DNA of 64,000 nt from Elusimicrobiota bacterium (GTDB lineage Bacteria > Elusimicrobiota > Elusimicrobia > Elusimicrobiales > Elusimicrobiaceae): the NCBI GenBank assembly GCA_029008615.1, contig JAQXJI010000039.1:1-64000 (forward strand), written 5' to 3'. The translations under genes were made by a program, and so were the position numbers. This document shows positions 1 to 64,000 of this stretch, piece by piece (the stretch's first letter is position 1; each line of letters begins with the position of its first letter). The notes below the pieces were generated by a model. It searched no databases, was not told the origin of the DNA, and was given only the letters and a program-made list of their open reading frames with translations.

Positions 1-2
1 CC

Positions 3-3000
3 ATATCTACGGGCGGCGGAATATTGGATATTTCTGCCGTAAGTAACGCGGAAATTATAGCCGTAGCCGCAAGCGGTTCTTTGGCAAATCCTGCTTCAAA
101 AGGCGGTTCATTGGCGGGTTCGGTTACCGTAAACGATATAGGAAACGAAGTATCCTCTTTCATTAAAGGTTCTACGGTTGATTCTTATGCTTCAAGTTTG
201 GCAAAAGCCGCCGCGCTTTCCGCTTCCGATTTTTCCAAAATAGTTTCTGTCGCCGGGGCTTTGGGGGTGGCCGGCACCGTCGGCATAGGCTCATCAACGG
301 GCGTTAATGAAATTTCAAATACGGTTAAAGCTTATCTTGAGGATTCTTCCCTTACGGCGCAAAAAGACGTTTCCCTTGACGCGCAAAACTCTTCAACGCT
401 TACAAATGTCGAGGGTACAGTCGGCGCGTCTAAAGACGGTATGGCCGTTGCGGCAAGCGTAGCCGTAAACGAAATCGGCAATACCACGTCTTCATATATA
501 AAAGGCGGAACGACGATCGTTTCTGACGCTTCTCTTTCCGTCCTTGCAAAAGATACGTCCAACATGACGGCTGTCGCCGGGGAAATAAGCGGTGCGGGCA
601 AAGCGGCTGTAGGGGTTTCCTCCGCGGTAAGCAATATAAAAAATAAAGTTTATTCCTACGCCGACGGAGCTTTAATTGACGTGAACGGAAACGCAGATTT
701 TAAATCCGATTTGGGCTACACTCTTAAAACTGCGGCGGCAGGCGGGGCCGGCTCCGAGTATGCTTCCGTAACTGGCAGCGTCGCCGTAAATAATATTGAC
801 ACCGATACGCAGGCTTATATTACGGCAAGCACTATGACTGCAGGCGGAAGTGCGGGTTTTAGGGCTGCATCTGAAAACGAAATTAACTTCTACGGCGGTA
901 CTGTGGACGGAGCTATGGGTGCGGGCATCGGCGGAACGGTTGTTGTAAATAATGTTTCAGACAAAGCTTACGCAGGCGTTAGAGGTGGCAGCCTTCTTGA
1001 TGTTTACGGCAAAACCGCTTTAAGCGGCGAACTCGGCAAAGGGCTTTTAGTAACCTCTTCCGTAAATGACGATTTAAACTCTTGGATGTTCAATCTTTCC
1101 GGCGGCAAGTTTGCTTTTGCAGCTAATGTTGACGTAGCTAATATAAGAAACTACTCTCAAGCGGAAATTTTAAATTCTTATATCAATCAAAACGCCGCGC
1201 CGCAGGGAACCGATTTAAGCGGGCAAAACATATTGGTTGAAGCGGTAAATAAGGCGGACGCAGAATCTTACGGCGGTTCTTTGGCCGGCGGCGCTGCTGG
1301 GATAGGAGCAGTATCAGATACTATTCTTTTTAACAATATAACCAAAGCCGGTATAGAAAATTCCACTCTTTCCGCAAAAGGCTATATTAAGGCTTTGACG
1401 GATTCCCTTGAAAGATATAACGCCATTTTGGTAAGCGGCGGCGCAGGCGGATTTGGTTTGGCCGGGAACGTAGCTGTGGCGTCTTTAAACAATTTAAATA
1501 AAGCTTATATCAAAACAGGACAAATCTTGAGCGAAAATAATGTAGAAGCCGTCGCATCCGACATTGTTGAACTGGGCCGCAAAAACGGGGAAGATTTCGC
1601 CGTAGCTGTCGGCGCGCTTGCCGGTGGAAACGCAGGCATAGGCGGTTCTGTGTTTGTAAGCAATATTAAAAACGACACAAAGGCTTTTATCGCAGATTCG
1701 ACGGTAGACGCCGCAAGGGCTTTAAAAGTAAGAGCGACGGGTAAACAGGATATAGTTTCTTATCTGCCTACGGCGGCTTTGACCGCTTCAGGCGGGATTT
1801 CGGCCTCGGTAGGGGTAAACACGATAGATTCTTCCGCTGAAGCTTATATCTATGAAAGCGAAAACGGCCAAACCGTAATTAACGGGGATTCATCAAAGGC
1901 TTCCGCTTTGCAGGATGTTGAGGTTTCGGCTGAGTCCGATTCCCGCATACATACTACAATAGCCGCCGGATCAGCCTCGGGTGGCGCCGGAGTAGGCGCG
2001 GGTATAGGCGTTTCCACAATTAACGGCAAAACCTCCGCCGGCATCGGCGCGGGAAGCGAAGTAAACGCCGGGCGCAATATCAAGATTGAAAGCGTAAACA
2101 CTAGGAAAACTGACGATTTGGCCGTATCCGCCGCAGCAGGCGGTATAGGCGCGGCAAACGGGTCAATATTGGTCAGCAATATAGGTTCAAACTTGGATGC
2201 GGATTCCAAAGAAGCCACCGAGGGCGTGCAGGGGGTGGTAAACGAACAGCTGGCCGCGAACTCCAATATCACAAAGGAAACTTTCGGGCGCGGCGGGCTT
2301 TTAGATTCCACCGCCGAGGAAATGCAAGGTTTTACATCGGATGTAAACGAGGCTTTCACCGATAAAGTTTTGGATGACAAAGGCACTTCGGCCTTCGTCG
2401 GCGCAAACGCGAAAATCAACGCCGGCGGCAAGACGGATATTTCGGCCAATGACTATATAAAAACCGATCTTACGGCCGGCGGCGCAAGCTTGGCGGGTAT
2501 GGCCAGCGTCGGAGCCTCCGTCGCCGTGGCGAACAATTCTTCTTCAACCAAAGCTTTTATAGGCGACAATGCGGAAGTAACTTCTTCCGGAGGATTGGAC
2601 GTTAAAGCTTCTTCCGAAGTCCTTGAATCCGACGTTAAAGCCATTTTGGGTTCCGGCTCCGTAAGCTACGCCTTGGGCGCGGCTGTGGCGAAGGTAAATT
2701 CCAACAATAATACTTTGGCTTATCTTTCCGACTATGTAAGAGTTAACAATTCCGGCGCGGTAAACGTTAACGCCGCAGGCAAAGCCGATATCAACGTGCA
2801 GACCGTCGGGGCCGTTTTAGGCGGAGCCGCCGCAGTCGGGGCTTCCGTCGCGGGTATTGAGAAGAAAGGCTCCACTTCGGCTTTTACAGGCGATAGCGTA
2901 ACCGTGGATAATGCGGAATCTTTTAAGATTAAAGCTTCGACCGAAAGCGATATTTCGGCGGAAGCGGAAGCCGGCAGCGGCGGCGTTGCGGCGGGCACGG

Positions 3001-6000
3001 GTACTGACGCGGACGCTGTAATTAATGACAAAATTTTAGCCGCAACCGGGGATAAAGCGGTTATAAGAACCTCCGGGGAAACTTCCGTCATTACGGAAGG
3101 CTCCGCCAAAGCCGTAAGCAAAACTTACGGCGTTGACGCGGGTGCGCTTACAGTCGGCGTATCCTTGGCCGACAGCGTAATCAACCTTGATAATAAAGCC
3201 GAAATCGGGCGCGAAAATATAATCGGCGCAGGGGACGTTAAACTTGTAGCGGAACAGAAAAAGGCCGAAACTTTGGCGGACGCTTTTGCTGCAAGCGGTT
3301 CTTTGGCAGGCGGTGCGGGCGCGACTGCTTCAAGCAGAGTAAACGGGTCTGTATTGAGTAATATCCGATCAAAAAGCGACATCACTTCCGCCGGCGGAGT
3401 AATATTTAAGTCAAAAAGTTCCAGCGACCAAACCTCTAAATCCACTTATTACGGCGGTGCGGTAATTTCAGCCGGCGTAAACGAAGCCGATGTCGACGCC
3501 GAAGTTGAAGTTAAGACGGTTTTAAACGACGGCTTGAATATAAACGCCAAGAGCATTGAAGCCTCTTCAGACGGTGCCGATAAACTTTACGCCAAAGCGG
3601 TTTCCGGCAGCGGCGGCGCGCTTGCGGCTTCTGCGGCATTGGTGCGTTCCGATAATAATTCCGTTTCAAAAGTGGAAATAGGCCAAAGCGAAGAATTGAC
3701 CGCCGACAAAACTTTAAACAATACCATAAACGCCGACAGCGTAATATTTAAAGCCGTAAATTCCACGTCGCAGGACAGTGAGGTTGACTCCAGAAACGGC
3801 GGAATTATCCACGCGGGCGGAGCTTCGGCGCGGAATAATTCCGATATGACCGTCGCGGTAGATTTTAAAGACAGAGCTTCCGGCAAGACTTATGTAAACG
3901 CTTCCGATTTTAAAGCTGAGGCTTTAAACAATTACGCCAAGAACTTGGTCAGCGGGCAGAATGTTTACAGCGGCAGCGGCGGCGCGCTTGAAGTACCGAT
4001 AACCGAAAGTATTACCAAAATAAACAATTATACGGACGTAATTTTCGGCAATAATACAAAAGTGGACGTTAAAGCCGATTCCGAAGGCAACAGTTCTTTC
4101 CTTGTCAACGCGATAAACAATATTAAAGGCGATGACAAAGTGCTTTTAAAGAGCGGCGGGCTTGTCGTTGTGCCTGTGGTTACTTCCGAAATTTCCAATG
4201 ATAACAATAAAGCCGCAATTACCGTAAAATCCGCGGAACTTAACTCCGAAAACGATATAGTATTTAACGCCAAAGCTGACGTGGACATATCGGCGGGTTC
4301 CGATCTTAACATCTACGGCGGCGTTTCCGTAGCGGCCGGAAAAAGCTTGGCTAAAACGAATATTTTAAACGAAATTAATCTTCGCAACGGAGCAAGACTC
4401 AATTCCGGCGGGGACGTTTATTTTACGCTTTCCCAGCCCAAGCCTGAAAGCGGAAGCGTTTTCGACAATACCGGCAGAGCGTATATAAAAGCTTCCGGCA
4501 TTACAAATGTTTGGAATTCCACTGCTTTGGCTTTTAATGCCGATTCCGCGGCTAAAGGCGATATTTATGTAAACAATAATGTAAATGTGGATTCCGGCGC
4601 GTCTGTGCGCAGCGGCAGAAACATCAATATTAAAGGTGTTGAGGCTCTTACCTCCGCCACCGGATTGTTGGATTTGACTTCTCCTTTGGGCGATTTGGCG
4701 GCAAGTTCCAAATCCACAAGCGTAAAAACCGAACAAAAGACTAGCGTTAAAATAGACGGCGATCTTTTGGCCGGCGTAAACAATACCGTAAAGCTGACTA
4801 TTGACGGGAACAGAAATATTACGGTTAACGGCGGGGAATTGCCGGGATATAAAATTTCTACGGAGCTGCTTTCCGAAAATATTTTAAATGAAATTGAAAA
4901 ATTCCGCACTTTAAAAGCGCAATATTCGGTTTCCGAAGTTGCCGCAGCCGCATATCAGGCCGAAATCAACAGGCTTGAAAGAGAACTTAAAGCCTTGGGC
5001 CAAATAGACGAAAACGGCCTTATGACGGAAGTCCCCGTGGATTTCATAGTTTTTGACGATATCCGCGCCAATATGGGCGATATCAGTATTAACGCCGATA
5101 ACATTACGGGAACGGGCAAACTCTCCGCGCCCGGTTCCGCGGAAGTGGAAATAAACAATAACAGCGATTTGTTTATGCGCTTTAACGATGTTACGATAGA
5201 TTCTTCTTCCACCGGCAGCATTTATTACAACGGAGCTTTGGTAAAGACGGCGCAGGATATAGCTTCCGCCAACGCCGATTATAAAACGGCTTCTTTGAGC
5301 GAAGTCGTTTCTTCCGGCGGATTGGAAAGCGGCAGACCGTCAATAAAGATAAAATCCTCTTACTCTTATCAAAACCGTGCGCCCAATTTGGAATTTACGG
5401 GCGATATCATCAACGATAACGGCGACATTAATATTTATTCTTCCGGCAGTATTCAGGCCAAGGGCAATATGCGCGCGAAAAATATCTCTATGGAAGCGGA
5501 AGATAAAATTATGCAGTCTTACGTTTCGGACAGCTTCTTGCATATCGCGGGCAATCCATACGGATACTGGGAAGATGTCGCGGCTTCTTCCGAGAGCGGC
5601 AAAAGCAATACTTCTCTTGACGGCGAAGCACGCGGAGGAAGTACCTCAATACTTGGCAATAATGTATTTTTGAGCGCGGCCTATCTTGATATTAACGGCC
5701 TTGTCCAAAGCGGTTCCAAGGATTTGACGCTTAATATCGGTGATAATTTTACCCTTTCTGCCGACGGCCGCACCTTTAACAGCGTTGAAGCCGCGGCGGC
5801 TGATTATTATGCGCGCAAAAACAGGCACGAAGCAAACGTAAGCGAACTTTACGCCATAAACGATTCCGGCAATATTCAAGCTTATTTTAACGTGCTTGAA
5901 AACAGAATCGAGCTTAAAGACGTTAAAGTTGACGGCGGAAGATTGGAGCTTTTTGGCCATATTCTCAACACCGGCGGAAATTACGGGGAACTTAAAGTCC

Positions 6001-9000
6001 TGGACGGTTTCGGCAGGATAAACGTCGCCAATAATTCCTCTTATGATTTATTTTTAAATTCCTTGGACGCAAGCAGTAAAGTTGAAGGAACCATAAAAAT
6101 TACCGATACGGCCCAAAAAGACGCCACCGGCGGATTTTTGGAAACGATATATTACCGTTCCGGCGACGCTTTGCTGACGGTAAACAGCAATACCAGGGAC
6201 GCGGACGGCAACGCCAATAATATAGTAAGCCAAATTGCGGGCGGCAGGGAAACTTCTTATAATCCGCTTTCGGGGCAGAGATATTATTGGAACACCGGCA
6301 AGGAAAAAATAAAAGAAACCACTTACAAAAAAGAAAGCAACAGCTTTTGGGGTATGGACTTTTTAGTGCCCGACGACAGCTATGAACTTACAAATACCAG
6401 ATACTTGCAGGATCATTCTTTGTATGAGGGCGAATTTGTAAAGACGGGGCAGGATACTTCAAAAGCTTATACTTATACTTTTGAGGATAAAGATATCGTT
6501 CTGACCGACCAAAACGGCAATCCCGTAGTTGACGGGAACGGCAATCCCGCGCCTTACAAAACTTATGACAAACGCTGGACTACAACCAGCGGGTGGTGGA
6601 TATTCTCCACTAAAACCAATCATCACGAAGTCAAATACGAAGAAGGCCATAAAGAAATCAACACGCACAGCGTTAAAGCCGATTATCCCGTTAAGATAAC
6701 TTTTGACGGATATGACGCTTCGGCTTTGGATATTAATTCTTCCAAGTCAAATATTATTTTAAACGGTTTGTTAAACAATGCTTCGGGCGACGTTAATATT
6801 AACGCCGCGGGCGGGGCCGTTAAATCAAATAGTGCGGACGCTTATATTAAAGCCCAAAATGTAAATATTACGGCCAAAAACGGTATCGGCGGGCAAAACG
6901 CCGTCAACGTGGAACTTACCGGCGGTGCGGTTAACGCTTCTTCCGAAACGGGCGATATTAATTTGGCTTCGGTAATGGCAAGCGATTTTGTCTTCGGCAA
7001 TATCAGCGGCGCAGGCAATGTTAATATTAAATCGGAACGCTCTGTTTACGGGAAAGACGCTTCGTCTTTAATAAAAGGCGAGGGCGTAACTTTGCAAGCG
7101 GCTTTGGGCACAATCGGCAAAGACGGCTTAGCCGTCAATTTGGATACTAATCATCTTTCGGGCTCGGCGCAGGGTGATATAATGATAAAGAACTCCTCCT
7201 CAGCCGATTTGGGGATTAATGCGATAGAATCCAAATCCGGCGACGTAGATTTGGAAACCGCAGGCGGCATTTATGACGAGAATAAAAACGAAGTTATAGA
7301 TCAGCGCAGTAAAGCCGAACTCCTTAATGACTGGCAAGCCCTTGGCCTTATGGACGAAGACGGCGCGGGCTGGACGGAAGATCAGCTTACATATAAAATA
7401 GACGCGGCCAGCCTTGATAATAAAGTCAACACCCAATATATGGTTGAAGATCCCAACATCAAAGGCGCGAACGTCAGGGTAAAAGCAGGCGGGGCTATAG
7501 GTGCGGACAACGGCGGGGAAACTTTTAATCTGGCGGATTTTAAGAACTTAAGCGACGAAAAGAAACTCCTTATAGCTTCCGCGGAAAGGGATAATATAGT
7601 CTTCTCCGAAGACGGTCAAACCCTTACGGTTCTTAAGAGGGAAGACGTCGATATACACGCCGACAGAATTGATTTAAACGCTTCCGGTTTTATTTACTTG
7701 GGCGCGGAACAGAATATAAACGTCGGTTCAATAGATTCCGCCGGCAATAATATAACGATTATGGGCGCTGGCGGCATTTATAACGTGCTTGAGGAAGAAG
7801 GCGTAAACATCAAAGGCGGCAATCTTACTTTGGAGGCCTCCGAAGGCGAGATAGGTTCCGAGGAAAAGGCTTTAAGTGTAGATCTTTCCGGCAAATTAAA
7901 CGCAAGATCTTTGGACGGCGTTTGGCTTTCCTCACCGGGCGATTTGGTGGTAGATTATATCTTTACCGAAGCTTTGGCCGATATCAAAGCGGCCGGTGCG
8001 GTTACGGACGCGCGCGGCGACGATTTGCCGAACATAAAAGCTTACGGCGTTAATATTGAAGCCGCCGAAGCCGGCAGTGAAGATCAGGCCTTGGGCATAG
8101 CGCTTGAACAGGGGGAAGACGGGCTTAACACTTTAAACGTAAAAACTTCCGCTTCCGCCAATATTGAAGGCACGGGGGAAGAACCGCTTTATATAGCCGG
8201 TTTTACTTCCGGCGGAAATATAAAACTTTCCTCAAAGAGCGATATATTAAACGCTTCCGCGCACAGCCTTATAAAAGCGGGCGGGGATATGACTTTCGCC
8301 TGCGAAAATTGCAATATAGGCGAAGAGTCTTCCTATCTTAATCTTGACGCGTCCGGCTTGATAAACGCTTTCGGCGATGACATCTATATAAATTCAAAAG
8401 GTGCCTCGAGCGTTTTAGGCAGTGTTATTGCGGATAAAGATATCAATATTTTAGCTTCCGCCGCCGACTTGGTTTTAAACGGCGTTGTTTCCGCTCAGAA
8501 CGGCTCGGCCGTTTTGGAGGGTGTATCGTCCATATATTCCGAAGACGGCGGATATGTGACGGCTGGGGATATCAACCTTACCGCGCAAAACGGAACAATC
8601 GGTACGGAAGAAAATCCGTTTAAAGCGGAAGGTTCGGCTTTAAGGGATTGTTCATCTTTGACGGCTAAAGCGCCGGAAGGTGTTTATCTTACCGGCCTGT
8701 CCAATAATTTAAGGATTGATACTTTAACCTCGGTTTACGGAGATGTTTCCGTCATTACCGATGAGGATATTAGGGTAAATGACTTGGACGGCGCGGCCAA
8801 TATTACGGCCGATAATATTACGCTGCATTCCAATCAAGGAACCGTAGGGGAAGCGGACTTGCCTGTCGTGGTTGACGTCAATGAAGAAGGCGGCTTGGTA
8901 AACGTTATCGGCGCGGAAGGCATTTATTTGGCTCAGCTCAGACATACGTTTAATTCCGATTATATCAAGAATACTAAATCGGGTGATATTTACCTTAAAG

Positions 9001-9236
9001 TGCCTTTCAACGACGTTAATATTAAGGAAGTTCAGAAGCAAGACGAGTTTAACATCATCTTCGGCGCAAATGCCCATTTAAATGATATGAGTATAGCGGG
9101 GCGCAACGTAAAAAACTTGATAAATGACCCTGTTTATATCCATTTCCTAATAAATGAACTTCCCGCGCGGCTTAAGATTTTTGAAAGAGAAGGGCCGCAC
9201 GTCGGCTATGATGACGAACCTGCCAGGATGATGTAG
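3..9236 (+). CDS. Giant repetitive secreted surface protein (filamentous-adhesin-like), 5' end missing
   Basis: The frame is open from base 3 with no good start, so the gene begins upstream of the window; more than 3070 residues are seen. It is rich in Ala, Ser, Val, Gly and Asn and almost free of Cys. The first third repeats a unit of roughly 60-90 residues built on a pattern like S-x-A-V-N-x-I-x-N-x-x-x-A-Y-I, as in GSVTVNDIGNEV and ASVAVNEIGNTT. The rest is made of short beta-strand-like units (SGDINL, GDVNIN) typical of right-handed beta-helix passenger domains. This architecture resembles filamentous haemagglutinin and LktA-type adhesins. The C terminus is hydrophilic and shows no autotransporter barrel, so export by a two-partner or other route is inferred. 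The gene ends before a pair of strong hairpins. Role in adhesion or as a surface layer is inference. Confidence 0.75.
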   Translation: MSTGGGILDISAVSNAEIIAVAASGSLANPASKGGSLAGSVTVNDIGNEVSSFIKGSTVDSYASSLAKAAALSASDFSKIVSVAGALGVAGTVGIGSSTGVNEISNTVKAYLEDSSLTAQKDVSLDAQNSSTLTNVEGTVGASKDGMAVAASVAVNEIGNTTSSYIKGGTTIVSDASLSVLAKDTSNMTAVAGEISGAGKAAVGVSSAVSNIKNKVYSYADGALIDVNGNADFKSDLGYTLKTAAAGGAGSEYASVTGSVAVNNIDTDTQAYITASTMTAGGSAGFRAASENEINFYGGTVDGAMGAGIGGTVVVNNVSDKAYAGVRGGSLLDVYGKTALSGELGKGLLVTSSVNDDLNSWMFNLSGGKFAFAANVDVANIRNYSQAEILNSYINQNAAPQGTDLSGQNILVEAVNKADAESYGGSLAGGAAGIGAVSDTILFNNITKAGIENSTLSAKGYIKALTDSLERYNAILVSGGAGGFGLAGNVAVASLNNLNKAYIKTGQILSENNVEAVASDIVELGRKNGEDFAVAVGALAGGNAGIGGSVFVSNIKNDTKAFIADSTVDAARALKVRATGKQDIVSYLPTAALTASGGISASVGVNTIDSSAEAYIYESENGQTVINGDSSKASALQDVEVSAESDSRIHTTIAAGSASGGAGVGAGIGVSTINGKTSAGIGAGSEVNAGRNIKIESVNTRKTDDLAVSAAAGGIGAANGSILVSNIGSNLDADSKEATEGVQGVVNEQLAANSNITKETFGRGGLLDSTAEEMQGFTSDVNEAFTDKVLDDKGTSAFVGANAKINAGGKTDISANDYIKTDLTAGGASLAGMASVGASVAVANNSSSTKAFIGDNAEVTSSGGLDVKASSEVLESDVKAILGSGSVSYALGAAVAKVNSNNNTLAYLSDYVRVNNSGAVNVNAAGKADINVQTVGAVLGGAAAVGASVAGIEKKGSTSAFTGDSVTVDNAESFKIKASTESDISAEAEAGSGGVAAGTGTDADAVINDKILAATGDKAVIRTSGETSVITEGSAKAVSKTYGVDAGALTVGVSLADSVINLDNKAEIGRENIIGAGDVKLVAEQKKAETLADAFAASGSLAGGAGATASSRVNGSVLSNIRSKSDITSAGGVIFKSKSSSDQTSKSTYYGGAVISAGVNEADVDAEVEVKTVLNDGLNINAKSIEASSDGADKLYAKAVSGSGGALAASAALVRSDNNSVSKVEIGQSEELTADKTLNNTINADSVIFKAVNSTSQDSEVDSRNGGIIHAGGASARNNSDMTVAVDFKDRASGKTYVNASDFKAEALNNYAKNLVSGQNVYSGSGGALEVPITESITKINNYTDVIFGNNTKVDVKADSEGNSSFLVNAINNIKGDDKVLLKSGGLVVVPVVTSEISNDNNKAAITVKSAELNSENDIVFNAKADVDISAGSDLNIYGGVSVAAGKSLAKTNILNEINLRNGARLNSGGDVYFTLSQPKPESGSVFDNTGRAYIKASGITNVWNSTALAFNADSAAKGDIYVNNNVNVDSGASVRSGRNINIKGVEALTSATGLLDLTSPLGDLAASSKSTSVKTEQKTSVKIDGDLLAGVNNTVKLTIDGNRNITVNGGELPGYKISTELLSENILNEIEKFRTLKAQYSVSEVAAAAYQAEINRLERELKALGQIDENGLMTEVPVDFIVFDDIRANMGDISINADNITGTGKLSAPGSAEVEINNNSDLFMRFNDVTIDSSSTGSIYYNGALVKTAQDIASANADYKTASLSEVVSSGGLESGRPSIKIKSSYSYQNRAPNLEFTGDIINDNGDINIYSSGSIQAKGNMRAKNISMEAEDKIMQSYVSDSFLHIAGNPYGYWEDVAASSESGKSNTSLDGEARGGSTSILGNNVFLSAAYLDINGLVQSGSKDLTLNIGDNFTLSADGRTFNSVEAAAADYYARKNRHEANVSELYAINDSGNIQAYFNVLENRIELKDVKVDGGRLELFGHILNTGGNYGELKVLDGFGRINVANNSSYDLFLNSLDASSKVEGTIKITDTAQKDATGGFLETIYYRSGDALLTVNSNTRDADGNANNIVSQIAGGRETSYNPLSGQRYYWNTGKEKIKETTYKKESNSFWGMDFLVPDDSYELTNTRYLQDHSLYEGEFVKTGQDTSKAYTYTFEDKDIVLTDQNGNPVVDGNGNPAPYKTYDKRWTTTSGWWIFSTKTNHHEVKYEEGHKEINTHSVKADYPVKITFDGYDASALDINSSKSNIILNGLLNNASGDVNINAAGGAVKSNSADAYIKAQNVNITAKNGIGGQNAVNVELTGGAVNASSETGDINLASVMASDFVFGNISGAGNVNIKSERSVYGKDASSLIKGEGVTLQAALGTIGKDGLAVNLDTNHLSGSAQGDIMIKNSSSADLGINAIESKSGDVDLETAGGIYDENKNEVIDQRSKAELLNDWQALGLMDEDGAGWTEDQLTYKIDAASLDNKVNTQYMVEDPNIKGANVRVKAGGAIGADNGGETFNLADFKNLSDEKKLLIASAERDNIVFSEDGQTLTVLKREDVDIHADRIDLNASGFIYLGAEQNINVGSIDSAGNNITIMGAGGIYNVLEEEGVNIKGGNLTLEASEGEIGSEEKALSVDLSGKLNARSLDGVWLSSPGDLVVDYIFTEALADIKAAGAVTDARGDDLPNIKAYGVNIEAAEAGSEDQALGIALEQGEDGLNTLNVKTSASANIEGTGEEPLYIAGFTSGGNIKLSSKSDILNASAHSLIKAGGDMTFACENCNIGEESSYLNLDASGLINAFGDDIYINSKGASSVLGSVIADKDINILASAADLVLNGVVSAQNGSAVLEGVSSIYSEDGGYVTAGDINLTAQNGTIGTEENPFKAEGSALRDCSSLTAKAPEGVYLTGLSNNLRIDTLTSVYGDVSVITDEDIRVNDLDGAANITADNITLHSNQGTVGEADLPVVVDVNEEGGLVNVIGAEGIYLAQLRHTFNSDYIKNTKSGDIYLKVPFNDVNIKEVQKQDEFNIIFGANAHLNDMSIAGRNVKNLINDPVYIHFLINELPARLKIFEREGPHVGYDDEPARMM

Positions 9237-9259
9237 CTTGCTTTCGTCTTGTTTTATAT

Positions 9260-9279
9260 CCGGGGGTTTCGGCCCCCGG
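9260..9279 (+). terminator. GC-rich hairpin after the giant gene
   Basis: CCGGGGG at 9260-9266 pairs with CCCCCGG at 9273-9279 over a 6-base loop, about 24 bases after the stop codon. The following bases are only moderately T-rich, so it may act together with the next hairpin. Confidence 0.6.
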
Positions 9280-9292
9280 GTTCGTTTATACA

Positions 9293-9324
9293 AAAATCCC
9301 CCGGGCTTTTACCCGGGGGATTTT
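9293..9324. terminator. Bidirectional terminator between convergent genes
   Basis: A perfect 13-bp stem (AAAATCCCCCGGG with CCCGGGGGATTTT, loop CTTTTA) lies between the plus-strand giant gene and the minus-strand phosphorylase. The flanking A and T tracts let it work in both directions. Confidence 0.85.
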
Positions 9325-9340
9325 CGGAGGTATTGCTCGT

Positions 9341-10654
9341 TTACTTTATGATTTCCCTTACTATCGGCTCTTTTTTTGCTTTGCTTTTTTTAATCCTCAC
9401 GGCTTTTGCAAAGAGTTCCGCGCCTGCGGCAAGACGTTTTTTGTCGGAGGCGTAAATGCGCGCTATAACATCGCCTTTTTTGACGGCGTCACCGTATTTC
9501 TTTTCCAACCAAATTCCGGCGCCGTAGTCTATTTCGTCCTCCATTTTGCCGCGGCCCGCGCCTAAAAGTACGGCGGCCTGCCCGCAGAGTTTTGCGTCCA
9601 TTTCCGTTATGTAACCGTCTTTTTCGGCTTTTGCCAAATGCTGAAGTTTTGCGTTTTTAAGGTATTTTTCCGGGTTATCCACTATATCCGGGTTGCCGCC
9701 TTGCCATTTGATGATTTGCTTAAACTTCTCGGCCGCCTGCCCGTTTTGCAAGTATTTTTCCAGTTCGGTTTTGGCTTTTTTAATGTCTTTGGCTTTGCCG
9801 CTTATTAAAAGCATTTGCGCGGCGGTTTCCAATAACAATTCATAGAAATCCGGCGCGATTTGGGCGTCGCCTTTTAATATTTTTATGCTTTGCAGCATTT
9901 CATTGCTGTTGCCTATCGCGCGGCCCAAAGGACGCTGCATATCCGTTATAAGCGCGCGGCATTTAAGCCCCATAAGTTTTGCTGTGTTGACTAAGCCTTT
10001 GGCGAGTTTTTTGCTGTCTTCGTATTTTTGCATAAAAGCGCCGGAGCCGAATTTGACGTCCATCAAAAGGCTGTCCACGCCTTCGGCGTATTTCTTGGAA
10101 AGTATGCTCGCCGTGATAAGAGGGCGGCTTTCCACCGTGCCGGTGGCGTCGCGCAGAGAATACAATTTTTTATCGGCCGGGGCGAGATCCGCCGTCTGCC
10201 CGAACATACATACGCCTATCTCTTTAATTTGTTTGTATATTTGTTTTACCGGGGTTCTTACGTTGAAACCTTTTATGGATTCAAGCTTATCAAGCGTACC
10301 GCCCGTATGGCCCAGCCCGCGCCCCGACATCATCGGCACCGCCACGCCCGCGCAGGCTACAAGGGGGGCCAAAGGTATGGAAATACCGTCGCCGACGCCG
10401 CCGGTAGAGTGCTTGTCTGTTTTAGGCGTTTTGATGTTTTTAAAATCCAGTCTGTCGCCGGAATCCGCCATAGCTTTGGTGAACATTGCCGTTTCCTTAT
10501 CGCTTAAAGGATTGGCGAAAGCCGCCATCAAAAAAGCCGAAAGCTGATAATCCGGCACAGTTCCTTTTGCCGCTCCTTGGGCTATAAAATTAAACTCCTC
10601 TTGATTTAAAGGCAAACCGTTTCTTTTTTTTATAATGATGTCTAACATTCTCAT
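9341..10654 (-). CDS. pdp: Pyrimidine-nucleoside / thymidine phosphorylase
   Basis: This 437-residue protein is full length for the family that phosphorolyses thymidine, uridine or deoxyuridine to the free base and (deoxy)ribose-1-phosphate in nucleoside salvage. The N-terminal four-helix segment is followed by the phosphate-binding stretch KHSTGGVGD, and then the family signature MSGRGLGHTGGTLDKLES. The central alpha/beta domain and a C-terminal segment with GAGIWLEKKYGDAVKKGD complete it. Start MRMLDII is typical; it overlaps no neighbour and is divergent from the Aas-like gene. The symbol pdp is preferred over deoA because the family cannot be split by eye. It shares a terminator with the convergent giant gene. 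Confidence 0.92.
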   Translation of the reverse strand: MRMLDIIIKKRNGLPLNQEEFNFIAQGAAKGTVPDYQLSAFLMAAFANPLSDKETAMFTKAMADSGDRLDFKNIKTPKTDKHSTGGVGDGISIPLAPLVACAGVAVPMMSGRGLGHTGGTLDKLESIKGFNVRTPVKQIYKQIKEIGVCMFGQTADLAPADKKLYSLRDATGTVESRPLITASILSKKYAEGVDSLLMDVKFGSGAFMQKYEDSKKLAKGLVNTAKLMGLKCRALITDMQRPLGRAIGNSNEMLQSIKILKGDAQIAPDFYELLLETAAQMLLISGKAKDIKKAKTELEKYLQNGQAAEKFKQIIKWQGGNPDIVDNPEKYLKNAKLQHLAKAEKDGYITEMDAKLCGQAAVLLGAGRGKMEDEIDYGAGIWLEKKYGDAVKKGDVIARIYASDKKRLAAGAELFAKAVRIKKSKAKKEPIVREIIK

Positions 10655-10838
10655 AAATAAACGCTCCGTAGCAAGTAATAAATCTTACGCCTCTGGTAAC
10701 AAGCAGTCTAACATTTATTTTTGGAAATTGCCACCCCGTACGCGTAAAAAGTTTTTTACGGCCGATTTCAAAGGCCTTTGTCCTTTTTATTTACTTTTTA
10801 TTTTATACAATCTAAATATATGTAAATACGGAGGCTAC

Positions 10839-13800
10839 GTGAAAAAACTTTTAACCGTTTTCGTCAAAAAAGATTTTATGACTTTGTTTTGGGCTTGTGC
10901 GGCGGGGGCCTTCGGTGATAATATGCTTAGAACTGCTTTTGCCGCTTTTATAGCTTTCAATCTTAATGATTTTACTTACAGGCAGTACAGCACTTACATA
11001 ACGGCGGCTTTGGTCTTTTATATGCTGCCTTTTTTTGTTTTTTCTGGGTTAAGCGGCCAGTTGGCCGACAGAGTTTCCAAAGCGAAACTTATCCGTACGG
11101 TAAAACTTACCGAAGTGCTTACGGCGGTATTGGCGGCTTTCGGCTTTTATATAAAGAGCCCTCTGTTTTTGATAGGAGTAATCTCCGTTTTAGGTATGCA
11201 GGGGGTTTTCCTTAATCCCGTAAAATATGCTTTGATACCGCAAATAGTGCGCAGAGAACAGCTTATTTACGCTAACAGCATTATGGAAGCCGGGCGTTAC
11301 GTTTCCATTTTGGCGGGTACGCTGCTGGGGCTTTTGTTCGCAAAAAGCCCGAACTTGGGCCTTAACGTAGCCTGCCCGGCGATGATTGCGGTTTCTCTGG
11401 CGGGATACGCCGCCGCATTTTTTATAACGGAAAGGGAAGGTTCTAATAAGCAGCTGAAAGTAGATTGCAACATTTTTAAAAGCCTCTACGAAGCTGCTGC
11501 ACTTTGCTTTAAGGAAAAGACGCTCTTTCTTTGTATGCTTGCCATAGCCTGGTTTTGGATTTTGGGGGCGATATTCCTTTCCCAGTTGCCGGACCTTTCC
11601 GAAAATATTTTACACGCCGATGATAAAGTCTTAAATTATCTTTTGGCGTTGTTTACTTGCAGCGTGGCAATAGGCGCGCTTTTATGCCGCAAACTTTTAA
11701 AAGGTTCGGTAAGCGTCAAATATCTGCCTTTGAGTATGATAGCGATGTCTGTCGGTATGTTGGATTTGTCTTGGGCGATATCTGGCGCGCAAAGTTCTAT
11801 GGAAGTGATTAATTTTAAAAGTTTCATCTCCACTTTCGGCGGGATAAGGATTTCTTTTGACATATGTCTTATTTCCCTTTGCGCTGGGCTTTATATTGTG
11901 CCGTTGACGAGCCTTCTGCAAGTTTTGTCTTCCTCTTCCATACGCGGACGGGCTTTTGGGGCGAGCACTTTTTTTAATGCCTGCGCTATGCTGGCCGCGG
12001 GTCTTTGCAGTATGGCTCTTTTAGGATTGGGATTTGGCACCCCGCTTATTATCTCAATTTTGGCTATACTTAATATTGCGGGCGCGGTTTATATTTGCAA
12101 ACTTCTGCCAGACTATGTTTTGCGTTCCGCTTTGTTTTTTATTTTAAATTCGCTTTATTCAATAAAAGTCAAAGGCTTGGACAATTACCGCGCAGCCGGC
12201 GGAAGAACTTTGATAATAGCCAACAATAATTCCTTCCTTGATCCTTTGATAATGGCGGCTTTCCTGCCCGATGACATCGCATTTGTGGTTGACGGCACGA
12301 TAGCCAAAAGGTTTTGGGTAAAGTTTTTTCTGCGTTTTATAAAGCATTATCCGGTCGATCCGACGAACGCTATGTCCGTCAAAACTATTATTGACGAAGT
12401 CAAAAAAGGCCGCAAGGTGATAATCTTCCCCGAGGGCAGAATTTCCACCACGGGCGGAGTAATGAAAATTTATCCCGGTCCGGCTATGATAGCGGAAAAG
12501 AGCGGGGCCAAAATACTGCCGCTTTTTGTGCAAGGGACGCAATATTCCCGTTTTGCTTATTTCGGGAGAAAGCTGCGCCACAGACCGGACGTCGATTTTA
12601 CGCTTAATATTATGCCGCCCATAAAGTTGGATTTGCCTTCCCATCTTAAAAGCCGCGAAAGAAGATACAAAGCCGAAGACAAAGTTTATGACTTGATGAC
12701 GAATATGCGCTATCAAAGTTCAAATATAGATATAACGCTTTTCCGCGCGCTTATAGAAGCTTCCGATTTCGCGGGGCGCGGACTTAGAGCCTTGGAAGAC
12801 GTCAACCGCAAAGGCGTAAGTTTTGCAACTTTACTGACAGGTTCTTTTCTGCTTGGCAAGAAGTTTTCCGCTTTTACGGCTGAGGGGGAAAACGTCGGCG
12901 TTTTGCTGCCCAATATGAACGCCTGCGCATTGACGATATTCGGCCTTATGGCTTACGGCAGAGTGCCGGCGATGATAAATTTCTCATCAGGCGTTAAAAA
13001 TATTCTTTCGGCCTGCCGCTCCGCCGCGTTAAAAACGGTAATTACTTCAAAATTATTTATCGCCAAAGGCGGCTTGGAAAGCGTCCGCGACGCAATAGAA
13101 AAATCCGGCGTTAAGCTGATTTATCTTGAAGATATCCAAAAAACGGTAAGTGTTTTTGATAAAGTTAAAGCTTTGGTTAAGTCCAATTTTCCGTATTTCG
13201 CTTATAAAAGAGCCTGCCCGAATCAGGACGCAAACGCCCCGGCGGTAATTCTTTTTACCAGCGGTTCGGAAGGCGTACCCAAGGGCGTGGCTTTAAGCCA
13301 TAGGAATATCAACGCCAACCGCTGTCAGCTTTCAAGCCTTATTTCTTACGGATTGGAAGATAAGTTCTTTAACGCTTTGCCGATGTTCCATTCTTTCGGG
13401 CTGGTCTGCGGTTTGTTTATGCCGCTTTTAAACGGCGCTTCGGTGTTTTTATATCCGTCGCCTTTGCATTTTAAAATAGTGCCGGAGCTCGTTTACGACA
13501 GAAACGCCACCGTAATTTTCGGTACGGATACCTTCCTTAATGCTTACGGAAGAACGGCTCATCCCTATGATTTTTACAGCTTAAAGTACGCCGCCGTCGG
13601 TGCGGAAAAACTGAAAGACGAAACATTTAAATTGTGGTCGGAGAAGTTCGGCATAAGGGTACTGGAAGCTTACGGCGCGACGGAAATGGCCCCCGGGATA
13701 TCCTTTACTACGCCGATGTACTTTAAGCGCGGAACGGTGGGGCGGCTGTTTCCGGGTTTGGAATACCGCTTGGAAAAAGTGCCGGGTATCGAAGAGGGCG

Positions 13801-14264
13801 GCAGGCTTTGGGTTAAAGGGGACAATGTTATGCTCGGCTATCTTAAAGAAGATAAACCCGGTATAATACAGAAGCCCGAAGGCGGTTGGTATGACACCGG
13901 AGACATAGTGGAATTTGACGACGACGGTTTTATAACCATAAAAGGCAGAGCAAAGCGTTTTGCCAAAATAGCTGGGGAAATGGTTTCTTTGAGCGCGGTT
14001 GAAGCTGCCCTTACAAAACTGTGGCCCGATTATATGCACGCGGTGGTGCGCGCGTCGGACCCGAAACGAGGGGAACAGCTTATTGCCTATACTACCAATC
14101 CCGCCGCAACAATTGTGGAAATACAGGATTATTTCCGCAGAGAGGGCTTTAGCGAACTTTGGGTTCCCAAACGCATTAATATAAGGGAAAGTTTGCCGCT
14201 TATGGGGACGGGCAAAGTGGATTACGTCGCTTTGGAGGAACTGGCTGCCGAGGAGACCAAATAA
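10839..14264 (+). CDS. MFS transporter - acyltransferase - AMP-dependent ligase fusion (LplT/Aas-like)
   Basis: I start the gene at the GTG at 10839, preceded by GGAGG, giving 1141 residues; the frame is open further upstream but without a ribosome site. Residues about 1-430 are a 12-helix MFS domain like LplT. About 440-640 is a PlsC-type acyltransferase with FPEGR near 530. About 680-1141 is an acyl-ACP/CoA ligase with the AMP motif [11 protein letters not shown] near 804 and a C-terminal GTGKVDY lysine. In the known LplT-Aas system lysophospholipid is imported across the inner membrane and re-acylated. Here the three steps sit in one chain. The HX4D acyltransferase motif reads NNSFLD: the catalytic His is Asn463 while Asp468 is kept. 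That may impair acyl transfer or mark a changed mechanism. Confidence 0.88.
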
Positions 14265-14319
14265 CTTTTTTGGCCTTACCCCGCGCCAAAATATATATAA
14301 TGATAACACGGAGGCAGAA

Positions 14320-14982
14320 ATGTTAAAAAACTTTAAAATAATTTTCGCTTTGGCTTTGCTGGCCGGTGGGCTTTGCGCTTGCGCTCAGAAAGAAGTTTCC
14401 CAAAAGGAAGCTAAAACCCCGTCCGAAGCAATCGCCGCCGAAAATACAATCAAACAGGAGAAAGATATGTACGTACTTTTAAAAACAAATAAAGGGGATA
14501 TCGTGCTTGAACTTAATGCGGAAAAAGCCCCTCAAACGGTGGAGAACTTCGTCAAATATGTAAACGACGGGCATTATAACGGGACCATTTTCCACCGCGT
14601 CATAAAAGGCTTTATGATTCAAGGCGGCGGCTTCGACGCCGATATGAATCAGAAGCAGACCCGCTCCCCGATTATGAACGAAGCCGATAACGGCCTTAAA
14701 AACGATAAATACACTATTGCTATGGCCCGCACCTCCGATCCGGATTCGGCTACGGCTCAGTTTTTTATAAACAGCAATGACAATGACTTTCTTAACTTCC
14801 GCTCTCAAACAATGCAGGGTTGGGGTTATGCGGTATTTGGCAAGGTAGTTGCTGGGGAAAATGTCGTAGACGCGATAGAAGTCGTACCTACTACAAGGAA
14901 GTTCCCTCACGATGACGTTCCCGTCCAGCCGGTAGTAATAGAGAAAGCCGAAGTATTGAAAGATTATAAACCGGCTAAATAA
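14320..14982 (+). CDS. Cyclophilin-type peptidyl-prolyl cis-trans isomerase, lipoprotein
   Basis: The 220-residue product begins with a lipoprotein signal: a short basic start, a hydrophobic stretch and the lipobox LCAC near residue 21. A hydrophilic linker follows. The cyclophilin domain runs from about residue 50 to 215, with the family stretch [16 protein letters not shown] and the later [18 protein letters not shown] carrying the conserved FxxQ and AQFFI positions. It should catalyse proline isomerisation while anchored in the periplasm. A GGAGG ribosome site precedes the ATG. The gene lies downstream of the Aas-like gene on the same strand with about 55 bases between, and ends at a strong terminator. 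Confidence 0.93.
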
Positions 14983-15000
14983 CAAATAAGTTTGATAAAA

Positions 15001-15036
15001 ATAAAACCGCCCTCGTTTAAGCTTGGGCGGTTTTAT
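15001..15036. terminator. Intrinsic terminator between convergent genes
   Basis: A perfect 12-bp stem, ATAAAACCGCCC with GGGCGGTTTTAT over a 12-base loop, lies between the cyclophilin gene and the minus-strand carbonic anhydrase gene. The A/T ends make it usable from both sides. Confidence 0.88.
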
Positions 15037-15062
15037 ATTGTGCAAATGCGAAGTTCGGAAAA

Positions 15063-15698
15063 TTAATTTATTTCTTCAAATTCGCCTGAGGCGGGGTTAT
15101 ATTCGCTTAAGGCACACTGTTTTATGTCAAAAAGCATAGCGTGGTTTTGAAGAGTTCCTTTTTCTACGGCTTGCTTGACGAAGGGGAAAGTCATCAGATT
15201 GGAAAGGGATATTTTTAAAGCTTCTTTTTCGCAGTGGGTGCATTTGTCTTCAAAAGAATGTTCCCCGCAATGTTTAAGAGTATGCTCCAAAGCGGGGCGG
15301 GCGATATTCATCCATTTGCCGATAAAATCTGTTTTTTCTTCAGTATGGCCGGCGTTCTTTACCAAGGCTTCTATACCGCCGCATTTGGTGTGACCCATAA
15401 TGATTATGTGCTTAACTTTAAGGCCTTTTACGGCGTATTCAAGCGCGGCGCTGGTGGCGTGATACGAGGTGTGGCTTTCGTCGTAAGGGGGAACTAACGC
15501 GGCGATATTACGGGTTATAAAAATCTCGCCCGGTTCGGCTTTCATTATTATATTGGGCACGACGCGGGAATCGCAGCAGGAAATTATTAAAACTTCCGCA
15601 TTTTGGCCCAAATGCAAATGAGCGTAAAAATCTTTTTTTAGAGCGGAATCTTTTTTTAATTCCAAATATCCTTTTATAAGGTTCTGATAAGATTGCAT
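15063..15698 (-). CDS. Beta-class carbonic anhydrase
   Basis: It hydrates CO2 to bicarbonate in the cytoplasm. The zinc site is clear: SCCDSRV gives the first Cys and the Asp-Arg dyad, and GHTKCGG gives the His and second Cys. I chose the ATG at 15698 (MQSYQN, 211 residues). The frame is open to a TTG 33 bases earlier, but a TATAAT box lies between the two, so the longer form would start upstream of its own promoter. With the -10 box only about 7 bases before the ATG, the message may be leaderless or start downstream. Beta carbonic anhydrases commonly supply bicarbonate to carboxylases. No operon partner is visible. Confidence 0.9.
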   Translation of the reverse strand: MQSYQNLIKGYLELKKDSALKKDFYAHLHLGQNAEVLIISCCDSRVVPNIIMKAEPGEIFITRNIAALVPPYDESHTSYHATSAALEYAVKGLKVKHIIIMGHTKCGGIEALVKNAGHTEEKTDFIGKWMNIARPALEHTLKHCGEHSFEDKCTHCEKEALKISLSNLMTFPFVKQAVEKGTLQNHAMLFDIKQCALSEYNPASGEFEEIN

Positions 15699-15704
15699 AA
15701 AAAT

Positions 15705-15731
15705 ATTATACTTTTTCTTTTTGGAAGGCAA
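15705..15731 (-). promoter_or_regulatory. Putative promoter of the carbonic anhydrase gene
   Basis: On the minus strand TTGCCT is followed after about 15 bases by TATAAT, which ends only a few bases before the ATG at 15698. The -10 box is consensus and the -35 is weak. Confidence 0.4.
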
Positions 15732-15755
15732 AAAACAGTTGTTAAGTTTTGCCTT
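15725..15755 (+). terminator. Hairpin with T tract
   Basis: AAGGCAAAA at 15725-15733 pairs with TTTTGCCTT at 15747-15755, followed by more T. It would stop plus-strand transcription, but no plus-strand gene precedes it. It also overlaps the carbonic anhydrase promoter, so it could be an operator-like palindrome. Confidence 0.4.
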
Positions 15756-15804
15756 TTTTATAGAGGAAATATCTTCCGGCTTAGCCGGCGGCTTTATACA
15801 ATAA

Positions 15805-15830
15805 AAAAGCCCGCTTTAAAGCGGGCTTTT
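15805..15830 (-). terminator. Orphaned terminator of the original tRNA-Asn gene
   Basis: A perfect palindrome AAAAGCCCGCTTT/AAAGCGGGCTTTT is followed on the minus strand by a T tract. It lies just beyond the CCA-bearing tRNA-Asn tail at 15836-15852. It was probably the terminator of that tRNA before the prophage separated them by 33 kb. Confidence 0.75.
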
Positions 15831-15835
15831 AAATC

Positions 15836-15852
15836 TGGCTCCTCGGATAGGA
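15836..15852 (-). repeat. attL: displaced 3' end of tRNA-Asn with CCA
   Basis: Read on the minus strand this is TCCTATCCGAGGAGCCA, the 3' end of the tRNA-Asn found at 49185-49256, with an encoded CCA tail. The core CTCCTCGGATAGGA at 15839-15852 repeats exactly at 49185-49198. It marks the left end of the prophage. Confidence 0.88.
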
Positions 15853-15962
15853 GGGTTACGACGGGGCGGAAGTTTTAGAGGAAAATAGATGTTTAAGCAT
15901 TGTTTGTCGTCGGAAATAATAGGGAATTTAAAGAAAGTAAAAAATATTAATTTCCACTATTA

Positions 15963-15986
15963 ACAGCCACACCAACAGCCACACCA
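15963..15986 (+). repeat. Left arm-type integrase sites (two 12-bp tandem repeats)
   Basis: ACAGCCACACCA occurs twice in tandem between attL and the end of int. The same AGCCACAC core occurs twice, also 12 bases apart and in the same orientation, at the other end of the prophage (49149-49169). This is the pattern expected of arm-type binding sites of a lambda-type integrase. Confidence 0.65.
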
Positions 15987-15992
15987 AAGCCG

Positions 15993-17012
15993 CTATAAAA
16001 CTGGCAGGCGGTCTATGGTCGTTTCCGTTTTTATCTTGCCTAAGTGGCTGTATTTTTCCGTCATTTTAATGCTACTATGCCCCATAAGTTTGCTTAAATC
16101 GTATAAATTGCCGCCGTTTTGCATTATCAGGCTGGCGAATGTGTGGCGCAATTTGTGTACGTTTCCGGGGACGTCAACTTCTTCCTTTCTTAAAAAGCGC
16201 GTAAAAAGCGTTGTAAGCTCGTCAGGGCTGTAGGGCCTGCCGTCTTGCTTGGCTAAGACATAAGGGCCTTGTGCGTGCGTTTTTAAGGCTTGCAAATGCT
16301 TGGCTAACTGCTTTGTTAAGGGGATATGGCGGACTTCAAAATCTTTAGGGTGCCAGTTTTCTTTAGGCGTGATTGAAAGAACGGATTTTTTAAAATTGAC
16401 GTCTTCCCAATAGAGATTTGCTATTTCGGCCCGGCGAAGGCCCGCTTGAGAGCCAAGTAAAATAAGAGTTCTTTCAAAAGTATTTGCCTGTTTGAGCATT
16501 TTTTTAAGTTCCGCAACGGTAAAAAAGACGACGCGGTGTTCCACTTCCTTAAAACTGCCGACGCTTTGCCACTTTTGTGGGGGGATATAGTTCCAGTCTT
16601 CCGCTTTGCGCATCATAGTTTTTAAAGCGCGAAGCCAGCGGTTTATGCCGGCTTCCCCTTTGCCCTGTTCCTTTAAAATCGTCTTTAATTCCTGCAATTT
16701 AAGCGGGGTAATATCCGTAAGGTATTTGGGGTGGAGTTCGCTTTCCAAATAAAAACAGGCGCGGTTAAAGTGGTTTATGGTGGTTTTTGTGCGCTCCGGG
16801 GTAATTGTTTCTATAAATTTGTTTTTAAATGCCTGCCACGGGATTTTTGACGTGTTGCCGCAAAGGGCTTCTTTGCTTTGCACGATTTCCGCAAATTTGA
16901 TTTGGGCGATACGTTTATCACGCGTGTGCAGAGAGGGGCGGCAGCGTTTGCCGCTGTCGTTAAAGTAATTTGCGTGATATATGCCCGTTTTGGGGTGCTT
17001 AAATATGCCCAT
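15993..17012 (-). CDS. int: Tyrosine-type phage integrase
   Basis: 339 residues, full length for a phage tyrosine recombinase. The N terminus (residues about 1-60) resembles the arm-binding domain, followed by a SAM-like core-binding domain (about 70-150) and the catalytic domain. Catalytic residues seen are Arg in GLRRAEI, the HxxR box in HKLRHTF, and the LMGHSS His followed by the Tyr in MTEKYSH. It cuts and rejoins the attachment core at the tRNA-Asn 3' end. It is transcribed toward attL and starts 7 bases after the NYN gene ends, so both are co-transcribed from the promoter at 17936-17964. Confidence 0.95.
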   Translation of the reverse strand: MGIFKHPKTGIYHANYFNDSGKRCRPSLHTRDKRIAQIKFAEIVQSKEALCGNTSKIPWQAFKNKFIETITPERTKTTINHFNRACFYLESELHPKYLTDITPLKLQELKTILKEQGKGEAGINRWLRALKTMMRKAEDWNYIPPQKWQSVGSFKEVEHRVVFFTVAELKKMLKQANTFERTLILLGSQAGLRRAEIANLYWEDVNFKKSVLSITPKENWHPKDFEVRHIPLTKQLAKHLQALKTHAQGPYVLAKQDGRPYSPDELTTLFTRFLRKEEVDVPGNVHKLRHTFASLIMQNGGNLYDLSKLMGHSSIKMTEKYSHLGKIKTETTIDRLPVL

Positions 17013-17019
17013 AAGGCTA

Positions 17020-17859
17020 CTACCTTATACTTGTGTTGCCATTGAGTAATTTTAATTTCTGTTCTAATAATTTTTTGTCCGCTTCAGGTTGAAGTTGCCA
17101 AGGGTTTATTATTGAATTATAAGATTTTTTTATATTTTTCTTATTTTTACTGTTTTCTTCTTTAAAAGTATAATCTATTTCCCAAGCGGAATTTATCTCA
17201 TTGGGGAACTGTGATTTTTCTATTTTATCAAAATTGATTAAGAAAGCCTTATTTTTAGATGCTTCAATTAGTTCCGTACAGGCATACCTTGACTGTGGAA
17301 TATCTTTTTCTGTTGTGCAAGGTGGCGGCGGTACGATAATTATTTTCTTTTCCGGTTTTAAGAATAAAGCCCTTTTTACTGCAGGCACAAAATCACCATC
17401 ACCGGAAAATAAGAAACATTTGTCATATTGATCTAACAAAGTGGCCTCTATTAATTTTATGGCAATATTTACATCTGTTTCTTTTTCCTCATGCCTACGA
17501 AGATACCGATCGTTATCATCTGTTATATTCCTACAAGCAGAACATCTTTCTTTTTCTCTGCATTTTGGAATATCTTTTATTTTAAACTTACCTAACGTTA
17601 TGTCAATATTTACGGTTTTAAGAGCTTCTATAAACGTTAAATGTTTTATAATAGACTTCTCACCGGCACTGGTTGATATTGCCGAAAAATAAAATATTGA
17701 AGCATTTTCTATATCATCTGATTCAGAATTTAAAATAGAGTTTAATAAAAACCTGTAATTTATCCATTTGACGGGTTTTTGGAAAGTCTCAAAGAAAGTG
17801 TTTATTTTATGATAATAATTATATCCGTCTATTAAGGCTAAAATTCTTTTTTTTTGCAT
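17020..17859 (-). CDS. NYN-domain (PIN-like) putative ribonuclease
   Basis: 279 residues. The N terminus LALIDGYNYYHK carries the first acidic residue and the D-G-x-N pattern of NYN/LabA-like nucleases. KETDVNIAIKL supplies the middle acidic residue, and LFSGDGDFVPAV is the characteristic SGDGDF motif. Between them CREKERCSACRN looks like a small zinc loop. The family cleaves RNA through a Mg-dependent PIN-like site; the target here is unknown. It is the first gene of a two-gene unit with int, behind a consensus promoter and a structured leader, so it is probably expressed in the lysogen. A role in superinfection defence or in regulating the prophage is inference. Confidence 0.8.
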   Translation of the reverse strand: MQKKRILALIDGYNYYHKINTFFETFQKPVKWINYRFLLNSILNSESDDIENASIFYFSAISTSAGEKSIIKHLTFIEALKTVNIDITLGKFKIKDIPKCREKERCSACRNITDDNDRYLRRHEEKETDVNIAIKLIEATLLDQYDKCFLFSGDGDFVPAVKRALFLKPEKKIIIVPPPPCTTEKDIPQSRYACTELIEASKNKAFLINFDKIEKSQFPNEINSAWEIDYTFKEENSKNKKNIKKSYNSIINPWQLQPEADKKLLEQKLKLLNGNTSIR

Positions 17860-17880
17860 ATATTATTTCCCTGAAAAGGA

Positions 17881-17921
17881 GAAACCCCACATTTCTGCGG
17901 GGTTTCCGACCCCAAAAGGGG
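17881..17921 (-). promoter_or_regulatory. Two hairpins in the leader of the NYN-int transcript
   Basis: GAAACCCC (17881-17888) pairs with GGGGTTTC (17899-17906), and CCCC/GGGG around AAAA forms a second hairpin at 17910-17921. Both lie between the promoter at 17936-17964 and the NYN start codon. They could attenuate transcription or stabilise the message. They have only a short pyrimidine run after them, so they are weak as terminators. Confidence 0.5.
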
Positions 17922-17935
17922 TGATTATTAATTTA

Positions 17936-17964
17936 AGTATAATAAACTTTGCTGTAGTTGTCAA
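17936..17964 (-). promoter_or_regulatory. Consensus sigma-70 promoter for NYN and int
   Basis: On the minus strand TTGACA (17959-17964) and TATACT (17936-17941) are separated by exactly 17 bases. Transcription would start near 17929 and read through the two leader hairpins into the NYN gene. This is among the strongest-looking promoters in the window. Confidence 0.8.
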
Positions 17965-18006
17965 TTTCGCTAAAGTGCGTTAATTTCATAGTATACAATA
18001 TGGTGG

Positions 18007-18324
18007 TTAATATCTTTTATTTGTAACAGGTTTAAAAAGCTTTTCACATTTTTTCTGCTTAGAAATAAATTCATTATCTGATATATTGGGTTTGTCAATT
18101 CTTATTTGTTCAACGCAACGGTTAACCTGGTCCTGCCTTTTTACATCTTCTTCAATGTTTATATATGTCGGGATTTCAGACCATTGGGCAATACCAAATA
18201 CATTTCTGTTTCTTGTTTCTACCAAATATGGTTTTCCGTCAACTGTAACCACATTATGATTAATTCCGGATGCACACGCCGTAAAACCAAGTGAAATACC
18301 TGCCAATATTAATACTTTTTTCAT
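18007..18324 (-). CDS. Small predicted lipoprotein in the lysogeny region
   Basis: 105 residues. The start MKKVLILAGISLGFTAC is a lipoprotein signal with a lipobox FTAC. The mature part of about 88 residues is hydrophilic with two further Cys (RCVEQ and KKCEKL) that could form a disulfide. I do not recognise a family. It is the last of three minus-strand genes coding for envelope proteins between cI and the NYN-int unit. Its position, transcribed away from the lytic genes, suggests expression in the lysogen and a role at the cell surface. Confidence 0.75.
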   Translation of the reverse strand: MKKVLILAGISLGFTACASGINHNVVTVDGKPYLVETRNRNVFGIAQWSEIPTYINIEEDVKRQDQVNRCVEQIRIDKPNISDNEFISKQKKCEKLFKPVTNKRY

Positions 18325-18348
18325 TTTTATCTCCTTGTTTTTATTTTC

Positions 18349-18972
18349 TTAGTTAAAGTTATACCTGACTCCCAAGCTGCCGCCGAAATTTTGAACATCT
18401 TTTGCGTTAGAATAAGGCGAAATAATGCTGTTATAAGTCCCCATTAATTCTAAGGTAAAATGTTTTGCAAAAGTGTAGTCTGCCCCGATATATAAAGCGT
18501 AGGCAAAATTATATTTAGTATTAAAATCATATATTTTTAGAGTTCCTAATCCGGCACCAGCACCAATAAATGGATTTATAGCCATTGTGTGAAGAGGATA
18601 ATAAAATAAATTTGCTAAAAGTGTTTGTTGCTTAATTTTATCGTTATAATTCAAATAATCTTGCGGTATGCCCTCACCATTCCGGACCGACATTCCCTCT
18701 TTTAGTAATTTATAGGAATATGCTATTTCTAATCGGAATTGATTTATATCAGCACCAATGGCAAGGCTTCCTAAAACTGCCGTATCATCAAACAAGCTTC
18801 CGCCACCAATGTTGGTAATACCCGGTTCCCCATATTCAGCCCAAAAACTTTCATAATTCGTTTTTTGTTTTGATTTTTCATACCCGCCACGCACAGCGAT
18901 ATAAGGGTTTATTTCAGCAAATACGGGAATAGAAAAACAAAGAATAAAGACTGCAATTATAAATCTTCTCAT
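18349..18972 (-). CDS. Predicted outer-membrane beta-barrel protein
   Basis: 207 residues with a clear signal peptide ending near FAEIN. The mature part shows alternating hydrophobic strands rich in Tyr and Gly, such as YIAVRGGYEKSK and FTLELMGTYNS. It ends in LGVRYNFN, with aromatic Phe one residue before the end, as in small eight-stranded OmpA/Opa-like barrels (Pfam OMP_b-brl type). It overlaps the upstream YHCH-motif gene by 4 bases (ATGA), so the two are translationally coupled. A phage-encoded barrel expressed in the lysogen could alter receptors or serum resistance (as Lom-type proteins do in lambdoid phages); this is inference. Confidence 0.78.
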   Translation of the reverse strand: MRRFIIAVFILCFSIPVFAEINPYIAVRGGYEKSKQKTNYESFWAEYGEPGITNIGGGSLFDDTAVLGSLAIGADINQFRLEIAYSYKLLKEGMSVRNGEGIPQDYLNYNDKIKQQTLLANLFYYPLHTMAINPFIGAGAGLGTLKIYDFNTKYNFAYALYIGADYTFAKHFTLELMGTYNSIISPYSNAKDVQNFGGSLGVRYNFN

Positions 18973-19319
18973 TTTTTGTTTCCTTTTATACTTTTAGTTG
19001 TATTTTCTGCTTTATTAGTGCTTTTGCTTTGTTCCTTTTTATTTTTTATGGCGACTTTCTTTTTCTTGGAGGCTTCTTTTTCCTTTTTATCTTCAGTTTG
19101 AGAGAGTTTATCACTCTTATCAGCTGCTTTTTTATTTATGTTCCCTGATTTGGAAAGGACAGGCCTTACCGCAGAAATCTTTTTCTTGCTTTTTCCATGG
19201 CAATGGTAAGTTCCTGTTTTTCTGTTTGTATGGCATCCGTTTGCGTCAGTTCTACCGGAATGAGCATAAACAAAGGAAAATATATAAATAAACCCTAAAA
19301 AAAGTAAAAATGCTTTCAT
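18969..19319 (-). CDS. Exported YHCH-motif protein with Lys-rich tail
   Basis: 116 residues. A signal peptide (about residues 1-19) is followed directly by HSGRTDANGCHTNRKTGTYHCH, shown here only as its key pattern: HxGRTDxNGCH, then TGxYHCH. This Cys/His motif is found at the end of many bacterial secreted proteins and probably binds a metal or forms a disulfide. The remaining 75 residues are a low-complexity Lys/Ser/Glu tail (KKKKV, DKKEKEASKKKK), basic enough to bind nucleic acid or peptidoglycan polymers. GAGAGG lies just before the ATG. It heads the three-gene envelope unit. Confidence 0.72.
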   Translation of the reverse strand: MKAFLLFLGFIYIFSFVYAHSGRTDANGCHTNRKTGTYHCHGKSKKKISAVRPVLSKSGNINKKAADKSDKLSQTEDKKEKEASKKKKVAIKNKKEQSKSTNKAENTTKSIKGNKK

Positions 19320-19383
19320 ATAGACCTCTCAATATAAATATATAATTATTTTACATTATATAATGGGAAGCAGTAACAAGAGC

Positions 19384-20040
19384 CTATATTTTACGTTCTT
19401 TTTTGGCGCGGACGGGGCGATATACGTCTATCACTTTGCCTACAAGGAATGTCGCCGCAGTTCTGATAATAGGCTCGCAAGCCGGATTATCCGGGATTAA
19501 TCTCACCTCGTCGCCGTGCTTGTACATACGCTTAACCGTGCTGTATTCGCCGTCCAAACGGGCGACTATTACATCGCCGTTGTTGACTGGCGCGTCAGGG
19601 TCAACGATAACATAATCGCCGTCATAAATACTGTTGCGCGGATCATCCGGGTCAACCATACAATTGCCGGTTATTTTTATGGCGAACTGATTAGGCCCGG
19701 TTTTGCGAAACGGCAGATAAGTTTCTGTTTCTTCAAGAATAAACTTTTCTTCCGTCGCCGAAGAAACCCCGCGGACAGGTATGTACGTTAGTTCTATTTT
19801 CCCTTCGACTATATTGTTTTGATTTTCTTTTTCTGCGTTGAAAATTTCTCTTATTTCCTCCTCTGACTTGTTAAATATCTTTGACATCTTTTTGATATTT
19901 TTTTCGCCTGGATTTTTTTTACCAGCCATCCACTCCGATATCGTAGGCGTAGAAAGTTTTAATAAAGAGGCTAATTTTGCTTGCGAACCTCTTAAATTTC
20001 CCTCATTAAATGCTGCTAAAAGCTGTTCTTTTTTATTCAT
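19384..20040 (-). CDS. cI: CI-like phage repressor (HTH plus S24 peptidase-like domain)
   Basis: I start at ATG 20040 (MNKKEQLL), which has GAGGA upstream, giving 218 residues; the longer frame crosses the early promoter. Residues about 1-65 are a Cro/CI HTH (GSQAKLASLLKLSTPTISEWMAGKK). About 100-210 is a LexA/S24 domain with DGDYVIVDPDAPVNNGD and the lysine in TVKRMYK. In this family a Ser in G-x-S-M attacks the Ala-Gly bond during induction. Here the sequence is GNCM, with Cys127 at the Ser position. A Cys may still cleave slowly or may leave an uncleavable repressor. It is divergent from the early promoter whose operator it probably binds. Confidence 0.9.
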   Translation of the reverse strand: MNKKEQLLAAFNEGNLRGSQAKLASLLKLSTPTISEWMAGKKNPGEKNIKKMSKIFNKSEEEIREIFNAEKENQNNIVEGKIELTYIPVRGVSSATEEKFILEETETYLPFRKTGPNQFAIKITGNCMVDPDDPRNSIYDGDYVIVDPDAPVNNGDVIVARLDGEYSTVKRMYKHGDEVRLIPDNPACEPIIRTAATFLVGKVIDVYRPVRAKKERKI

Positions 20041-20087
20041 TATTACTTTATTCCTCGTCGTGAAATAGGGAAATAAAAAATACTCCC

Positions 20088-20116
20088 TTGACATATTAGC
20101 TAACATTAGCTATTAT
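20088..20116 (+). promoter_or_regulatory. Early (PR-type) promoter with CI operator
   Basis: TTGACA (20088-20093) and TATTAT (20111-20116) are 17 bases apart. The spacer holds a 22-bp palindrome at 20094-20115, TATTAGCTAA-CA-TTAGCTATTA, with 9 of 10 arm positions matched. A repressor bound there would cover the polymerase site. Transcription should begin near 20123 and run right, away from cI. Confidence 0.82.
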
Positions 20117-20122
20117 TGTCTT

Positions 20123-20324
20123 ACAAGGTTTTAATCCGGTTCAAACCGGGTTAAGCTTAAATCCGCAATATGCGGCTTAGATATAGCGATAATTAGCAAA
20201 GTTTTAAAAATTTTCGGCCTGCCGCTAACAGGCTGAAACGGAATCCTATTATGGACGCCGCAGCTATATCTAAGACCGTATGGGCCCAACTTGACCGAGT
20301 GCAAGCCTATACGGTTTTTATTTT
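20123..20324 (+). ncRNA. Structured RNA from the early promoter, ended by an intrinsic terminator
   Basis: No convincing gene fills this stretch, but the RNA folds well. AATCCGG/CCGGGTT (20133-20152) forms hairpin 1 and CCGC/GCGG (20163-20175) hairpin 2. CTTAGATATAGC (20176-20187) pairs perfectly with GCTATATCTAAG (20263-20274). Inside that stem TTTCGGCCTG (20212-20221) pairs with CAGGCTGAAA (20229-20238) with one G-U. The terminator at 20275-20324 abuts the long stem. It could be a free small RNA, an attenuator controlling the early genes, or a put-like antitermination site as in phage HK022. A 30-codon reading frame at 20251-20343 overlaps it and is the competing explanation. Confidence 0.6.
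20275..20324 (+). terminator. Terminator upstream of the HTH/Xis-like gene
   Basis: ACCGTATGGGC (20275-20285) pairs with GCCTATACGGT (20305-20315), 10 of 11 positions, followed by TTTTATTTT. It lies between the early promoter and the first early gene, so early expression needs readthrough, antitermination or a second promoter. Confidence 0.72.
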
Positions 20325-20355
20325 AGCAAATTTGAGTAATTAAAGAGGATTCAAG

Positions 20356-20538
20356 ATGGTTAATGAGTATTTAACGACTAAGGAAGCGGCACAACTGGTG
20401 GGGTTTACACCACAATGGTTACGTTATTTGGCAAAGCTCGGCAGGGTGCCAGCCGTAAAGCCTTATCCCGGAGCGCGGAAGTACTTTTTTAAGCGCTCTG
20501 ATATAGAAAATTTAAAAGTTTCGGCAAAGGTAATTTAG
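20356..20538 (+). CDS. Small HTH protein (excisionase / MerR-type fold)
   Basis: 60 residues forming a single winged helix: TTKEAAQLVGFTPQWLRYLAK is the helix-turn-helix, PGARKYFFKRSDIENL the wing and last helix, as in the HTH_17/excisionase group. AGAGGA precedes the ATG. As the first protein gene after the early promoter it is placed like Cro or Xis; I cannot tell which. It could bind near attL with Int or repress cI. It is followed 8 bases later by the next small gene. Confidence 0.8.
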   Translation: MVNEYLTTKEAAQLVGFTPQWLRYLAKLGRVPAVKPYPGARKYFFKRSDIENLKVSAKVI

Positions 20539-20546
20539 GGGGGAAA

Positions 20547-20774
20547 ATGAAACCTTACGACGTGCAGTTGGATATCGGCGGAATAGTTCTAGAGGTTACC
20601 GGCAAATATACGCCGCCGGCAGCGGCTAATAAAAGCGGACACCCCGATACTTGGGAGCCGGAAGAGGCGGGCGAGTTGGATATCACAGAGGTAGCCTTAG
20701 ACGGCAAACCCCTTAAATGCGATTTAGCGGTTTTTAAGGCGGCGTGGGAAGAGCAAATATGGGAACGCCTGTAA
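20547..20774 (+). CDS. Small phage early protein, unknown function
   Basis: 75 residues, acidic. The start KPYDVQLDIGGIVLEVTGKYTP looks like paired beta strands. GELDITEVALDGKPLKCDL follows, and a short helix WEEQIWERL closes it. GGGGGGAAA before the ATG is a good ribosome site. I do not recognise the function; proteins of this size and composition are common in phage early operons and are often annotated only as hypothetical. Confidence 0.75.
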   Translation: MKPYDVQLDIGGIVLEVTGKYTPPAAANKSGHPDTWEPEEAGELDITEVALDGKPLKCDLAVFKAAWEEQIWERL

Positions 20775-20875
20775 GCTTTGTGTTTATTGCGCCCTTTGGC
20801 GCGACGGTAAACGTGAATTTAGCCTTTAGGTGGGCGTTAAAGGAGGGACACGATGTTAAAAGCTTTAAACGATAA
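20759..20875 (+). CDS. Possible small overlapping ORF (38 codons)
   Basis: The ATG lies inside the end of the previous gene and the frame runs 38 codons (MGTPVSFVFIAPF...), overlapping the next small gene in another frame. GGGAAGAG upstream could serve as ribosome site. It fills the gap between two better genes, which is the main argument for it. No family recognised. Confidence 0.35.
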   Translation: MGTPVSFVFIAPFGATVNVNLAFRWALKEGHDVKSFKR

Positions 20876-20969
20876 AGCCGGAGAAATTATAGATATCTTG
20901 CTGTTAGCCCTTACATTAAGCTTTATAGCCAAAGGGCTAATCCTTATAGGATTTGTGTTTTTTAGTTAA
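20853..20969 (+). CDS. 38-residue single-pass membrane protein
   Basis: A strong AAGGAGGGA lies 5 bases before the ATG. The product starts MLKALNDKAGEI and then has a hydrophobic helix of about 22 residues (IDILLLALTLSFIAKGLILIG), ending FVFFS. It is probably an inner-membrane micro-protein of the early region. Function unknown; phage micro-proteins of this kind can inhibit host proteases or block superinfection. Confidence 0.6.
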   Translation: MLKALNDKAGEIIDILLLALTLSFIAKGLILIGFVFFS

Positions 20970-21024
20970 CTTAGCCCGGCGGGAGGGCCGGAACCTAATT
21001 TTAGGTTTATTTCCCGTACGATTT

Positions 21025-21095
21025 CGCGGGGTGGTGTAAGGGTAACATGGCGGTTTCATAAGCCGCAGTTAAAGGTTCGACTCCTTTCCCCGCAA
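21025..21095 (+). tRNA. Phage tRNA-Met (anticodon CAT), initiator-like
   Basis: A full cloverleaf can be drawn. The acceptor is CGCGGGG with CCCCGCA, giving a C1-A72 mismatch as in bacterial initiator tRNA. The D stem is GTGT/ACAT. The anticodon stem is GCGGT/GCCGC with loop TTCATAA. The T arm is AAAGG-TTCGACT-CCTTT. Discriminator is A and CCA is not encoded. True initiators have three G-C pairs next to the loop; here the closing pair is T-G. Elongator Met or lysidine-modified Ile are alternatives, but both would need a 1-72 pair. Confidence 0.8.
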
Positions 21096-21149
21096 AGATT
21101 TTGGCTTAGGCCAAAAAATAAAACTAAAAACTGAAATAAATAACTGAAA

Positions 21150-21182
21150 CGCCGGGAGGTGGCTAGACACACTCTCCCGGCG
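21150..21182 (+). promoter_or_regulatory. Stable leader hairpin before the Sak4-like gene
   Basis: CGCCGGGAG (21150-21158) pairs perfectly with CTCCCGGCG (21174-21182), and GTG/CAC extends the stem inside the loop. It ends 4 bases before the AAAGGAG ribosome site region. With no T run it is not a terminator; a processing, stability or translation-control element is likely. Confidence 0.55.
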
Positions 21183-21199
21183 ATATAAAGGAGTAACAA

Positions 21200-22243
21200 A
21201 TGGTATTCAAGAAAGCTAGGAAGGAACAGGCTAAATTAAGATTAGCCTTAAGCGGCCCGAGCGGATCGGGCAAGACGTACACCGCGCTTACTTTTGCCAA
21301 ATATATAGGCAAAAAAGTGGCGGTAATTGATACGGAAGGCAACAGCGCGAGCAAGTACGCCAATTTGTTTGATTTTGACGTGGTCAATTTAACAAATTGC
21401 CATCCGAAAAATTTTATACAAGCCATTGATGAGGCCTGCAAATACGGCTATGACGTACTGATTATAGACAGCCTTTCGCACGCTTGGAATGGTAAGGACG
21501 GCATATTGGAACTGGCGGACAGAGAAAAGCTAAGATTTACAAATAAATTCCAAGCGTGGAGCAAAGTTTCGCCGCTTCAGACGGAATTTACCAACAAATT
21601 AATTACCGCTCCGATCAATATTATAGCCACCTTGCGCGTAAAGACGGCCTATGATATGCAAGAAGACGATAACGGAAAGAAAAAGCCGGTAAAAATCGGC
21701 CTTGCGCCGGTACAAAAAGAAGGCATTGAGTACGAGTTTGACATCTTGGCCGAAATGACGCCGGATAATACTTTTATCGTCAGCAAAACGCGCTGCCCAG
21801 AGCTTAACGGCTATATAAAACAACAGCCGGGTGCTGAAACAGCCGAAATTATCAAAAAATGGCTTAGCGACGGCGTTGCGCCCGAGCCGCAACAAGAAGA
21901 AGCCCCGGCCCGGCAAAGTGCGCCCGCGCCGGCCGTGAAAGAATCCAAAAAGATAATTTTCCCCACTTCCGTCAAAGCCGATAAAGCGGAACAGAATAAA
22001 GCCAAAGAAGATTTGGCAAAGAAGGGTATGTTTGAAGACACCGGCGTTTTGGAAAAAATAGCGGAAAAGCAGGAAAGCAGCGGGACGGTTTACGGATATA
22101 TTATATCCGGCCAGCCGGTAGGGTTTAGGAGTTATTCTTCCCGGGCGGCGGAGGAAAACAAGAAGTTAATCGGGCAGAAAGTGCTGTTTAAAGCACTTGT
22201 AGGGCCTAACGGATGCAATTTGATTTCAATACAAGGAGCGTAA
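21200..22243 (+). CDS. Sak4-like RecA-fold ATPase (phage recombination)
   Basis: 347 residues. The Walker A motif GPSGSGKT lies near residue 15, Walker B is DVLIIDSLSHAW, and the core of about 215 residues matches the compact RecA-like AAA_24/Sak4 group. Members anneal single strands with the help of a phage SSB. The C-terminal 130 residues are a Pro/Ala/Glu-rich linker and a small terminal domain (GTVYGYIISGQPVGF...). The next genes are a DUF669 protein, a RecB-type nuclease and a RusA resolvase, a standard phage recombination and replication set. Confidence 0.85.
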   Translation: MVFKKARKEQAKLRLALSGPSGSGKTYTALTFAKYIGKKVAVIDTEGNSASKYANLFDFDVVNLTNCHPKNFIQAIDEACKYGYDVLIIDSLSHAWNGKDGILELADREKLRFTNKFQAWSKVSPLQTEFTNKLITAPINIIATLRVKTAYDMQEDDNGKKKPVKIGLAPVQKEGIEYEFDILAEMTPDNTFIVSKTRCPELNGYIKQQPGAETAEIIKKWLSDGVAPEPQQEEAPARQSAPAPAVKESKKIIFPTSVKADKAEQNKAKEDLAKKGMFEDTGVLEKIAEKQESSGTVYGYIISGQPVGFRSYSSRAAEENKKLIGQKVLFKALVGPNGCNLISIQGA

Positions 22244-22245
22244 CT

Positions 22246-22710
22246 ATGAATTATGAAGTGGATTTAAACGAGTATGAAAGCGACGGGAGCCAGCAGTATT
22301 TAATACCCCACGGCGAGTATCTTATGGAAATTAAAGACGTTGTGCCGGGCGAAAGTAAAAAAGGCCTGCCGCAGCTTAAATTTAGGTTTGATTTAGTCAA
22401 TCTTCCCAAAGAGTGGGAGTACAACAGCAGGGTTTACACAACTATCACGCTGATACCCAAAGGCGAAAGAGGGCACGGGATAGCGGTGCATTTCCTTAAG
22501 AACTTGGGCTTTAAGCCGGGTGAAGACGGGGTAATGTCCTTTGAGCTTGAAGAATTTATGGGGCTTAAAGTTTTGGCAACGGTTTATCAGGAAAAAGGCA
22601 CGGACGGCAATACGTACAACCGCGTTAAAGACTTTAAGTTTTGGACGCCGGAAGAAGCTTCTTCCCAAGCCGAAGAAAGCGCGGACGATACGGACGAGGT
22701 TCCGTTTTAG
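22246..22710 (+). CDS. DUF669-like phage protein, probable ssDNA-binding partner
   Basis: I start at ATG 22246 (MNYEVDLNEYES), preceded by AAGGAGCG; the longer frame would overlap the upstream gene. 154 residues: ESDGSQQYLIPHGEYLMEIKD and PKEWEYNSRVYTTITLIP resemble DUF669, found beside phage annealases and polymerases, and the acidic tail SADDTDEVPF is like that of SSB proteins (a short acidic tip ending in PF). Binding of single-stranded DNA as the partner of the Sak4-like ATPase is inferred from both points. Confidence 0.8.
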   Translation: MNYEVDLNEYESDGSQQYLIPHGEYLMEIKDVVPGESKKGLPQLKFRFDLVNLPKEWEYNSRVYTTITLIPKGERGHGIAVHFLKNLGFKPGEDGVMSFELEEFMGLKVLATVYQEKGTDGNTYNRVKDFKFWTPEEASSQAEESADDTDEVPF

Positions 22711-22718
22711 GAGGATAA

Positions 22719-23468
22719 ATGTTTACTTTACCTAAACCTAAATATGAAGTTACGGCAAAATCTTTCCGCAATGCTCATATTTACAGCATTGACGGCGAGA
22801 AACTGCCGAGCGTAACTAAGATATTACAGATAATCGGCGGCGGCAAGATGAACGCCTTAATGATTTGGGCGCGCAGGGAAGCCCTCAAACTTGCAGAAAG
22901 CGAGCTTTTTAAAGCCATTGAGGATAACCGCACCTTAACCTATGAAAGCGTGTCGGAAATGCTGAAAGCGTGCGACCGCCAGCCGGATAAAATTAAGGAA
23001 GCGAGTGCAGACTTGGGCACCCGCGTACACGAAGCGATAGACGCTTATATTCTGGGCAAAGAGCCTGTTCTTGACGAGGAAAGCACTATCGGCTTTACCA
23101 ACTTCCTTAACTGGCTGAATATGCAAGGTATGGAACTTGTCAGCGGGGATATCCCGGTGGCGAGCAGAAGGCTTGGCTATGGCGGCAGGCTTGACGCTTT
23201 AGGACTTAAAGACGGGCGGCTCTTTGTGCTAGATTGGAAGACATCCAACGCTTTAAGGGAAGAATACCCCTTGCAGGTTGCGGCTTATGCGTATGCGTTT
23301 AAAGAGATGTACGGGCTCCCCGTCGCCGGGGCGACTGTAGTCCGCTTCGATAAAACGGATCCGAATATCTTTGAAGCCAAAGACATTGATATGACGCATG
23401 CTTTGGGAGCGTGGCTTTCGGCAATTGCGTTATACAGGAATATGAATCAGACTCTTTGGTTAGAATAG
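22719..23468 (+). CDS. PD-(D/E)XK exonuclease, RecB/Cas4-like
   Basis: 249 residues. The nuclease core reads GYGGRLDALG, then LFVLDWKTSNALREEYPLQVAAYAYA, which provides the Asp, the D-W-K and the downstream Gln-Tyr motif of RecB-like nucleases. An upstream GTRVHEAIDAYI gives the conserved His helix. It probably makes single strands for the Sak4/DUF669 pair. It starts 8 bases after DUF669. A GC-rich hairpin at 23489-23514 (GGGGCGG/CCGCCCC) follows the stop. Confidence 0.87.
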   Translation: MFTLPKPKYEVTAKSFRNAHIYSIDGEKLPSVTKILQIIGGGKMNALMIWARREALKLAESELFKAIEDNRTLTYESVSEMLKACDRQPDKIKEASADLGTRVHEAIDAYILGKEPVLDEESTIGFTNFLNWLNMQGMELVSGDIPVASRRLGYGGRLDALGLKDGRLFVLDWKTSNALREEYPLQVAAYAYAFKEMYGLPVAGATVVRFDKTDPNIFEAKDIDMTHALGAWLSAIALYRNMNQTLWLE

Positions 23469-23530
23469 CAGGGCTATTCTTGAATACCGGGGGCGGTGCC
23501 TCAGTCCCGCCCCTTTGGGAATAAAGAAAT

Positions 23531-23668
23531 ATGAGAAGAAACAAGAAAATCAACTCAAGAGGGTGGAGCCCGTTTTTTAAGAGCGGCAGTTCCGCCAAAA
23601 TCCGCCGCATAAAAGTAGGCGATTTTAGAGTTTACGCAAAGGTGCAAGATTATGAAAATCAGCTTTGA
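23531..23668 (+). CDS. 45-residue basic small protein
   Basis: The frame MRRNKKINSRGW... runs 45 codons and overlaps the start of the RusA-like gene by 17 bases. It is strongly basic with SSAKIRRIKVGDFRVYAKVQ, which may form two beta strands. It fills the space between the nuclease and RusA. Function unknown. Confidence 0.5.
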   Translation: MRRNKKINSRGWSPFFKSGSSAKIRRIKVGDFRVYAKVQDYENQL

Positions 23669-24053
23669 GGTTCTTGGACTGCCTAAGCCACAGGCCCGGC
23701 CGCGAGTGTTCCGGATGGGCGCAAAAATTGTTACGCACAGCCCAAAGACAAGCTGGTATCAGATTGTATATTGGGCGGCTGTGCAGCACAGGGCCAAAGC
23801 TGTATTAAATGGCCCGCTTAAAATGGAAATTACGCTGGTTCTTCCAGTTCCGCAGAGCTGGAGCAAGAAGAAAAAGGCCGCGGCCAAATATGTAAGCGTG
23901 CGGCCGGATTTGGATAATTACGCCAAAGCGGTGTTGGACGCGTTTAATAACGCCTGCGTGTGGAATGACGACGGGCAGGTGGCGGAGCTTATAATCCGCA
24001 AAATATACGGCGAAGAGCCAAAAGCGATTATCAGCGTTGAAGAATTGGAGTAG
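23652..24053 (+). CDS. rusA: RusA-like Holliday-junction resolvase
   Basis: 133 residues, the usual size. The N terminus ISFEVLGLPKPQARPRV matches the substrate-binding strand. The catalytic acidic cluster is in RPDLDNYAKAVLDAFN and WNDDGQVAEL, giving the Asp residues that bind Mg. RusA dimers cut four-way junctions made by recombination or replication. The gene belongs to the recombination operon and is followed 3 bases later by the next gene. Confidence 0.92.
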   Translation: MKISFEVLGLPKPQARPRVFRMGAKIVTHSPKTSWYQIVYWAAVQHRAKAVLNGPLKMEITLVLPVPQSWSKKKKAAAKYVSVRPDLDNYAKAVLDAFNNACVWNDDGQVAELIIRKIYGEEPKAIISVEELE

Positions 24054-24056
24054 AGT

Positions 24057-24773
24057 ATGGCAGGAAAAAGCAGCTTTGTCCTAAGAATAAGTTACGGCGA
24101 GATTTTTGCCGAAATGTCCGACAAACAGGCGGGAATGTTGATAAAGGCGATATTTAATTATGTTGCCGCTGGAGAAATCCCCGCATGGTTGAACGATATT
24201 GAAGCGAAAACGGCCTTTAAATTTATCAAGCAGGACATAGACTATGACACAGCCAAATACGACGAACTTTGCGAAAAACGCTCAGAGTGGGGCAAGAAAG
24301 GGGCTCAAACAAAAGCAAGCATAAGCCAGCATAAGCAAGCATATGCTAAACCCGCAAGCATAAGCCAGCATGATGATGTTGTTAGTGTAGTTGATGTTGT
24401 TAGTGATAGTGATAATAAACTACTTACCGCGGACAAAGCCGCGGGGCAAGCGGAAAAATCCCCAAAACCCAAGAAATTAAACAGCTTGCAGGAGTTTTCC
24501 AACCGGGTAATTGCGGAATTTGAGGATTTACACACGCAAGACCAGATAGCCGTTTGGTTTAAGCGAAATTGCCGTAATTTATCGGACATCTTGAAGTTTT
24601 GCGGCGGGGATATTGATATCGCCCTTGAATGCATAGCCGTTTGCGTCGAGCGTTTGGAAAAAGCCGGGCTTAAAGGCGGGTATGAAGCCGTCTGCAGGAA
24701 CTTGCCCGACTATTACCGTGAAGCCTGCCAAAGAGTTAAAGCGAGGGCAAAAAATGCACAGGAAAACAACTGA
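24057..24773 (+). CDS. DUF6291-like phage replication-region protein
   Basis: 238 residues. Residues about 1-80 (SFVLRISYGEIFAEMSDKQAGMLIKAIFNY) match the DUF6291-type N-terminal module found in phage replication proteins. A Ser/Gln-rich linker with near-repeats (ASISQHKQAYAKPASISQHD) follows. The C-terminal half is helical (SLQEFSNRVIAEFEDLHT...). The layout of N-terminal DNA-binding module, linker and helical tail is that of phage replication initiators or helicase loaders. This role is inferred. Confidence 0.7.
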   Translation: MAGKSSFVLRISYGEIFAEMSDKQAGMLIKAIFNYVAAGEIPAWLNDIEAKTAFKFIKQDIDYDTAKYDELCEKRSEWGKKGAQTKASISQHKQAYAKPASISQHDDVVSVVDVVSDSDNKLLTADKAAGQAEKSPKPKKLNSLQEFSNRVIAEFEDLHTQDQIAVWFKRNCRNLSDILKFCGGDIDIALECIAVCVERLEKAGLKGGYEAVCRNLPDYYREACQRVKARAKNAQENN

Positions 24774-25173
24774 AGATATTTTTAAAACGCCGCCGGCAAA
24801 CGCTTGCAATAAGTGCTGGCAAGATAAGCACGGCGTTTATATGAGCCTGCCGGTTTTCTTGGAGCCGGAAGATTCTTCCAAGCCGCATATCCTGCTTTGT
24901 TATAAGGCGGTTTGCCCAATTTGCGGCGACGTTAAGATTTATAGCCGGGCGGTGGATTTCCCCAAAGCGGGCATTTACCGCTTAAGCGGCGATATCCCGG
25001 ATTTTAATTTGCGGTTTTGGCCCGAACTTAAAGGCATAGACTTTAACGGTTTTAAAGCCCTTATGCTGGCAGAGCCGAAGCGGCAATATTACGCCTTTGA
25101 GGATTTGCCGGCACTGGACAGCGGGCACCGAGCGGAGTTTTACGAGCCTGAAGCCGCGGGGCTTTATGTTTAG
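24754..25173 (+). CDS. Unknown phage protein with possible zinc site
   Basis: Start ATG 24754 (MHRKTTEDIFKTPP), overlapping the previous gene by 20 bases; 139 residues. CNKCWQ near residue 16 and CPICGD near 58 are two CxxC pairs that could hold one zinc ion. The middle (YSRAVDFPKAGIYRLSGDIPDF) has no family I know. It is the last gene before a repeat-rich intergenic segment. Confidence 0.65.
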   Translation: MHRKTTEDIFKTPPANACNKCWQDKHGVYMSLPVFLEPEDSSKPHILLCYKAVCPICGDVKIYSRAVDFPKAGIYRLSGDIPDFNLRFWPELKGIDFNGFKALMLAEPKRQYYAFEDLPALDSGHRAEFYEPEAAGLYV

Positions 25174-25248
25174 AACAGGATATAGAACAGAAAAATGATT
25201 TAGAACGTCTAAACGGCGATGAACGGCGTTCACTTAGCGTTTTGTTCT
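25171..25248 (+). repeat. Iteron-like repeats before the DUF4406 gene
   Basis: TAGAACAG occurs at 25171-25178 and 25183-25190 (12-base period), TAGAACG at 25201-25207, and the inverse TGTTCTA at 25242-25248. AACGGCG is repeated at 25211-25217 and 25221-25227. The outer ATAGAACA and TGTTCTAT copies could close a stem. This is an operator cluster or replication-origin iterons. Confidence 0.45.
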
Positions 25249-25270
25249 ATAAATTTTGAGGAGTTTTAAA

Positions 25271-25582
25271 ATGAAAAAGATAAAAGTTTATATTTCGTCC
25301 GCAATGACCAGGCAGAAGGGTTTTAATTATCCGGCTTTTAACAAAAAGGCTGAAGAGCTGAGGAATCTGGGTTTTGATGTTATTAATCCTACAAAAATCG
25401 GCGAAGAATACGGCTTTGGCAGACCTCATAGCTTTTATATGCGCAAAGCCCTTGAAATGCTTTTAGGAGCGGATATTCTGCTGGTGTTCGGCAATATCGC
25501 CGGGAGCAGGGGCGTTGAATTTGAAGTTACCGTCGCCAAGATGTTGGACATTCCGATCTGGCGGGAGGTTGCCAATGACTAA
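25271..25582 (+). CDS. DUF4406-like protein (nucleoside deoxyribosyltransferase fold)
   Basis: 103 residues from ATG 25271. The order KVYISSAMT, FNKKAEELRNLGFDVINPTKI, ALEMLLGADILLVFGNIAGSRGVEFEVTVAKML is that of DUF4406/DUF1937, relatives of nucleoside 2-deoxyribosyltransferase. The SRGVEFE glutamate matches the position of the catalytic acid in that fold. Phages use such proteins in nucleotide metabolism; the exact substrate is unknown. Confidence 0.82.
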   Translation: MKKIKVYISSAMTRQKGFNYPAFNKKAEELRNLGFDVINPTKIGEEYGFGRPHSFYMRKALEMLLGADILLVFGNIAGSRGVEFEVTVAKMLDIPIWREVAND

Positions 25583-25655
25583 GGCTGCGTTTATCTTAAC
25601 GCTTTTGGTTGTATGGGTTTTCTGCGAGGTTATTTATGCGAAAAAAGAAATTTGA
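25575..25655 (+). CDS. 26-residue membrane micro-protein
   Basis: ATG inside the last codons of the previous gene (GGGAGGTT upstream). The product MTKAAFILTLLVVWVFCEVIYAKKEI is a single hydrophobic helix with charged ends. Small size makes it uncertain, but the ribosome site and the tight overlap on both sides argue for it. Confidence 0.45.
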   Translation: MTKAAFILTLLVVWVFCEVIYAKKEI

Positions 25656-25731
25656 CAAGTGTAAAAAATGCCCGGCTTCTTTTTATGGCCGGCCTTGCGC
25701 CGACGTCGATTTTTGCGGGGTAAAAAAATGA
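25636..25731 (+). CDS. 31-residue four-cysteine micro-protein
   Basis: Starts inside the previous frame and ends in an ATGA overlap with the cytosine methyltransferase. The sequence has CKKCP, PCADVDFC and many Lys, so a single zinc knuckle is plausible. The four-base coupling to the next gene supports translation. Confidence 0.5.
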   Translation: MRKKKFDKCKKCPASFYGRPCADVDFCGVKK

Positions 25732-26342
25732 AAGTCTTAAACTTATACGCCGGTATCGGCGGAAACAGGAAGCTTTGGCCGGATACTCTGCCAAACGGCG
25801 AAAAGGTGGAAATTACAGCGGTAGAGATTGACCCTCAAATCGCGGAGTGTTATAAGAGACATTTCCCGAATGACACCGTAATTATCGGCGACGCACACCA
25901 ATACTTGCTTGAGCATTTTAAAGAGTTTAATTTTATTTGGAGCTCTCCGCCGTGTCAAACTCATAGCAGGGCGCTCCAAGTTCAAGCCGGGAATCGTCTG
26001 TCGGCTAAATATCCGGATATGAAGCTGTGGCAAGAAATAATTTTTTTAAAACATCATGCCAAAAGCAATTATGTTGTTGAAAATGTTATTCCCTACTATA
26101 AACCGTTAATTGAGCCTAGCTTTGCCATACACAGACATTTGTTTTGGAGCGACAAATTTATGTTTACGGTTGATTTTGATTCTCTAAACTTGGAATATCT
26201 TCGCGTTGGGGAAGCGGAAAAAACGCTGGGCTTTGACGTGAGCAATATCGCAGCTTCAAAAAAGCGTCAAGTGTTGCGCAATTGCGTTTTGCCGGAACTT
26301 GGAAAATATGTTTTTCAAAATGTTGTAGGAGTGGAAAAATGA
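25728..26342 (+). CDS. Compact C5-cytosine DNA methyltransferase
   Basis: 204 residues from ATG 25728, short for the family. Motif I is LNLYAGIGG, motif II VEIDP, motif III IGDAHQY, motif IV with the catalytic Cys is SSPPCQTHS, motif VI is YVVENV, and QVLRNCVLPELGKYVF resembles the closing motif. The target-recognition region between is minimal, so specificity or activity may depend on a partner or be relaxed. It probably protects phage DNA from restriction. It is coupled by ATGA overlaps on both sides. Confidence 0.83.
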   Translation: MKVLNLYAGIGGNRKLWPDTLPNGEKVEITAVEIDPQIAECYKRHFPNDTVIIGDAHQYLLEHFKEFNFIWSSPPCQTHSRALQVQAGNRLSAKYPDMKLWQEIIFLKHHAKSNYVVENVIPYYKPLIEPSFAIHRHLFWSDKFMFTVDFDSLNLEYLRVGEAEKTLGFDVSNIAASKKRQVLRNCVLPELGKYVFQNVVGVEK

Positions 26343-26620
26343 AGAAAATAGAGATTTTCCTTGCGCGGAAGTGGTTTGATTTAATCGCTTCCGGCAAGAA
26401 AACGAGCGAGTACCGCCGGGTAAAGCCGTTTTGGACGGCGCGCTTAAAAGACGCTAAGCCCGGCGACGAGATTACCTTCCGGCGCGGTTACAGCCATGTT
26501 ATTATGCCGCGCAGGCTTGTCGGCGTGAGCATTGTGGAAGGCTGGCGGCTGCCGGAAGCGGAGCGGGAGTTTTTCGGCCCGTGTAACGATATTAAATTTT
26601 ACAAGGTGGACTTCAAATGA
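26339..26620 (+). CDS. ASCH-domain protein
   Basis: 93 residues from ATG 26339 (ATGA overlap). KIEIFLARKWFDLIASGKKTSEYRRVK is the ASCH start (substrate-contact Lys and Glu in GKKTSEYR), PGDEITFRRGY the central strand. ASCH domains have a PUA-like fold, and some are RNA-modification or ribonuclease proteins. The phage role is unknown; it sits inside a DNA-modification cluster. Confidence 0.82.
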   Translation: MKKIEIFLARKWFDLIASGKKTSEYRRVKPFWTARLKDAKPGDEITFRRGYSHVIMPRRLVGVSIVEGWRLPEAEREFFGPCNDIKFYKVDFK

Positions 26621-27000
26621 AAAAAAGATATTGGCTTACTCCGCCGGAAGAATTTAAAAAGCTGAATCAAGAGTTTAACTTTGATTTTGACCCGTGCCCG
26701 TGCCCCCGTCCGGAAGGCTATAATATGCCGTGGGGCAAATGCAACTATGTAAATCCGCCGTTTCTTAAAGAAGACGCCCCCTTTGGCGGGCCTTCCGCTT
26801 TCGCCCGTAAAGCCATAGAAGAAGCGCAAAGGGGCAACACAAGCGTTTTTGTCTTACCCCTGCCGTGGAATATAGCTTTGCTTATGGAAGCGGGCGCAGA
26901 AGTTAGATACGGCGGCAAATGGCGGTGGCTGGAAGTTGACAGCAAGGAGCCGGGCCCTGCCCGCGCTCAAGGGATTTTTATTTTGAGAGGGAAGAAATGA
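26617..27000 (+). CDS. Phage N6-adenine DNA methyltransferase (Dam-type)
   Basis: 127 residues. WLTPPEEFKKLNQEFNFDFDPCPCP at the start and YVNPPFLK (motif IV, NPPF) match the phage Dam family (PF05869-like). A second conserved stretch is RGNTSVFVLPLPWNIALL and the end is GIFILRGKK. The protein is at the short end of the family. It would methylate adenine in short sites. It starts in an ATGA overlap with the ASCH gene and is itself overlapped by the next gene. Confidence 0.8.
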   Translation: MKKRYWLTPPEEFKKLNQEFNFDFDPCPCPRPEGYNMPWGKCNYVNPPFLKEDAPFGGPSAFARKAIEEAQRGNTSVFVLPLPWNIALLMEAGAEVRYGGKWRWLEVDSKEPGPARAQGIFILRGKK

Positions 27001-27599
27001 ACCTTAAAGAATTTAAGAAAATTTTGTATAGTTTATTTATGAACAATGAAGAAGAAAAAGAATCTAAAAGTAAATTCATTCCGCCACAAATAGATAACTC
27101 AAATAGTATAGTGGAACGGGTAGAATCTTTTTTAAGTAAAATATCTTTTAAAAGAACTTTTCCACTTAATTTAATTGAACTTGCCAAGGCAATGAATTAT
27201 TCTATTTTTTATTTAGTAGATACGGATGAATATAAATATATAGAAGCGGCAATAGATAGTAAGCGAAAATTTATTGCTCTAAATACAAGATTTAAAAAAA
27301 GTTATTTATGTGGCAGATATATCATTTGCAAAATGATAGCACATATTGCGCTTGACCATATACCAGAAGGGGCTATTTGGACAGAATCTGTTGAAACTAA
27401 AAGAGATTATGAAGATAATAAATTAAACCCTGATACGGCATCTTTTGCTTATGAACTTTTAATGCCTGAAAAAGATTTTAAAGAGCAATGGGAAAAATTA
27501 GGACACAATATAGGGATAATGTCTTCTTATTTTATGGCAAGCCAAACCCATATTATCCAGCGTAAATGCTATTTGTTTAAGGATGGGAATAATGGCTAA
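26997..27599 (+). CDS. ImmA/IrrE-like protein with lost HExxH site
   Basis: 200 residues, AT-rich compared with the genes before it. The pattern of KFIALNTRFKK, IICKMIAHIALDHIPEG and ASFAYELLMPEKDFKEQW matches ImmA/IrrE metallopeptidases (compare TIAHELGHYLLGH and the later FAANLLVP of the protein at 47565-48050). Here the HExxH motif is HIALDH (His116) and the third ligand helix has no Glu, so zinc binding is probably lost. Active members cleave phage repressors. An inactive one might bind a repressor or the partner membrane protein that follows. Confidence 0.65.
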   Translation: MNLKEFKKILYSLFMNNEEEKESKSKFIPPQIDNSNSIVERVESFLSKISFKRTFPLNLIELAKAMNYSIFYLVDTDEYKYIEAAIDSKRKFIALNTRFKKSYLCGRYIICKMIAHIALDHIPEGAIWTESVETKRDYEDNKLNPDTASFAYELLMPEKDFKEQWEKLGHNIGIMSSYFMASQTHIIQRKCYLFKDGNNG

Positions 27600-27909
27600 T
27601 ACAGAAACGACAAAAAGAGTAAAGATAGCAGAAGAAACCTATAAACAGATAGACCCAAATAAAGAAACACCATTTTGGAAGACATCTGCTTGGCAATTTA
27701 TATTTGCTTTTTTAACTATGTTTATTACTATTATTCTATATGCAGTCCAAATTACTAAAAGTTATGCAACTTTGGAAACTCAAGTACATGAAATGAAGGA
27801 ACAAATATCAAAAATAGACAATAGAATTAACCAAACTACAAACGATATACACATAATTGATAAAGAAGTGGCTGTTTTAGAAACTAAAATAAAAAACCCC
27901 AAGGAATAA
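27592..27909 (+). CDS. Membrane protein with periplasm-side coiled coil
   Basis: 105 residues from ATG 27592, overlapping the previous gene by 8 bases. About 25 polar residues precede one transmembrane helix (FIFAFLTMFITIILYAVQI), and then a coiled coil of heptads (LETQVHEMKEQISKIDNRINQTTNDIHIIDKEV, abbreviated). It is coupled to the ImmA-like protein. The arrangement is repeated at 47210-48050 on the other strand, though the membrane partners there differ in layout. Confidence 0.7.
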   Translation: MANTETTKRVKIAEETYKQIDPNKETPFWKTSAWQFIFAFLTMFITIILYAVQITKSYATLETQVHEMKEQISKIDNRINQTTNDIHIIDKEVAVLETKIKNPKE

Positions 27910-27932
27910 ATCCAAGGGGGATTTTTTACAAT
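27892..27932 (+). terminator. Terminator after the ImmA-like cassette
   Basis: AAAAAACCCC pairs with GGGGGATTTTTT, with an inner GG/CC, just over the stop codon of the membrane protein. The T tract follows at once. Confidence 0.6.
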
Positions 27933-27959
27933 TAAACTTGTTGATTTTTTAATTTGCCC

Positions 27960-27989
27960 TTGACAAAGTGTATATTTTAATATACACTT
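27960..27989 (+). promoter_or_regulatory. Promoter and palindromic operator of the toxin-antitoxin pair
   Basis: TTGACA (27960-27965) is followed by a perfect 10-bp inverted repeat, AAGTGTATAT-TTTA-ATATACACTT (27966-27989), which fills the spacer and covers the probable -10 box (TACACT at 27983-27988). This is the usual layout of an autoregulated antitoxin operator. Confidence 0.75.
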
Positions 27990-28004
27990 ATAACAGGAGA
28001 TAAA

Positions 28005-28307
28005 ATGATAGTAAAACAGCAGACTAAACTTTTTGAAAAATGGTTTAAAAAATTAGACGGTCTTTTGCAGGATAAAATCGCCCAATATATTGACAGGGTA
28101 TTATCCGGTAATTTTACCAACTGCAAGCCCGTAGGCGACGGAGTAAACGAAATTAAAATCAATTATCAAAAAGGATACCGTGTTTACTATACCGTCATAA
28201 ACAAACAAACTGTTTTACTTCTGCTTTGCGGCGGCGACAAAAAGAGCCAAAACAAAGATATTCAACTTGCTAAGGATATTAAAAAGTTCCTTGAGGGGGC
28301 AAAATGA
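28005..28307 (+). CDS. RelE/HigB-type toxin (Gp49-like killer protein)
   Basis: 100 residues. FEKWFKKLDGLLQDKIAQYIDRVLSGNF, GVNEIKINYQKGYRVYYTVINKQTVLLLLCGGDKKSQNKDI follow the addiction-module killer family (TIGR02683-like): a RelE-type fold with the conserved GYRVYY and LLCGGDK stretches. Such toxins usually cleave mRNA on the ribosome. AGGAG lies before the ATG. The toxin precedes its antitoxin by an ATGA overlap, the order typical for this family. Confidence 0.9.
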   Translation: MIVKQQTKLFEKWFKKLDGLLQDKIAQYIDRVLSGNFTNCKPVGDGVNEIKINYQKGYRVYYTVINKQTVLLLLCGGDKKSQNKDIQLAKDIKKFLEGAK

Positions 28308-28630
28308 AAAAGAATATAACTAAAGATTTTGAAATCTCTAAAGATGATTTTGATACTACCTATGCCAAAATTTTAAAGAAAGACCCTAAACGCCTTGCCG
28401 CTTTTAAAAAAAGAGTTATTGCGGACTTCAACAAAACACATAACTTGGAAGTATTTTTAAATAATCTTAAAATTTTGGTTATGGCCGGCAATGTTTCCGC
28501 TTTTGCAAAAAAAGTAAAGATACAGCGGCCTAATGTTTATAAGGCTCTAAACCCGCAGGGAAACCCGAGTTTCGCAACGATTATGACTATTACGGATAAC
28601 TTGGGTATTTCCCTTAATGCGAGGATTTGA
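28304..28630 (+). CDS. HTH antitoxin of the RelE/HigB-type pair
   Basis: 108 residues. The C-terminal half carries the HTH NVSAFAKKVKIQRPNVYKALNPQGNPSFATIMTITDNLG, matching the addiction-module antidote family (TIGR02684-like). The N-terminal part (DFEISKDDFDTTYAKILKKD) probably wraps the toxin. It likely represses the palindromic promoter at 27960-27989. The pair would stabilise the prophage or act in abortive infection. Confidence 0.88.
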   Translation: MKKNITKDFEISKDDFDTTYAKILKKDPKRLAAFKKRVIADFNKTHNLEVFLNNLKILVMAGNVSAFAKKVKIQRPNVYKALNPQGNPSFATIMTITDNLGISLNARI

Positions 28631-28690
28631 TTTGTCTTTCGTTAATAACCCTTGCTTTTTTGGTAAAAATTAGTAAAATATTTATAGATA

Positions 28691-28741
28691 TAGCTGCTCA
28701 TAAGAGTGTATTCCGTACACTTTCGGGGCGGCTTTTTCTTT
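28691..28741 (+). terminator. Hairpin and T tract before the ParB-methylase gene
   Basis: GCTGCTC pairs through some G-U with GGGCGGC, enclosing a second hairpin AGTGTA/TACACT, and is followed by TTTTTCTTTG. It closes the toxin-antitoxin transcript. Confidence 0.55.
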
Positions 28742-28770
28742 GCCTAAACCCGGGTGATTAGCATTAAATA

Positions 28771-30093
28771 ATGCCGGGTTTACACTGTCAATTTTTAAAA
28801 AATGTACCTCTTAAAAACCTTACCTTGTGGGATAAAAACTTCCGCGATATCGCGCCGGAAGCGTTTGCCCGTTTAAAAAATAAAATAAAAGAACTCGGCG
28901 TATTTAAGCCCCTTTTGGCCGTTGCCGACAAAGAGCCCGGCACTTATCAGATTATCGGCGGGAATCAGCGTTTAAAAGCTTACAGGGAACTTGGCTTTGA
29001 CGCGGCCGATATCATATTCTTTCCCGATTTAACCGATAAAAAAATAATCACAAAAATAGCACTTGCCGATAACCAAAGCGACGGCAGCACCAATATGCAG
29101 CAACTTTCCGCATTGTTGGCGGAGTGTGATTTGTCCGCGGCGGATTTGGCGGATTATGCGCTTTCCGGGGAAAGCCTTTCTATCCCGGATTTACTTTTGG
29201 AAGGCGAAAATCCGGCGGAAGTAAAAGAAGTTCCGCTCCCCTCGGAAGAGGAAATAAAACCTCGCGTAAAAGCGGGGCAAATTTGGCGTTTGGGCGAGCA
29301 TATTCTGCTTTGCGGGGACAGCACTAATCCGGCGGATATAAACCGCTTAATGGGCGGTTTAAGCGCGGATTTGGTGGTTACCGACCCGCCTTACAATATG
29401 AACTATCAGGGCGCGGGTAACAGAGAGCCGCGCAGAACCCAAAAAATCAAAAACGACCACTTGCCGGCTAAAGACTTTGAAGCCTTTTTAAGTAAGATTT
29501 ACCAAAACATTTTTACCGCTTTAAAAGAAAAGGGCTCTTTTTACGTGTTTTATAAAGAGCTTGGCAAAGGCGTGTTTATTACGGCTTTGGAGCGTTCCGG
29601 GCTGACCTTTAAGCAACAGCTAATTTGGCTGAAAAATCAGTTTGTTTTAGGCGGCGCAAAGTATCAAAACATATACGAGCCTTGCCTGTTTGGCTGTAAG
29701 GGTAAAAGCATAGGCACGTGGAACGGCGGGCGTAATAAAGCCAATGCCTTGGACGATTTGGATTTTATGAATGAAGCGGAACTCCGCCAGACGGTTAAGG
29801 ATTTAAGGGCCGTATTAACGCCGGACGTCGTCTGTGTGGATAAGCCGCTTAAAAATGATTTACACCCGACGATGAAGCCGATTAAGCTTTTGGCGCATTT
29901 GATTGAAAACAGCTCTAAAAGCGGGGATATCGTTTTAGATTTATTCGGCGGCAGCGGCTCAACTTTAATAGCGTGCGAGCAGTTAAAACGCAAGTGCCGC
30001 ATGGTAGAACTTGACGCGCATTACTGCGACGTCATTTTAACTAGGTGGGAAAGATTTACGGGCAAGGCGGCGGAACTCTTGCAGGGGGCGTAA
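28771..30093 (+). CDS. ParB-domain DNA methyltransferase (beta class, N4/N6)
   Basis: 440 residues in two domains. Residues about 10-110 are a ParB/sulfiredoxin-like domain (ELGVFKPLLAV, IIGGNQRLKAYRELG). About 165-435 is a methyltransferase with DPPYNMNY (motif IV) first and LDLFGGSGSTLIACEQ (motif I) at the end, the beta-class order. This fusion is widespread just upstream of phage terminases, and may protect DNA or mark packaging sites. The start is uncertain because no good ribosome site precedes ATG 28771. Confidence 0.9.
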   Translation: MPGLHCQFLKNVPLKNLTLWDKNFRDIAPEAFARLKNKIKELGVFKPLLAVADKEPGTYQIIGGNQRLKAYRELGFDAADIIFFPDLTDKKIITKIALADNQSDGSTNMQQLSALLAECDLSAADLADYALSGESLSIPDLLLEGENPAEVKEVPLPSEEEIKPRVKAGQIWRLGEHILLCGDSTNPADINRLMGGLSADLVVTDPPYNMNYQGAGNREPRRTQKIKNDHLPAKDFEAFLSKIYQNIFTALKEKGSFYVFYKELGKGVFITALERSGLTFKQQLIWLKNQFVLGGAKYQNIYEPCLFGCKGKSIGTWNGGRNKANALDDLDFMNEAELRQTVKDLRAVLTPDVVCVDKPLKNDLHPTMKPIKLLAHLIENSSKSGDIVLDLFGGSGSTLIACEQLKRKCRMVELDAHYCDVILTRWERFTGKAAELLQGA

Positions 30094-30516
30094 ATGCCTG
30101 CAAGGAAGAAAACCGCACCGCCGATTAAGCCGGTAAAGAAAGCAGGCAAAGGCGGAGTAATACCGCCGGCGGCGCACAGGTTCAGCAGAACCAATCAGCC
30201 CAGCGCGCAGGCCAAAAGCGCGGGGCTAAAAGCTTGGCACGACAGGCGCAAACTTTTGGATTTGGTGGCGGAAGAATTTGCCGAAGATATAACTTTGGCG
30301 GACGGTACGCAGATAGCCGGCACAAAAGCTTTAGTGTTGCGGCTTAAAAAAACGCTTTTAAGCCCAAATACGGACGCTTTAAGTTTAGATCAGGCGAAAC
30401 TGGCTTTTAAGTTCTTTGACACGGTAAGCAAAGCGGGCGCGGACTACACGCAGGAAGAGTCCGCCCAAGACGAAAGCAAAGTGCAAATTATTGACGATAT
30501 AGGCGGTAAAAAGTAA
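30094..30516 (+). CDS. terS: Probable terminase small subunit
   Basis: 140 residues between the ParB-methylase and the large terminase, overlapping the latter by one base. The N-terminal 45 residues are basic and Pro/Lys-rich. The rest is helical (GLKAWHDRRKLLDLVAEEF, LSLDQAKLAFKFFDTVSK). No specific family signature is seen; the call rests on position and size. TerS recognises the packaging site. Confidence 0.6.
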   Translation: MPARKKTAPPIKPVKKAGKGGVIPPAAHRFSRTNQPSAQAKSAGLKAWHDRRKLLDLVAEEFAEDITLADGTQIAGTKALVLRLKKTLLSPNTDALSLDQAKLAFKFFDTVSKAGADYTQEESAQDESKVQIIDDIGGKK

Positions 30517-31757
30517 TGAATAGGATTCGTTTATCGGGAATTTTTATTTCTAAATTTCATGCCGTTTGGCAAGAGATAAAGACTCATAAGTTTACGCACT
30601 ATTTTTTTACCGGCGGCAGATATTCTACAAAGAGCAGTTTTATCAGTTTGGCGATAATATTGCTTCTAATCAGGGATGAAGAAACCAATGCCGTAATATT
30701 CCGCCAAGTAGGCGACACATTGCGCGGCTCCGTCTTTGAGCAAATGTTGTGGGCTATCAATGTTTTGGGGTTAACCTATAAATTTAAATGGACGGTAAGC
30801 CCAATGCAGATAACATATTCGCCGACGGGCCAAAAGATTGTTTTTAAAGGTTTGGACGATGCGGGCAAAACCAAATCAATGAAGTTGCGGAAAGGTATTT
30901 TTAAAATTGTCTGGTTTGAAGAGTTTGACGAATTTAAAAATATGCGCGAAGTTCGAAAGGCCATACAATCGGCCCAGCGCGGCGACAAAAACGCTGATTT
31001 TTGGATATTTTACAGCTTCAACCCACCGGCGGCAGTCGGGCATTGGGCCAATAAAGAAGTAAAAATTCCGCGCAAGGATAAAGTTGTAACGCATTCGTCA
31101 TATCTAGATGTTCCGGCGGCGTGGATACCCAAACAGGTGCTTATAGAGGCCGAGGAATTAAAACAGGCGGATGAAGCGGCTTATCGTAATGAATATTTAG
31201 GCGAAGTTACCGGCGTAGGCGGTTTGGTTTTTCCGAAGTGGCAAGTTTATACGAACGAAGAGGAACCTAAAAAATATGACGATGTTATTTACGGTATGGA
31301 TTTTGGGTTTAATCACCCGACGGCGTTGGTTAAGTGCTCTTTTAAAGAAAAAAATGTGTATCTGCGCGAAGTGTTGTATGCGCGGCATTATACTACCGGC
31401 GAGATTATAGATTTAATGAACGCTTTAAACGTTGATAAGAAATTAACGATTATCGCCGACAGCGCAGAGCCGGACAGAATAACGGAAATTTGGAATGCGG
31501 ACTATCAAATCCAAGGCGCGGTTAAAAGTGATGTAGTGGCAAGTATAAACATTTTGAAGAAGTATAAGATTTTTGTCCACAAGGACAGCATAAATTTGCA
31601 GGATGAGCTGAACTCTTATCATTGGAAAGCCGATGTTTCCGGCGAGCCGCTTGATAAGATAGAGCCGAACAAGCAGCATGACGACGCTATCGCGGCTGTA
31701 AGATATGCGGTTCAGTATTACGACAAAAACACAAATATTGATTTTTTTAGTTATTAA
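30516..31757 (+). CDS. terL: Terminase large subunit
   Basis: 413 residues, PBSX/Terminase_3 type. The ATPase has an unusual Walker A, GGRYSTKSSF, and Walker B with catalytic acids WFEEFDEF, then the coupling motif YSFNPP. The nuclease domain shows YGMDFGFNHPTALV, IIADSAEPDRI and the final HDDAIAAVRYAVQY, giving the three acidic clusters of an RNase-H fold. It drives DNA packaging and cuts genome ends. Confidence 0.93.
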   Translation: MNRIRLSGIFISKFHAVWQEIKTHKFTHYFFTGGRYSTKSSFISLAIILLLIRDEETNAVIFRQVGDTLRGSVFEQMLWAINVLGLTYKFKWTVSPMQITYSPTGQKIVFKGLDDAGKTKSMKLRKGIFKIVWFEEFDEFKNMREVRKAIQSAQRGDKNADFWIFYSFNPPAAVGHWANKEVKIPRKDKVVTHSSYLDVPAAWIPKQVLIEAEELKQADEAAYRNEYLGEVTGVGGLVFPKWQVYTNEEEPKKYDDVIYGMDFGFNHPTALVKCSFKEKNVYLREVLYARHYTTGEIIDLMNALNVDKKLTIIADSAEPDRITEIWNADYQIQGAVKSDVVASINILKKYKIFVHKDSINLQDELNSYHWKADVSGEPLDKIEPNKQHDDAIAAVRYAVQYYDKNTNIDFFSY

Positions 31758-31766
31758 AGGATAAAA

Positions 31767-33863
31767 ATGAAAAAGTTTTTACAAAAAATAGGGCGTAAAT
31801 TATTTGGCTTTGAAAGCGAGAATCAAAGCCTTATGTGGACGACCGTAGTAGGCGGCCCGGATTTCACTAAAGAGCGCAAAAACGGTTTTTTGGACGCAAA
31901 TATCAGGGCGATAGGCAACGCGCTTTGCAACGGACGTTTAAGCCTTAAAGATAACGACGGACAGGAAATCGTTTACACGAAGAAAGGCGATAATCCGCTG
32001 TTGGATTTGCTTTATCAGCCGTCCAGATTTTTAACGCAAAATCAGTTCCGCCAAATTATAACGGCGCACTATCTTATTTACGGAAATATTTTCATTTTGA
32101 AAAATGGCAGAGACGGACAAGGCCGTCCGTCCGAACTTATCCCTATTCCCGCGCCATGCGTTGAAATATTGACGGATGCAAAAGGTTATCCCAACGGGTA
32201 TAAAATCTTTTTAACGCGCGGGCAATGTTTAATATTGCCCTACGAAGACGTTTTACATATTTACGAGGGTAACGCTTACAGTCTTTATAAAGGTTTGCCG
32301 CGGGCGGAAGCCTGTCTGATTGACAGCGCGACTTTACACGCTTCCAAAGAATTTAATTTGTCATTTTTTACCAACGGCGCAAGTGTCGGCGGTGTTATTA
32401 CAATGCCCAAAGAAGGCCGTCCTCTAAGGTCTGACGAGCGCGAAGAAATGCTTGCTTTCTTTAACGACCGCCACGTCGGCGCGAAAAAGGCGCACAGAAC
32501 CGGTCTTTTGCAAGGCGGGGCGACGTACAGCCCTATATCAGTAACGTCGCATAAGGATATGGACTTCGTAAACGGACAAAAGGCGTCAATGCAACAAATT
32601 TACAGCGTTATGGGTGTTCCGCCTGCACTTTTGGGCCTTTTTGAACACGCGCCGCAGTTTAACACCAAAGAACAACAGCGTATTTTTTATGAAACGACCG
32701 TAATCCCTCTTGCAAGATTAATAACCGATGCTTTTAACGAATATTTGCTCGGCGATTTTTACAAAGATGAACGTTACTATATAGATTACGATTTCAGCAA
32801 GGTGGAAGCTTTGCGGCGCGATTGGAACAGCGACGCTGACGCACTTTTGAAGCTTGCCCAAAAGTTTCCTTTGAACGCGGTAAAAAATGCTTTGGAACTG
32901 CCTTTGCCGGATGTTGAAGGCGGCGACGAGCCCCCGGCCCCGGTTTTATCGGCTTTTACTTTTAACCGCGGCAATTTGGAAAGCAAGGATTTTCCTAGGA
33001 AAAGGGTTCGTCAAATCAGGCCGAGCCCGGCGAAAATAAAAAAACATAAAGAGGCGCAAATAGCGTTGTTGAACTCTTTAAAGCCGCTTATGGCTGAAGT
33101 TATGGAAAAGCATTTTAAAAACCAATACGAAGCCGTCAAGAGTTGGAATAAAGAAAATGCGGATAAGCCTTTTGATTATGACGCGGTTTTCGGTTCTTTG
33201 AACTTGCAAAAGAACAATCTTTTGGCTCTTAAAGTGCCGGTTTTGAGCGAAGTATTCAACGCCGGTTTTGAACAGGCTCAAAGCTATATTCAAAGCGTAT
33301 CACCGCAAAAAGATTTTAAATTCATAAGCCGTAAGGATTTAAACGACAGGGTGCGCGCTTGGGCCCAGGCGAACGCGCTTTTGTGGTGTTCAAGCATAGA
33401 AGATACTACGTTAAAGGAGCTAAATGGCATTGTGGAAACCTTGGTTGCCGCTGGCAAACCTAATAAATTTATCAACGATGTAATTTTGCAATTTTTCAGC
33501 CGTGAGGGCTTTGAACCGATGGACGACATAATTGAACAATCCGGCGGAAATTTACGCCACACAAGCGTATATACGCGCATTGAAACAATAACGCAAACAG
33601 AAGTGCGCAATACGATAAGTGAAAGCGAACTGGAAGCCTATAAAAGCACGCCTTTTGTTACCCTCAAAGGCTGGATTACCACGCTGGGCGTAAGCGACCA
33701 TCACAAAGGCCACGAGGAAATGGACGGGCAGGAAGTCGGTGTTGAAGAAAATTTCAAAAACCCGCTTACGGGCGACGAAGCGCAAGCCCCCGGGCAATTC
33801 GGCGTAGCCGACCAGGACATTAATTGTTTATGCGCGACTTATCCCGTAGTTTTGGAGGACTAA
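31767..33863 (+). CDS. Portal protein fused to a MuF-type head protein
   Basis: 698 residues, much longer than a usual HK97-type portal (about 400). Residues about 1-390 are the portal (LYQPSRFLTQNQFRQIITAHYLIYGN, DFVNGQKASMQQIYSVMGVPPALLGL). About 420-560 is helical linker. The end (ITQTEVRNTISESELEAYKS, WITTLGVSDHHKGHEEMDGQEVGVEENFKNP, DINCLCATYPV, shown in part) matches the SPP1 gp7/MuF minor head domain. The portal forms the dodecameric DNA gate, and MuF domains are carried in the capsid, often with effectors. The fusion is direct and in frame. Confidence 0.9.
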   Translation: MKKFLQKIGRKLFGFESENQSLMWTTVVGGPDFTKERKNGFLDANIRAIGNALCNGRLSLKDNDGQEIVYTKKGDNPLLDLLYQPSRFLTQNQFRQIITAHYLIYGNIFILKNGRDGQGRPSELIPIPAPCVEILTDAKGYPNGYKIFLTRGQCLILPYEDVLHIYEGNAYSLYKGLPRAEACLIDSATLHASKEFNLSFFTNGASVGGVITMPKEGRPLRSDEREEMLAFFNDRHVGAKKAHRTGLLQGGATYSPISVTSHKDMDFVNGQKASMQQIYSVMGVPPALLGLFEHAPQFNTKEQQRIFYETTVIPLARLITDAFNEYLLGDFYKDERYYIDYDFSKVEALRRDWNSDADALLKLAQKFPLNAVKNALELPLPDVEGGDEPPAPVLSAFTFNRGNLESKDFPRKRVRQIRPSPAKIKKHKEAQIALLNSLKPLMAEVMEKHFKNQYEAVKSWNKENADKPFDYDAVFGSLNLQKNNLLALKVPVLSEVFNAGFEQAQSYIQSVSPQKDFKFISRKDLNDRVRAWAQANALLWCSSIEDTTLKELNGIVETLVAAGKPNKFINDVILQFFSREGFEPMDDIIEQSGGNLRHTSVYTRIETITQTEVRNTISESELEAYKSTPFVTLKGWITTLGVSDHHKGHEEMDGQEVGVEENFKNPLTGDEAQAPGQFGVADQDINCLCATYPVVLED

Positions 33864-34471
33864 TGGAAACAAAAAAATATGACGCAAAGAAAGCTTTTGA
33901 AATAAGCGATTTTAAAACCGCCGAAGAAGACGGCCGCATTATAATTTCCGGCTACGCAAATACAAAGTATGTCGCCGACAGATACGGCGATATCCCGCAG
34001 GAATATAACCGGGATTTCGTCTATGAATTAACTCAGTATAAGAAAAACCCGATATTGCTTTTAGATCATTACGCGAACACCAGCTGTCTTATCGGGAAAT
34101 GTCTTGAAATTTACGAAGACGACCGCGGTTTATACTTTAAAGCCGTTTTGACGGAAAGCGATTTGCCGCAGATAAAGCACGCCAAGACTTTAATTAAAGA
34201 GGGTATTTTGAAGACTTTATCAATCGGCGGACGCTGGCGTTATGAAGACCCGCAGGACGAACATAAATTAACCTTGGCTACGATATATGAAATAAGCCTT
34301 GTCTGTGTTCCGGCAGACACAAACGCAATGCTGAACGACGTAGCGCAAGAGCCTAAAGCCGCGCCAAGTACCTGGCAATCTCAGAAATCCGGGGAAAAGA
34401 TAACAGCCGTAAATAACCGTTTGCGACTCTTTGGCATAAACCAAAAAATAGATTTGGCAGTAACAAAATAA
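33863..34471 (+). CDS. HK97-type prohead protease
   Basis: 202 residues from ATG 33863, which overlaps the portal stop (TAATG). IIISGYANTKYVADRYGDI starts the fold. PILLLDHYANTS carries the catalytic His and LSIGGRWRYED the catalytic Ser (KTLSIGG). The late IYEISLVCVPADTNAM strand is the usual ending motif. It trims the capsid N-terminal delta region and scaffold during head maturation. Confidence 0.93.
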   Translation: METKKYDAKKAFEISDFKTAEEDGRIIISGYANTKYVADRYGDIPQEYNRDFVYELTQYKKNPILLLDHYANTSCLIGKCLEIYEDDRGLYFKAVLTESDLPQIKHAKTLIKEGILKTLSIGGRWRYEDPQDEHKLTLATIYEISLVCVPADTNAMLNDVAQEPKAAPSTWQSQKSGEKITAVNNRLRLFGINQKIDLAVTK

Positions 34472-34503
34472 AACAAGCCCCGAAAGGGCAAGGAGTTATA
34501 AAA

Positions 34504-35709
34504 ATGTCTGAACCAACAGCAAAAGAAAATCAGGCTTTAGAGCCCAACGAAAAAGGGCTTGAAGCCGTTTTAAACAAATTGGACACAATCGCCCAAAGCG
34601 TTACGGAAAACGCTCAAAAAACGGCGGACGCTTTAAAAGCAGCGCAAAAGGCTCAGGAAGAAGCCCAAAAAGCGGCCGATGAAGCGATAAAGGCAAAAAA
34701 CACTTTGCCTATTGACTTTACTCCGGCAGGCGCGCAAGCCGCCGTGAAAAGCGAAAAAAGCTCTAAAAACGCCGACTTGAGAACCTTTTTAAACGATGTA
34801 AAAGCCGCTAAATTCGGTAATGTAAAAGCCGCTTTGCAGAGCGGTGCGGCCAGCGGTTCTTATTTGGTGCCCGCAGGCTTTGTTCCCGAGCTCATTGACT
34901 TGCTGGAAAAGTACCCGTCTTATGTTTCTCAGGCGCGCAGGCTGCCTTGGGGCGTTTCCGGCAACAGCCGCGTAATACCTAATTTGGCAAGCCGCCCAGC
35001 CGTGGCCATTGTCGGGGAAGGCGAAGCTAAACCGATAAGCAATCCGGTGTTTGGGCAGATATCCCAAAAGCTTCATAAGATTGTCGGTGCCGTTGTGGTA
35101 ACCCGCGAACTTATTGAAGATGAGGCTATTGATCTCCCTATGCTCTTGCCGGAGATTATCGGCCCGGCTTTTGTCGACGCTTTAAACACCTGGCTCTTTA
35201 GCGGGCAGGGCTCAACGCGCCCGGGCATATTTACGGTCAGCGGCACACATACGCCTACCGTCAGCGGCATAGGCGATTTGTTGGCTCTTAAATTTGCGGT
35301 TCCTTCTTTTGTAAGGACTTCCGGCAAGTTTTACGTCGCCAATGACGTATATGCGGCTTTGGCTTCTCTTACCAATTCCGCCGCTTATAAATGGCTTACT
35401 TACGCAGACGGCGTAATGAAAATCGACGGCAACGACGTTGTCAGTCTGGACAAAACCGTTATCGGTGCGGACGGCAGGGTCTGCTTCGGCGATTTGAAGA
35501 ATGTTATCTTATCCCCCAAAGTGCCGGACGGCTTATCCGTAAGGTACAGCGATACCGCAACCATGACGGAAGGATCCGACGACAGTGCGGTAACGCATAA
35601 CTTCTTCCAGGAGAACAAAGAAGGCTGGATATTTGAAACCAGAACCGAATTGACGGTTGTGGGTTCGGTATGGTCTAAAGGTACGATTACCGTCACCAAC
35701 GGCGAATAA
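34504..35709 (+). CDS. HK97-fold major capsid protein
   Basis: 401 residues. About 1-105 is an Ala/Lys/Glu coiled coil (delta domain acting as scaffold). From about 115 GAASGSYLVPAGFVPELIDLLEKYPS, VTRELIEDEAIDLPMLLPEIIG and WLFSGQGSTRPGIFT trace the HK97 fold. The protease gene lies just upstream, as expected. Cleavage would remove the coiled coil near residue 105. Confidence 0.93.
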   Translation: MSEPTAKENQALEPNEKGLEAVLNKLDTIAQSVTENAQKTADALKAAQKAQEEAQKAADEAIKAKNTLPIDFTPAGAQAAVKSEKSSKNADLRTFLNDVKAAKFGNVKAALQSGAASGSYLVPAGFVPELIDLLEKYPSYVSQARRLPWGVSGNSRVIPNLASRPAVAIVGEGEAKPISNPVFGQISQKLHKIVGAVVVTRELIEDEAIDLPMLLPEIIGPAFVDALNTWLFSGQGSTRPGIFTVSGTHTPTVSGIGDLLALKFAVPSFVRTSGKFYVANDVYAALASLTNSAAYKWLTYADGVMKIDGNDVVSLDKTVIGADGRVCFGDLKNVILSPKVPDGLSVRYSDTATMTEGSDDSAVTHNFFQENKEGWIFETRTELTVVGSVWSKGTITVTNGE

Positions 35710-35765
35710 TCAAAGTTTAAGGGCGGCGGGTATTTTGCCCGCCGCTTATCAAAGGAGAATAACAA

Positions 35766-35939
35766 ATGAGAGCTAAAGAACTTAAAAAATACAAAATCTT
35801 ATCCGCTTTCGGCAATTACAAACAGGGCGAATTTGTGGAATTTTACGACGCGAAAGACGACGATTATGTCGCTTCTTTGCTGAAATCCGGCAAAATCGCT
35901 TTGGTGCAAGTCAAATCGGCCCAAGCGGATAAAAAATAA
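35766..35939 (+). CDS. Small head-region protein (57 residues)
   Basis: AAAGGAG before ATG 35766. MRAKELKKYKILSAFGNYKQGEFVEFYDAKDD looks like a small SH3-like or beta protein with a basic tail. Small proteins in this position, between capsid and connector, are often head-decoration or unassigned. Confidence 0.65.
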   Translation: MRAKELKKYKILSAFGNYKQGEFVEFYDAKDDDYVASLLKSGKIALVQVKSAQADKK

Positions 35940-35957
35940 ATAAAAGGGGCGGATATT

Positions 35958-36515
35958 ATGGATTTGATAAACCTTGACAGAGTTAAACAATTAACCGGCG
36001 CAAAAACAAACGAAGAAGCGGCTTTAAAATTAAAAACCGTACTTGAAGTTATTGAGGATTTTCTCGGCGTAGTATTGTTTAAAACTGATTTTAAAGACGA
36101 AAAAATCAGCCTTGCCTATGGAAATTGCCGTTATATCCGCCCTAATCATACCCCGGTAAACGAGGTTTATGAAATCAAGTTTTTCAACCCCGATTCCGGC
36201 AAATATGAAAGTCAAACGGCCTTTAAATATATTACCGGCGGCGAAACCATAGATTTTTTAAACAGGCGCGTTTTAAAAAAGCCCGGCTCCGGCAGGATTT
36301 TGCTTTCTTACAACGCCGGATTATACGCTGACGCGTCTGAAGTTCCGGCAACGATAACGCTCGCGGCCGAGAAACTGCTTGATTATTTGTTTGCGTCCGG
36401 TTTTGGCGGGGCGTATCAATCGGAGCATTTGGGCGATTATTCGTATTCGAAAGGGGCTACCGCTTCAGGCTTGCCGGCGGATATAGCAGCCCTTTTAAAC
36501 GGGGTTAAATTATGA
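35958..36515 (+). CDS. Head-tail connector (gp6-like adaptor)
   Basis: 185 residues. LINLDRVKQLTGAKTNEEAALKLKTVLEVIEDFLG is the helical adaptor start; NHTPVNEVYEIKFF and DASEVPATITLAAEKLLDYLFA fit the gp6/HK97 connector family. It would form the ring under the portal. It overlaps the next gene by 4 bases. Confidence 0.8.
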   Translation: MDLINLDRVKQLTGAKTNEEAALKLKTVLEVIEDFLGVVLFKTDFKDEKISLAYGNCRYIRPNHTPVNEVYEIKFFNPDSGKYESQTAFKYITGGETIDFLNRRVLKKPGSGRILLSYNAGLYADASEVPATITLAAEKLLDYLFASGFGGAYQSEHLGDYSYSKGATASGLPADIAALLNGVKL

Positions 36516-36850
36516 GTTTCCAAAGCTTGTTAAATTCCCGCGCCGACATTTACGAAGCGGATTTAAAGCAGGACGGGGCAACCGGACAGCAATATAAAAG
36601 CCTTTCGTTAATTGCGGAAAATATTCCTTGCGCTCTTCAGGGGGGCGGCAGTATAGAAAGGAGCGGGCGAATTGAAACGGGGGCTGAAAACGTGCGTATC
36701 TATCTTTTGCCGCGGTCTTTTGAAATTACTAAACATACGCACATAATCGCCGTCAACGGCGTGAAATACAATATTACCGAAGTTGCCGATATGGGCGGGC
36801 GCGAAAGATATTTAAGGATAAGCGCGGAGAGGATTTCTTTAAATGATTAA
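36512..36850 (+). CDS. Head-tail joining / head closure protein
   Basis: 112 residues, ATGA overlap with the connector. SFQSLLNSRADIYEADLKQDGATGQQYKSLSLI and RIYLLPRSFEITKHTHIIAVNGVKYNITEV match the phage head-tail adaptor (SPP1 gp16-like) beta-barrel. Confidence 0.82.
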   Translation: MSFQSLLNSRADIYEADLKQDGATGQQYKSLSLIAENIPCALQGGGSIERSGRIETGAENVRIYLLPRSFEITKHTHIIAVNGVKYNITEVADMGGRERYLRISAERISLND

Positions 36851-37280
36851 TATCACTACTAAGAACTTTGACGCTATGCTTAAGCGTCTGGACGAGGCGG
36901 AACAAAAAATAATGACGGCTGCTGTTAAAGCCAATATAGCTGCGGCTTCAGAGGCGGAACGGACGCTTAAACAGGGATTATCCCAGCGCGCCGGCAGGAA
37001 GCCGAGTGATAAAAACTATCGTAACAGTCCTAAAGGTTCTTTGCCATACGGCCATACTATGGCATTAAGAAACAGTATCGGTTTTAAAGTTTTAAGAATC
37101 GGAAACGGCATTAAGGTCGAATTCGGGAGCGGTGCCCGTAAAAGTTCGATTGAGTACGCAAAGTATTTAGAAGGGCGAAATGGCAACGGTATAAGGCCTT
37201 TTTTGTGGGCGGCCTCGGGGATTTTTAACGCCGACACAATTATCGAAAAATTTAGAAAGTTTTACGGCAGGTTGAAATGA
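36843..37280 (+). CDS. HK97 gp10-like tail completion protein
   Basis: 145 residues, overlapping the previous gene by 8 bases. ITTKNFDAMLKRLDEAEQKIMTAAVKANI helix, then LPYGHTMALRNSIGFKVLRIGNGIKVEFGSG, then IEYAKYLEGRNGNGIRPFLWAAS, the characteristic order of the HK97_gp10 group. Confidence 0.85.
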   Translation: MINITTKNFDAMLKRLDEAEQKIMTAAVKANIAAASEAERTLKQGLSQRAGRKPSDKNYRNSPKGSLPYGHTMALRNSIGFKVLRIGNGIKVEFGSGARKSSIEYAKYLEGRNGNGIRPFLWAASGIFNADTIIEKFRKFYGRLK

Positions 37281-37714
37281 TAGAAAACATTATTTATTCG
37301 GTTTTAAAAAACGACGGCGAACTCGCCGTTTTACTTGGGGCTACTGCGGAAGACAGCCGCATTTACGCCGTCTATGCAAATCCGCTGAAATTGCCTTGCG
37401 TAGTCTTTTACGGGACGGCACCAGTAAGCCCAAACGATACGCCATGGCTTTACAGCCAAAATATCACTTTTGAAATTTACGCGGAAACCGCCGCCGAGTT
37501 TGGCAATATCCGTAACAGATTTTACGAGATTTTCCAAAAATACGACCGTTTTTTTAACAGTGAAGCTTTCAAAACGCAAGGGATTATCATAAAAGAATGC
37601 CACGCGGTAAGCGCGCAGTCCGTAAGCACTTTCCCGGAAGAAATAGAACAAGGCGTAAGCGGGGTAATTTCCTTTGATTTTCAATTTACAAAATGCGCCA
37701 AAGCGCAAATTTAG
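37277..37714 (+). CDS. Tail terminator-like protein
   Basis: 145 residues, ATGA overlap. IENIIYSVLKNDGELAVLLGA, RIYAVYANPLKLPCVVFYG and ISFDFQFTKC resemble DUF3168/gpU-type tail terminators in length, strand pattern and place between gp10-like and tail-tube genes. The family call is from order more than motifs. Confidence 0.7.
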   Translation: MIENIIYSVLKNDGELAVLLGATAEDSRIYAVYANPLKLPCVVFYGTAPVSPNDTPWLYSQNITFEIYAETAAEFGNIRNRFYEIFQKYDRFFNSEAFKTQGIIIKECHAVSAQSVSTFPEEIEQGVSGVISFDFQFTKCAKAQI

Positions 37715-37734
37715 AAGTAAGGAGAGTAACAAAA

Positions 37735-38274
37735 ATGGCACAAAATAAATGTCAGGATATTGTAGTTTCCGGGGTTAGAAAACTCTTAATAGCCCCGTTG
37801 GGAACCAGCAAAGAAAACGCAACGGATGTAGGGTTTACCAATGGTAATGTAACCCTTACCGCAGCCTTGGAGTTTTTGGACGTCATGGTAGATCAAAGCC
37901 TTATGCCAGTTAGAAGCGTTTTAACCGCGGCAAATTATACTTTCGCCGCGCCTTTAGCTTCTATGGCTTTAGAAAGTTTGGCAATAGGGCTTGGTTTGTC
38001 TTTTGATGAAAGCGGCGTAGCCACTTTGCCAACCGAAAGGTATTACCAAGTATGGTTTGAAACCGACGCCCCTGTCAATGATAAAGGCGTAAAAGGCGTG
38101 CGGGAGTTTTATATCCCTAAAATGCGCTTAGGCGGCACATCAGAGTTAGCCTTTAGCCGCACGGATGCGCAGGTCAATAATTTAGAGGGAACTCTGATAA
38201 ATTGCCCTACCGACGGCGAAAATACAAACTTCTTAACGGTAACCGATACCTATGCGGAGGACGCAAATGTTTAA
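37735..38274 (+). CDS. Major tail tube protein
   Basis: 179 residues from ATG 37735 with GGAGAG upstream. The GVRKLLIAPLGTSKENATDVGFTNGNVTLTAALEFLDV start and the beta-rich FYIPKMRLGGTSELAFSRTDAQVN fit a phage tail tube. Position between terminator-like and chaperone genes supports it. Confidence 0.8.
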   Translation: MAQNKCQDIVVSGVRKLLIAPLGTSKENATDVGFTNGNVTLTAALEFLDVMVDQSLMPVRSVLTAANYTFAAPLASMALESLAIGLGLSFDESGVATLPTERYYQVWFETDAPVNDKGVKGVREFYIPKMRLGGTSELAFSRTDAQVNNLEGTLINCPTDGENTNFLTVTDTYAEDANV

Positions 38275-38674
38275 ATTCTTTTCTTCTAAAAAAGAATTGG
38301 ACATTACCGACGCTTTAAAGAAAAAGCAGGCTCATATCACTATCGGCGGCAATCCGGTAGTGATAGAAGCCTTTAAGCTATCAAAGGCTTTAGAACTCTT
38401 CGAGGCTATGGGGAATATCAGCGAACTTATAAAGCTGGCCGGAAGTGATACCGCCGCTTTTAACCGGGTTTTACTTGCCAAATTGCCGCTTATTTTGCGT
38501 TTTTGCGTGCCTGATAGACAAATAGACGCGGAAAGCGTAACCCTTGCAGAATTTGCGGATTTGATAACGGCGGTATGGTGTGTAAATGATTTAGAGAGGA
38601 TATTCTCAAATTTTTACCTCGCCACTCGGTCAATGCCTCAAATAATGCCGGATTTGGCGGGGTGGCAAAAATAA
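38267..38674 (+). CDS. Tail assembly chaperone (gpG-like, upstream frame)
   Basis: 135 residues from ATG 38267, overlapping the tube gene end by 8 bases. ITIGGNPVVIEAFKLSKALELFEAMGNISELIKL is typical of the gpG/TAC family. The stop follows WQK at 38674. The slippery heptamer AAATTTT at 38608-38614 lies in the zero frame as A AAT TTT, and a -1 slip there joins this frame to the next ORF. Confidence 0.82.
   Translation: MFKFFSSKKELDITDALKKKQAHITIGGNPVVIEAFKLSKALELFEAMGNISELIKLAGSDTAAFNRVLLAKLPLILRFCVPDRQIDAESVTLAEFADLITAVWCVNDLERIFSNFYLATRSMPQIMPDLAGWQK
38608..38614 (+). promoter_or_regulatory. Programmed -1 frameshift site AAATTTT
   Basis: In the gpG frame the codons are tca AAT TTT, preceded by A, so the heptamer fits X XXY YYZ exactly. 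The -1 frame is open from here through the GTG at 38662 to the stop at 38862. A lambda-type GT fusion is expected at low frequency. Confidence 0.72.
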
Positions 38675-38862
38675 TAAACGAGTATTTTGGGCAGAAGATA
38701 GAAGATTTAAGCCTAACGCAGATAAACGCCTATGTATTGGAATATACAAGGGCACAAAAAGCAGAAGCTGAAGTACTAAAGAAAAGCGGGCCTGCAAAGG
38801 TTTTAAACGGGCAGGAAAGCCTGGGTTCACTTAAAAAATTAGGTTTTAGAATAGGAAAATAA
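38662..38862 (+). CDS. Downstream (gpT-like) part of the tail chaperone
   Basis: The frame from GTG 38662 gives 66 residues: IINEYFGQKIEDLSLTQINAYVLEYTRAQKAEAEVLKKSG, a helical tail like the T part of gpGT, which binds tail-tube subunits. It is in the -1 frame relative to gpG and opens upstream to the slippery site. I think it is made mainly as the fusion. The single GTG start at 38662 has no clear ribosome site, which supports frameshifting. Confidence 0.7.
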   Translation: MAKIINEYFGQKIEDLSLTQINAYVLEYTRAQKAEAEVLKKSGPAKVLNGQESLGSLKKLGFRIGK

Positions 38863-38866
38863 GAAA

Positions 38867-39007
38867 TTATTTATCTTTATCAAATTCCATAAATTCTGGG
38901 TAGATAATAGCAAAAAAAAGAAAGATAGGTGCTAGAGGGAATAAAATTAATCTACCCCAAGAGGATTTTTCAAACTGTTCAAAATAGAATTTATAAAGTG
39001 TTTTCAT
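38867..39007 (-). CDS. Antisense 46-residue membrane protein between tail genes
   Basis: On the minus strand an ATG at 39007 starts MKTLYKFYFEQFEKSSWGRLI, with a hydrophobic helix (LFPLAPIFLFFAIIYP) and the end EFMEFDKDK. The segment is much richer in A/T than its neighbours and lies in the only large gap of the tail operon. No strong ribosome site. It has the marks of a cargo gene expressed independently of the late operon. Confidence 0.6.
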   Translation of the reverse strand: MKTLYKFYFEQFEKSSWGRLILFPLAPIFLFFAIIYPEFMEFDKDK

Positions 39008-39052
39008 ACTAATATTTTAAGGTATTTTTAAATAAATTTAAAGGGTTAAAAT

Positions 39053-41203
39053 ATGGCAGATAATGAAAAAGTTACTATACAGATAGAAACAAAGGCTAAT
39101 TTAGACGGTATCAAAAAAACTCAAGACGGCGTGGAAAAGCTTTCTGAATCCGTCCAAGAGTCAAAAGGAAAAATTAGAGATTTATGGAAAAAGATAAAAG
39201 AGGGGGCAAATGAACCTTATGTAGTTTGGCAAAATTTCACTTTTGCCCTTAAACAGGGCATTGGCACTTTAAGGCAAGGTATAAAATTTATCGGGGAAAG
39301 TATACAAGCCCACTTGGCAAATGCCAGGGCGGTAAAAACGCTTGAGGCAAGTTATCAGGCCCTTGGGATAACCGGCACGCAAGCACTTAAGAACGCCAAA
39401 GCCTTTGCCTCTGAAATGCAAGCCGCCACAGGTATAGCCGATGAAACTTTTTTAAACGCGCAAAAGCTGATGGCGCAATACGGCATAGTCGGCCAAAAAG
39501 CGCAAGAGGCTATAAAAGCGGCTTACGCTTTATCCCAAGGCGTCGGCATGAGTTTTGAAAGCGCGATGATGCAGCTTGCCAAGGCCTCAGTAGGCGCGAC
39601 GGAAAGTTTATCAAGATATGGCATAGTTTTAGGCGACGGCGTAAAAGAGGGTGAAAAGTTCGGGGCGGTAATAAACCAAATTAATGAGAAATTTGGCGCG
39701 GCCGCACAATCGCAAATGGGCGATACGATAACGCAGGTAAACGCTTTAAAAGAAAGCTGGGGCGATTTTAAAGAGGTTATCGGTGCGTGGCTAATACCGG
39801 CATTTGAATTATTAATAAAAGTTGGAACGAAAGCTGTAAATGTTTTAAACCGCGTTTTCGGCGCGGATAAAAGCGCGATTGAGCAGGCCATTAATAAAGA
39901 CAAACAACGTTATGCCGAATTGACCCGGCAATATGAAGCTATTGAAAAAATAGCCTTGGCAAATGCTAAAAACGGACAAATAGGCGAGGGCTGGGCCAAG
40001 CGTTTGAAAGAGTTGGACAACGAAAGGGTAAAACTATATGACGCTATAACCGCAAATCAGCAGACCTTAAACGTGGAAAAGGAAGAGTTAGCCGCAAAAG
40101 AGGCGGAAATAAACGCTAATTCTTTGCAAATAGCCAAGAATACCCTTGCCGCCGTCGAGGCCGCCAAAGAGCAAAAAAAAGAAGCCGCAGAAGCCGCCCA
40201 AAAGAGTGAAGCAAAACTAAAAACAGAGCGAGAAATTTTAGATACTTTAGAAGCCCAAAGATTAACGGCAAAATCTAATGCGGAGCAGTCTTCCCAAGAA
40301 CGGATTATAAAAGCCACCGCGGATTATTCCAATATGTCCAGTGCCGAACTTGTGGAAGCCCGCATAAGGCTTGATAATGAAAAGGCCCTGCAAGAACAAA
40401 TTACCGCCATAAAAAAAGAGGCTTTAGATAAGCAGGTAGCAGACGCCAAAGCCGCTTATGAAACTGCAAACGCGGAAGAATTAAGCGCAAAGGAAAAGGC
40501 CTACTCCGACGCCTTAGCCCAGCAATTAGTTTTTAACGAGCAGAATTTAGTCGCACAGCAAGAATACAATTCCCAAAGGATAGCCCTTGAAAATGAATTA
40601 ACCTCTTACAACGCTGCCGCGGCTAAACTTTACGCTAAAACGCAGACGCAGAACTTTAAAAACGCACAGGATTTATTTGCGCAAATAGGCCAGCTTGCCA
40701 CATCGGAAAACAAAAAATTGGCGGCGGTTGGTAAAGCGGCAAGTATAGCACAGGCAACTATCAACACCTACGAGGGTGCAACTAAAGCCCTTGCGCAAGG
40801 CGGATTTTTTGGTATAGCCATGGCGGCGGCGGTTATAGCCTCCGGCTTGGCAAGCGTGGCGCAGATTTCCGGCGTTAAACTTGCCAAAGGCGGTTTAGTC
40901 AAAGCTGTAACAGGCGGCGTTCCGGCGGTTATAGGTGAGGGCGGCTCTGACGAAGCCGTCTTGCCTTTGGATAACTCAAGGGCTATGCGTCGTATCGGCG
41001 GGGCTATTGCCGAGGAAAGCGAAAGCGGCTCTTTAGGGCAAGCACAAGCCCTAACGCTAACCGTAAATATAAACGCAAGCGGGGGCTTGCCGGCTTTCTT
41101 AAACGAACTTACGGAAGCCACGCAAAACGGCGTAACCGAGGCTTTAAGATATGCAAATGTTGCAGTAAAAGCAGGTAATGAACAAGGCGGGTATAGTGTA
41201 TGA
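39053..41203 (+). CDS. Tape measure protein
   Basis: 716 residues. An N-terminal coiled coil is followed by a TMP domain (ANARAVKTLEASYQALGITGTQALKNAKAFASEMQ), long Ala/Lys/Glu coiled coils (about 300-530), and a hydrophobic segment GFFGIAMAAAVIASGLASVAQ near 600. The final GGVPAVIGEGGSDEAVLPLDNSRAMRRIGG is the common C-terminal block of these proteins. It sets tail length. The start is after AAAGGG with a short spacing. Confidence 0.92.
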   Translation: MADNEKVTIQIETKANLDGIKKTQDGVEKLSESVQESKGKIRDLWKKIKEGANEPYVVWQNFTFALKQGIGTLRQGIKFIGESIQAHLANARAVKTLEASYQALGITGTQALKNAKAFASEMQAATGIADETFLNAQKLMAQYGIVGQKAQEAIKAAYALSQGVGMSFESAMMQLAKASVGATESLSRYGIVLGDGVKEGEKFGAVINQINEKFGAAAQSQMGDTITQVNALKESWGDFKEVIGAWLIPAFELLIKVGTKAVNVLNRVFGADKSAIEQAINKDKQRYAELTRQYEAIEKIALANAKNGQIGEGWAKRLKELDNERVKLYDAITANQQTLNVEKEELAAKEAEINANSLQIAKNTLAAVEAAKEQKKEAAEAAQKSEAKLKTEREILDTLEAQRLTAKSNAEQSSQERIIKATADYSNMSSAELVEARIRLDNEKALQEQITAIKKEALDKQVADAKAAYETANAEELSAKEKAYSDALAQQLVFNEQNLVAQQEYNSQRIALENELTSYNAAAAKLYAKTQTQNFKNAQDLFAQIGQLATSENKKLAAVGKAASIAQATINTYEGATKALAQGGFFGIAMAAAVIASGLASVAQISGVKLAKGGLVKAVTGGVPAVIGEGGSDEAVLPLDNSRAMRRIGGAIAEESESGSLGQAQALTLTVNINASGGLPAFLNELTEATQNGVTEALRYANVAVKAGNEQGGYSV

Positions 41204-41913
41204 TAAAAAATCCTTTTATTTTCTTAACTCAAAATTTCGCCAGGCAAATAGTAGATGCTGACGGTGCGGATATTTCCGCCGGTTTGGCCAATATCACCAC
41301 TACGGATTTACCCTATACGGTAACTTTATTTTTTACCGATAAATGGGGGCAGATAGTCAACCGCACAATAGACACGCTGATTTTGCAAAACACCAATATC
41401 GGCAGTATAGTTATTGAAGCCGCTGATAATAGCGGCAATTATAGCCCTATGTTTACCATATCGGATAATACGGACGGCACCGTATTATTTAAGGCAGATA
41501 AGCCGGTAACTACATCATCTTTAAAGGTAACTATCCCGGCTTTAGGCAACCCCGAGCAAGTGCAAATAGGGCGTATCGGCGTTTATAACTATCTTTTAGA
41601 TTTATTCGCCCTAACCGATAGCAACTATAAAACAGAAACAAATCAAGGTAATTACCGCACGCTTTCCGGCAATATCGTTTTTTATGGCGATTATAAAAAA
41701 TGGGAAAGCAAAATCAAAATTGAGAACTTGCCGCAAGCGCAATTTAACACTATAAACGCCGCAGTGCAAACCGATAATATTTTAACCGTTATCCCTTTTA
41801 AGGATTTTGAGCCCTCGGCTGTTTATGAGTGCTATATCGCGCCGGATTTCAGTTTTGAAGTAGACCGTAAAACGGCTTTGTATTCCGCGACACTGGAGGC
41901 CAAAGAACTATGA
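41200..41913 (+). CDS. Distal tail / tail tip protein
   Basis: 237 residues, ATGA overlap with the tape measure. Beta-rich: LPYTVTLFFTDKWGQIVNRTIDTLILQNTNIGSIVIEA, and KWESKIKIENLPQAQFNTI. Place directly after the tape measure suggests the distal tail (Dit-like) role, but no diagnostic motif is seen. Confidence 0.65.
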   Translation: MIKNPFIFLTQNFARQIVDADGADISAGLANITTTDLPYTVTLFFTDKWGQIVNRTIDTLILQNTNIGSIVIEAADNSGNYSPMFTISDNTDGTVLFKADKPVTTSSLKVTIPALGNPEQVQIGRIGVYNYLLDLFALTDSNYKTETNQGNYRTLSGNIVFYGDYKKWESKIKIENLPQAQFNTINAAVQTDNILTVIPFKDFEPSAVYECYIAPDFSFEVDRKTALYSATLEAKEL

Positions 41914-44249
41914 CCGAAATACCCCAAGAAATAGCCAATATTATCAAAAGCGGCGATTTAAGGCCGCTAAAGGTATTTTGCACGCTTTACCGCAATAAAT
42001 GGAATGCCGGGCAAGGCAAGTTCGAAACCGAGGCCGAAGGCATAGATATATCTGGTATGATAAGCAAGTCCGGCACGCTCTCAAAGACGCTCGACATCGG
42101 CGAAATTAACCGCTTTGAAACCAATAACGTAACCTTAACCCTGTCCGACCCCAAGGGCTTATTTACCGAGGGCGCAGATAACAGTCTATTTAACGGAGAT
42201 TATCAGCTTTACGGATCTAAAGCGGCTTTGTTTGTGGGTATTTCCCCGCAGGTAAAAACACAGCTCTTTACAGGCATTGTCAAAGAATTGCCGATATATA
42301 AGCCCGACGAGTATAAACTTGAGTTAAGGCTGGTAAGCCCTCTTGAATTCTTGCGGGATATTGAAACTAAAGATTTCAGCGATAAGATAACCGGGGAAAC
42401 TTTAACACTGGACCACCAAGAGGAAGAAGAAAACCCTTTTTACAAAACAGCACAAACAGGCGTAGGCGGTATAGAAGCGGTTTACGCTGACGGCGTAAAG
42501 CTCTTTGCCGGTGTGGATTATGACGTTTCTGATTTAAATAATTTATCCCAGCAAGCCATGATAGAAATTATAAATAAGGATTTATTTGGGAAAACTTTTA
42601 CATCGGATTATTATGTTTGGAAAAGGAATTTAAGTGTAAGTGAAATCATAACGGGGCTGTTAACTATGTGCGGTTTTGCTCCAGAGAATTTAAAAATAGA
42701 AACTGTAGCTTGGAACACGCTAATACGAAATCAGTTCTTAATTACTCAGCCTTTAATGACTTTCTGTTATGGTCAACAAAACAATGACTACACCTATACT
42801 GGCGGCGAAAATTGGCTAGGCCCTTACAGAGAAAGCATCTTTCCTGAAAATTTTAAAATCAATTTTAAAATATGGAATTATCAGTTCATGAACGGATATT
42901 ATGCCCTTGGCGATTTGGAACAAACAGACCAAGCGGGGCAAGCTCCTATTGTCAAAAATGGCATTCTTATTGATTTCACAAAGTGGAATCCTTTTCCCGG
43001 GGAAATATCTATTTCTTGGATAAAAAACGGAGAAACTGTTGTTTCTGAAAAATTCAGCAGATATCCCATGGTAAATGATGATGTTGAAATTATTAAGACC
43101 TCATCAACGCTTTCAGTAAATATAGGCGGCATTTTAAATATTAAAGATTTTGTTTTTAACCCTAATACTGGTAAAGATAATGAGGCCGCGGTCAACTCTT
43201 TTGCTTTTGGTTCGTATTATAAAATAACTGAGATAAATTCCGCCGGAGATGAGCTGAATTCTTTAAGTGCTCCTGGAATTATTACGCAACCTATCAGTGT
43301 TAATCCTGATTCGACGACTTGGACAACTGTACGCGCAACTTTAAGTGATAGCTTTAGGGATTATAAACTCTCTTATAGAACTTCAAAAGACGGAGAACTT
43401 TGGGGGAATTGGCAAGATATATTTTTTGACGCAGGCTTTTCAGAAATGACGAAGTTTATTCAGTTTCGTTTTATAATAGCTTCCGTTCAATCGATTGACA
43501 ATCCGCCAACAAATACCGATGTCAAAAATTTCCTCGCAGAATATTTAGCGCAAGGACTAGTATTGAATATGGTTAATTTATCAGGCCAAAGCGTGCTTGA
43601 GGCAATAGAAGATTTTGCGCTTATTACCGGTTATGAATTTGGATTGGATAGATTGGGCAATTTCTTTTTTAGGCCCAGACTGACAAGCAATATCCCTACG
43701 GCGGTATTAGACGGAACGCAACTTGTAAAAATTGGCAATATCCAAAAAAAGCTAAATAATTTTTTCACAAAATTAGTCTTATTATTTGGCGCAACGCCTT
43801 TAGAATTTTACGCCAATGATGGGGAAAAGCCTACTTTAATTGACCGCTACGGCGTATTAACTAAAGAGATAGACCGCCCGCAGATAGTAAATTACGATAA
43901 CCCCGAACTTGCGCAAGCTATCGGCCCGCAGTTATTATCTGTTTATTCTTCGCTTAAAAATCAAATATCGGCGACGGCAAAGCTAAATTTAAGCCTTGAT
44001 TTGGGCGATATTATAAATCTAAAAAGAGAGTTGCCCTTAACGGTAAACCCACAAGCCTCTGATCTTACCAAATATGAAAGCTTAAACACTTATTACCGGG
44101 CCTGCAAGATAATCGGGCTGTCTTATGACTTTGATAAAAGACAGGTCAAATATACCCTGCAAGATGTCAGCGACAATAATACTAAACCGCAGTATGAGTT
44201 TAACGAATTTAAATATTTATTGCCGGTAGAATTCGGCGTAAAGGAGTGA
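41910..44249 (+). CDS. Tail tip / baseplate hub protein
   Basis: 779 residues, overlapping its neighbour by 4 bases. An N-terminal block (LSKTLDIGEINRFETNNVTLTLSDPKGLF) resembles tail hub proteins. A central stretch at 42600-43500 is lower in GC, and has concanavalin-like strand patterns (GGENWLGPYRESIFPENFKINFKIWNYQ) that may bind a receptor. The end (IRQ-free ISATAKLNLSLDLGDIINLKRELPL and YRACKIIGLSYDFDKRQVKYTLQDVS) is like the hub C terminus. Confidence 0.7.
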   Translation: MTEIPQEIANIIKSGDLRPLKVFCTLYRNKWNAGQGKFETEAEGIDISGMISKSGTLSKTLDIGEINRFETNNVTLTLSDPKGLFTEGADNSLFNGDYQLYGSKAALFVGISPQVKTQLFTGIVKELPIYKPDEYKLELRLVSPLEFLRDIETKDFSDKITGETLTLDHQEEEENPFYKTAQTGVGGIEAVYADGVKLFAGVDYDVSDLNNLSQQAMIEIINKDLFGKTFTSDYYVWKRNLSVSEIITGLLTMCGFAPENLKIETVAWNTLIRNQFLITQPLMTFCYGQQNNDYTYTGGENWLGPYRESIFPENFKINFKIWNYQFMNGYYALGDLEQTDQAGQAPIVKNGILIDFTKWNPFPGEISISWIKNGETVVSEKFSRYPMVNDDVEIIKTSSTLSVNIGGILNIKDFVFNPNTGKDNEAAVNSFAFGSYYKITEINSAGDELNSLSAPGIITQPISVNPDSTTWTTVRATLSDSFRDYKLSYRTSKDGELWGNWQDIFFDAGFSEMTKFIQFRFIIASVQSIDNPPTNTDVKNFLAEYLAQGLVLNMVNLSGQSVLEAIEDFALITGYEFGLDRLGNFFFRPRLTSNIPTAVLDGTQLVKIGNIQKKLNNFFTKLVLLFGATPLEFYANDGEKPTLIDRYGVLTKEIDRPQIVNYDNPELAQAIGPQLLSVYSSLKNQISATAKLNLSLDLGDIINLKRELPLTVNPQASDLTKYESLNTYYRACKIIGLSYDFDKRQVKYTLQDVSDNNTKPQYEFNEFKYLLPVEFGVKE

Positions 44250-44254
44250 AAAGT

Positions 44255-46315
44255 ATGGATATTACAGCAAACAAACGCGACAAAATATACAGGCCGGACA
44301 GCGTATACACGCTTAACGCTGGAGAAATGAATCAAATTATATCTGAGATTATGACGGCGATAACATCCGCCGGCATTACCCCCAGCTCGGCTGATACTGG
44401 GCAATTGCGGGAAGCGATTTTAGCAAGTATTTCCGGGCATAACACGGACGGAGAAGCGCACGCGGATATCCGACAAGCTATTGAAGCTTTACAACTTTTG
44501 AAGCTGGTTGATGTGTTGCCGGCGCAGGGAGAAAGCAAATATATTTACGCCGTGCCGCAGGACGAAAGGACGACGGACGGGCAGCTTATAGTGGTTTTGT
44601 TCATTTGGACGGGGACGGAGTGGGCCGCGGTCGGTGCGCTGACGACTTCCGTCGATTTGACTGATTATCTTAAAAAGACGGACGCGCAAAACACCTATTT
44701 GCCGAAAACGGGCGGGAACTTAACCGGGCAGGTTTCCACCGACAGTTATATATATTTCCGCCAAAACGCGAAAGGTTTGATTTTCCCCGGGAGCGCCCAA
44801 ATAACGGGTTTTGATACGGGCAATTTGTTTATACAGAACGCAAACAACGGGCTGATATTTAGAAAATCCGACAATCAGCTTGTTCGGCGAAGAAACAACG
44901 TCGACAGCATACTGCTGAGCGAAGCGGAAAAAGGCGTATCCGGCGGGGTGGCTTCTTTGGGGACGGACGGGAAGGTTCCGCAGGAACAGCTGCCGAATAT
45001 TTCCGCCGCTACCCCCGCCGTTGATTTGGGGCAGGTTTCGGAAGCTTCGTTTGAAGTTAACAAAAATTACGGAGCAAGCGTAAGCGGCTCGGCTTCTTTT
45101 ACTTTGCCGACGCCGGCTGACAGCACAATCGCCAATAAAATTACTTTAAGCCTTAACGTCTTGGCAAACAGCGTTATTAGCTGGGGCACAAACGTAAACG
45201 CCGCTTTGGCTGAGTTTACCCCCGGCAAATACCAAATACGGCTTTTGTGGAATAATACATCTTCCGCTTGGTCTGCCGAGGTTTTGAAAGAAACTAAGAC
45301 GGAAAGTAATGTTAAAACTTTTGTTTCGTTTAACGGCAATTATTCTGATGAATGCGGGACTGTCAGTTTAACATTAAATAATAGCCCAAGCTATGTACAA
45401 GGTCCATTTGAAAACTATCAATCTTTAGGAGTTGATAGAGCTAATAGTCCATTAACAATGTCTGGCGATTTGACAAAATGGAATTTTGGATTAAATCCAT
45501 TTAAAATTACCTGCTGGGTTTTAAATAGCAGTGATGTTTATTTTGACATTTTCAGCAGTTCTGATAATAGTACGAAAGTAAATACAATGGGGCAATGCAC
45601 CGCAAATGGCGTAACTTTGAGCCCAACTACAACATCTTTTAGTATTTCCTCTTGGACTTTTTTGGAGTTTGGAAGAGGTTCAGACGGGATTTTTAGGTTT
45701 TTCGTAAACGGCGTTCAGAAAATGCAAAAAGACGCTTCTACTGTTGAGGCGGATTTTTCCAATGCAAGCAGAATGTTTAGCGGTTATGGGTCAGCTTCAA
45801 CAGCTTATATGAGCGATTTTGTGATTTCCGCTGAGAGCGTAAGCCAAGCCAATTACACACGTCCCACCACGCCCTTTGTTTTGTCGGACAGCGGGGTAAG
45901 CGATTTACACGACATTAAAATCGCGGAACTTTATTCCAGCATTTCAGCTTTACAAAATGAATTACAAATCTTAAAAGGACAGAGTATGAAAAGATTAGAT
46001 TATACAAATGCGGTTGAATTCTATTTAAAGGAAAAAGACCAGACTTCCTACACTGTACCGGCTAATGGGTATATATTTGGATATGGATATCAAACCTACA
46101 AAACAGTTGGTGAATCATACACTGGAAATATTCTAATAAACGGTATAAATGTAGGAAAATATTTTAGAAAATACACTCTGAACAACGATCAGGTTGATAC
46201 AAGTATTCCTTTATCAATGCCTTTACCTGTTTCTGCTGGAGATGTAATAACAATAACAGACAATAGGGAGGCTTTTCAAGAGCCATATTTATTTGTGCCC
46301 GAAAAAGAAGACTAG
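44255..46315 (+). CDS. Tail fibre / receptor-binding protein
   Basis: 686 residues; I take ATG 44255, since the GTG at 44246 is too close to the AAAGGAG ribosome site. The beginning INEMN-like YTLNAGEMNQIISEIMTAITSAGITPSS is the usual fibre anchor. FIRQNAKGLIFPGSAQITG and QAPYL-type repeats form a shaft. About 360-560 is a LamG/concanavalin-like domain (AT-rich), and the tail QTSYTVPANGYIFGYGYQTYK is a small terminal barrel. AT-rich C-terminal codons suggest module exchange for host range. Confidence 0.75.
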   Translation: MDITANKRDKIYRPDSVYTLNAGEMNQIISEIMTAITSAGITPSSADTGQLREAILASISGHNTDGEAHADIRQAIEALQLLKLVDVLPAQGESKYIYAVPQDERTTDGQLIVVLFIWTGTEWAAVGALTTSVDLTDYLKKTDAQNTYLPKTGGNLTGQVSTDSYIYFRQNAKGLIFPGSAQITGFDTGNLFIQNANNGLIFRKSDNQLVRRRNNVDSILLSEAEKGVSGGVASLGTDGKVPQEQLPNISAATPAVDLGQVSEASFEVNKNYGASVSGSASFTLPTPADSTIANKITLSLNVLANSVISWGTNVNAALAEFTPGKYQIRLLWNNTSSAWSAEVLKETKTESNVKTFVSFNGNYSDECGTVSLTLNNSPSYVQGPFENYQSLGVDRANSPLTMSGDLTKWNFGLNPFKITCWVLNSSDVYFDIFSSSDNSTKVNTMGQCTANGVTLSPTTTSFSISSWTFLEFGRGSDGIFRFFVNGVQKMQKDASTVEADFSNASRMFSGYGSASTAYMSDFVISAESVSQANYTRPTTPFVLSDSGVSDLHDIKIAELYSSISALQNELQILKGQSMKRLDYTNAVEFYLKEKDQTSYTVPANGYIFGYGYQTYKTVGESYTGNILINGINVGKYFRKYTLNNDQVDTSIPLSMPLPVSAGDVITITDNREAFQEPYLFVPEKED

Positions 46316-46333
46316 GTAATAGGAGCGTAAGAA

Positions 46334-46573
46334 ATGAACATCAGCGTTGAACTTGGCTTAAGTATTGCGGCGCAGTTAATCACTATCGGGATATTTGTGG
46401 GCAAATTAAACACGTTTCAAAAAATGGTGGAGTTCCGCCTTGACCGCCTTGAAAGCAAACAGGATAAGTACAACCATTTGCAGGAGCGTATGACGCGCGC
46501 GGAAGAAAGCGTAAAGAGCGCGCATAAACGTTTAAACGAAGTAGAGGAGCGTGTCCATGAATATCATCATTAA
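46334..46573 (+). CDS. XhlA-like membrane coiled-coil protein
   Basis: 79 residues. An N-terminal hydrophobic helix (VELGLSIAAQLITIGIFVGKL) and a long coiled coil (MVEFRLDRLESKQDKYNHLQERMTRAEESVKS) match hemolysin/XhlA-type phage lysis proteins. It overlaps the next gene. It may work with the holin candidate at 48167. Confidence 0.65.
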   Translation: MNISVELGLSIAAQLITIGIFVGKLNTFQKMVEFRLDRLESKQDKYNHLQERMTRAEESVKSAHKRLNEVEERVHEYHH

Positions 46574-46958
46574 ACGTATCTTTAAAGGGCCGGACTACAC
46601 TATCGGCAAACTCTCAATCGACGGGAAATATTTTTGCGATACGCTGGAAGATACCGTAAGAAAGCCCGGGGTTAAAATCCCGGGCAAGACGGCCATTCCC
46701 GCCGGCAAGTACAAAATTAAGCTGACCGAAAGCCTGCGCTTTGGCAAGTTAATGCCGCGGCTTATGGATGTGCCGGGCTTTACGGGCGTTCTTATCCACA
46801 GCGGCAATACGGCTGAAGATACGGAAGGCTGTATTTTGGTAGGCAAAAACCGCGTAAAGGGCAAAGTGTTAGACAGCCGGGAAACATTCCAAAAGCTGTT
46901 TACAATGCTTTGGGTGGTTAGCCTTGGCGGCGAGAGCTTGGAAGTTGAAATAAATTAA
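46557..46958 (+). CDS. DUF5675 family protein, possible peptidoglycan enzyme
   Basis: 133 residues from ATG 46557, with GAGGAG upstream. The whole length follows DUF5675: GKLSIDGKYFCDTLEDTVR, KIPGKTAIPAGKYKI, then GVLIHSGNTAEDTEGCILVG. The HxG-(x)n-TxGC arrangement resembles the YkuD-type L,D-transpeptidase site with a catalytic Cys. As no classical endolysin is visible in the lysis region, it is the best candidate for the lytic or wall-modifying enzyme; this is inference. Confidence 0.75.
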   Translation: MNIIIKRIFKGPDYTIGKLSIDGKYFCDTLEDTVRKPGVKIPGKTAIPAGKYKIKLTESLRFGKLMPRLMDVPGFTGVLIHSGNTAEDTEGCILVGKNRVKGKVLDSRETFQKLFTMLWVVSLGGESLEVEIN

Positions 46959-46968
46959 GTTAATGTAG

Positions 46969-47069
46969 GTCAGGCTTAGCCTGACAGGTAAAACCTATTA
47001 CTTTTCCTAAATAGTAATAGATTTTGCCTATAACCGCTAATATGAACGAAAAGGCCCTTTTAGTTCATA
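46969..47069 (+). repeat. Three successive inverted repeats downstream of the late genes
   Basis: GTCAGGC-TTA-GCCTGAC at 46969-46985 and CTATTACT/AGTAATAG at 46995-47020 are perfect. The third is TATGAACgAAAAGGcCCTTTTaGTTCATA at 47041-47069, a 29-bp near-perfect palindrome with symmetric single mismatches. No T tract follows, so they are not typical terminators and could be protein sites or mRNA-end stabilisers. Confidence 0.6.
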
Positions 47070-47130
47070 TTTAGCCCCAAGATGTGAACGATTTTAACGT
47101 TTTTGTTCTTTGAAAATTTGAAAGAAAATA

Positions 47131-47180
47131 AAAAGGCCGCCTCTGTTTGGGCACCCTTACGGGTTAAGCCTGAGGCGGGC
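47131..47180 (-). terminator. Terminator of the minus-strand ImmA cassette
   Basis: GCCGCCTC pairs with GAGGCGGGC (one bulge), enclosing ACCC/GGGT. On the minus strand the stem is followed by CCTTTTTATTTT, ending the transcript of the two genes at 47210-48050. Confidence 0.65.
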
Positions 47181-47209
47181 TGATAAGATATTTTAGCAAA
47201 TTGGAAATG

Positions 47210-47563
47210 TTATTTGTTTTTATGATTAAAGAAGTATTTTAAACCAATAGCCCAAAGCCCTACAACTGTAGCTAATGAAGATGTTATAAAAGCAATAGAT
47301 ACATTATTCGGCAAAAAATGGTGCATTTTTGCAATTTGTCTTATTTCATAACCGGTAAAAATCAACCAAGCAGAAGAGAGAATGGAAAGAAAAATAATTA
47401 GACATCGTCTTATAGTCTTATTTTCTTCCTCTATATCATTTAAGATTTGTAGGCGTCTAATCTTTTCTTGTTCAAGTCTGGATTTTTCCTTTAATACAGT
47501 AATATCTTGTTGCGTTTGAGGGCTATCTTCCACATAAGTGTTAATATCTAAAGGCGGACGCAT
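47210..47563 (-). CDS. Two-helix membrane protein with N-terminal coiled coil
   Basis: 117 residues. About 1-50 is a charged coiled coil (QQDITVLKEKSRLEQEKIRRLQ, abbreviated), and two hydrophobic helices follow (CLIIFLSILSSAWLIFTGYEI and FITSSLATVVGLWAIGL). It starts 1 base after the metallopeptidase gene ends, so the pair is co-translated. AT-rich and inverted relative to the late operon. Function unknown; together they look like an effector or immunity module. Confidence 0.72.
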   Translation of the reverse strand: MRPPLDINTYVEDSPQTQQDITVLKEKSRLEQEKIRRLQILNDIEEENKTIRRCLIIFLSILSSAWLIFTGYEIRQIAKMHHFLPNNVSIAFITSSLATVVGLWAIGLKYFFNHKNK

Positions 47564-47564
47564 G

Positions 47565-48050
47565 TTATACCCCTAGGATTTGGCGCCTAAATCCTATAAC
47601 GTCAGAAGATACACCAAAAATCCGAGCAAGTTGTTCATTATTTATAAAGGGATAATCACTAATATACTTCTGCAACATTTGTTTAGGAACTAATAAATTA
47701 GCGGCAAAACAATTTGCTTCTTGTTCCATTGGTTTGTTAGAAGTGTCAGCAATAGGCCGACGATATAGAACTTCATAGTCTGGCTTATCTGCATGACCTA
47801 ATAAATAGTGTCCTAATTCATGGGCTATTGTAAAATTTCTGCGGTTTGGACTATCTGCAACATTAACAATAATTGTATTTTTAGTGATAAATCCAGAAAC
47901 ATTAGTATATTCTGGCTTAAAAGTATAATATTGTACAGTTAAGCCATAGTTACGTGCTAAAGCTTCAGACAGCACGGGAGGAACAGTTATAAAGTTATCT
48001 TTTATAACTTTTAAAGCCTCATTTTCAGCTTTTTTAAAATCAGCAGACAT
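47565..48050 (-). CDS. ImmA/IrrE-type metallopeptidase with intact HExxH
   Basis: 161 residues. FTIAHELGHYLLGH is the complete zinc motif, and EQEANCFAANLLVP carries the third ligand Glu. The end FINNEQLARIFGVSSDVIGFRRQ is the small HTH-like helix pair of this family. ICEBs1 ImmA cleaves its ImmR repressor and IrrE cleaves DdrO; a repressor target is likely here too, perhaps CI. It is co-transcribed with the membrane protein next to it. Confidence 0.88.
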   Translation of the reverse strand: MSADFKKAENEALKVIKDNFITVPPVLSEALARNYGLTVQYYTFKPEYTNVSGFITKNTIIVNVADSPNRRNFTIAHELGHYLLGHADKPDYEVLYRRPIADTSNKPMEQEANCFAANLLVPKQMLQKYISDYPFINNEQLARIFGVSSDVIGFRRQILGV

Positions 48051-48075
48051 AATTTTTTATCCTCTTTTAAACAAA

Positions 48076-48096
48076 AAGCCGCTTATAAGACGGCTT
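48076..48096. repeat. Hairpin between ImmA and holin-region genes
   Basis: AAGCCG and CGGCTT enclose the palindrome CTTATAAG. It sits in the divergent gap between the minus-strand peptidase and the plus-strand holin candidate; it may be part of a promoter region or a terminator. Confidence 0.45.
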
Positions 48097-48117
48097 ATTG
48101 TATATATATTATATCTG

Positions 48118-48151
48118 TTTTAGAAGGAATTTCAACGCTTTTAGAAGGAAT
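48118..48151 (+). repeat. Two 13-bp direct repeats upstream of the holin candidate
   Basis: TTTTAGAAGGAAT occurs at 48118-48130 and 48139-48151, 21 bases apart, i.e. two helix turns. They precede the AAGGAGGT ribosome site. They may be activator sites or duplicated ribosome-site-like elements. Confidence 0.45.
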
Positions 48152-48166
48152 AAGGAGGTAGTAAAC

Positions 48167-48487
48167 ATGAGTATATTGACGTTCATTATATCCGTTGTAC
48201 TCTTAGGCGCATTGGTCGCTTTGCTTACAAACGGTATTATGGAGGGGCTGAAGCAAATCCCCGCCATTGAAAAACTGCCGGCGGCCGTAAAGTTTATGAT
48301 TATGCTGGCTATTGCCGGCGGGTGCGCTGTAGTTGTTCAGGACGGCGCGAAGGAGTTTATAAAAACTTCTTTCTGGCTTGTGTGGCTTTGCTCCGTTGCA
48401 GCGGCTCAGCTTGGCTATGACAAGCTTATCAAGGGAAAAATTGAGAAATTAGGGGCGGCTGATGTCGGCACTAATAAGCTTAATTAG
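48167..48487 (+). CDS. Holin candidate (small membrane protein)
   Basis: 106 residues from ATG 48167, with a perfect AAGGAGGT before it. Three hydrophobic helices: LTFIISVVLLGALVALLTNGI, FMIMLAIAGGCAVVV and FWLVWLCSVAAAQLG. A short charged tail ends in IKGKIEKLGAADVGTNKLN. Size, topology and place in front of spanin-like genes fit a holin; no family motif seen. It overlaps the next gene by 26 bases. Confidence 0.65.
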   Translation: MSILTFIISVVLLGALVALLTNGIMEGLKQIPAIEKLPAAVKFMIMLAIAGGCAVVVQDGAKEFIKTSFWLVWLCSVAAAQLGYDKLIKGKIEKLGAADVGTNKLN

Positions 48488-48719
48488 CCCGCTTCTAAGT
48501 AACGGGTACTTTTGGGGCGGATTAATCGCCGCCCTTGGGGTTTTGTGCGTTTGGATATATCTAAACGGCCGGGCCAGCGGAAAAGAGGCCCAAAAGCGTA
48601 AAGCTTTAAAACAAGAGTTAAAGGAGCGTGAGAGATATGAAAACGGTTATAAAAGCGGTGCTGCTATGTCTGATAATGAGCGTAATGAGTGGGTGCGCCG
48701 CTTCCTCTCCAAGAACTAA
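48462..48719 (+). CDS. i-spanin-like (Rz-type) membrane protein
   Basis: 85 residues. One N-terminal transmembrane helix (GYFWGGLIAALGVLCVWIYL) is followed by a charged coiled coil (KRKALKQELKERERYENGYKSG). This is the inner-membrane spanin plan. A lipoprotein gene is embedded in another frame at its end, as Rz1 is in Rz. It would fuse inner and outer membranes at lysis. Confidence 0.65.
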   Translation: MSALISLISPLLSNGYFWGGLIAALGVLCVWIYLNGRASGKEAQKRKALKQELKERERYENGYKSGAAMSDNERNEWVRRFLSKN

Positions 48720-48849
48720 CGCGGCGGTATGCTTCCCCCCGTGGGATTTTGCCGACCCGGCAATAATGAAGCTTAACGCTTCAAACTGGGGCAAGGTTGT
48801 AGGCATAGCCTGCGTCTGCGACCCTAAAAATAAAGCTTGTAAGGAGTAA
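48637..48849 (+). CDS. o-spanin-like (Rz1-type) lipoprotein, overlapping Rz
   Basis: 70 residues from ATG 48637 (a GTG 9 bases upstream is the longer option). KAVLLCLIMSVMSGC is a lipoprotein signal with lipobox MSGC. The mature part is short, with SSPRTNAAVCFPPWDF and four Cys in all after the lipid Cys (VCF, ACVC, ACKE). It starts inside the i-spanin frame in a different register. It lacks the high proline of classical Rz1, so the pairing is inferred from position. Confidence 0.62.
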   Translation: MKTVIKAVLLCLIMSVMSGCAASSPRTNAAVCFPPWDFADPAIMKLNASNWGKVVGIACVCDPKNKACKE

Positions 48850-48858
48850 GTAAAGGAA

Positions 48859-49056
48859 ATGGAAAGAAGTGAAATATCCGCTAAAATAGCGGAACTTAAA
48901 GTTTTAAAGGGGCTAGCCAAAGGCACGCCGTGCGAGGTTTTCAGCCGCGTTGTGGGCTATTTGCGCCCGGTTCAGTGTTGGAACAAAGGCAAAAAGGAAG
49001 AATACAAACTCAGAAAGCATTTTACCTGCGGGTGCGGGGGGAAATTTTTAAAGTAA
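48859..49056 (+). CDS. Stand-alone glycyl-radical domain (NrdD C-terminal-like)
   Basis: 65 residues. CEVFSRVVGYLRPVQCWNKGKKEEYKLRKHF closely follows the C-terminal end of anaerobic ribonucleotide reductase NrdD, where the Gly in R-V-x-G-Y carries the radical (quoted in pieces: SRVVGYLRPVQ, WNKGKKEEYKLRK). The rest of NrdD is absent. YfiD/GrcA is a stand-alone spare part that repairs oxygen-damaged pyruvate formate-lyase; this could do the same for NrdD and keep dNTP supply during infection. The end CGCGGKF is a small Cys/Gly tail. It is the last prophage gene before the terminator. Confidence 0.75.
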   Translation: MERSEISAKIAELKVLKGLAKGTPCEVFSRVVGYLRPVQCWNKGKKEEYKLRKHFTCGCGGKFLK

Positions 49057-49099
49057 ATAATTAAACAAAATGTACGCAATCGGATTTGTGAAGCCAATA

Positions 49100-49130
49100 A
49101 AAAAGAGGCTCATTAAAAGAGCCTCTTTTT
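49100..49130. terminator. Bidirectional terminator at the prophage right end
   Basis: AAAAAGAGGCTC (49100-49111) pairs with GAGCCTCTTTTT (49119-49130), a perfect 12-bp stem. It ends the phage plus-strand transcript, and on the minus strand it can replace the tRNA-Asn terminator lost at integration. Confidence 0.85.
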
Positions 49131-49148
49131 AAAATAATCTCTAAGAAC

Positions 49149-49169
49149 GGCCACACTTTCAGCCACACC
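49149..49169 (+). repeat. Right arm-type integrase sites
   Basis: GGCCACAC at 49149 and AGCCACAC at 49161 are 12 bases apart and match the two ACAGCCACACCA repeats at 15963-15986 in sequence and direction. They lie 16 bases from attR. Confidence 0.6.
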
Positions 49170-49184
49170 TCAGAGGTAAATTCA

Positions 49185-49198
49185 CTCCTCGGATAGGA
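49185..49198. repeat. attR core, 14 bp
   Basis: CTCCTCGGATAGGA is identical to 15839-15852. The bases on either side differ between the two copies, fixing the repeat length. Confidence 0.88.
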
Positions 49199-49256
49199 CT
49201 CGAACCTATAACCTATCGGTTAACAGCCGATCGCTCCACCATTGAGCTACCGAGGA
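49185..49256 (-). tRNA. tRNA-Asn (anticodon GTT), reconstituted at attR
   Basis: On the minus strand: acceptor TCCTCGG/CCGAGGA, anticodon loop CTGTTAA, T arm GGTTCGAGTCC and discriminator G. The 3' CCA is not encoded here, while the displaced tail at 15836-15852 does have CCA. The last 14 bases are the attR core and come from the phage. A promoter (49267-49295) and the phage terminator (49100-49130) complete the unit. Confidence 0.93.
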
Positions 49257-49266
49257 CTACATAAAT

Positions 49267-49295
49267 ATTTTATTAAAATTACTTTATTTTGTAAA
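49267..49295 (-). promoter_or_regulatory. Promoter of tRNA-Asn
   Basis: On the minus strand TTTACA (49290-49295) and TAAAAT (49267-49272) are 17 bases apart, with the tRNA 5' end 11 bases after the -10 box. The rest of 49296-49467 is AT-rich with no gene that I can support. Confidence 0.72.
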
Positions 49296-49467
49296 GAGAT
49301 TTTAATTTTTTTCTTTCCATCATCGCTGACGTATTTATGTCTTCTTTATTTATTATATCACTTATTTAAAAAAGAATAAAGAGTTTCGTTAAATTTTTTG
49401 CAAATTTATTTACTTTTACTTATGTCCGTCAAAAAAGTACGGGCGCCAAGTAAAGATTGTCGGAAAC

Positions 49468-50259
49468 TTACTTCTTTTTTCTCAAATTCTTGCCCGTTAC
49501 GTATTTCGCGCCGGGGAGTTTCTTCATAAATTTTTTAACTATTTCATACAAATTACGTCTTCTGCGCAGAAAAATGACTCTTTCCGTCATAAATCTTTTA
49601 TTAAAGCCTCTGCATTCGGCGTAACGGGAAACAAAAAATTTTAATTTGTTTTCGCTTCTAAGCGGCTTCATAAGGGTTTGGCAGGATTGAAGCATTCCGA
49701 CGGCTTTCTTTTTAAACTTAAATCTGTTTATATCAACCAAAGCGAAATGATAGTTTTTTCCTTCGCGGGAATATAAAATATTGTTTGCGGTAAAATCCTT
49801 GTCTATCAGGCCGTGCTCGTGCATTTTTGCCGTATATTCGGCCAAAGCCTTTATAAGTTCTCTGTTTTTGCAGTCGTGCCCCATACGCGGCATATTAAGC
49901 TGTTCGCTGATAAAATAGGAATAATTTATTATTCCGTATTTGCGTTGTATTATGTAGCCGAAAGGTTTTGGCGTATCAAAGCCCATTTGTCTGAGTTTAA
50001 CGGCGTTTAAATATGCGCTTTTGGCTTTTGGCCGGCGCAATCCTATTGAATAAAGTATTCTGTTGATTATCGGCGGTATGCAGTATTTTTTTACGTTTAT
50101 TTTCATTCCGCCTTCTTCGTAAACTTTTATTTGGTTTCTGGCGTTATGAATGCAGAGTCCTTTTTCGGAAAATAAATCCGGCACTTTTTGGATGAAGCCT
50201 TCCGGCAGGCCTGAATTTTTTGCGGAATATACAAAAACGCTGTCTGAAATCTTGTTCAT
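49468..50259 (-). CDS. LPS-kinase-like protein (Kdo/heptose kinase fold)
   Basis: I start at ATG 50259 (MNKISDSVFVYS), which has GAGG upstream; 263 residues. HEHGLIDKDFTANNILY is the kinase catalytic loop (with Asp at the HxD position as IDKDFTANN) and FALVDINRFKFK the metal-binding DxN-type motif. These match the lipopolysaccharide core kinase group (WaaP/RfaP/InaA-like). The protein would phosphorylate a core sugar on the cytoplasmic side. It is the first chromosomal gene after tRNA-Asn. Confidence 0.8.
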   Translation of the reverse strand: MNKISDSVFVYSAKNSGLPEGFIQKVPDLFSEKGLCIHNARNQIKVYEEGGMKINVKKYCIPPIINRILYSIGLRRPKAKSAYLNAVKLRQMGFDTPKPFGYIIQRKYGIINYSYFISEQLNMPRMGHDCKNRELIKALAEYTAKMHEHGLIDKDFTANNILYSREGKNYHFALVDINRFKFKKKAVGMLQSCQTLMKPLRSENKLKFFVSRYAECRGFNKRFMTERVIFLRRRRNLYEIVKKFMKKLPGAKYVTGKNLRKKK

Positions 50260-50301
50260 TTTATGGCATACCTCAACTGCGCGCCTCCGCCAAGAGCGCA
50301 T

Positions 50302-50832
50302 TTATATTTTTATTTGTTTTTTAATTATATCAAAAATTTTATTTCTGACGTCGAAAAATCGTTGAAAAGAGCTTTTTTGATGTTAGCTTTCTTCGCAGTT
50401 ATATATAATATATAAATGCAGATATTTAATTATGAAAAGCGCATTCGCCTTATAAAATTCAATTTTAAAAAAGACTATATGCACTTTTTGAAAATAAAGA
50501 ATAAATATGCCTCGGAAACCAATCTTATGGAAAGTTTTATATTGACGGTAATTGCCATAATAAGTTTTATAGTTTCCTTTTTTGCGGAGAAAATTGAAAA
50601 ATATATTTTTATTTCCTGCCGGAAAGCCGGCGAGGGCTCCGTTGAAGATTCTTGCGTCTGCAATCGTCAAACCAAGGAAAATCCCCAAAAAACTTCACTT
50701 TTGACGGAACTCAGCTTCTGCAAAACGTTTTATACTCCCGCTTAAATCATAATTAGTCTTTTTGTAAGGTATCCCGCGCCGGCTTTTATTTCGCTCTGCG
50801 CGGCGGCGTTTTATTTTATATTAAGGATAATT
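50302..50832. other. Long gap; one weak ORF on each strand
   Basis: A 109-codon frame at 50416-50745 (+) with one hydrophobic helix (MESFILTVIAIISFIVSFFAEK) is open, and an overlapping 101-codon frame lies on the other strand. Neither has a ribosome site or recognisable family. TATATAATATATAA at about 50401-50416 could be a promoter. I call no gene. Confidence 0.4.
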
Positions 50833-52038
50833 ATGACTAAAAGAATATTTACTGAACTGTTGTTGAGTTTTTTTGTGTGTTTATATGCCGCAAATGTGCA
50901 GGCGGCAGGCTTTGCTCTTTACGAGTACAGCGCGCGCGGCAACGCTATGGGCGGAGCCGTTTTGGCCAATAAGGCCGAGCCCGCTTCGATAGCTTCAAAC
51001 CCCGCTTTGATTACCAAGCTTCAAGGTACCCAGGTTCAAGCCGGGATAACAGGTGTTACGGTAGGCGGATCTACGGAAATTTCCGGGCAGAAAAGGGATT
51101 TAAAAACCAGCACTTTCTATTTGCCGAACCTTTATATAACCCGTCAGATGAGGGATCATATTTATCTTGGGCTCGGTCTTTTTTCCCGCTTCGGCTTGGG
51201 GGGGAAATATAAAGATTATTCAAATTGGCTCCCCGCAATAAGCGAAAGACAGTCTTACCGTATGGATTTGGTTACGTATTCCGTTAACCCGGTAATGGCT
51301 TCAAGAGTTACGGACGATTTATCTTTAGCCGGCGGCTTTGAAATTATGTACGCCCACTTGATAGAAGATAAAGGTTTTGGCCGCCAAAACGGTGTCCGCA
51401 TAGAGGGCGATTCCGTAACTTGGGGGGCAAACTTCGGTTTATATTATAATCCTTCCTGGGCGGAAAAGTGGGGCGCCGCTTTGACTTACAGAACCAAAAC
51501 CCGCCATTTGGCCAGCGGGGAAGTTACCGGCACGGGCCTGTTTACTTCCGCCACCGGGGACGCAACGGCTTCTTTGGCTTTGCCCGACCAACTGGCTTTC
51601 GGGCTTTCGTTCGCGCCGTCAAAGAAGCTTACCTTGGAAGCCGACATTATGGGTATATTTTGGAGTTCTTACAAACAGCTTCGCGTCGACTATGACGATT
51701 TGCGTGCGCCCAATAACGAGTTTAAACATTATAAAGACGTTTACCGCTTTTCTTTGGGGGCTGAATACTCCCTTACCGATAATTGGGATTTGCGCGCCGG
51801 ATACGTATATGACGAATCCCCTATAAACCACAAATATATGGACACTATGGTTCCGGCTGATGACAGGCACATTTTCAGCGGCGGCGTAGGCTATAACGCA
51901 AAAGGGTTCGGCGTAGATGTATCTTATTCTTATATGCTTGTGAGCGATCTTACGGGTACGACCGAACACGGCCAAACCGCCAAATATAAAGGGGCCACCA
52001 GTCATATGATAGGTTTAAGCTTTAAATACGCTTTTTAG
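50833..52038 (+). CDS. FadL/OMPP1-type outer-membrane transport protein
   Basis: 401 residues. A signal peptide ends near VQAA|GFALYEYSARGNAMGGA; the mature start, then NPALITKL (the NPA hatch motif), are typical of FadL/TodX. Amphipathic strands alternate to the end, which is SHMIGLSFKYAF with a terminal Phe for BAM recognition. It would take up hydrophobic compounds across the outer membrane. AAGGATAATT precedes the ATG. It ends at a strong terminator. Confidence 0.9.
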   Translation: MTKRIFTELLLSFFVCLYAANVQAAGFALYEYSARGNAMGGAVLANKAEPASIASNPALITKLQGTQVQAGITGVTVGGSTEISGQKRDLKTSTFYLPNLYITRQMRDHIYLGLGLFSRFGLGGKYKDYSNWLPAISERQSYRMDLVTYSVNPVMASRVTDDLSLAGGFEIMYAHLIEDKGFGRQNGVRIEGDSVTWGANFGLYYNPSWAEKWGAALTYRTKTRHLASGEVTGTGLFTSATGDATASLALPDQLAFGLSFAPSKKLTLEADIMGIFWSSYKQLRVDYDDLRAPNNEFKHYKDVYRFSLGAEYSLTDNWDLRAGYVYDESPINHKYMDTMVPADDRHIFSGGVGYNAKGFGVDVSYSYMLVSDLTGTTEHGQTAKYKGATSHMIGLSFKYAF

Positions 52039-52059
52039 GTGTGAAGGCCTTTTTATATT

Positions 52060-52088
52060 AAAAAGCCGCTCACTAAAGAGCGGCTTTT
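52060..52088. terminator. Terminator between convergent genes
   Basis: AAAAGCCGCTC pairs perfectly with GAGCGGCTTTT over ACTAAAG-type loop, between FadL (+) and the dehydrogenase (-). Confidence 0.85.
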
Positions 52089-52110
52089 GCGTTTAACTTT
52101 ATTTTGCGGA

Positions 52111-53187
52111 TTATTTTTTTACATATTCGTTTAAAGGCTTTACCCTGTAAAGCGGAGCAGGCATTTTGTCGGTGGTTATATAGCCGGGCTCGGCGTTTAT
52201 AACGTCGGGCAGACGTTCCGTTATCGTAGCGCAGGTAAGTTCCACCGTAGCCGGACGGTTTACCGTGATTTGCGTTGAAGGTTCGCCCTCAACCGTCCAG
52301 TCGTTTTGGTCGAACTCTTCCGGCGCGTATACTTTGCCTATACATTCCGTTTCAAGAATTATGCCTTCGGCCGTTTTTGTGGTTACCACTGCGGACATAC
52401 CCGTTGCATAACCTGCGGGAATAGTCATATTTAAAGTGGAACTTTTGAGTTCGCTTTTGTATGTTTGAGGGACTGTTTTTTGCGTTTGTTCTTTTACGGT
52501 AAGGCCCAATTTTTCGCAAAGCCAGCCGTTTACGTTCCACATATAAGAGGGCAGGAACTCGCCTCTGTCAATCATTTCCTTGCGGAGTTTTTCGGAGATG
52601 TTGTCAGAGGCGGAAATTTCTTTGGCGAAGCTTTCCAAATCCAATCCGGCCCCGTGCGCTTTTGCCAAGGCTATGCCGTAATCTTCCACGTTATAACTGG
52701 ATTTTCCTTTTATTTTGGTGATTTTTTGCGTCGCGCCGGAAAGAACCGTTATAAGATTGCCCCAAAATACGTCTTGGTATCCGCTTCCGCACAGAGTGCA
52801 TCCGTGCTCTTTAGCCAATTTATCCAGTTCCGCTGTAAGCGCGGGGGAAGAATTCGCCGGGAAAAAGGCTTCCTCGCAGGTGGAAATGGCGTTCACCCCG
52901 GCCTGCGCGCAAGTTTTAAAAGCCTCAAAAACGTCTTTAAACAGGCTTTGCGTGGTTATAATACAAATATCGGGTTTTACTTCTTTAAGTATTTGCGCGG
53001 CGTTTTTTGCGTCTTCTACCAAAATGCCTTTTTTGCCTATTTTGGCGATATCGCCGATGTCTTTGTTGATTACCGCAGGGTTGACGTCAAACGCGGCGAC
53101 GATTTCCGCACCCTTTTCATAAACGTAGCGTATGGAATATACGGCCATTTTGCCGCAGCCGTATTGGGCTACTCTTAATTTTCTCTG
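52111..53187 (-). CDS. NAD(P)-dependent dehydrogenase, diaminopentanoate-dehydrogenase-like
   Basis: I start at ATG 53187 (MQRKLRVAQYGCG), AAGGAT upstream; 358 residues. RVAQYGCGKMAVYSIRYVYEKG is the dinucleotide-binding loop, IVAAFDVNP the second strand, and ICIITTQSLFKDVFEA, AGVNAISTCEEAFF match the dihydrodipicolinate-reductase superfamily. The closest type I can name is 2,4-diaminopentanoate dehydrogenase of ornithine fermentation, but the substrate is not certain. Not in an obvious operon; the terminator at 53259-53282 separates it from the hydrolase. Confidence 0.72.
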   Translation of the reverse strand, partial: QRKLRVAQYGCGKMAVYSIRYVYEKGAEIVAAFDVNPAVINKDIGDIAKIGKKGILVEDAKNAAQILKEVKPDICIITTQSLFKDVFEAFKTCAQAGVNAISTCEEAFFPANSSPALTAELDKLAKEHGCTLCGSGYQDVFWGNLITVLSGATQKITKIKGKSSYNVEDYGIALAKAHGAGLDLESFAKEISASDNISEKLRKEMIDRGEFLPSYMWNVNGWLCEKLGLTVKEQTQKTVPQTYKSELKSSTLNMTIPAGYATGMSAVVTTKTAEGIILETECIGKVYAPEEFDQNDWTVEGEPSTQITVNRPATVELTCATITERLPDVINAEPGYITTDKMPAPLYRVKPLNEYVKK

Positions 53188-53258
53188 CATAAATTTGCAA
53201 TATCCTTTAAATCCGCCCGCTGTAAGCGGGGGAAAATTTTTTATAAGTGCATCAAAAA

Positions 53259-53282
53259 TCATCCCCCGGCTAAGGGGGATGA
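53259..53282 (-). terminator. Terminator of the choloylglycine-hydrolase-like gene
   Basis: TCATCCCCC and GGGGGATGA form a perfect 9-bp stem followed on the minus strand by TTTTTG, 8 bases after the stop of the gene at 53290. Confidence 0.75.
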
Positions 53283-53289
53283 CTGCGCC

Positions 53290-54390
53290 TCAGTTAAAAT
53301 ATATTTCCTGAAAGCCGGGATTGGTTTTGGTTTCAAGCGGAAGAACGTATTTTTTTACCGTCGAGAAATCTATTTTGTTTAAGTCTATTTTTCTTATAGT
53401 CGGGTTATACATCGTGGTGTAATAAAATTCTTTTCCGCTTAAATTGCTGAAGGCAGTCCATTGGGTCGCGCTCGGCAAATCGGGAATTTCCTGGCCGGGT
53501 GCGAATTCCTCTCCTATCGGTATGGTAAAAGCCTTAAGGATTTGAAATCCCTGTTTTATGCCGGCTTCGACGTTTTTCGCTTTAGGTGCGCTGTGCAGGG
53601 CAAAAAAAGCTCTTACGAATCTTGAAGGCGGCGTATAATCGCCAGGCAGGCCAAGTAAACTTGAAGTCCCGCCCAAAGACTTAAGCTCTATATCTCCTAC
53701 TTTACGGTTTTTTGCCAAGCCCGTTTCCAGGTTTACGTAGTTGTTAAGGTTTGTAATATGCCAGGGAAATTCGGGCGAGTTTGTAAATACTCCGGCTTTA
53801 TTGTCGTAAATATTTACTTTGCCGTTGTCGGTGATTTCTATGGCTATATTCCCGCCTTTTGCGTCCGTTACGCGCCAATGCGCCGTCGGCAGAGGCTGAC
53901 CGTCTTTTTCATAGCCTATGGGCACTACGGTTATTTTGGGCAGATTGGCCTTTACTTCTTCTACCGTTGAAAAGTTGCTTAGAATCCAACTTACCAAATA
54001 CATATCCGCCAAGGATTTGGAAGCCTTTTTGGGATTATATTTAGATAAAGATCCGTACCCGGAGAAGTAAAACATTCCCGCGTTGAGGCCGGCTTCGTTT
54101 ACGCCTTCGCCTATAAAGTCCTCATAGACCAAGGCGACGCCGGTAAATCCGTATTTGCCTTTCCATTTAAGTCCGTTCTTTTTGCCTTCGGACGTATAAG
54201 ACTGAAAATCAGCTCCGCGCGGCATTATTACCAATTTGCTGTTTAAATCGTAATAGCCCCATTCTATGCTTCTGCCCGCTATGGCTGCGCCGTCTTCGGT
54301 TTTGAAGGCTATGCCGGTGCAGGCGTAAAGGCTTTGCCCTGTAAGCATTGCGCCGGCCAAAGCCAAAGCCAATAATTTGTTTGTTTTCAT
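53290..54390 (-). CDS. Exported choloylglycine-hydrolase / penicillin-V-acylase-like Ntn hydrolase
   Basis: From ATG 54390 (MKTNKLLALALAG) 366 residues; GTG 18 bases upstream is less likely. The signal peptide ends at LYA|C, so cleavage would place Cys at the new N terminus as the nucleophile, followed by TGIAFKTEDGAAIAGRSIEWG as in the Ntn family. Later YTPPSRFVRAFF holds the conserved Arg. It hydrolyses linear amides such as bile-acid conjugates, penicillin V or acyl-homoserine lactones. LYAC also resembles a lipobox; lipidation would block the nucleophile, so signal peptidase I is preferred. Confidence 0.85.
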   Translation of the reverse strand: MKTNKLLALALAGAMLTGQSLYACTGIAFKTEDGAAIAGRSIEWGYYDLNSKLVIMPRGADFQSYTSEGKKNGLKWKGKYGFTGVALVYEDFIGEGVNEAGLNAGMFYFSGYGSLSKYNPKKASKSLADMYLVSWILSNFSTVEEVKANLPKITVVPIGYEKDGQPLPTAHWRVTDAKGGNIAIEITDNGKVNIYDNKAGVFTNSPEFPWHITNLNNYVNLETGLAKNRKVGDIELKSLGGTSSLLGLPGDYTPPSRFVRAFFALHSAPKAKNVEAGIKQGFQILKAFTIPIGEEFAPGQEIPDLPSATQWTAFSNLSGKEFYYTTMYNPTIRKIDLNKIDFSTVKKYVLPLETKTNPGFQEIYFN

Positions 54391-54511
54391 TAATACCCCC
54401 TTTTTCACAACTAAGAGAAGTATAACGCCGGAAACCTATAAATGCAAGGCCCCGGAGCAAAATGACGATTAAAAGGAGAAAATTCTATAATTAATACTTT
54501 TTTACGACGGA

Positions 54512-54539
54512 AATTAAATCAAACGATTGATTTTTAATT
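54512..54539. promoter_or_regulatory. Inverted repeat, probable operator of the TetR regulator
   Basis: AATTAAATCAA (54512-54522) and TTGATTTTTAATT (54527-54539) form an inverted repeat with a small insertion, covering the -35 box of the tetR promoter. Confidence 0.5.
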
Positions 54540-54556
54540 CGGCTTTTTTGTATACT
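54527..54556 (+). promoter_or_regulatory. Promoter of the tetR-efflux operon
   Basis: TTGATT (54527-54532) and TATACT (54551-54556) with 18 bases between, about 30 bases before the tetR ATG. Confidence 0.6.
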
Positions 54557-54586
54557 TTTCATAATGCGTAAAGTAAGGAATCAAAA

Positions 54587-55228
54587 ATGAAAGATTCAAA
54601 AAATAAATTGCTTAAAACTGCTTTTGAGCTTTTCGCCTTAAGGGGCATTGACGGTGTTTCCACCAGGGAAATCGTCCGCGAGGCCGGCGTAAATATCCAC
54701 GCCATAAGCTATTACTTCGGCGGGAAGGAGGGGCTTTATAAAGCGGTTATAGATTATCTTTTTGACTTTATGAAAGAAGAGAGCGGGTCTTTCATTCATT
54801 TGGATGAGTATTCACGCGCTTTGGACGGAGCCGGGCGGGAGGAAGCTTTGGACTTGCTTTTTAAAGTGCTTGGCGAATTTACCGACTTCGGTTTCGTTCC
54901 GAAAAACAAATATGTGGCTCTGTTTTTGACTAGGGAAGAATTTTATCCGTCAAAATACGGCAAGAATTTTTTTGAAAGGCTTACCTGCCCCTTGCAGGAG
55001 TTTATGATGAAGTGCATTTCAAAAATAACCGGGATGGATATATCCGACCGCAAAACCGTATTGCTTTGCTATATGATAACGGCGCAGTCGCTTGTTCTGG
55101 GGCGAAAAAAGAACGATTTGCTTCAAACTTTTAAAATGAAGTCGTTGGATGAAGAAACTTCTCTTTTCATAAAACAAATGCTCTGCGTTAACGTGAAAGC
55201 GATTTTAAAAGAATATATGAAGGAGTAA
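54587..55228 (+). CDS. TetR-family repressor of the efflux operon
   Basis: 213 residues. LLKTAFELFALRGIDGVSTREIVREAGVNIHAISYYFGGKEGLYKAV is the TetR DNA-binding domain (CerR-like: the NIHAISYYFGGKEGLY form). The C-terminal domain is helical, with a DUF1956-type pattern. It begins the operon tetR-tolC-acrA-acrB, with only 2 bases before the next ATG, so it is probably autoregulated and controls efflux in response to a toxic ligand. An operator lies at 54512-54539. Confidence 0.9.
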   Translation: MKDSKNKLLKTAFELFALRGIDGVSTREIVREAGVNIHAISYYFGGKEGLYKAVIDYLFDFMKEESGSFIHLDEYSRALDGAGREEALDLLFKVLGEFTDFGFVPKNKYVALFLTREEFYPSKYGKNFFERLTCPLQEFMMKCISKITGMDISDRKTVLLCYMITAQSLVLGRKKNDLLQTFKMKSLDEETSLFIKQMLCVNVKAILKEYMKE

Positions 55229-55230
55229 AG

Positions 55231-56568
55231 ATGAAGAAACACTTAACTTTCGCGGCCTTGCTTCTTTTGGCCGCAAGCGTAAACGCGCTGGACGTATTCG
55301 GCGTGTATAAAACGCCCGCGCCGGAAGGCTGCAGCGAGGTTGATTTAACCTCCAAAGGCCTTACTTTGGCGGATTTGACGGCGGTTGCGATATGCAATAA
55401 TCCGGCTTTAAGCGCGGATTATATGTCCCTCAAATCCAAGGAAGCGGCTTTGGGCGCGGCCAAAGCGGGCTATTTGCCTACGGTTGTGGTTAAAGGGGAA
55501 GGTTCTTTAAACGGGAAAAAAGTTGAAGATAAAGATTCCGTCCAAAACGAACCTTATGCGGCTTCCGCGGCCTTAAACTGGCTTATTTATGATTTTGGGG
55601 GGAGATCTTCCAATATCGGGCTTAACAAAGCTTATTTAAACGCAGCCGAGCACGCTTATGACGCCGCCGTGCAGGAAACCGTCTTGCAGGTGCACAGTGC
55701 GTATTTGCGCGTTTTGGGCGCAAGAGAGTCTTTAAAGAGCGCGCAGGCCAGTATGAAAACCTATAAAAAATCTTTTGAAGAATCTTCAAGAAGATATGAT
55801 TTGGGTATGGTTTCTTTGGTGGATAAACTTCAAGCCAAAACGGCTTACGAGCAAAGCACTTTGACGGTAACCACCGCGGAAAATACTTTAAGGCAGAACG
55901 AAGGTAATTTGGCCGTTTTGCTTAATCTTTCCCCAGATACCAAACTTGATCTTAAAGAAATACCGGCCAATGATTCCGTAATAAAACTGGAATCCGGCAA
56001 CGATATAAAAGAACTTATGGCTTATGCGCTTGAAATGCGCCCCGAAATCAAACAAAGCCAAAGCAATATAGAAGCAGGCAAAGCGGGGATAAGTTCCGCG
56101 CGCTCCGGCGGTCTGCCGAGCCTTTCCGCCGTTGCCCAAGCGCAGTATAACGACAACTGGAAACGCAGCCTTCCTTATGAAAGGGGAAGCTCGGTCGGCT
56201 TGGAACTTTCTTGGCCGATATTCAGCGGTTTTAACACTTCTTATTCCGTTTCAAAAGCGAAGTATGAATATGAATCCGCCAAAGAAAATTTGGAAGATAC
56301 TAAAATAACGGTGTTAAATGAGGTATGGTCTTACTATCAAAATTATAATACCGCGGTAAAGTCTTACCAAATAAGCAAGCAGATACTCGCCACCGCCGAA
56401 GAAAACGAAAGAGTGGCTTCCCGCTACTATGAAGTGGGCAAGAGCGACATCTTAAATTTGCTTAAAGCCAACGCCAGCTTGGCAGACGCCAGAGAAGGCC
56501 TCGTAAACGCTTATTACGGGCTTTTGATAAGCAAAGCGAATTTATACAGAGCAATAGGGAGATTTTAA
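55231..56568 (+). CDS. TolC-like outer-membrane efflux channel
   Basis: 445 residues. Signal peptide (AALLLLAASVNA|LD), then two OEP repeats: LTLADLTAVAICNNPALSADYMSLKSKEAALGAAKAGYLP and the second around MAYALEMRPEIKQSQSNIEAGKAGISSARSGGLP (shown in part). Long helices and beta-barrel strands alternate as in TolC. It forms the outer-membrane exit duct for the RND pump. The next gene begins one base after its stop. Confidence 0.93.
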   Translation: MKKHLTFAALLLLAASVNALDVFGVYKTPAPEGCSEVDLTSKGLTLADLTAVAICNNPALSADYMSLKSKEAALGAAKAGYLPTVVVKGEGSLNGKKVEDKDSVQNEPYAASAALNWLIYDFGGRSSNIGLNKAYLNAAEHAYDAAVQETVLQVHSAYLRVLGARESLKSAQASMKTYKKSFEESSRRYDLGMVSLVDKLQAKTAYEQSTLTVTTAENTLRQNEGNLAVLLNLSPDTKLDLKEIPANDSVIKLESGNDIKELMAYALEMRPEIKQSQSNIEAGKAGISSARSGGLPSLSAVAQAQYNDNWKRSLPYERGSSVGLELSWPIFSGFNTSYSVSKAKYEYESAKENLEDTKITVLNEVWSYYQNYNTAVKSYQISKQILATAEENERVASRYYEVGKSDILNLLKANASLADAREGLVNAYYGLLISKANLYRAIGRF

Positions 56569-57672
56569 ATGAGCAAGAAATTTAAAAAGGACAATATCAT
56601 CGCCGCCGTATTGATTTTGGCGGCCTTGGGCGGCGGGTACTTTTTAGGCAATAAATTTGCCGGTAAAGCCGCTGCTGTAATGCCTATGGGTGCGGGGGAC
56701 GTTTACGTTACGGTAAAACGCGCCGAACGCAAAAATATAGCCCCGGCCAAAAAATATATAGCCAGAGTGGAAGCCATAAACGCGGTGGACATAAGGCCGC
56801 AGGTTTCAGGTTATATTGAAGATGTTTTGTTTGAAGACGGTTCTTTCGTAAAGGAAGGCGATACGCTCTTTAGAATAGAACAGCGCAAATATAAAGCCAA
56901 TTTGGCCAGCGCGAAGGCGGCTCTTTCCCAAGCGGAGAATGATTATAAAAGGCAGCTTTCGCTCTATAAGGATAAAATGCTTCCCGCGGCCGAACTTGAA
57001 GTGGCGGAAACCTCTCTAGAAAAAGCCAAAGCCGATTTGGAACTCGCCAACTTGGATTTGGAACACAGCGAGATAAAAGCCCCCATATCCGGCAAAATCG
57101 GCAAAACTTTTATTACAAAAGGCAATTACGTCGATCCTTCCACTTCCAGCCTTGCGCGCATAGTGCAGATAAGCCCGGTAAGGGTCAACTTTTCTTTGAC
57201 CGATAAAGAGCGTCTTGAAAGTCTCAAATACATTGACAAAGAAGGCAATGGCAAAAACTCCATTCAGTTCTTGCTGGCCGACGGTCAAATCGTAGACGTT
57301 AAAGATCCCAAGCTTTTCCAGGATAATGAAATGAACACGGAAACGGCCACGATTTCAATGTATGCGGTTTATTCCAACGAAGAAGCCCTTTTGGTGCCCG
57401 GAAACTTAATAACAGTTTTGGTATCAGCCGACGGGCCGGAAGAATCTTTAATCGTGCCGCAGGTCGCCGTAGCGCAGGATTCAAACGGCAAGTATGTTAT
57501 GACCGTAAACGATGAGAACGTCGCCGAACAAAGATATGTCGGCCTCGGCCAAAGCATAGGCGACAACTACATAATTACTTCCGGTATAGAGCCAGGGGAG
57601 AAGATTGTTATCTCCGGCGTACAGAAAGTAAACAACGGCCAGAAGGTAAAAACCACCATCGTGGCTGACTAA
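56569..57672 (+). CDS. RND periplasmic adaptor (AcrA/MexA-like)
   Basis: 367 residues. An N-terminal membrane anchor (IIAAVLILAALGGGYFLG) has no lipobox. IRPQVSGYIEDVLFEDGSFVKEGDTLFRIEQRKY is the first half of the lipoyl-like domain, followed by the alpha hairpin (SAKAALSQAENDYKRQLSLYKDKMLPAAELEVAETSLEKA, in part), then LEHSEIKAPISGKIG and the beta-barrel domains. It links the inner pump and the TolC-like duct. Confidence 0.93.
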   Translation: MSKKFKKDNIIAAVLILAALGGGYFLGNKFAGKAAAVMPMGAGDVYVTVKRAERKNIAPAKKYIARVEAINAVDIRPQVSGYIEDVLFEDGSFVKEGDTLFRIEQRKYKANLASAKAALSQAENDYKRQLSLYKDKMLPAAELEVAETSLEKAKADLELANLDLEHSEIKAPISGKIGKTFITKGNYVDPSTSSLARIVQISPVRVNFSLTDKERLESLKYIDKEGNGKNSIQFLLADGQIVDVKDPKLFQDNEMNTETATISMYAVYSNEEALLVPGNLITVLVSADGPEESLIVPQVAVAQDSNGKYVMTVNDENVAEQRYVGLGQSIGDNYIITSGIEPGEKIVISGVQKVNNGQKVKTTIVAD

Positions 57673-57685
57673 TAAAGGGGGATAA

Positions 57686-60600
57686 ATGTTTTCCAAATTC
57701 TTTATTGAAAGGCCCCGCTTTGCGGTAGTAATCTCTTTGATTATCAGCCTTGCGGGCGCTATATGTCTGTGGACTTTGCCGGTCGCGCTTTACCCGGAAA
57801 TTACTCCGCCCGAAATTTATGTAAGGGCCAGTTACCCGGGCGCCAGCGCGGACGTCGTAGCCACAACCGTCGGTATTCCTTTGGAAGAAGAAATCAACGG
57901 CGTGGAAGATATGATTTATATGAGTTCCACTTCGTCCGACGGCAGCTATTCGCTTACCGTAACTTTTAAATCGGGCACTGATCCCGATATCGCTCAGGTT
58001 AAGATACAAAACCGTATACAGCAGGCCAACGGGCAGCTTCCTACGGAAGTTACCAGAAGGGGTATGACAGTAAGGCGTATGTCTTCAAGCATATTGGCCT
58101 TCATAAGTTTTATGTCCCCTAACGGCACTTATGACACCAACTATATCAGCGACTATTTGGAAAATAACGTCAAAAAGGCTTTGATTAAAGTTGACGGCGT
58201 AGGCGACGTTAGCATACACGGCGCAAAAAAAAGTATGCGCATTTGGCTGGACGCGGATAAAATAGCCGCGCTTAACCTGCCTGTGTCAAGCATAAGATCT
58301 GCTATAACTTCGCAGAACTATCAGCCCACTTTGGGGAAAATCGGCGCTTATCCTAATGAAAGCGACGAACAAATGGTTTATTCTTTGCAGACGCAGGGCC
58401 GTATAAGCGACGTTGAAGGTTTTAAGAACATCATAGTAAGAACCGATGAACAGGGCGGGCTTGTCCGCTTAGGCGACGTCGCCAGAATTGAAATCGGTAT
58501 GGAAAGCTATTCCGCGGAGGGCGAATTTAACGGACTTCCGGCGGTTTCAATGTCATTAAGCTTGACTTCCGGCGCAAACGCTTTAAGCACTATGGAAGGC
58601 GTAAAATCCGAGTTGGAACGTCTTTCAAACTTCTTCCCGAAAGACTTTACTTATAACATAAATATGGATACCACCGATTACATCAATGAGTCCGTAAGCG
58701 AGGTAGTGTTTACTCTGCTTTTAACTTTTGTTTTGGTGGTTTTCGTTTGTTATTTATTCTTGCAGGATTGGCGTTCGACTTTGGTGCCCGCCGTGGCCAT
58801 TCCCGTTTCATTGTTGGGCAGTTTTATCATAATCCGCGTTTTGGATTATACGATAAATATGTTTACCTTGTTCGGTTTGGTTTTGGCTATCGGCGTAGTG
58901 GTTGACGACGCCATCTGTGTGGTAGAGCGCGCCGTATTGCTTATCACCAGGGAAAAAATGAAACCGAAAGACGCCGCCATTCAGACTATGAAGGAAATTT
59001 CCGGCCCGATTATAGCTACGACGTTGGTTTTGTTGGCGATTTTCGTCCCGATAGGTTTTATGGGCGGCATTACCGGTAAAATCTATCAGCAATTTGCCGT
59101 TACGATATCAACTGCGGTAATATTTTCCTCAATCAACGCTTTGACTTTGTCCCCGGCTATTTGCGCTACGGTTTTAAAACCTGTCAAACCGACGACTTTT
59201 AAACCTTTGGTTTGGTTTAATATGCTTGTGGCTTCGGCCTCCAGCAAATACCGCGCCATAGTCCGCATAGTAGCCAGAAGCACGGTGTTTATTGCAGTAA
59301 TCTTCGTTGTGCTTGCTTTATTGGTATGGGGTACTTTAAAGACCAGTCAAACCTCCTTTATCCCCGGCGAAGACCAAGGCGTCATTATGCTTAACATACA
59401 GCTGCCGGAAGGCGCTTCTTTCAAGAGAACGAAGGCTGTAATTAATGAGGTTATGCCTATAATCCGCGCCGAACAAGGCGTTAAAGGCGTAATGAGCGTA
59501 GCCGGGTTTAGCTTAGGCGCGGGCAGCGGCGAAAATCTCGCTATGATAATTATAACGCTTACCCCGTGGGGCGAGCGTGAAGGCGCGGAATATTCTTCCA
59601 CCGCCATTTTAAACAAGCTTAAAGCTAAAATTTCCGGCAAGCCGGAAGCTGAATTCCAGTTTATGGAAATGCCAGCAATACCCGGTTTAGGTATGTCCGG
59701 CGGTATGGATTTAAAAATCCAGTCCTTGAACGATGCCGACTATATTAAGCTTGATAATGTCGTACAGAACTTTTTGGACGCTATGCGCCGCAATCCCAAT
59801 ATATCCTTTGCCTATACGAACTTTACGGCTAAAACGCCTAATGTATTCTTGGATATAGACAGGACTAAGGCCGAATCTATGAATGTGCCGCTTTCAAATA
59901 TTTTCTCCGCTTTGGAGAACTATTTGGGCTCCGGCTACGTCAACGACGTTAACTTCGGCACGCAGGTAAATAAGGTTATGATACAGTCCGATTGGAAATA
60001 TCGCCAGAATCTTTCCACGATGGACAACTTATACGTGCCGAATCTGGCAGGAATGATGATACCTTTAAGGGCTTTTGTGGACTTTAGGGATATTCTTTCC
60101 CCAAGGATGATAACGCGTTATAACCAGTATCCGTCAGCGACTATTACCGCGGTGCAGAAAAACGACGTGAGCAGCGGTCAGGCTATGGCCGCCATAGAAG
60201 AACTTGCAAAACAGGCTCTGCCGGAAGGATATGCCTATGAATGGTCCGGAATCAGCTATCAGGAAAAGCAAACCGGCGGGCAGATAACTTTCCTTATATG
60301 GCTTGCCATATTGTTTGCTTATTTGTTCTTGGTGGCTCAGTATGAAAGTTGGAGCGTGCCGGTATCGGTGTTGATGTCGGTGGTTGTGGCATTATTGGGC
60401 GGGCTCTTGGGGCTTATGGCTATGGGGCTTCCCTTAAGCATATACGCGCAGTTGGGCTTGGTTCTTTTAATAGGCCTTGCAAGTAAAAACGCCATTTTGA
60501 TTGTGGAATTTGCCAAAGAAGAACGCGCAAAAGGCAGTTCCATAGTACAATCGGCTTTAAAGGGCCTTTATGAAAGGTTCCGCGCGGTATTGATGACTGC

Positions 60601-60799
60601 GTTTACCTTCATATTGGGCGTTTTCCCGATGATTATCGCCACAGGTGCCGGGGCTTCAAGCAGAAAAGCCATCGGCGGGCCGGTTTTCTTCGGTATGCTT
60701 ATGGGCACTGTTTTTGGCCTTTTGCTTATTCCGCTTTTCTATGTTCTTGTTCAGAATATAGTTGAAAATTGGAGTTCGCGCAAAAACAAAGCTAAATAA
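57686..60799 (+). CDS. RND multidrug efflux permease (AcrB/MexB-like, HAE1)
   Basis: 1037 residues, full length for HAE1. [23 protein letters not shown] is the first transmembrane helix. Two large periplasmic loops flank the middle helices. The proton relay is intact: [12 protein letters not shown] (two Asp) in helix 4, and [17 protein letters not shown] (Lys) in helix 10. [17 protein letters not shown] and [16 protein letters not shown] are typical porter-domain stretches. It forms a trimeric drug/proton antiporter. It ends at a strong terminator. Confidence 0.95.
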
Positions 60800-60819
60800 G
60801 TATTAAATATATGTTTTTT

Positions 60820-60847
60820 AAAGGCCGGCGCAAGCCGGCCTTTTTTT
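60820..60847 (+). terminator. Terminator of the efflux operon
   Basis: AAAGGCCGGC pairs with GCCGGCCTTT around a GCAA tetraloop, followed by TTTT. Perfect 10-bp stem. Confidence 0.93.
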
Positions 60848-61145
60848 GCCTCAAAAAGTCCCAATCGGGGAATATGTTACCGTAAATCTTAATAAGATGT
60901 TTTTCTGATTTTTCTAACATAGTCACCAAATCAATTCTTAATTTGCAAAAATTTTAGAGTCATTTTTTTGCGCCGTGTTTCGGGGAATTGATACCCGGAA
61001 TGCGCGAAAACAGTTGACTTGTTTTTTTTTTTGATAAATTAGCTTCATATTTCAGGTCGTTAAATCTGTGTCGTCAGTTGTTGCTTTTATATTGCGTTTT
61101 AAAAGGATTTGCGGGCTGGGATAATCAAAAACGGAGGTAAAAAAT
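60848..61145 (+). other. Long leader region of the Cys-rich protein
   Basis: No gene is seen. A weak promoter TTGACT (61014-61019) with TAAATT (61035-61040) stands only 15 bases apart with a 12-T run between. GGAGG lies before the ATG of the next gene, giving a leader of roughly 100 bases. Confidence 0.4.
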
Positions 61146-61964
61146 ATGGTTAGTATAAAGAGAAATCTAGGCTTATTTTTTATAAGAAGCTTAGTTTTTG
61201 TGAGTTTTATGGGATTATGCTGTGCAGCTTACGCGGTAAAATGTACAAGCAGTCAGGCGCCGTGTTGTAAAGGGAAAACAATGTCATGCTGTCCGCATCC
61301 CGGGTATGAGAACGGCAAGGAGCTTTCTTACGACCTCAGCGCGTGCATGACGATATCCCCAATCAATCCGGACGGCCCGATTCTAATAGATCCGGATAGA
61401 CCTATAATCTGGCCAATAGAAGAATGCACATCCGGGCAAACGCAGTATAAACCAAGCGGCTCTTGCGGAACATCTTCAAGGTCCTGCTGTTCAGACGGCA
61501 CATGGAGCGAATGGGATGCTTTATGCCCGACGACAAAAACTTGTCCGACGTCAAGCAAGCCGTCAACGAAAGAATCGTGTTACAGCGGATATAGATATAG
61601 AACTGTAACCTGCAATAAATCAACCGGGACGTGGACAAGCGGATCGTGGGGAAGTTGCGATTGCAGCGATTCGGCCTATGAGACTATAACTTACAACGAT
61701 GGCGGCACTTGCTGTCAAAGAAAAGACGGAACGGGGCCAAGATGCGCTACAGGGAAAGAGGAAGTGGGGTATGGTTGGGTAGATATGGGAACAAATTGTA
61801 GGGATAAGGTGGAATGCGGGACAAGTGCTCTGCCAACATGTAATGCTTCTATGTCAGGAACCTATTGGACAAAATGGGATAGTAGTGTGACGGGTGTCGG
61901 CTGCGGAGGACAATTTGACTCGATAAATGGCCGTGGACAGTGCAGAGAGTACCTGTGCAGATAA
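61146..61964 (+). CDS. Secreted cysteine-rich protein with thrombospondin-like repeats
   Basis: 272 residues with a signal peptide ending near AYAVKC. About 30 Cys in the mature part; motifs such as SSRSCCSDGTWSEWDALC, YSGYRYRTVTCNKSTGTWTSGSWGSCDCS and CNASMSGTYWTKWDSS have the W-x-x-W and C-x-x-x-V-T-C pattern of thrombospondin type 1-like or bacterial C-rich surface modules (quoted in pieces only). These would be held by disulfides outside the cell. The GGAGG ribosome site is strong and base use differs from the neighbours. Function unknown; matrix binding or surface display is inferred. Confidence 0.75.
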   Translation: MVSIKRNLGLFFIRSLVFVSFMGLCCAAYAVKCTSSQAPCCKGKTMSCCPHPGYENGKELSYDLSACMTISPINPDGPILIDPDRPIIWPIEECTSGQTQYKPSGSCGTSSRSCCSDGTWSEWDALCPTTKTCPTSSKPSTKESCYSGYRYRTVTCNKSTGTWTSGSWGSCDCSDSAYETITYNDGGTCCQRKDGTGPRCATGKEEVGYGWVDMGTNCRDKVECGTSALPTCNASMSGTYWTKWDSSVTGVGCGGQFDSINGRGQCREYLCR

Positions 61965-62015
61965 GGGTAAATCAAGAATAATTTACCGGGATAAAACCCG
62001 GCTCTCAACTAACCG

Positions 62016-62043
62016 CCCCGCTTTAGCTTAGGCTAAGGCGGGG
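62016..62043 (+). terminator. Terminator after the Cys-rich gene
   Basis: CCCCGCTTTAGC pairs with GCTAAGGCGGGG (one G-U) around TTAG, followed by TTTCTTA. Confidence 0.8.
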
Positions 62044-62059
62044 TTTCTTATACAGAAAA

Positions 62060-62081
62060 GGGCCGGCGTTTAGGCCGGCCC
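62060..62081 (-). terminator. Terminator of the LOG-family gene
   Basis: GGGCCGGC and GCCGGCCC form a perfect 8-bp stem; on the minus strand TTTTCTG follows. It lies 25 bases after the LOG stop. Confidence 0.75.
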
Positions 62082-62105
62082 GTGTAAGTTTGGAAAAGCA
62101 AAACT

Positions 62106-62909
62106 CTATTTTATTTTATAGTGTTTGGCGATAATATCCCAAGCTTCTTCGGCGGTTTCAACTATATGGAATTGATCTTCCTTGGATATAACTCCGTATT
62201 CCGCAACTTTATGGATATTAAATATTCCGTTCCAAAATTCTTTACCTACAAGAATTATGGGGATTTTGCTCTTTTTGCCGGTTTGAACCAGAGTCAATAT
62301 TTCAAACATTTCGTCAAAGGTGCCGTACCCGCCGGGGAAGACTACCACCGCTCTGGAGCGCATTACAAGGTGCATTTTGCGTATGGCGAAGTAGTGGAAT
62401 AAAAACGCCAAGCCCTTTGTAATATATTTATTTGGGAATTGTTCCATAGGCAACGTGATATTAAAGCCTATGCTTTTGCCGCCGCTTTCATAAGCGCCGC
62501 GGTTGGCCGCTTCCATAATGCCAGGGCCGCCGCCGGTAACTACGGCAAATCTGTTCTTACCTTTTTTAATTGCCAATTCGCCGAATTTCCTTGCATAGTC
62601 GTAATATTTGGACAATTTAAGCAACCCTTCGGCTTCTTTAAGACGATGTTTTAAAGCGGCTTTTGAAGGGTTTTGTTTAATTTGCTTTTTAATGTCGGCT
62701 ATGCGCTTTAAAGATTCTTTTTCCGGGCGTATTCTTGCGCTGCCGAAGCAAACCACGCCTTCTTTTATGCCGGCTTGGTGCAAGATTACTTCCGGTTTTA
62801 AAAGCTCAAGCTGCAGCCTGACGGAGCGCGCAGGATCGCTTTTCAGAAAGTCTATATCTTCATAAGCTTTTATATAAGAGTTAAACGGTTGTTTTTTTTC
62901 TTTAGTCAT
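62106..62909 (-). CDS. LOG-family nucleotide phosphoribohydrolase (TIGR00730-like)
   Basis: 267 residues. VCFGSARIRPEKESL begins the Rossmann-like fold; VVTGGGPGIMEAANRGAYESGG and VVVFPGGYGTFDEMFE are the two signature motifs (PGGxGTxxE). Family members remove the base from AMP-type nucleotides and make active cytokinins in some bacteria. Earlier annotations as lysine decarboxylase are wrong. It starts 21 bases after dxs ends, so it is co-transcribed with dxs. Confidence 0.88.
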   Translation of the reverse strand: MTKEKKQPFNSYIKAYEDIDFLKSDPARSVRLQLELLKPEVILHQAGIKEGVVCFGSARIRPEKESLKRIADIKKQIKQNPSKAALKHRLKEAEGLLKLSKYYDYARKFGELAIKKGKNRFAVVTGGGPGIMEAANRGAYESGGKSIGFNITLPMEQFPNKYITKGLAFLFHYFAIRKMHLVMRSRAVVVFPGGYGTFDEMFEILTLVQTGKKSKIPIILVGKEFWNGIFNIHKVAEYGVISKEDQFHIVETAEEAWDIIAKHYKIK

Positions 62910-62930
62910 AATTTCTCCGTATATGCGCCG

Positions 62931-64000
62931 TTATTTAAACTTCTTTACGGCGGCTTTGGCTATCTCTTCCGCAGAAAGGCCGATATCCTGATAAAGTTCG
63001 GCCTGTTTGCCGTGCTCCACGAAATTGTCTTTAATGCCAAGGCGCAGCAAATCCGCCTTAAGGCCGTTGTCCGCCAAGGCTTCTGCGACGGCCGAACCGA
63101 ATCCGCCCGCCAAAACATTGTCTTCCACCGTTATTAAATTGGGGGATATTTTTACGGCTTCTTTAATGATTTTAACATCCAGCGGTTTGGCAAAACGCAT
63201 ATTTACCACACCGGCGTTTATATCTTCTTCTTTCAAAATTTACGCCGCTTTAAGCGCGGGATAAACGCGGTTGCCTATGGCGAGTATGGTTAAATCTTTG
63301 CCCTTTTTCATCCAATGGCCTTTGCCGATTTGAAGGGTTTTCATTTCCTTATCCATTTTAACGCCTTCCGCGCTGCCCCTGGGGTAGCGCAGAATAAACG
63401 GTTTCTTGGAGTCAAAAGCCGTCTTAAGCAAATGCTGAAGTTCGTTTTCGTCGGCGGGGGCGGCTATGATAAGGTTAGGTATGTTTCTAAATAAACTCAA
63501 ATCAAAAACGCCGTGATGAGTAGGGCCGTCTTCCCCGACCAGGCCGGCTCTGTCCAAAGCAAATACTACCGGCAGATTTTGCAGACATATATCTTGCTGA
63601 ATTTGGTCGTAACATCTTTGGGAAAATGATGAATACAAAGCTACAATCGGCTTAATGCCCTGCGTAGCCAAACCGGCGGCGAAAGTGGCCGCGTGCTCTT
63701 CGGCTATGCCGACGTCATAATACCTGTCGGGGTGCGCGTCGCGGAAAGCGTTTAAGCCCGTTCCTTCCGGCATAGCGGCGGTAATGGCTGTTATGGATTT
63801 GTCTTCATTGGCGAGTTTCAGCAAAGCGTCGGAAAATGCTTTTGTATAAGTGATTTTGTCGGATTTGCCGATAGTTTCGCCGGTTTCCGCGTCAAAAATA
63901 CCCAAGCCGTGATATTTTGTCGGTTTTTCTTCGGCGGGGGGATATCCTTTGCCTTTTTTTGTTACGACGTGTAAAATTACCGGGCCGGGAATATCTTTTA
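62931..64000 (-). pseudogene. dxs: dxs with an in-frame stop codon, 5' end outside the window
   Basis: The minus-strand frame from the window end to 62931 is the C-terminal half of 1-deoxy-D-xylulose-5-phosphate synthase, first enzyme of the MEP isoprenoid pathway. VILHVVTKKGKGYPPAEE, DVGIAEEHAATFAAGLA and ALDRAGLVGEDGPTHHG (the TPP-binding Glu and the conserved His-His) are present. At 63240-63242 a TAA interrupts it in frame after NRVYPALKAA; the protein resumes at once (ILKEEDINAGVVNMRFAKPL) with no shift. A normal gene would have a sense codon such as GAA there. It is either a nonsense mutation, an assembly error or readthrough. The lost part is the last 102 codons, an entire domain. Confidence 0.82.

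What the first reader, a model, noticed from the sequence alone, without database searches (positions are those of the whole stretch)
20088..20343. About 200-nt structured RNA with its own promoter, operator and terminator in the immunity region
A consensus promoter starts an RNA that has two 5' hairpins, a perfect 12-bp long-range stem with a nested 10-bp hairpin, and an abutting terminator before the first early gene. It could be a phage small RNA, an attenuator or a put-like antiterminator.
Basis: partly seen in the sequence, partly recalled or inferred. Interest (0 to 1): 0.65.

Follow-up and report, generated by a model that had tools for sequence, protein, structure and literature searches.

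The report
Phage RNA that unlocks late genes
Prophages of gut Elusimicrobia make a structured ~200-nt RNA at the start of their early genes, and part of it matches, by base pairing, the stop signal in front of their own virion genes, so it probably acts as an RNA switch that turns the late genes on, a job done by a protein (Q) in phage lambda.

Summary
Window 20123-20322 has a strong promoter, a very stable fold (z = -7.45) and an intrinsic terminator. The same architecture recurs in 12 prophages of Elusimicrobiaceae, with stems of unrelated sequence, so the structure is under selection. It matches no Rfam family.

What it does became clear 8.4 kb downstream. A scan that ignored the leader found, usually once per prophage, a late promoter followed at once by a terminator (T1) in front of the terminase operon; in the window, T1 is 28692-28739. 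The 3' strand of the leader's long-range stem region is complementary to the 5' arm of that phage's own T1: 9-14 nt perfect, or 17 bp with one G-U. Pairs between lineages match only 3-6 nt (six or seven lineages, including probable Elusimicrobium minutum). This pairing excludes the T1 hairpin. In one prophage the late operon lies on the opposite strand, so pairing there must act in trans.

Best reading: a terminated early RNA pairs with the nascent late transcript, blocks its terminator and switches on the virion genes. That would be a natural counterpart of synthetic STARs, replacing a Q protein. The pairing is well supported by sequence; the antitermination is inferred, with no expression data.

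The parts
20088..20116 (+). Early promoter TTGACA-17-TATTAT, spacer with two ATTAGCTA repeats (presumed operator), divergent from the repressor gene
   Evidence: equivalent promoters with different operators in the homologues
20123..20322 (+). Early leader RNA, about 200 nt (both ends inferred)
   Evidence: fold z = -7.45; same architecture in 12 prophages
20126..20158 (+). 5' hairpin at the transcript start
   Evidence: stem sequence replaced in G001; ACAAGG..CCTTGT hairpin in most genus-g6 relatives
20163..20175 (+). Hairpin 2, CCGCAATATGCGG
20176..20187 (+). P1 5' arm, CTTAGATATAGC
20213..20237 (+). Nested hairpin inside P1
20260..20272 (+). Pairing segment GCAGCTATATCTA, perfectly complementary to the late site 28685-28697; overlaps P1' (20263-20274)
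20275..20324 (+). Leader intrinsic terminator (ACCGTATGGGC / GCCTATACGGT, then TTTTTATTTT)
28652..28679 (+). Late promoter, TTGCTT-16-TAAAAT (weak consensus; assigned partly by analogy with the relatives)
28685..28697 (+). Target of the leader, TAGATATAGCTGC, at the presumed 5' end of the late transcript and reaching into the T1 5' arm
28692..28739 (+). T1, terminator directly after the late promoter (-20 kcal/mol)
28771..33863 (+). First late genes: ParB/DNA methyltransferase, a gene without a hit, terminase large subunit, portal
   Evidence: PHROGs
19384..20040 (-). Divergent CI-like repressor (HTH_3 + Peptidase S24)
   Evidence: Pfam
20356..20538 (+). First early gene, HTH_17 / excisionase-like
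   Evidence: Pfam and PHROGs

Best explanation
The early promoter makes a stable ~200-nt RNA that ends at its own terminator; some polymerases read on into the early genes. The 3' strand of the P1 region of this RNA (an open stretch plus part of P1') pairs with the 5' end of the nascent transcript of the late promoter, 7.6-13.6 kb away in the usual gene order. That 5' end is the linear stretch plus the 5' arm of terminator T1, so pairing prevents the T1 hairpin and lets polymerase continue into the terminase and virion genes. In the lysogen, without early transcription, the late promoter would yield only a ~50-nt terminated RNA. The leader would thus be the phage's late-gene activator, doing by RNA pairing what Q does in lambda. 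Shown from sequence: conserved RNA structure, terminator T1 at the late promoter, and lineage-specific complementarity that excludes T1. Inferred: that both RNAs are made, that pairing happens in cells, and that the outcome is antitermination.
For: (1) The leader's stems keep pairing while their sequence is replaced: own arms average -14.2 (P1), -17.8 (terminator) and -10.8 (nested hairpin) kcal/mol; arms swapped between phages -2.1, -6.7, -3.2. (2) A promoter-then-terminator scan that ignored the leader found one module per prophage in 8 prophages and one in G033. (3) Leader segment against T1 5' end: own 9-14 nt perfect, other lineages 3-6 nt; block-diagonal matrix. G040, looked at after the hypothesis was formed, gives 17 bp with one G-U, -29 kcal/mol. 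(4) Against dinucleotide shuffles of T1: 4, 0, 1, 37, 5 and 3 of 3000 as good in six lineages. (5) G000 and G001 changed together: each pairs best with its own site (-21.7, -22.4 against -14.7/-14.8). (6) The paired stretch is the T1 5' arm, so the two structures exclude each other; nascent 28-nt T1 gains 2.9-8.4 kcal/mol on pairing, full-length T1 0-2.9, as expected of a co-transcriptional switch. (7) T1 lies directly before late genes with terminase in every prophage examined. (8) In G040 the late operon is on the opposite strand from the early operon, so pairing must be in trans.
Against: No RNA data of any kind. Much of the pairing segment is base-paired in the folded leader, so strand invasion is needed. 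Several prophages have a second terminator T2 behind T1; opening T1 alone would not suffice. A second, lineage-specific complementarity between the leader's inner hairpin and the T2 region is good in G018, G040 and G029, weak in G048 and G037, and does not exist in the window's lineage, which has no clear T2. G051 has a late module but no leader found on the stretches read upstream; G065 and G087 late modules lie on contigs too short to hold a leader. In the window another 13-nt complement lies inside a gene at 36934, and in several phages other places in the region pair as well with the leader by energy alone. Why the early operon carries a terminator of its own is only explained as a way to make the RNA.
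Confidence: 0.77

Rival explanations
1. The reverse direction: the short RNA from the late promoter, made all the time in the lysogen, pairs with the early leader and controls early transcription or titrates the leader, in the manner of phage P4 CI RNA or other terminated phage RNAs acting in trans.
For: The complementarity is symmetrical; the late promoter shows no operator and looks constitutive; terminated late-promoter RNA of Stx phage acts in trans (StxS, PMC12197685).
Against: Pairing breaks P1 in the leader but leaves the leader's own terminator intact, and no shared alternative structure links P1 to that terminator; on the late side the pairing abolishes the terminator itself.
Confidence: 0.11
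2. A cis-acting element: the leader changes the polymerase that transcribed it (put, EAR or canT style) or attenuates the early operon; its match to T1 is secondary, or acts only within one long early-late transcript.
For: Position directly after the early promoter with a terminator before the first gene, as for put (PMC9378689) and Tn916 canT (PMC11658703); insertion of cargo between promoter and core is tolerated.
Against: Does not explain lineage-specific complementarity to T1; G040 has its late operon on the other strand; no shared antiterminator pairing; little conserved primary sequence.
Confidence: 0.08
3. DNA-level similarity: a lineage-specific DNA-binding protein has a site both in the leader DNA and at the late promoter.
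For: The shared words lie at promoters in both places.
Against: The matches fall in fixed RNA-structural positions (P1' strand and T1 5' arm), include a G-U pair (G040) and bulges (G001, G018) and extend as RNA duplexes; in G029 and G072a the P1 5' arm has diverged while the P1' strand still matches T1.
Confidence: 0.03
4. Chance or recent duplication without function.
For: Single complements of 9-10 nt can occur by chance in 20 kb; other places in the region pair as well in several phages.
Against: Six or seven lineages with unrelated words, always at the independently located T1 5' arm; shuffles as good at 0-1.2% per lineage.
Confidence: 0.01

Closest known systems
Synthetic small transcription activating RNAs (STARs; PMC5648800)
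   Same: A trans RNA binds the linear region plus the 5' half of an intrinsic terminator at the start of a transcript and prevents terminator formation.
   Different: STARs are engineered; here the RNA is natural, highly folded, phage-encoded, and controls virion genes. Activity untested.
Lambda Q / late promoter with promoter-proximal terminator (PMC6606751)
   Same: Late promoter followed at once by a terminator; read-through switches on the late operon; early gene product is the activator.
   Different: The activator appears to be the early leader RNA; no Q-like protein was found among the early proteins searched with PHROGs (not all were searched).
HK022 put RNA (PMC9378689)
   Same: Structured RNA just downstream of an early phage promoter that is proposed to defeat terminators.
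   Different: put is ~70 nt with two stem-loops, acts in cis through the RNAP beta' zinc-binding domain; here ~200 nt, ends at its own terminator, target chosen by base pairing.
Tn916 canT, B. subtilis EAR, pLS20 conAn2 (PMC11658703)
   Same: Mobile-element or operon leader RNAs used for antitermination.
   Different: Those act or are thought to act processively in cis on RNAP; no base-pairing target.
Phage P4 CI RNA (described in PMC4825925)
   Same: Phage immunity-region RNA that works by pairing with a phage transcript and affects termination.
   Different: CI RNA promotes termination of its own early operon; here pairing would prevent termination of the late operon.
Gifsy-1 IsrK (PMC4825925)
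   Same: Short terminated prophage RNA with a read-through form; pairing in trans activates.
   Different: IsrK activates translation; interference with termination there comes from the protein AntQ.

Membership tests
STAR-type RNA antiterminator | RNA complementary to the linear region and 5' arm of an intrinsic terminator | tested here: met
STAR-type RNA antiterminator | Acts in trans | tested here: inconclusive
   geometry of G040 requires trans pairing; in the other prophages cis and trans are both possible; no activity measured
STAR-type RNA antiterminator | Presence of the RNA raises transcription past the terminator | not testable with these tools
   needs reporter or RNA sequencing
HK022 put RNA | About 70 nt, two stem-loops with conserved unpaired bases | tested here: not met
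   different size and fold; comparison with PMC9378689
HK022 put RNA | Located downstream of an early phage promoter | tested here: met
HK022 put RNA | Binds RNAP beta' zinc-binding domain, acts in cis without protein | not testable with these tools
   needs binding or genetic experiments
Transcription attenuator or riboswitch | Alternative pairing that sequesters the arm of its own terminator, shared by homologues | tested here: not met
   terminator 5' arm pairs upstream with probability 0.74-0.80 only in G000 and G001, 0.02-0.51 in the others
Lambda Q late switch | Late promoter with promoter-proximal terminator before virion genes | tested here: met
Lambda Q late switch | Q-type antiterminator protein | tested here: inconclusive
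   no antitermination hit among early proteins searched with PHROGs; several proteins without a hit and several not searched
P4 CI / P1 C4 antisense RNA | Pairs within its own leader to cause termination there | tested here: not met
   partner is the late T1, mutually exclusive with T1
Any Rfam 15 family | Score at or above gathering threshold | tested here: not met
   (best sub-threshold hits have E of 0.65 or more)

The most novel reading that the evidence does not exclude
A group of temperate phages has replaced the protein late activator by an early RNA that opens the terminator at the late promoter in trans, with a second pairing contact that opens a tandem terminator in some of them; each phage lineage has its own RNA-RNA specificity, like an immunity group.
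Probability: 0.6. Interest if true: 0.9.

Novelty: categorically new. Interest (0 to 1): 0.85.

Why it matters
If true, it is a natural example of an RNA that activates transcription by base pairing with an intrinsic terminator, a mechanism that synthetic biologists built (STARs) and for which I know of no natural case in phages. It would show that the early-to-late switch of a temperate phage can run on RNA alone, gives an unstudied gut phylum (Elusimicrobiota) a defined regulatory RNA, offers natural pairs of mutually orthogonal RNA switches, and is directly testable: eleven leader-target pairs with predicted compensatory mutants, one in a 1,643,562-bp single-contig genome that is probably the cultured species E. 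minutum.

Tried and rejected
Attenuator: partial-leader folding found no shared sequestering of the terminator arm. Coding: the 30-codon ORF is not conserved. Known RNA family: none. The conserved tail TTTTTATTTTA.CAAATT first looked like a functional motif, but it also ends ordinary host terminators behind tRNA genes, so I treat it as host terminator style. A loop-loop (kissing) contact between an upstream hairpin and the leader terminator loop (CUGCAAA:UUUGCAG versus CUGCGAA:UUCGCAG in two groups) was seen by eye in relatives but not in the window and was not tested. Viral contigs: the repressor search gave nothing; the terminator pattern gave two unrelated hits; the repressor-leader pattern gave mostly chance hits plus two true ones, L072 and L075. 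Phage records: one 85-base match to the tRNA gene only. G040 was first taken as an exception (no late site in about 40 kb downstream), then found to have its late operon on the other side and strand. The late-promoter pattern alone also hits ordinary host promoters. A covariance model was not built, because automatic alignment misaligned the divergent stems. The first pairwise alignment with G001 used the wrong strand and is void; one search is the correct one.

Full report
1. Observation. The window lies in a 1.66-Mb genome whose relatives are Elusimicrobia MAGs (record titles); the region is a prophage with integrase, S24-type repressor, recombination genes, terminase, portal, capsid and tape measure. 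Between the repressor and the first early gene lies a strong promoter and a ~200-nt transcript unit with a fold far more stable than shuffles (-78.3 against -47.5 +/- 4.1 kcal/mol, z = -7.45). No Rfam family matches.

2. Homologues. A search of 150 related genomes found one full-length homologue (G001) and partial matches to the two ends in the family. Reading those loci showed the same order in every case: divergent repressor, promoter with a phage-specific operator, 5' hairpin, short CCGC..GCGG-type hairpin, long-range stem P1 with a nested hairpin, terminator, ribosome-binding site and early gene. A pattern taken from the repressor leader and promoter found nine prophages in 149 genomes of the order, and all nine have it. 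Twelve leaders fall in at least six groups by P1 sequence. Arms from the same phage pair (P1 -14.2 kcal/mol on average); arms swapped between phages do not (-2.1). G038 and G037 differ by A-U to G-C changes on both sides of P1. The small ORF is destroyed in G001. So the RNA structure is what is kept. One locus is in a single-contig genome of 1,643,562 bases (G018), whose size suggests E. minutum Pei191 (my recollection), and the same prophage is in IMG/VR as 642555127.

3. The partner. To test an antitermination idea I listed strong terminators along the early-late transcription unit. Nearly every prophage had one at the early-late boundary. A scan for a promoter followed at once by a terminator, made without using the leader sequence, found a single such module per prophage in eight prophages and another in G033. 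G001 has the module too, but its promoter was too far from consensus for that scan. Genes behind it are terminase and other packaging or late genes. In the relatives of genus g6 the promoter is TTGAAA-17-TATACT and transcription would begin within a few bases of the terminator hairpin (T1).

4. The match. The 5' end of each late transcript is complementary to the 3' strand of the P1 region of that phage's own leader: window 13 nt (20260-20272 with 28685-28697), G001 11 nt plus 5 more after a one-base bulge, G037 14 nt, G038 and G072b 10 nt (13 with G-U), G029/G048/G072a/G033 9 nt, G018 9 nt plus 5 after a bulge. Across lineages the best match is 3-6 nt, and duplex energies are -18 to -22 kcal/mol for own pairs and mostly -5 to -12 for foreign ones. 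Dinucleotide shuffles of T1 are as good in 4, 0, 1, 37, 5 and 3 of 3000 trials. By energy alone the T1 site is the best in its region (about 7,800 windows) in four phages and not in the others, where GC-rich windows compete; the strength of the case is that the match falls on an independently located element in every lineage.

5. A late confirmation. G040 seemed to lack a late site. Its late operon turned out to lie on the other side of the repressor and on the opposite strand. There, a promoter TTGACA-17-TATACT is followed by a T1 whose 5' arm pairs with the G040 leader over 17 bp with one G-U (-29 kcal/mol), before a terminase large subunit gene. In this phage the two RNAs come from different strands, so pairing can only be in trans.

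6. Mechanism. The paired stretch in T1 is the linear 5' end and the 5' arm of the terminator, so pairing and T1 exclude each other. With a 28-nt nascent T1 the complex is favoured by 2.9-8.4 kcal/mol; once the whole T1 hairpin exists the gain is 0-2.9. This fits a switch that must act while the transcript emerges, as reported for synthetic STARs (PMC5648800). In the leader, part of the segment is open and part lies in P1', so P1 could serve as a store opened by strand invasion (inference). A second terminator T2 follows T1 in several lineages. The leader's inner hairpin shows a lineage-specific match to the T1-T2 stretch and T2 arm in G018, G040 and G029 (1, 0 and 2 of 1500 shuffles as good), weaker in G048 (14 of 1500) and not significant in G037 (185 of 1500). 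G038, which has no clear T2, also shows a match behind T1 (1 of 600), while the window's lineage shows none. I regard this second contact as likely in some phages and unproven.

7. Alternatives. A simple attenuator is not supported. A cis-only put- or canT-like element does not explain the T1 match, and pairing in cis is impossible for G040. The reverse direction (T1 RNA acting on the leader) cannot be excluded by sequence, but pairing would not touch the leader's own terminator. A shared DNA-binding site is disfavoured by bulges, a G-U pair and fixed RNA-structural position.

8. Known systems. Works like: synthetic STARs, and in logic like lambda Q at its late promoter (PMC6606751). Related in place but not in kind: HK022 put (PMC9378689), Tn916 canT and others (PMC11658703), P4 CI RNA and IsrK (PMC4825925). 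A 2025 review of phage small RNAs (PMC12197685) showed no such case in the passages I read, and my literature searches found none; the library is open-access only, so absence is weak evidence.

9. Limits. No transcripts were measured. Transcription starts are inferred from promoter spacing. Most loci are from metagenome assemblies. In the window the late promoter is a weak consensus match, assigned partly by analogy. Three late modules lack a visible leader (G051 on the stretches read; G065 and G087 for lack of contig), and the G082 leader lies on a contig too short to reach its late region.

Noticed in passing
window 28005-28630: Toxin-antitoxin-like pair (PHROGs 'toxin' and HTH repressor) sits directly upstream of the late promoter.
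   Followed up: no
window 21025-21095: tRNA gene with CAT anticodon inside the early operon; its sequence is the only part with a match in phage records (a porcine Inovirus record, MT135304).
   Followed up: no
L005, L006, L009, L016 between 5' hairpin and RNA core: Cargo stretches of 300-400 nt with small reverse-strand or forward ORFs are inserted in the leader between the 5' hairpin and the core; candidate accessory or defence genes.
   Followed up: partly
L125 minus strand near 13245; L130 minus strand near 12224: A ~100-nt promoter-to-terminator RNA unit on the opposite strand about 3.6 kb behind the late site; promoter ends CTTTTTCGCTATACT; similar units in other genomes (L150, L184).
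   Followed up: no
L136, L139, L155, L164, L187, L188: A recurrent RNA-like unit (GGGAGC..GAGAACC..GGGTTATGCCCCGTAAAAGGGC..GCTCCC then T-run) with a strong promoter, probably a host non-coding RNA of the family.
   Followed up: no
window 36934-36946: A second 13-nt perfect complement of the leader (ATATAGCTGCGGC) inside a late gene; probably chance, but a possible extra target.
   Followed up: no
L162 (G065), L174 (G087), L165 (G051): Late promoter-T1 modules of further prophages with new or shared T1 words but no leader in the assembled sequence examined.
   Followed up: partly
L128, about 16.3 kb along the reverse complement: Tandem repeats resembling a CRISPR array (GTTCCTATTAGGCACCGAAGAATAAGGTAGAATATT).
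   Followed up: no
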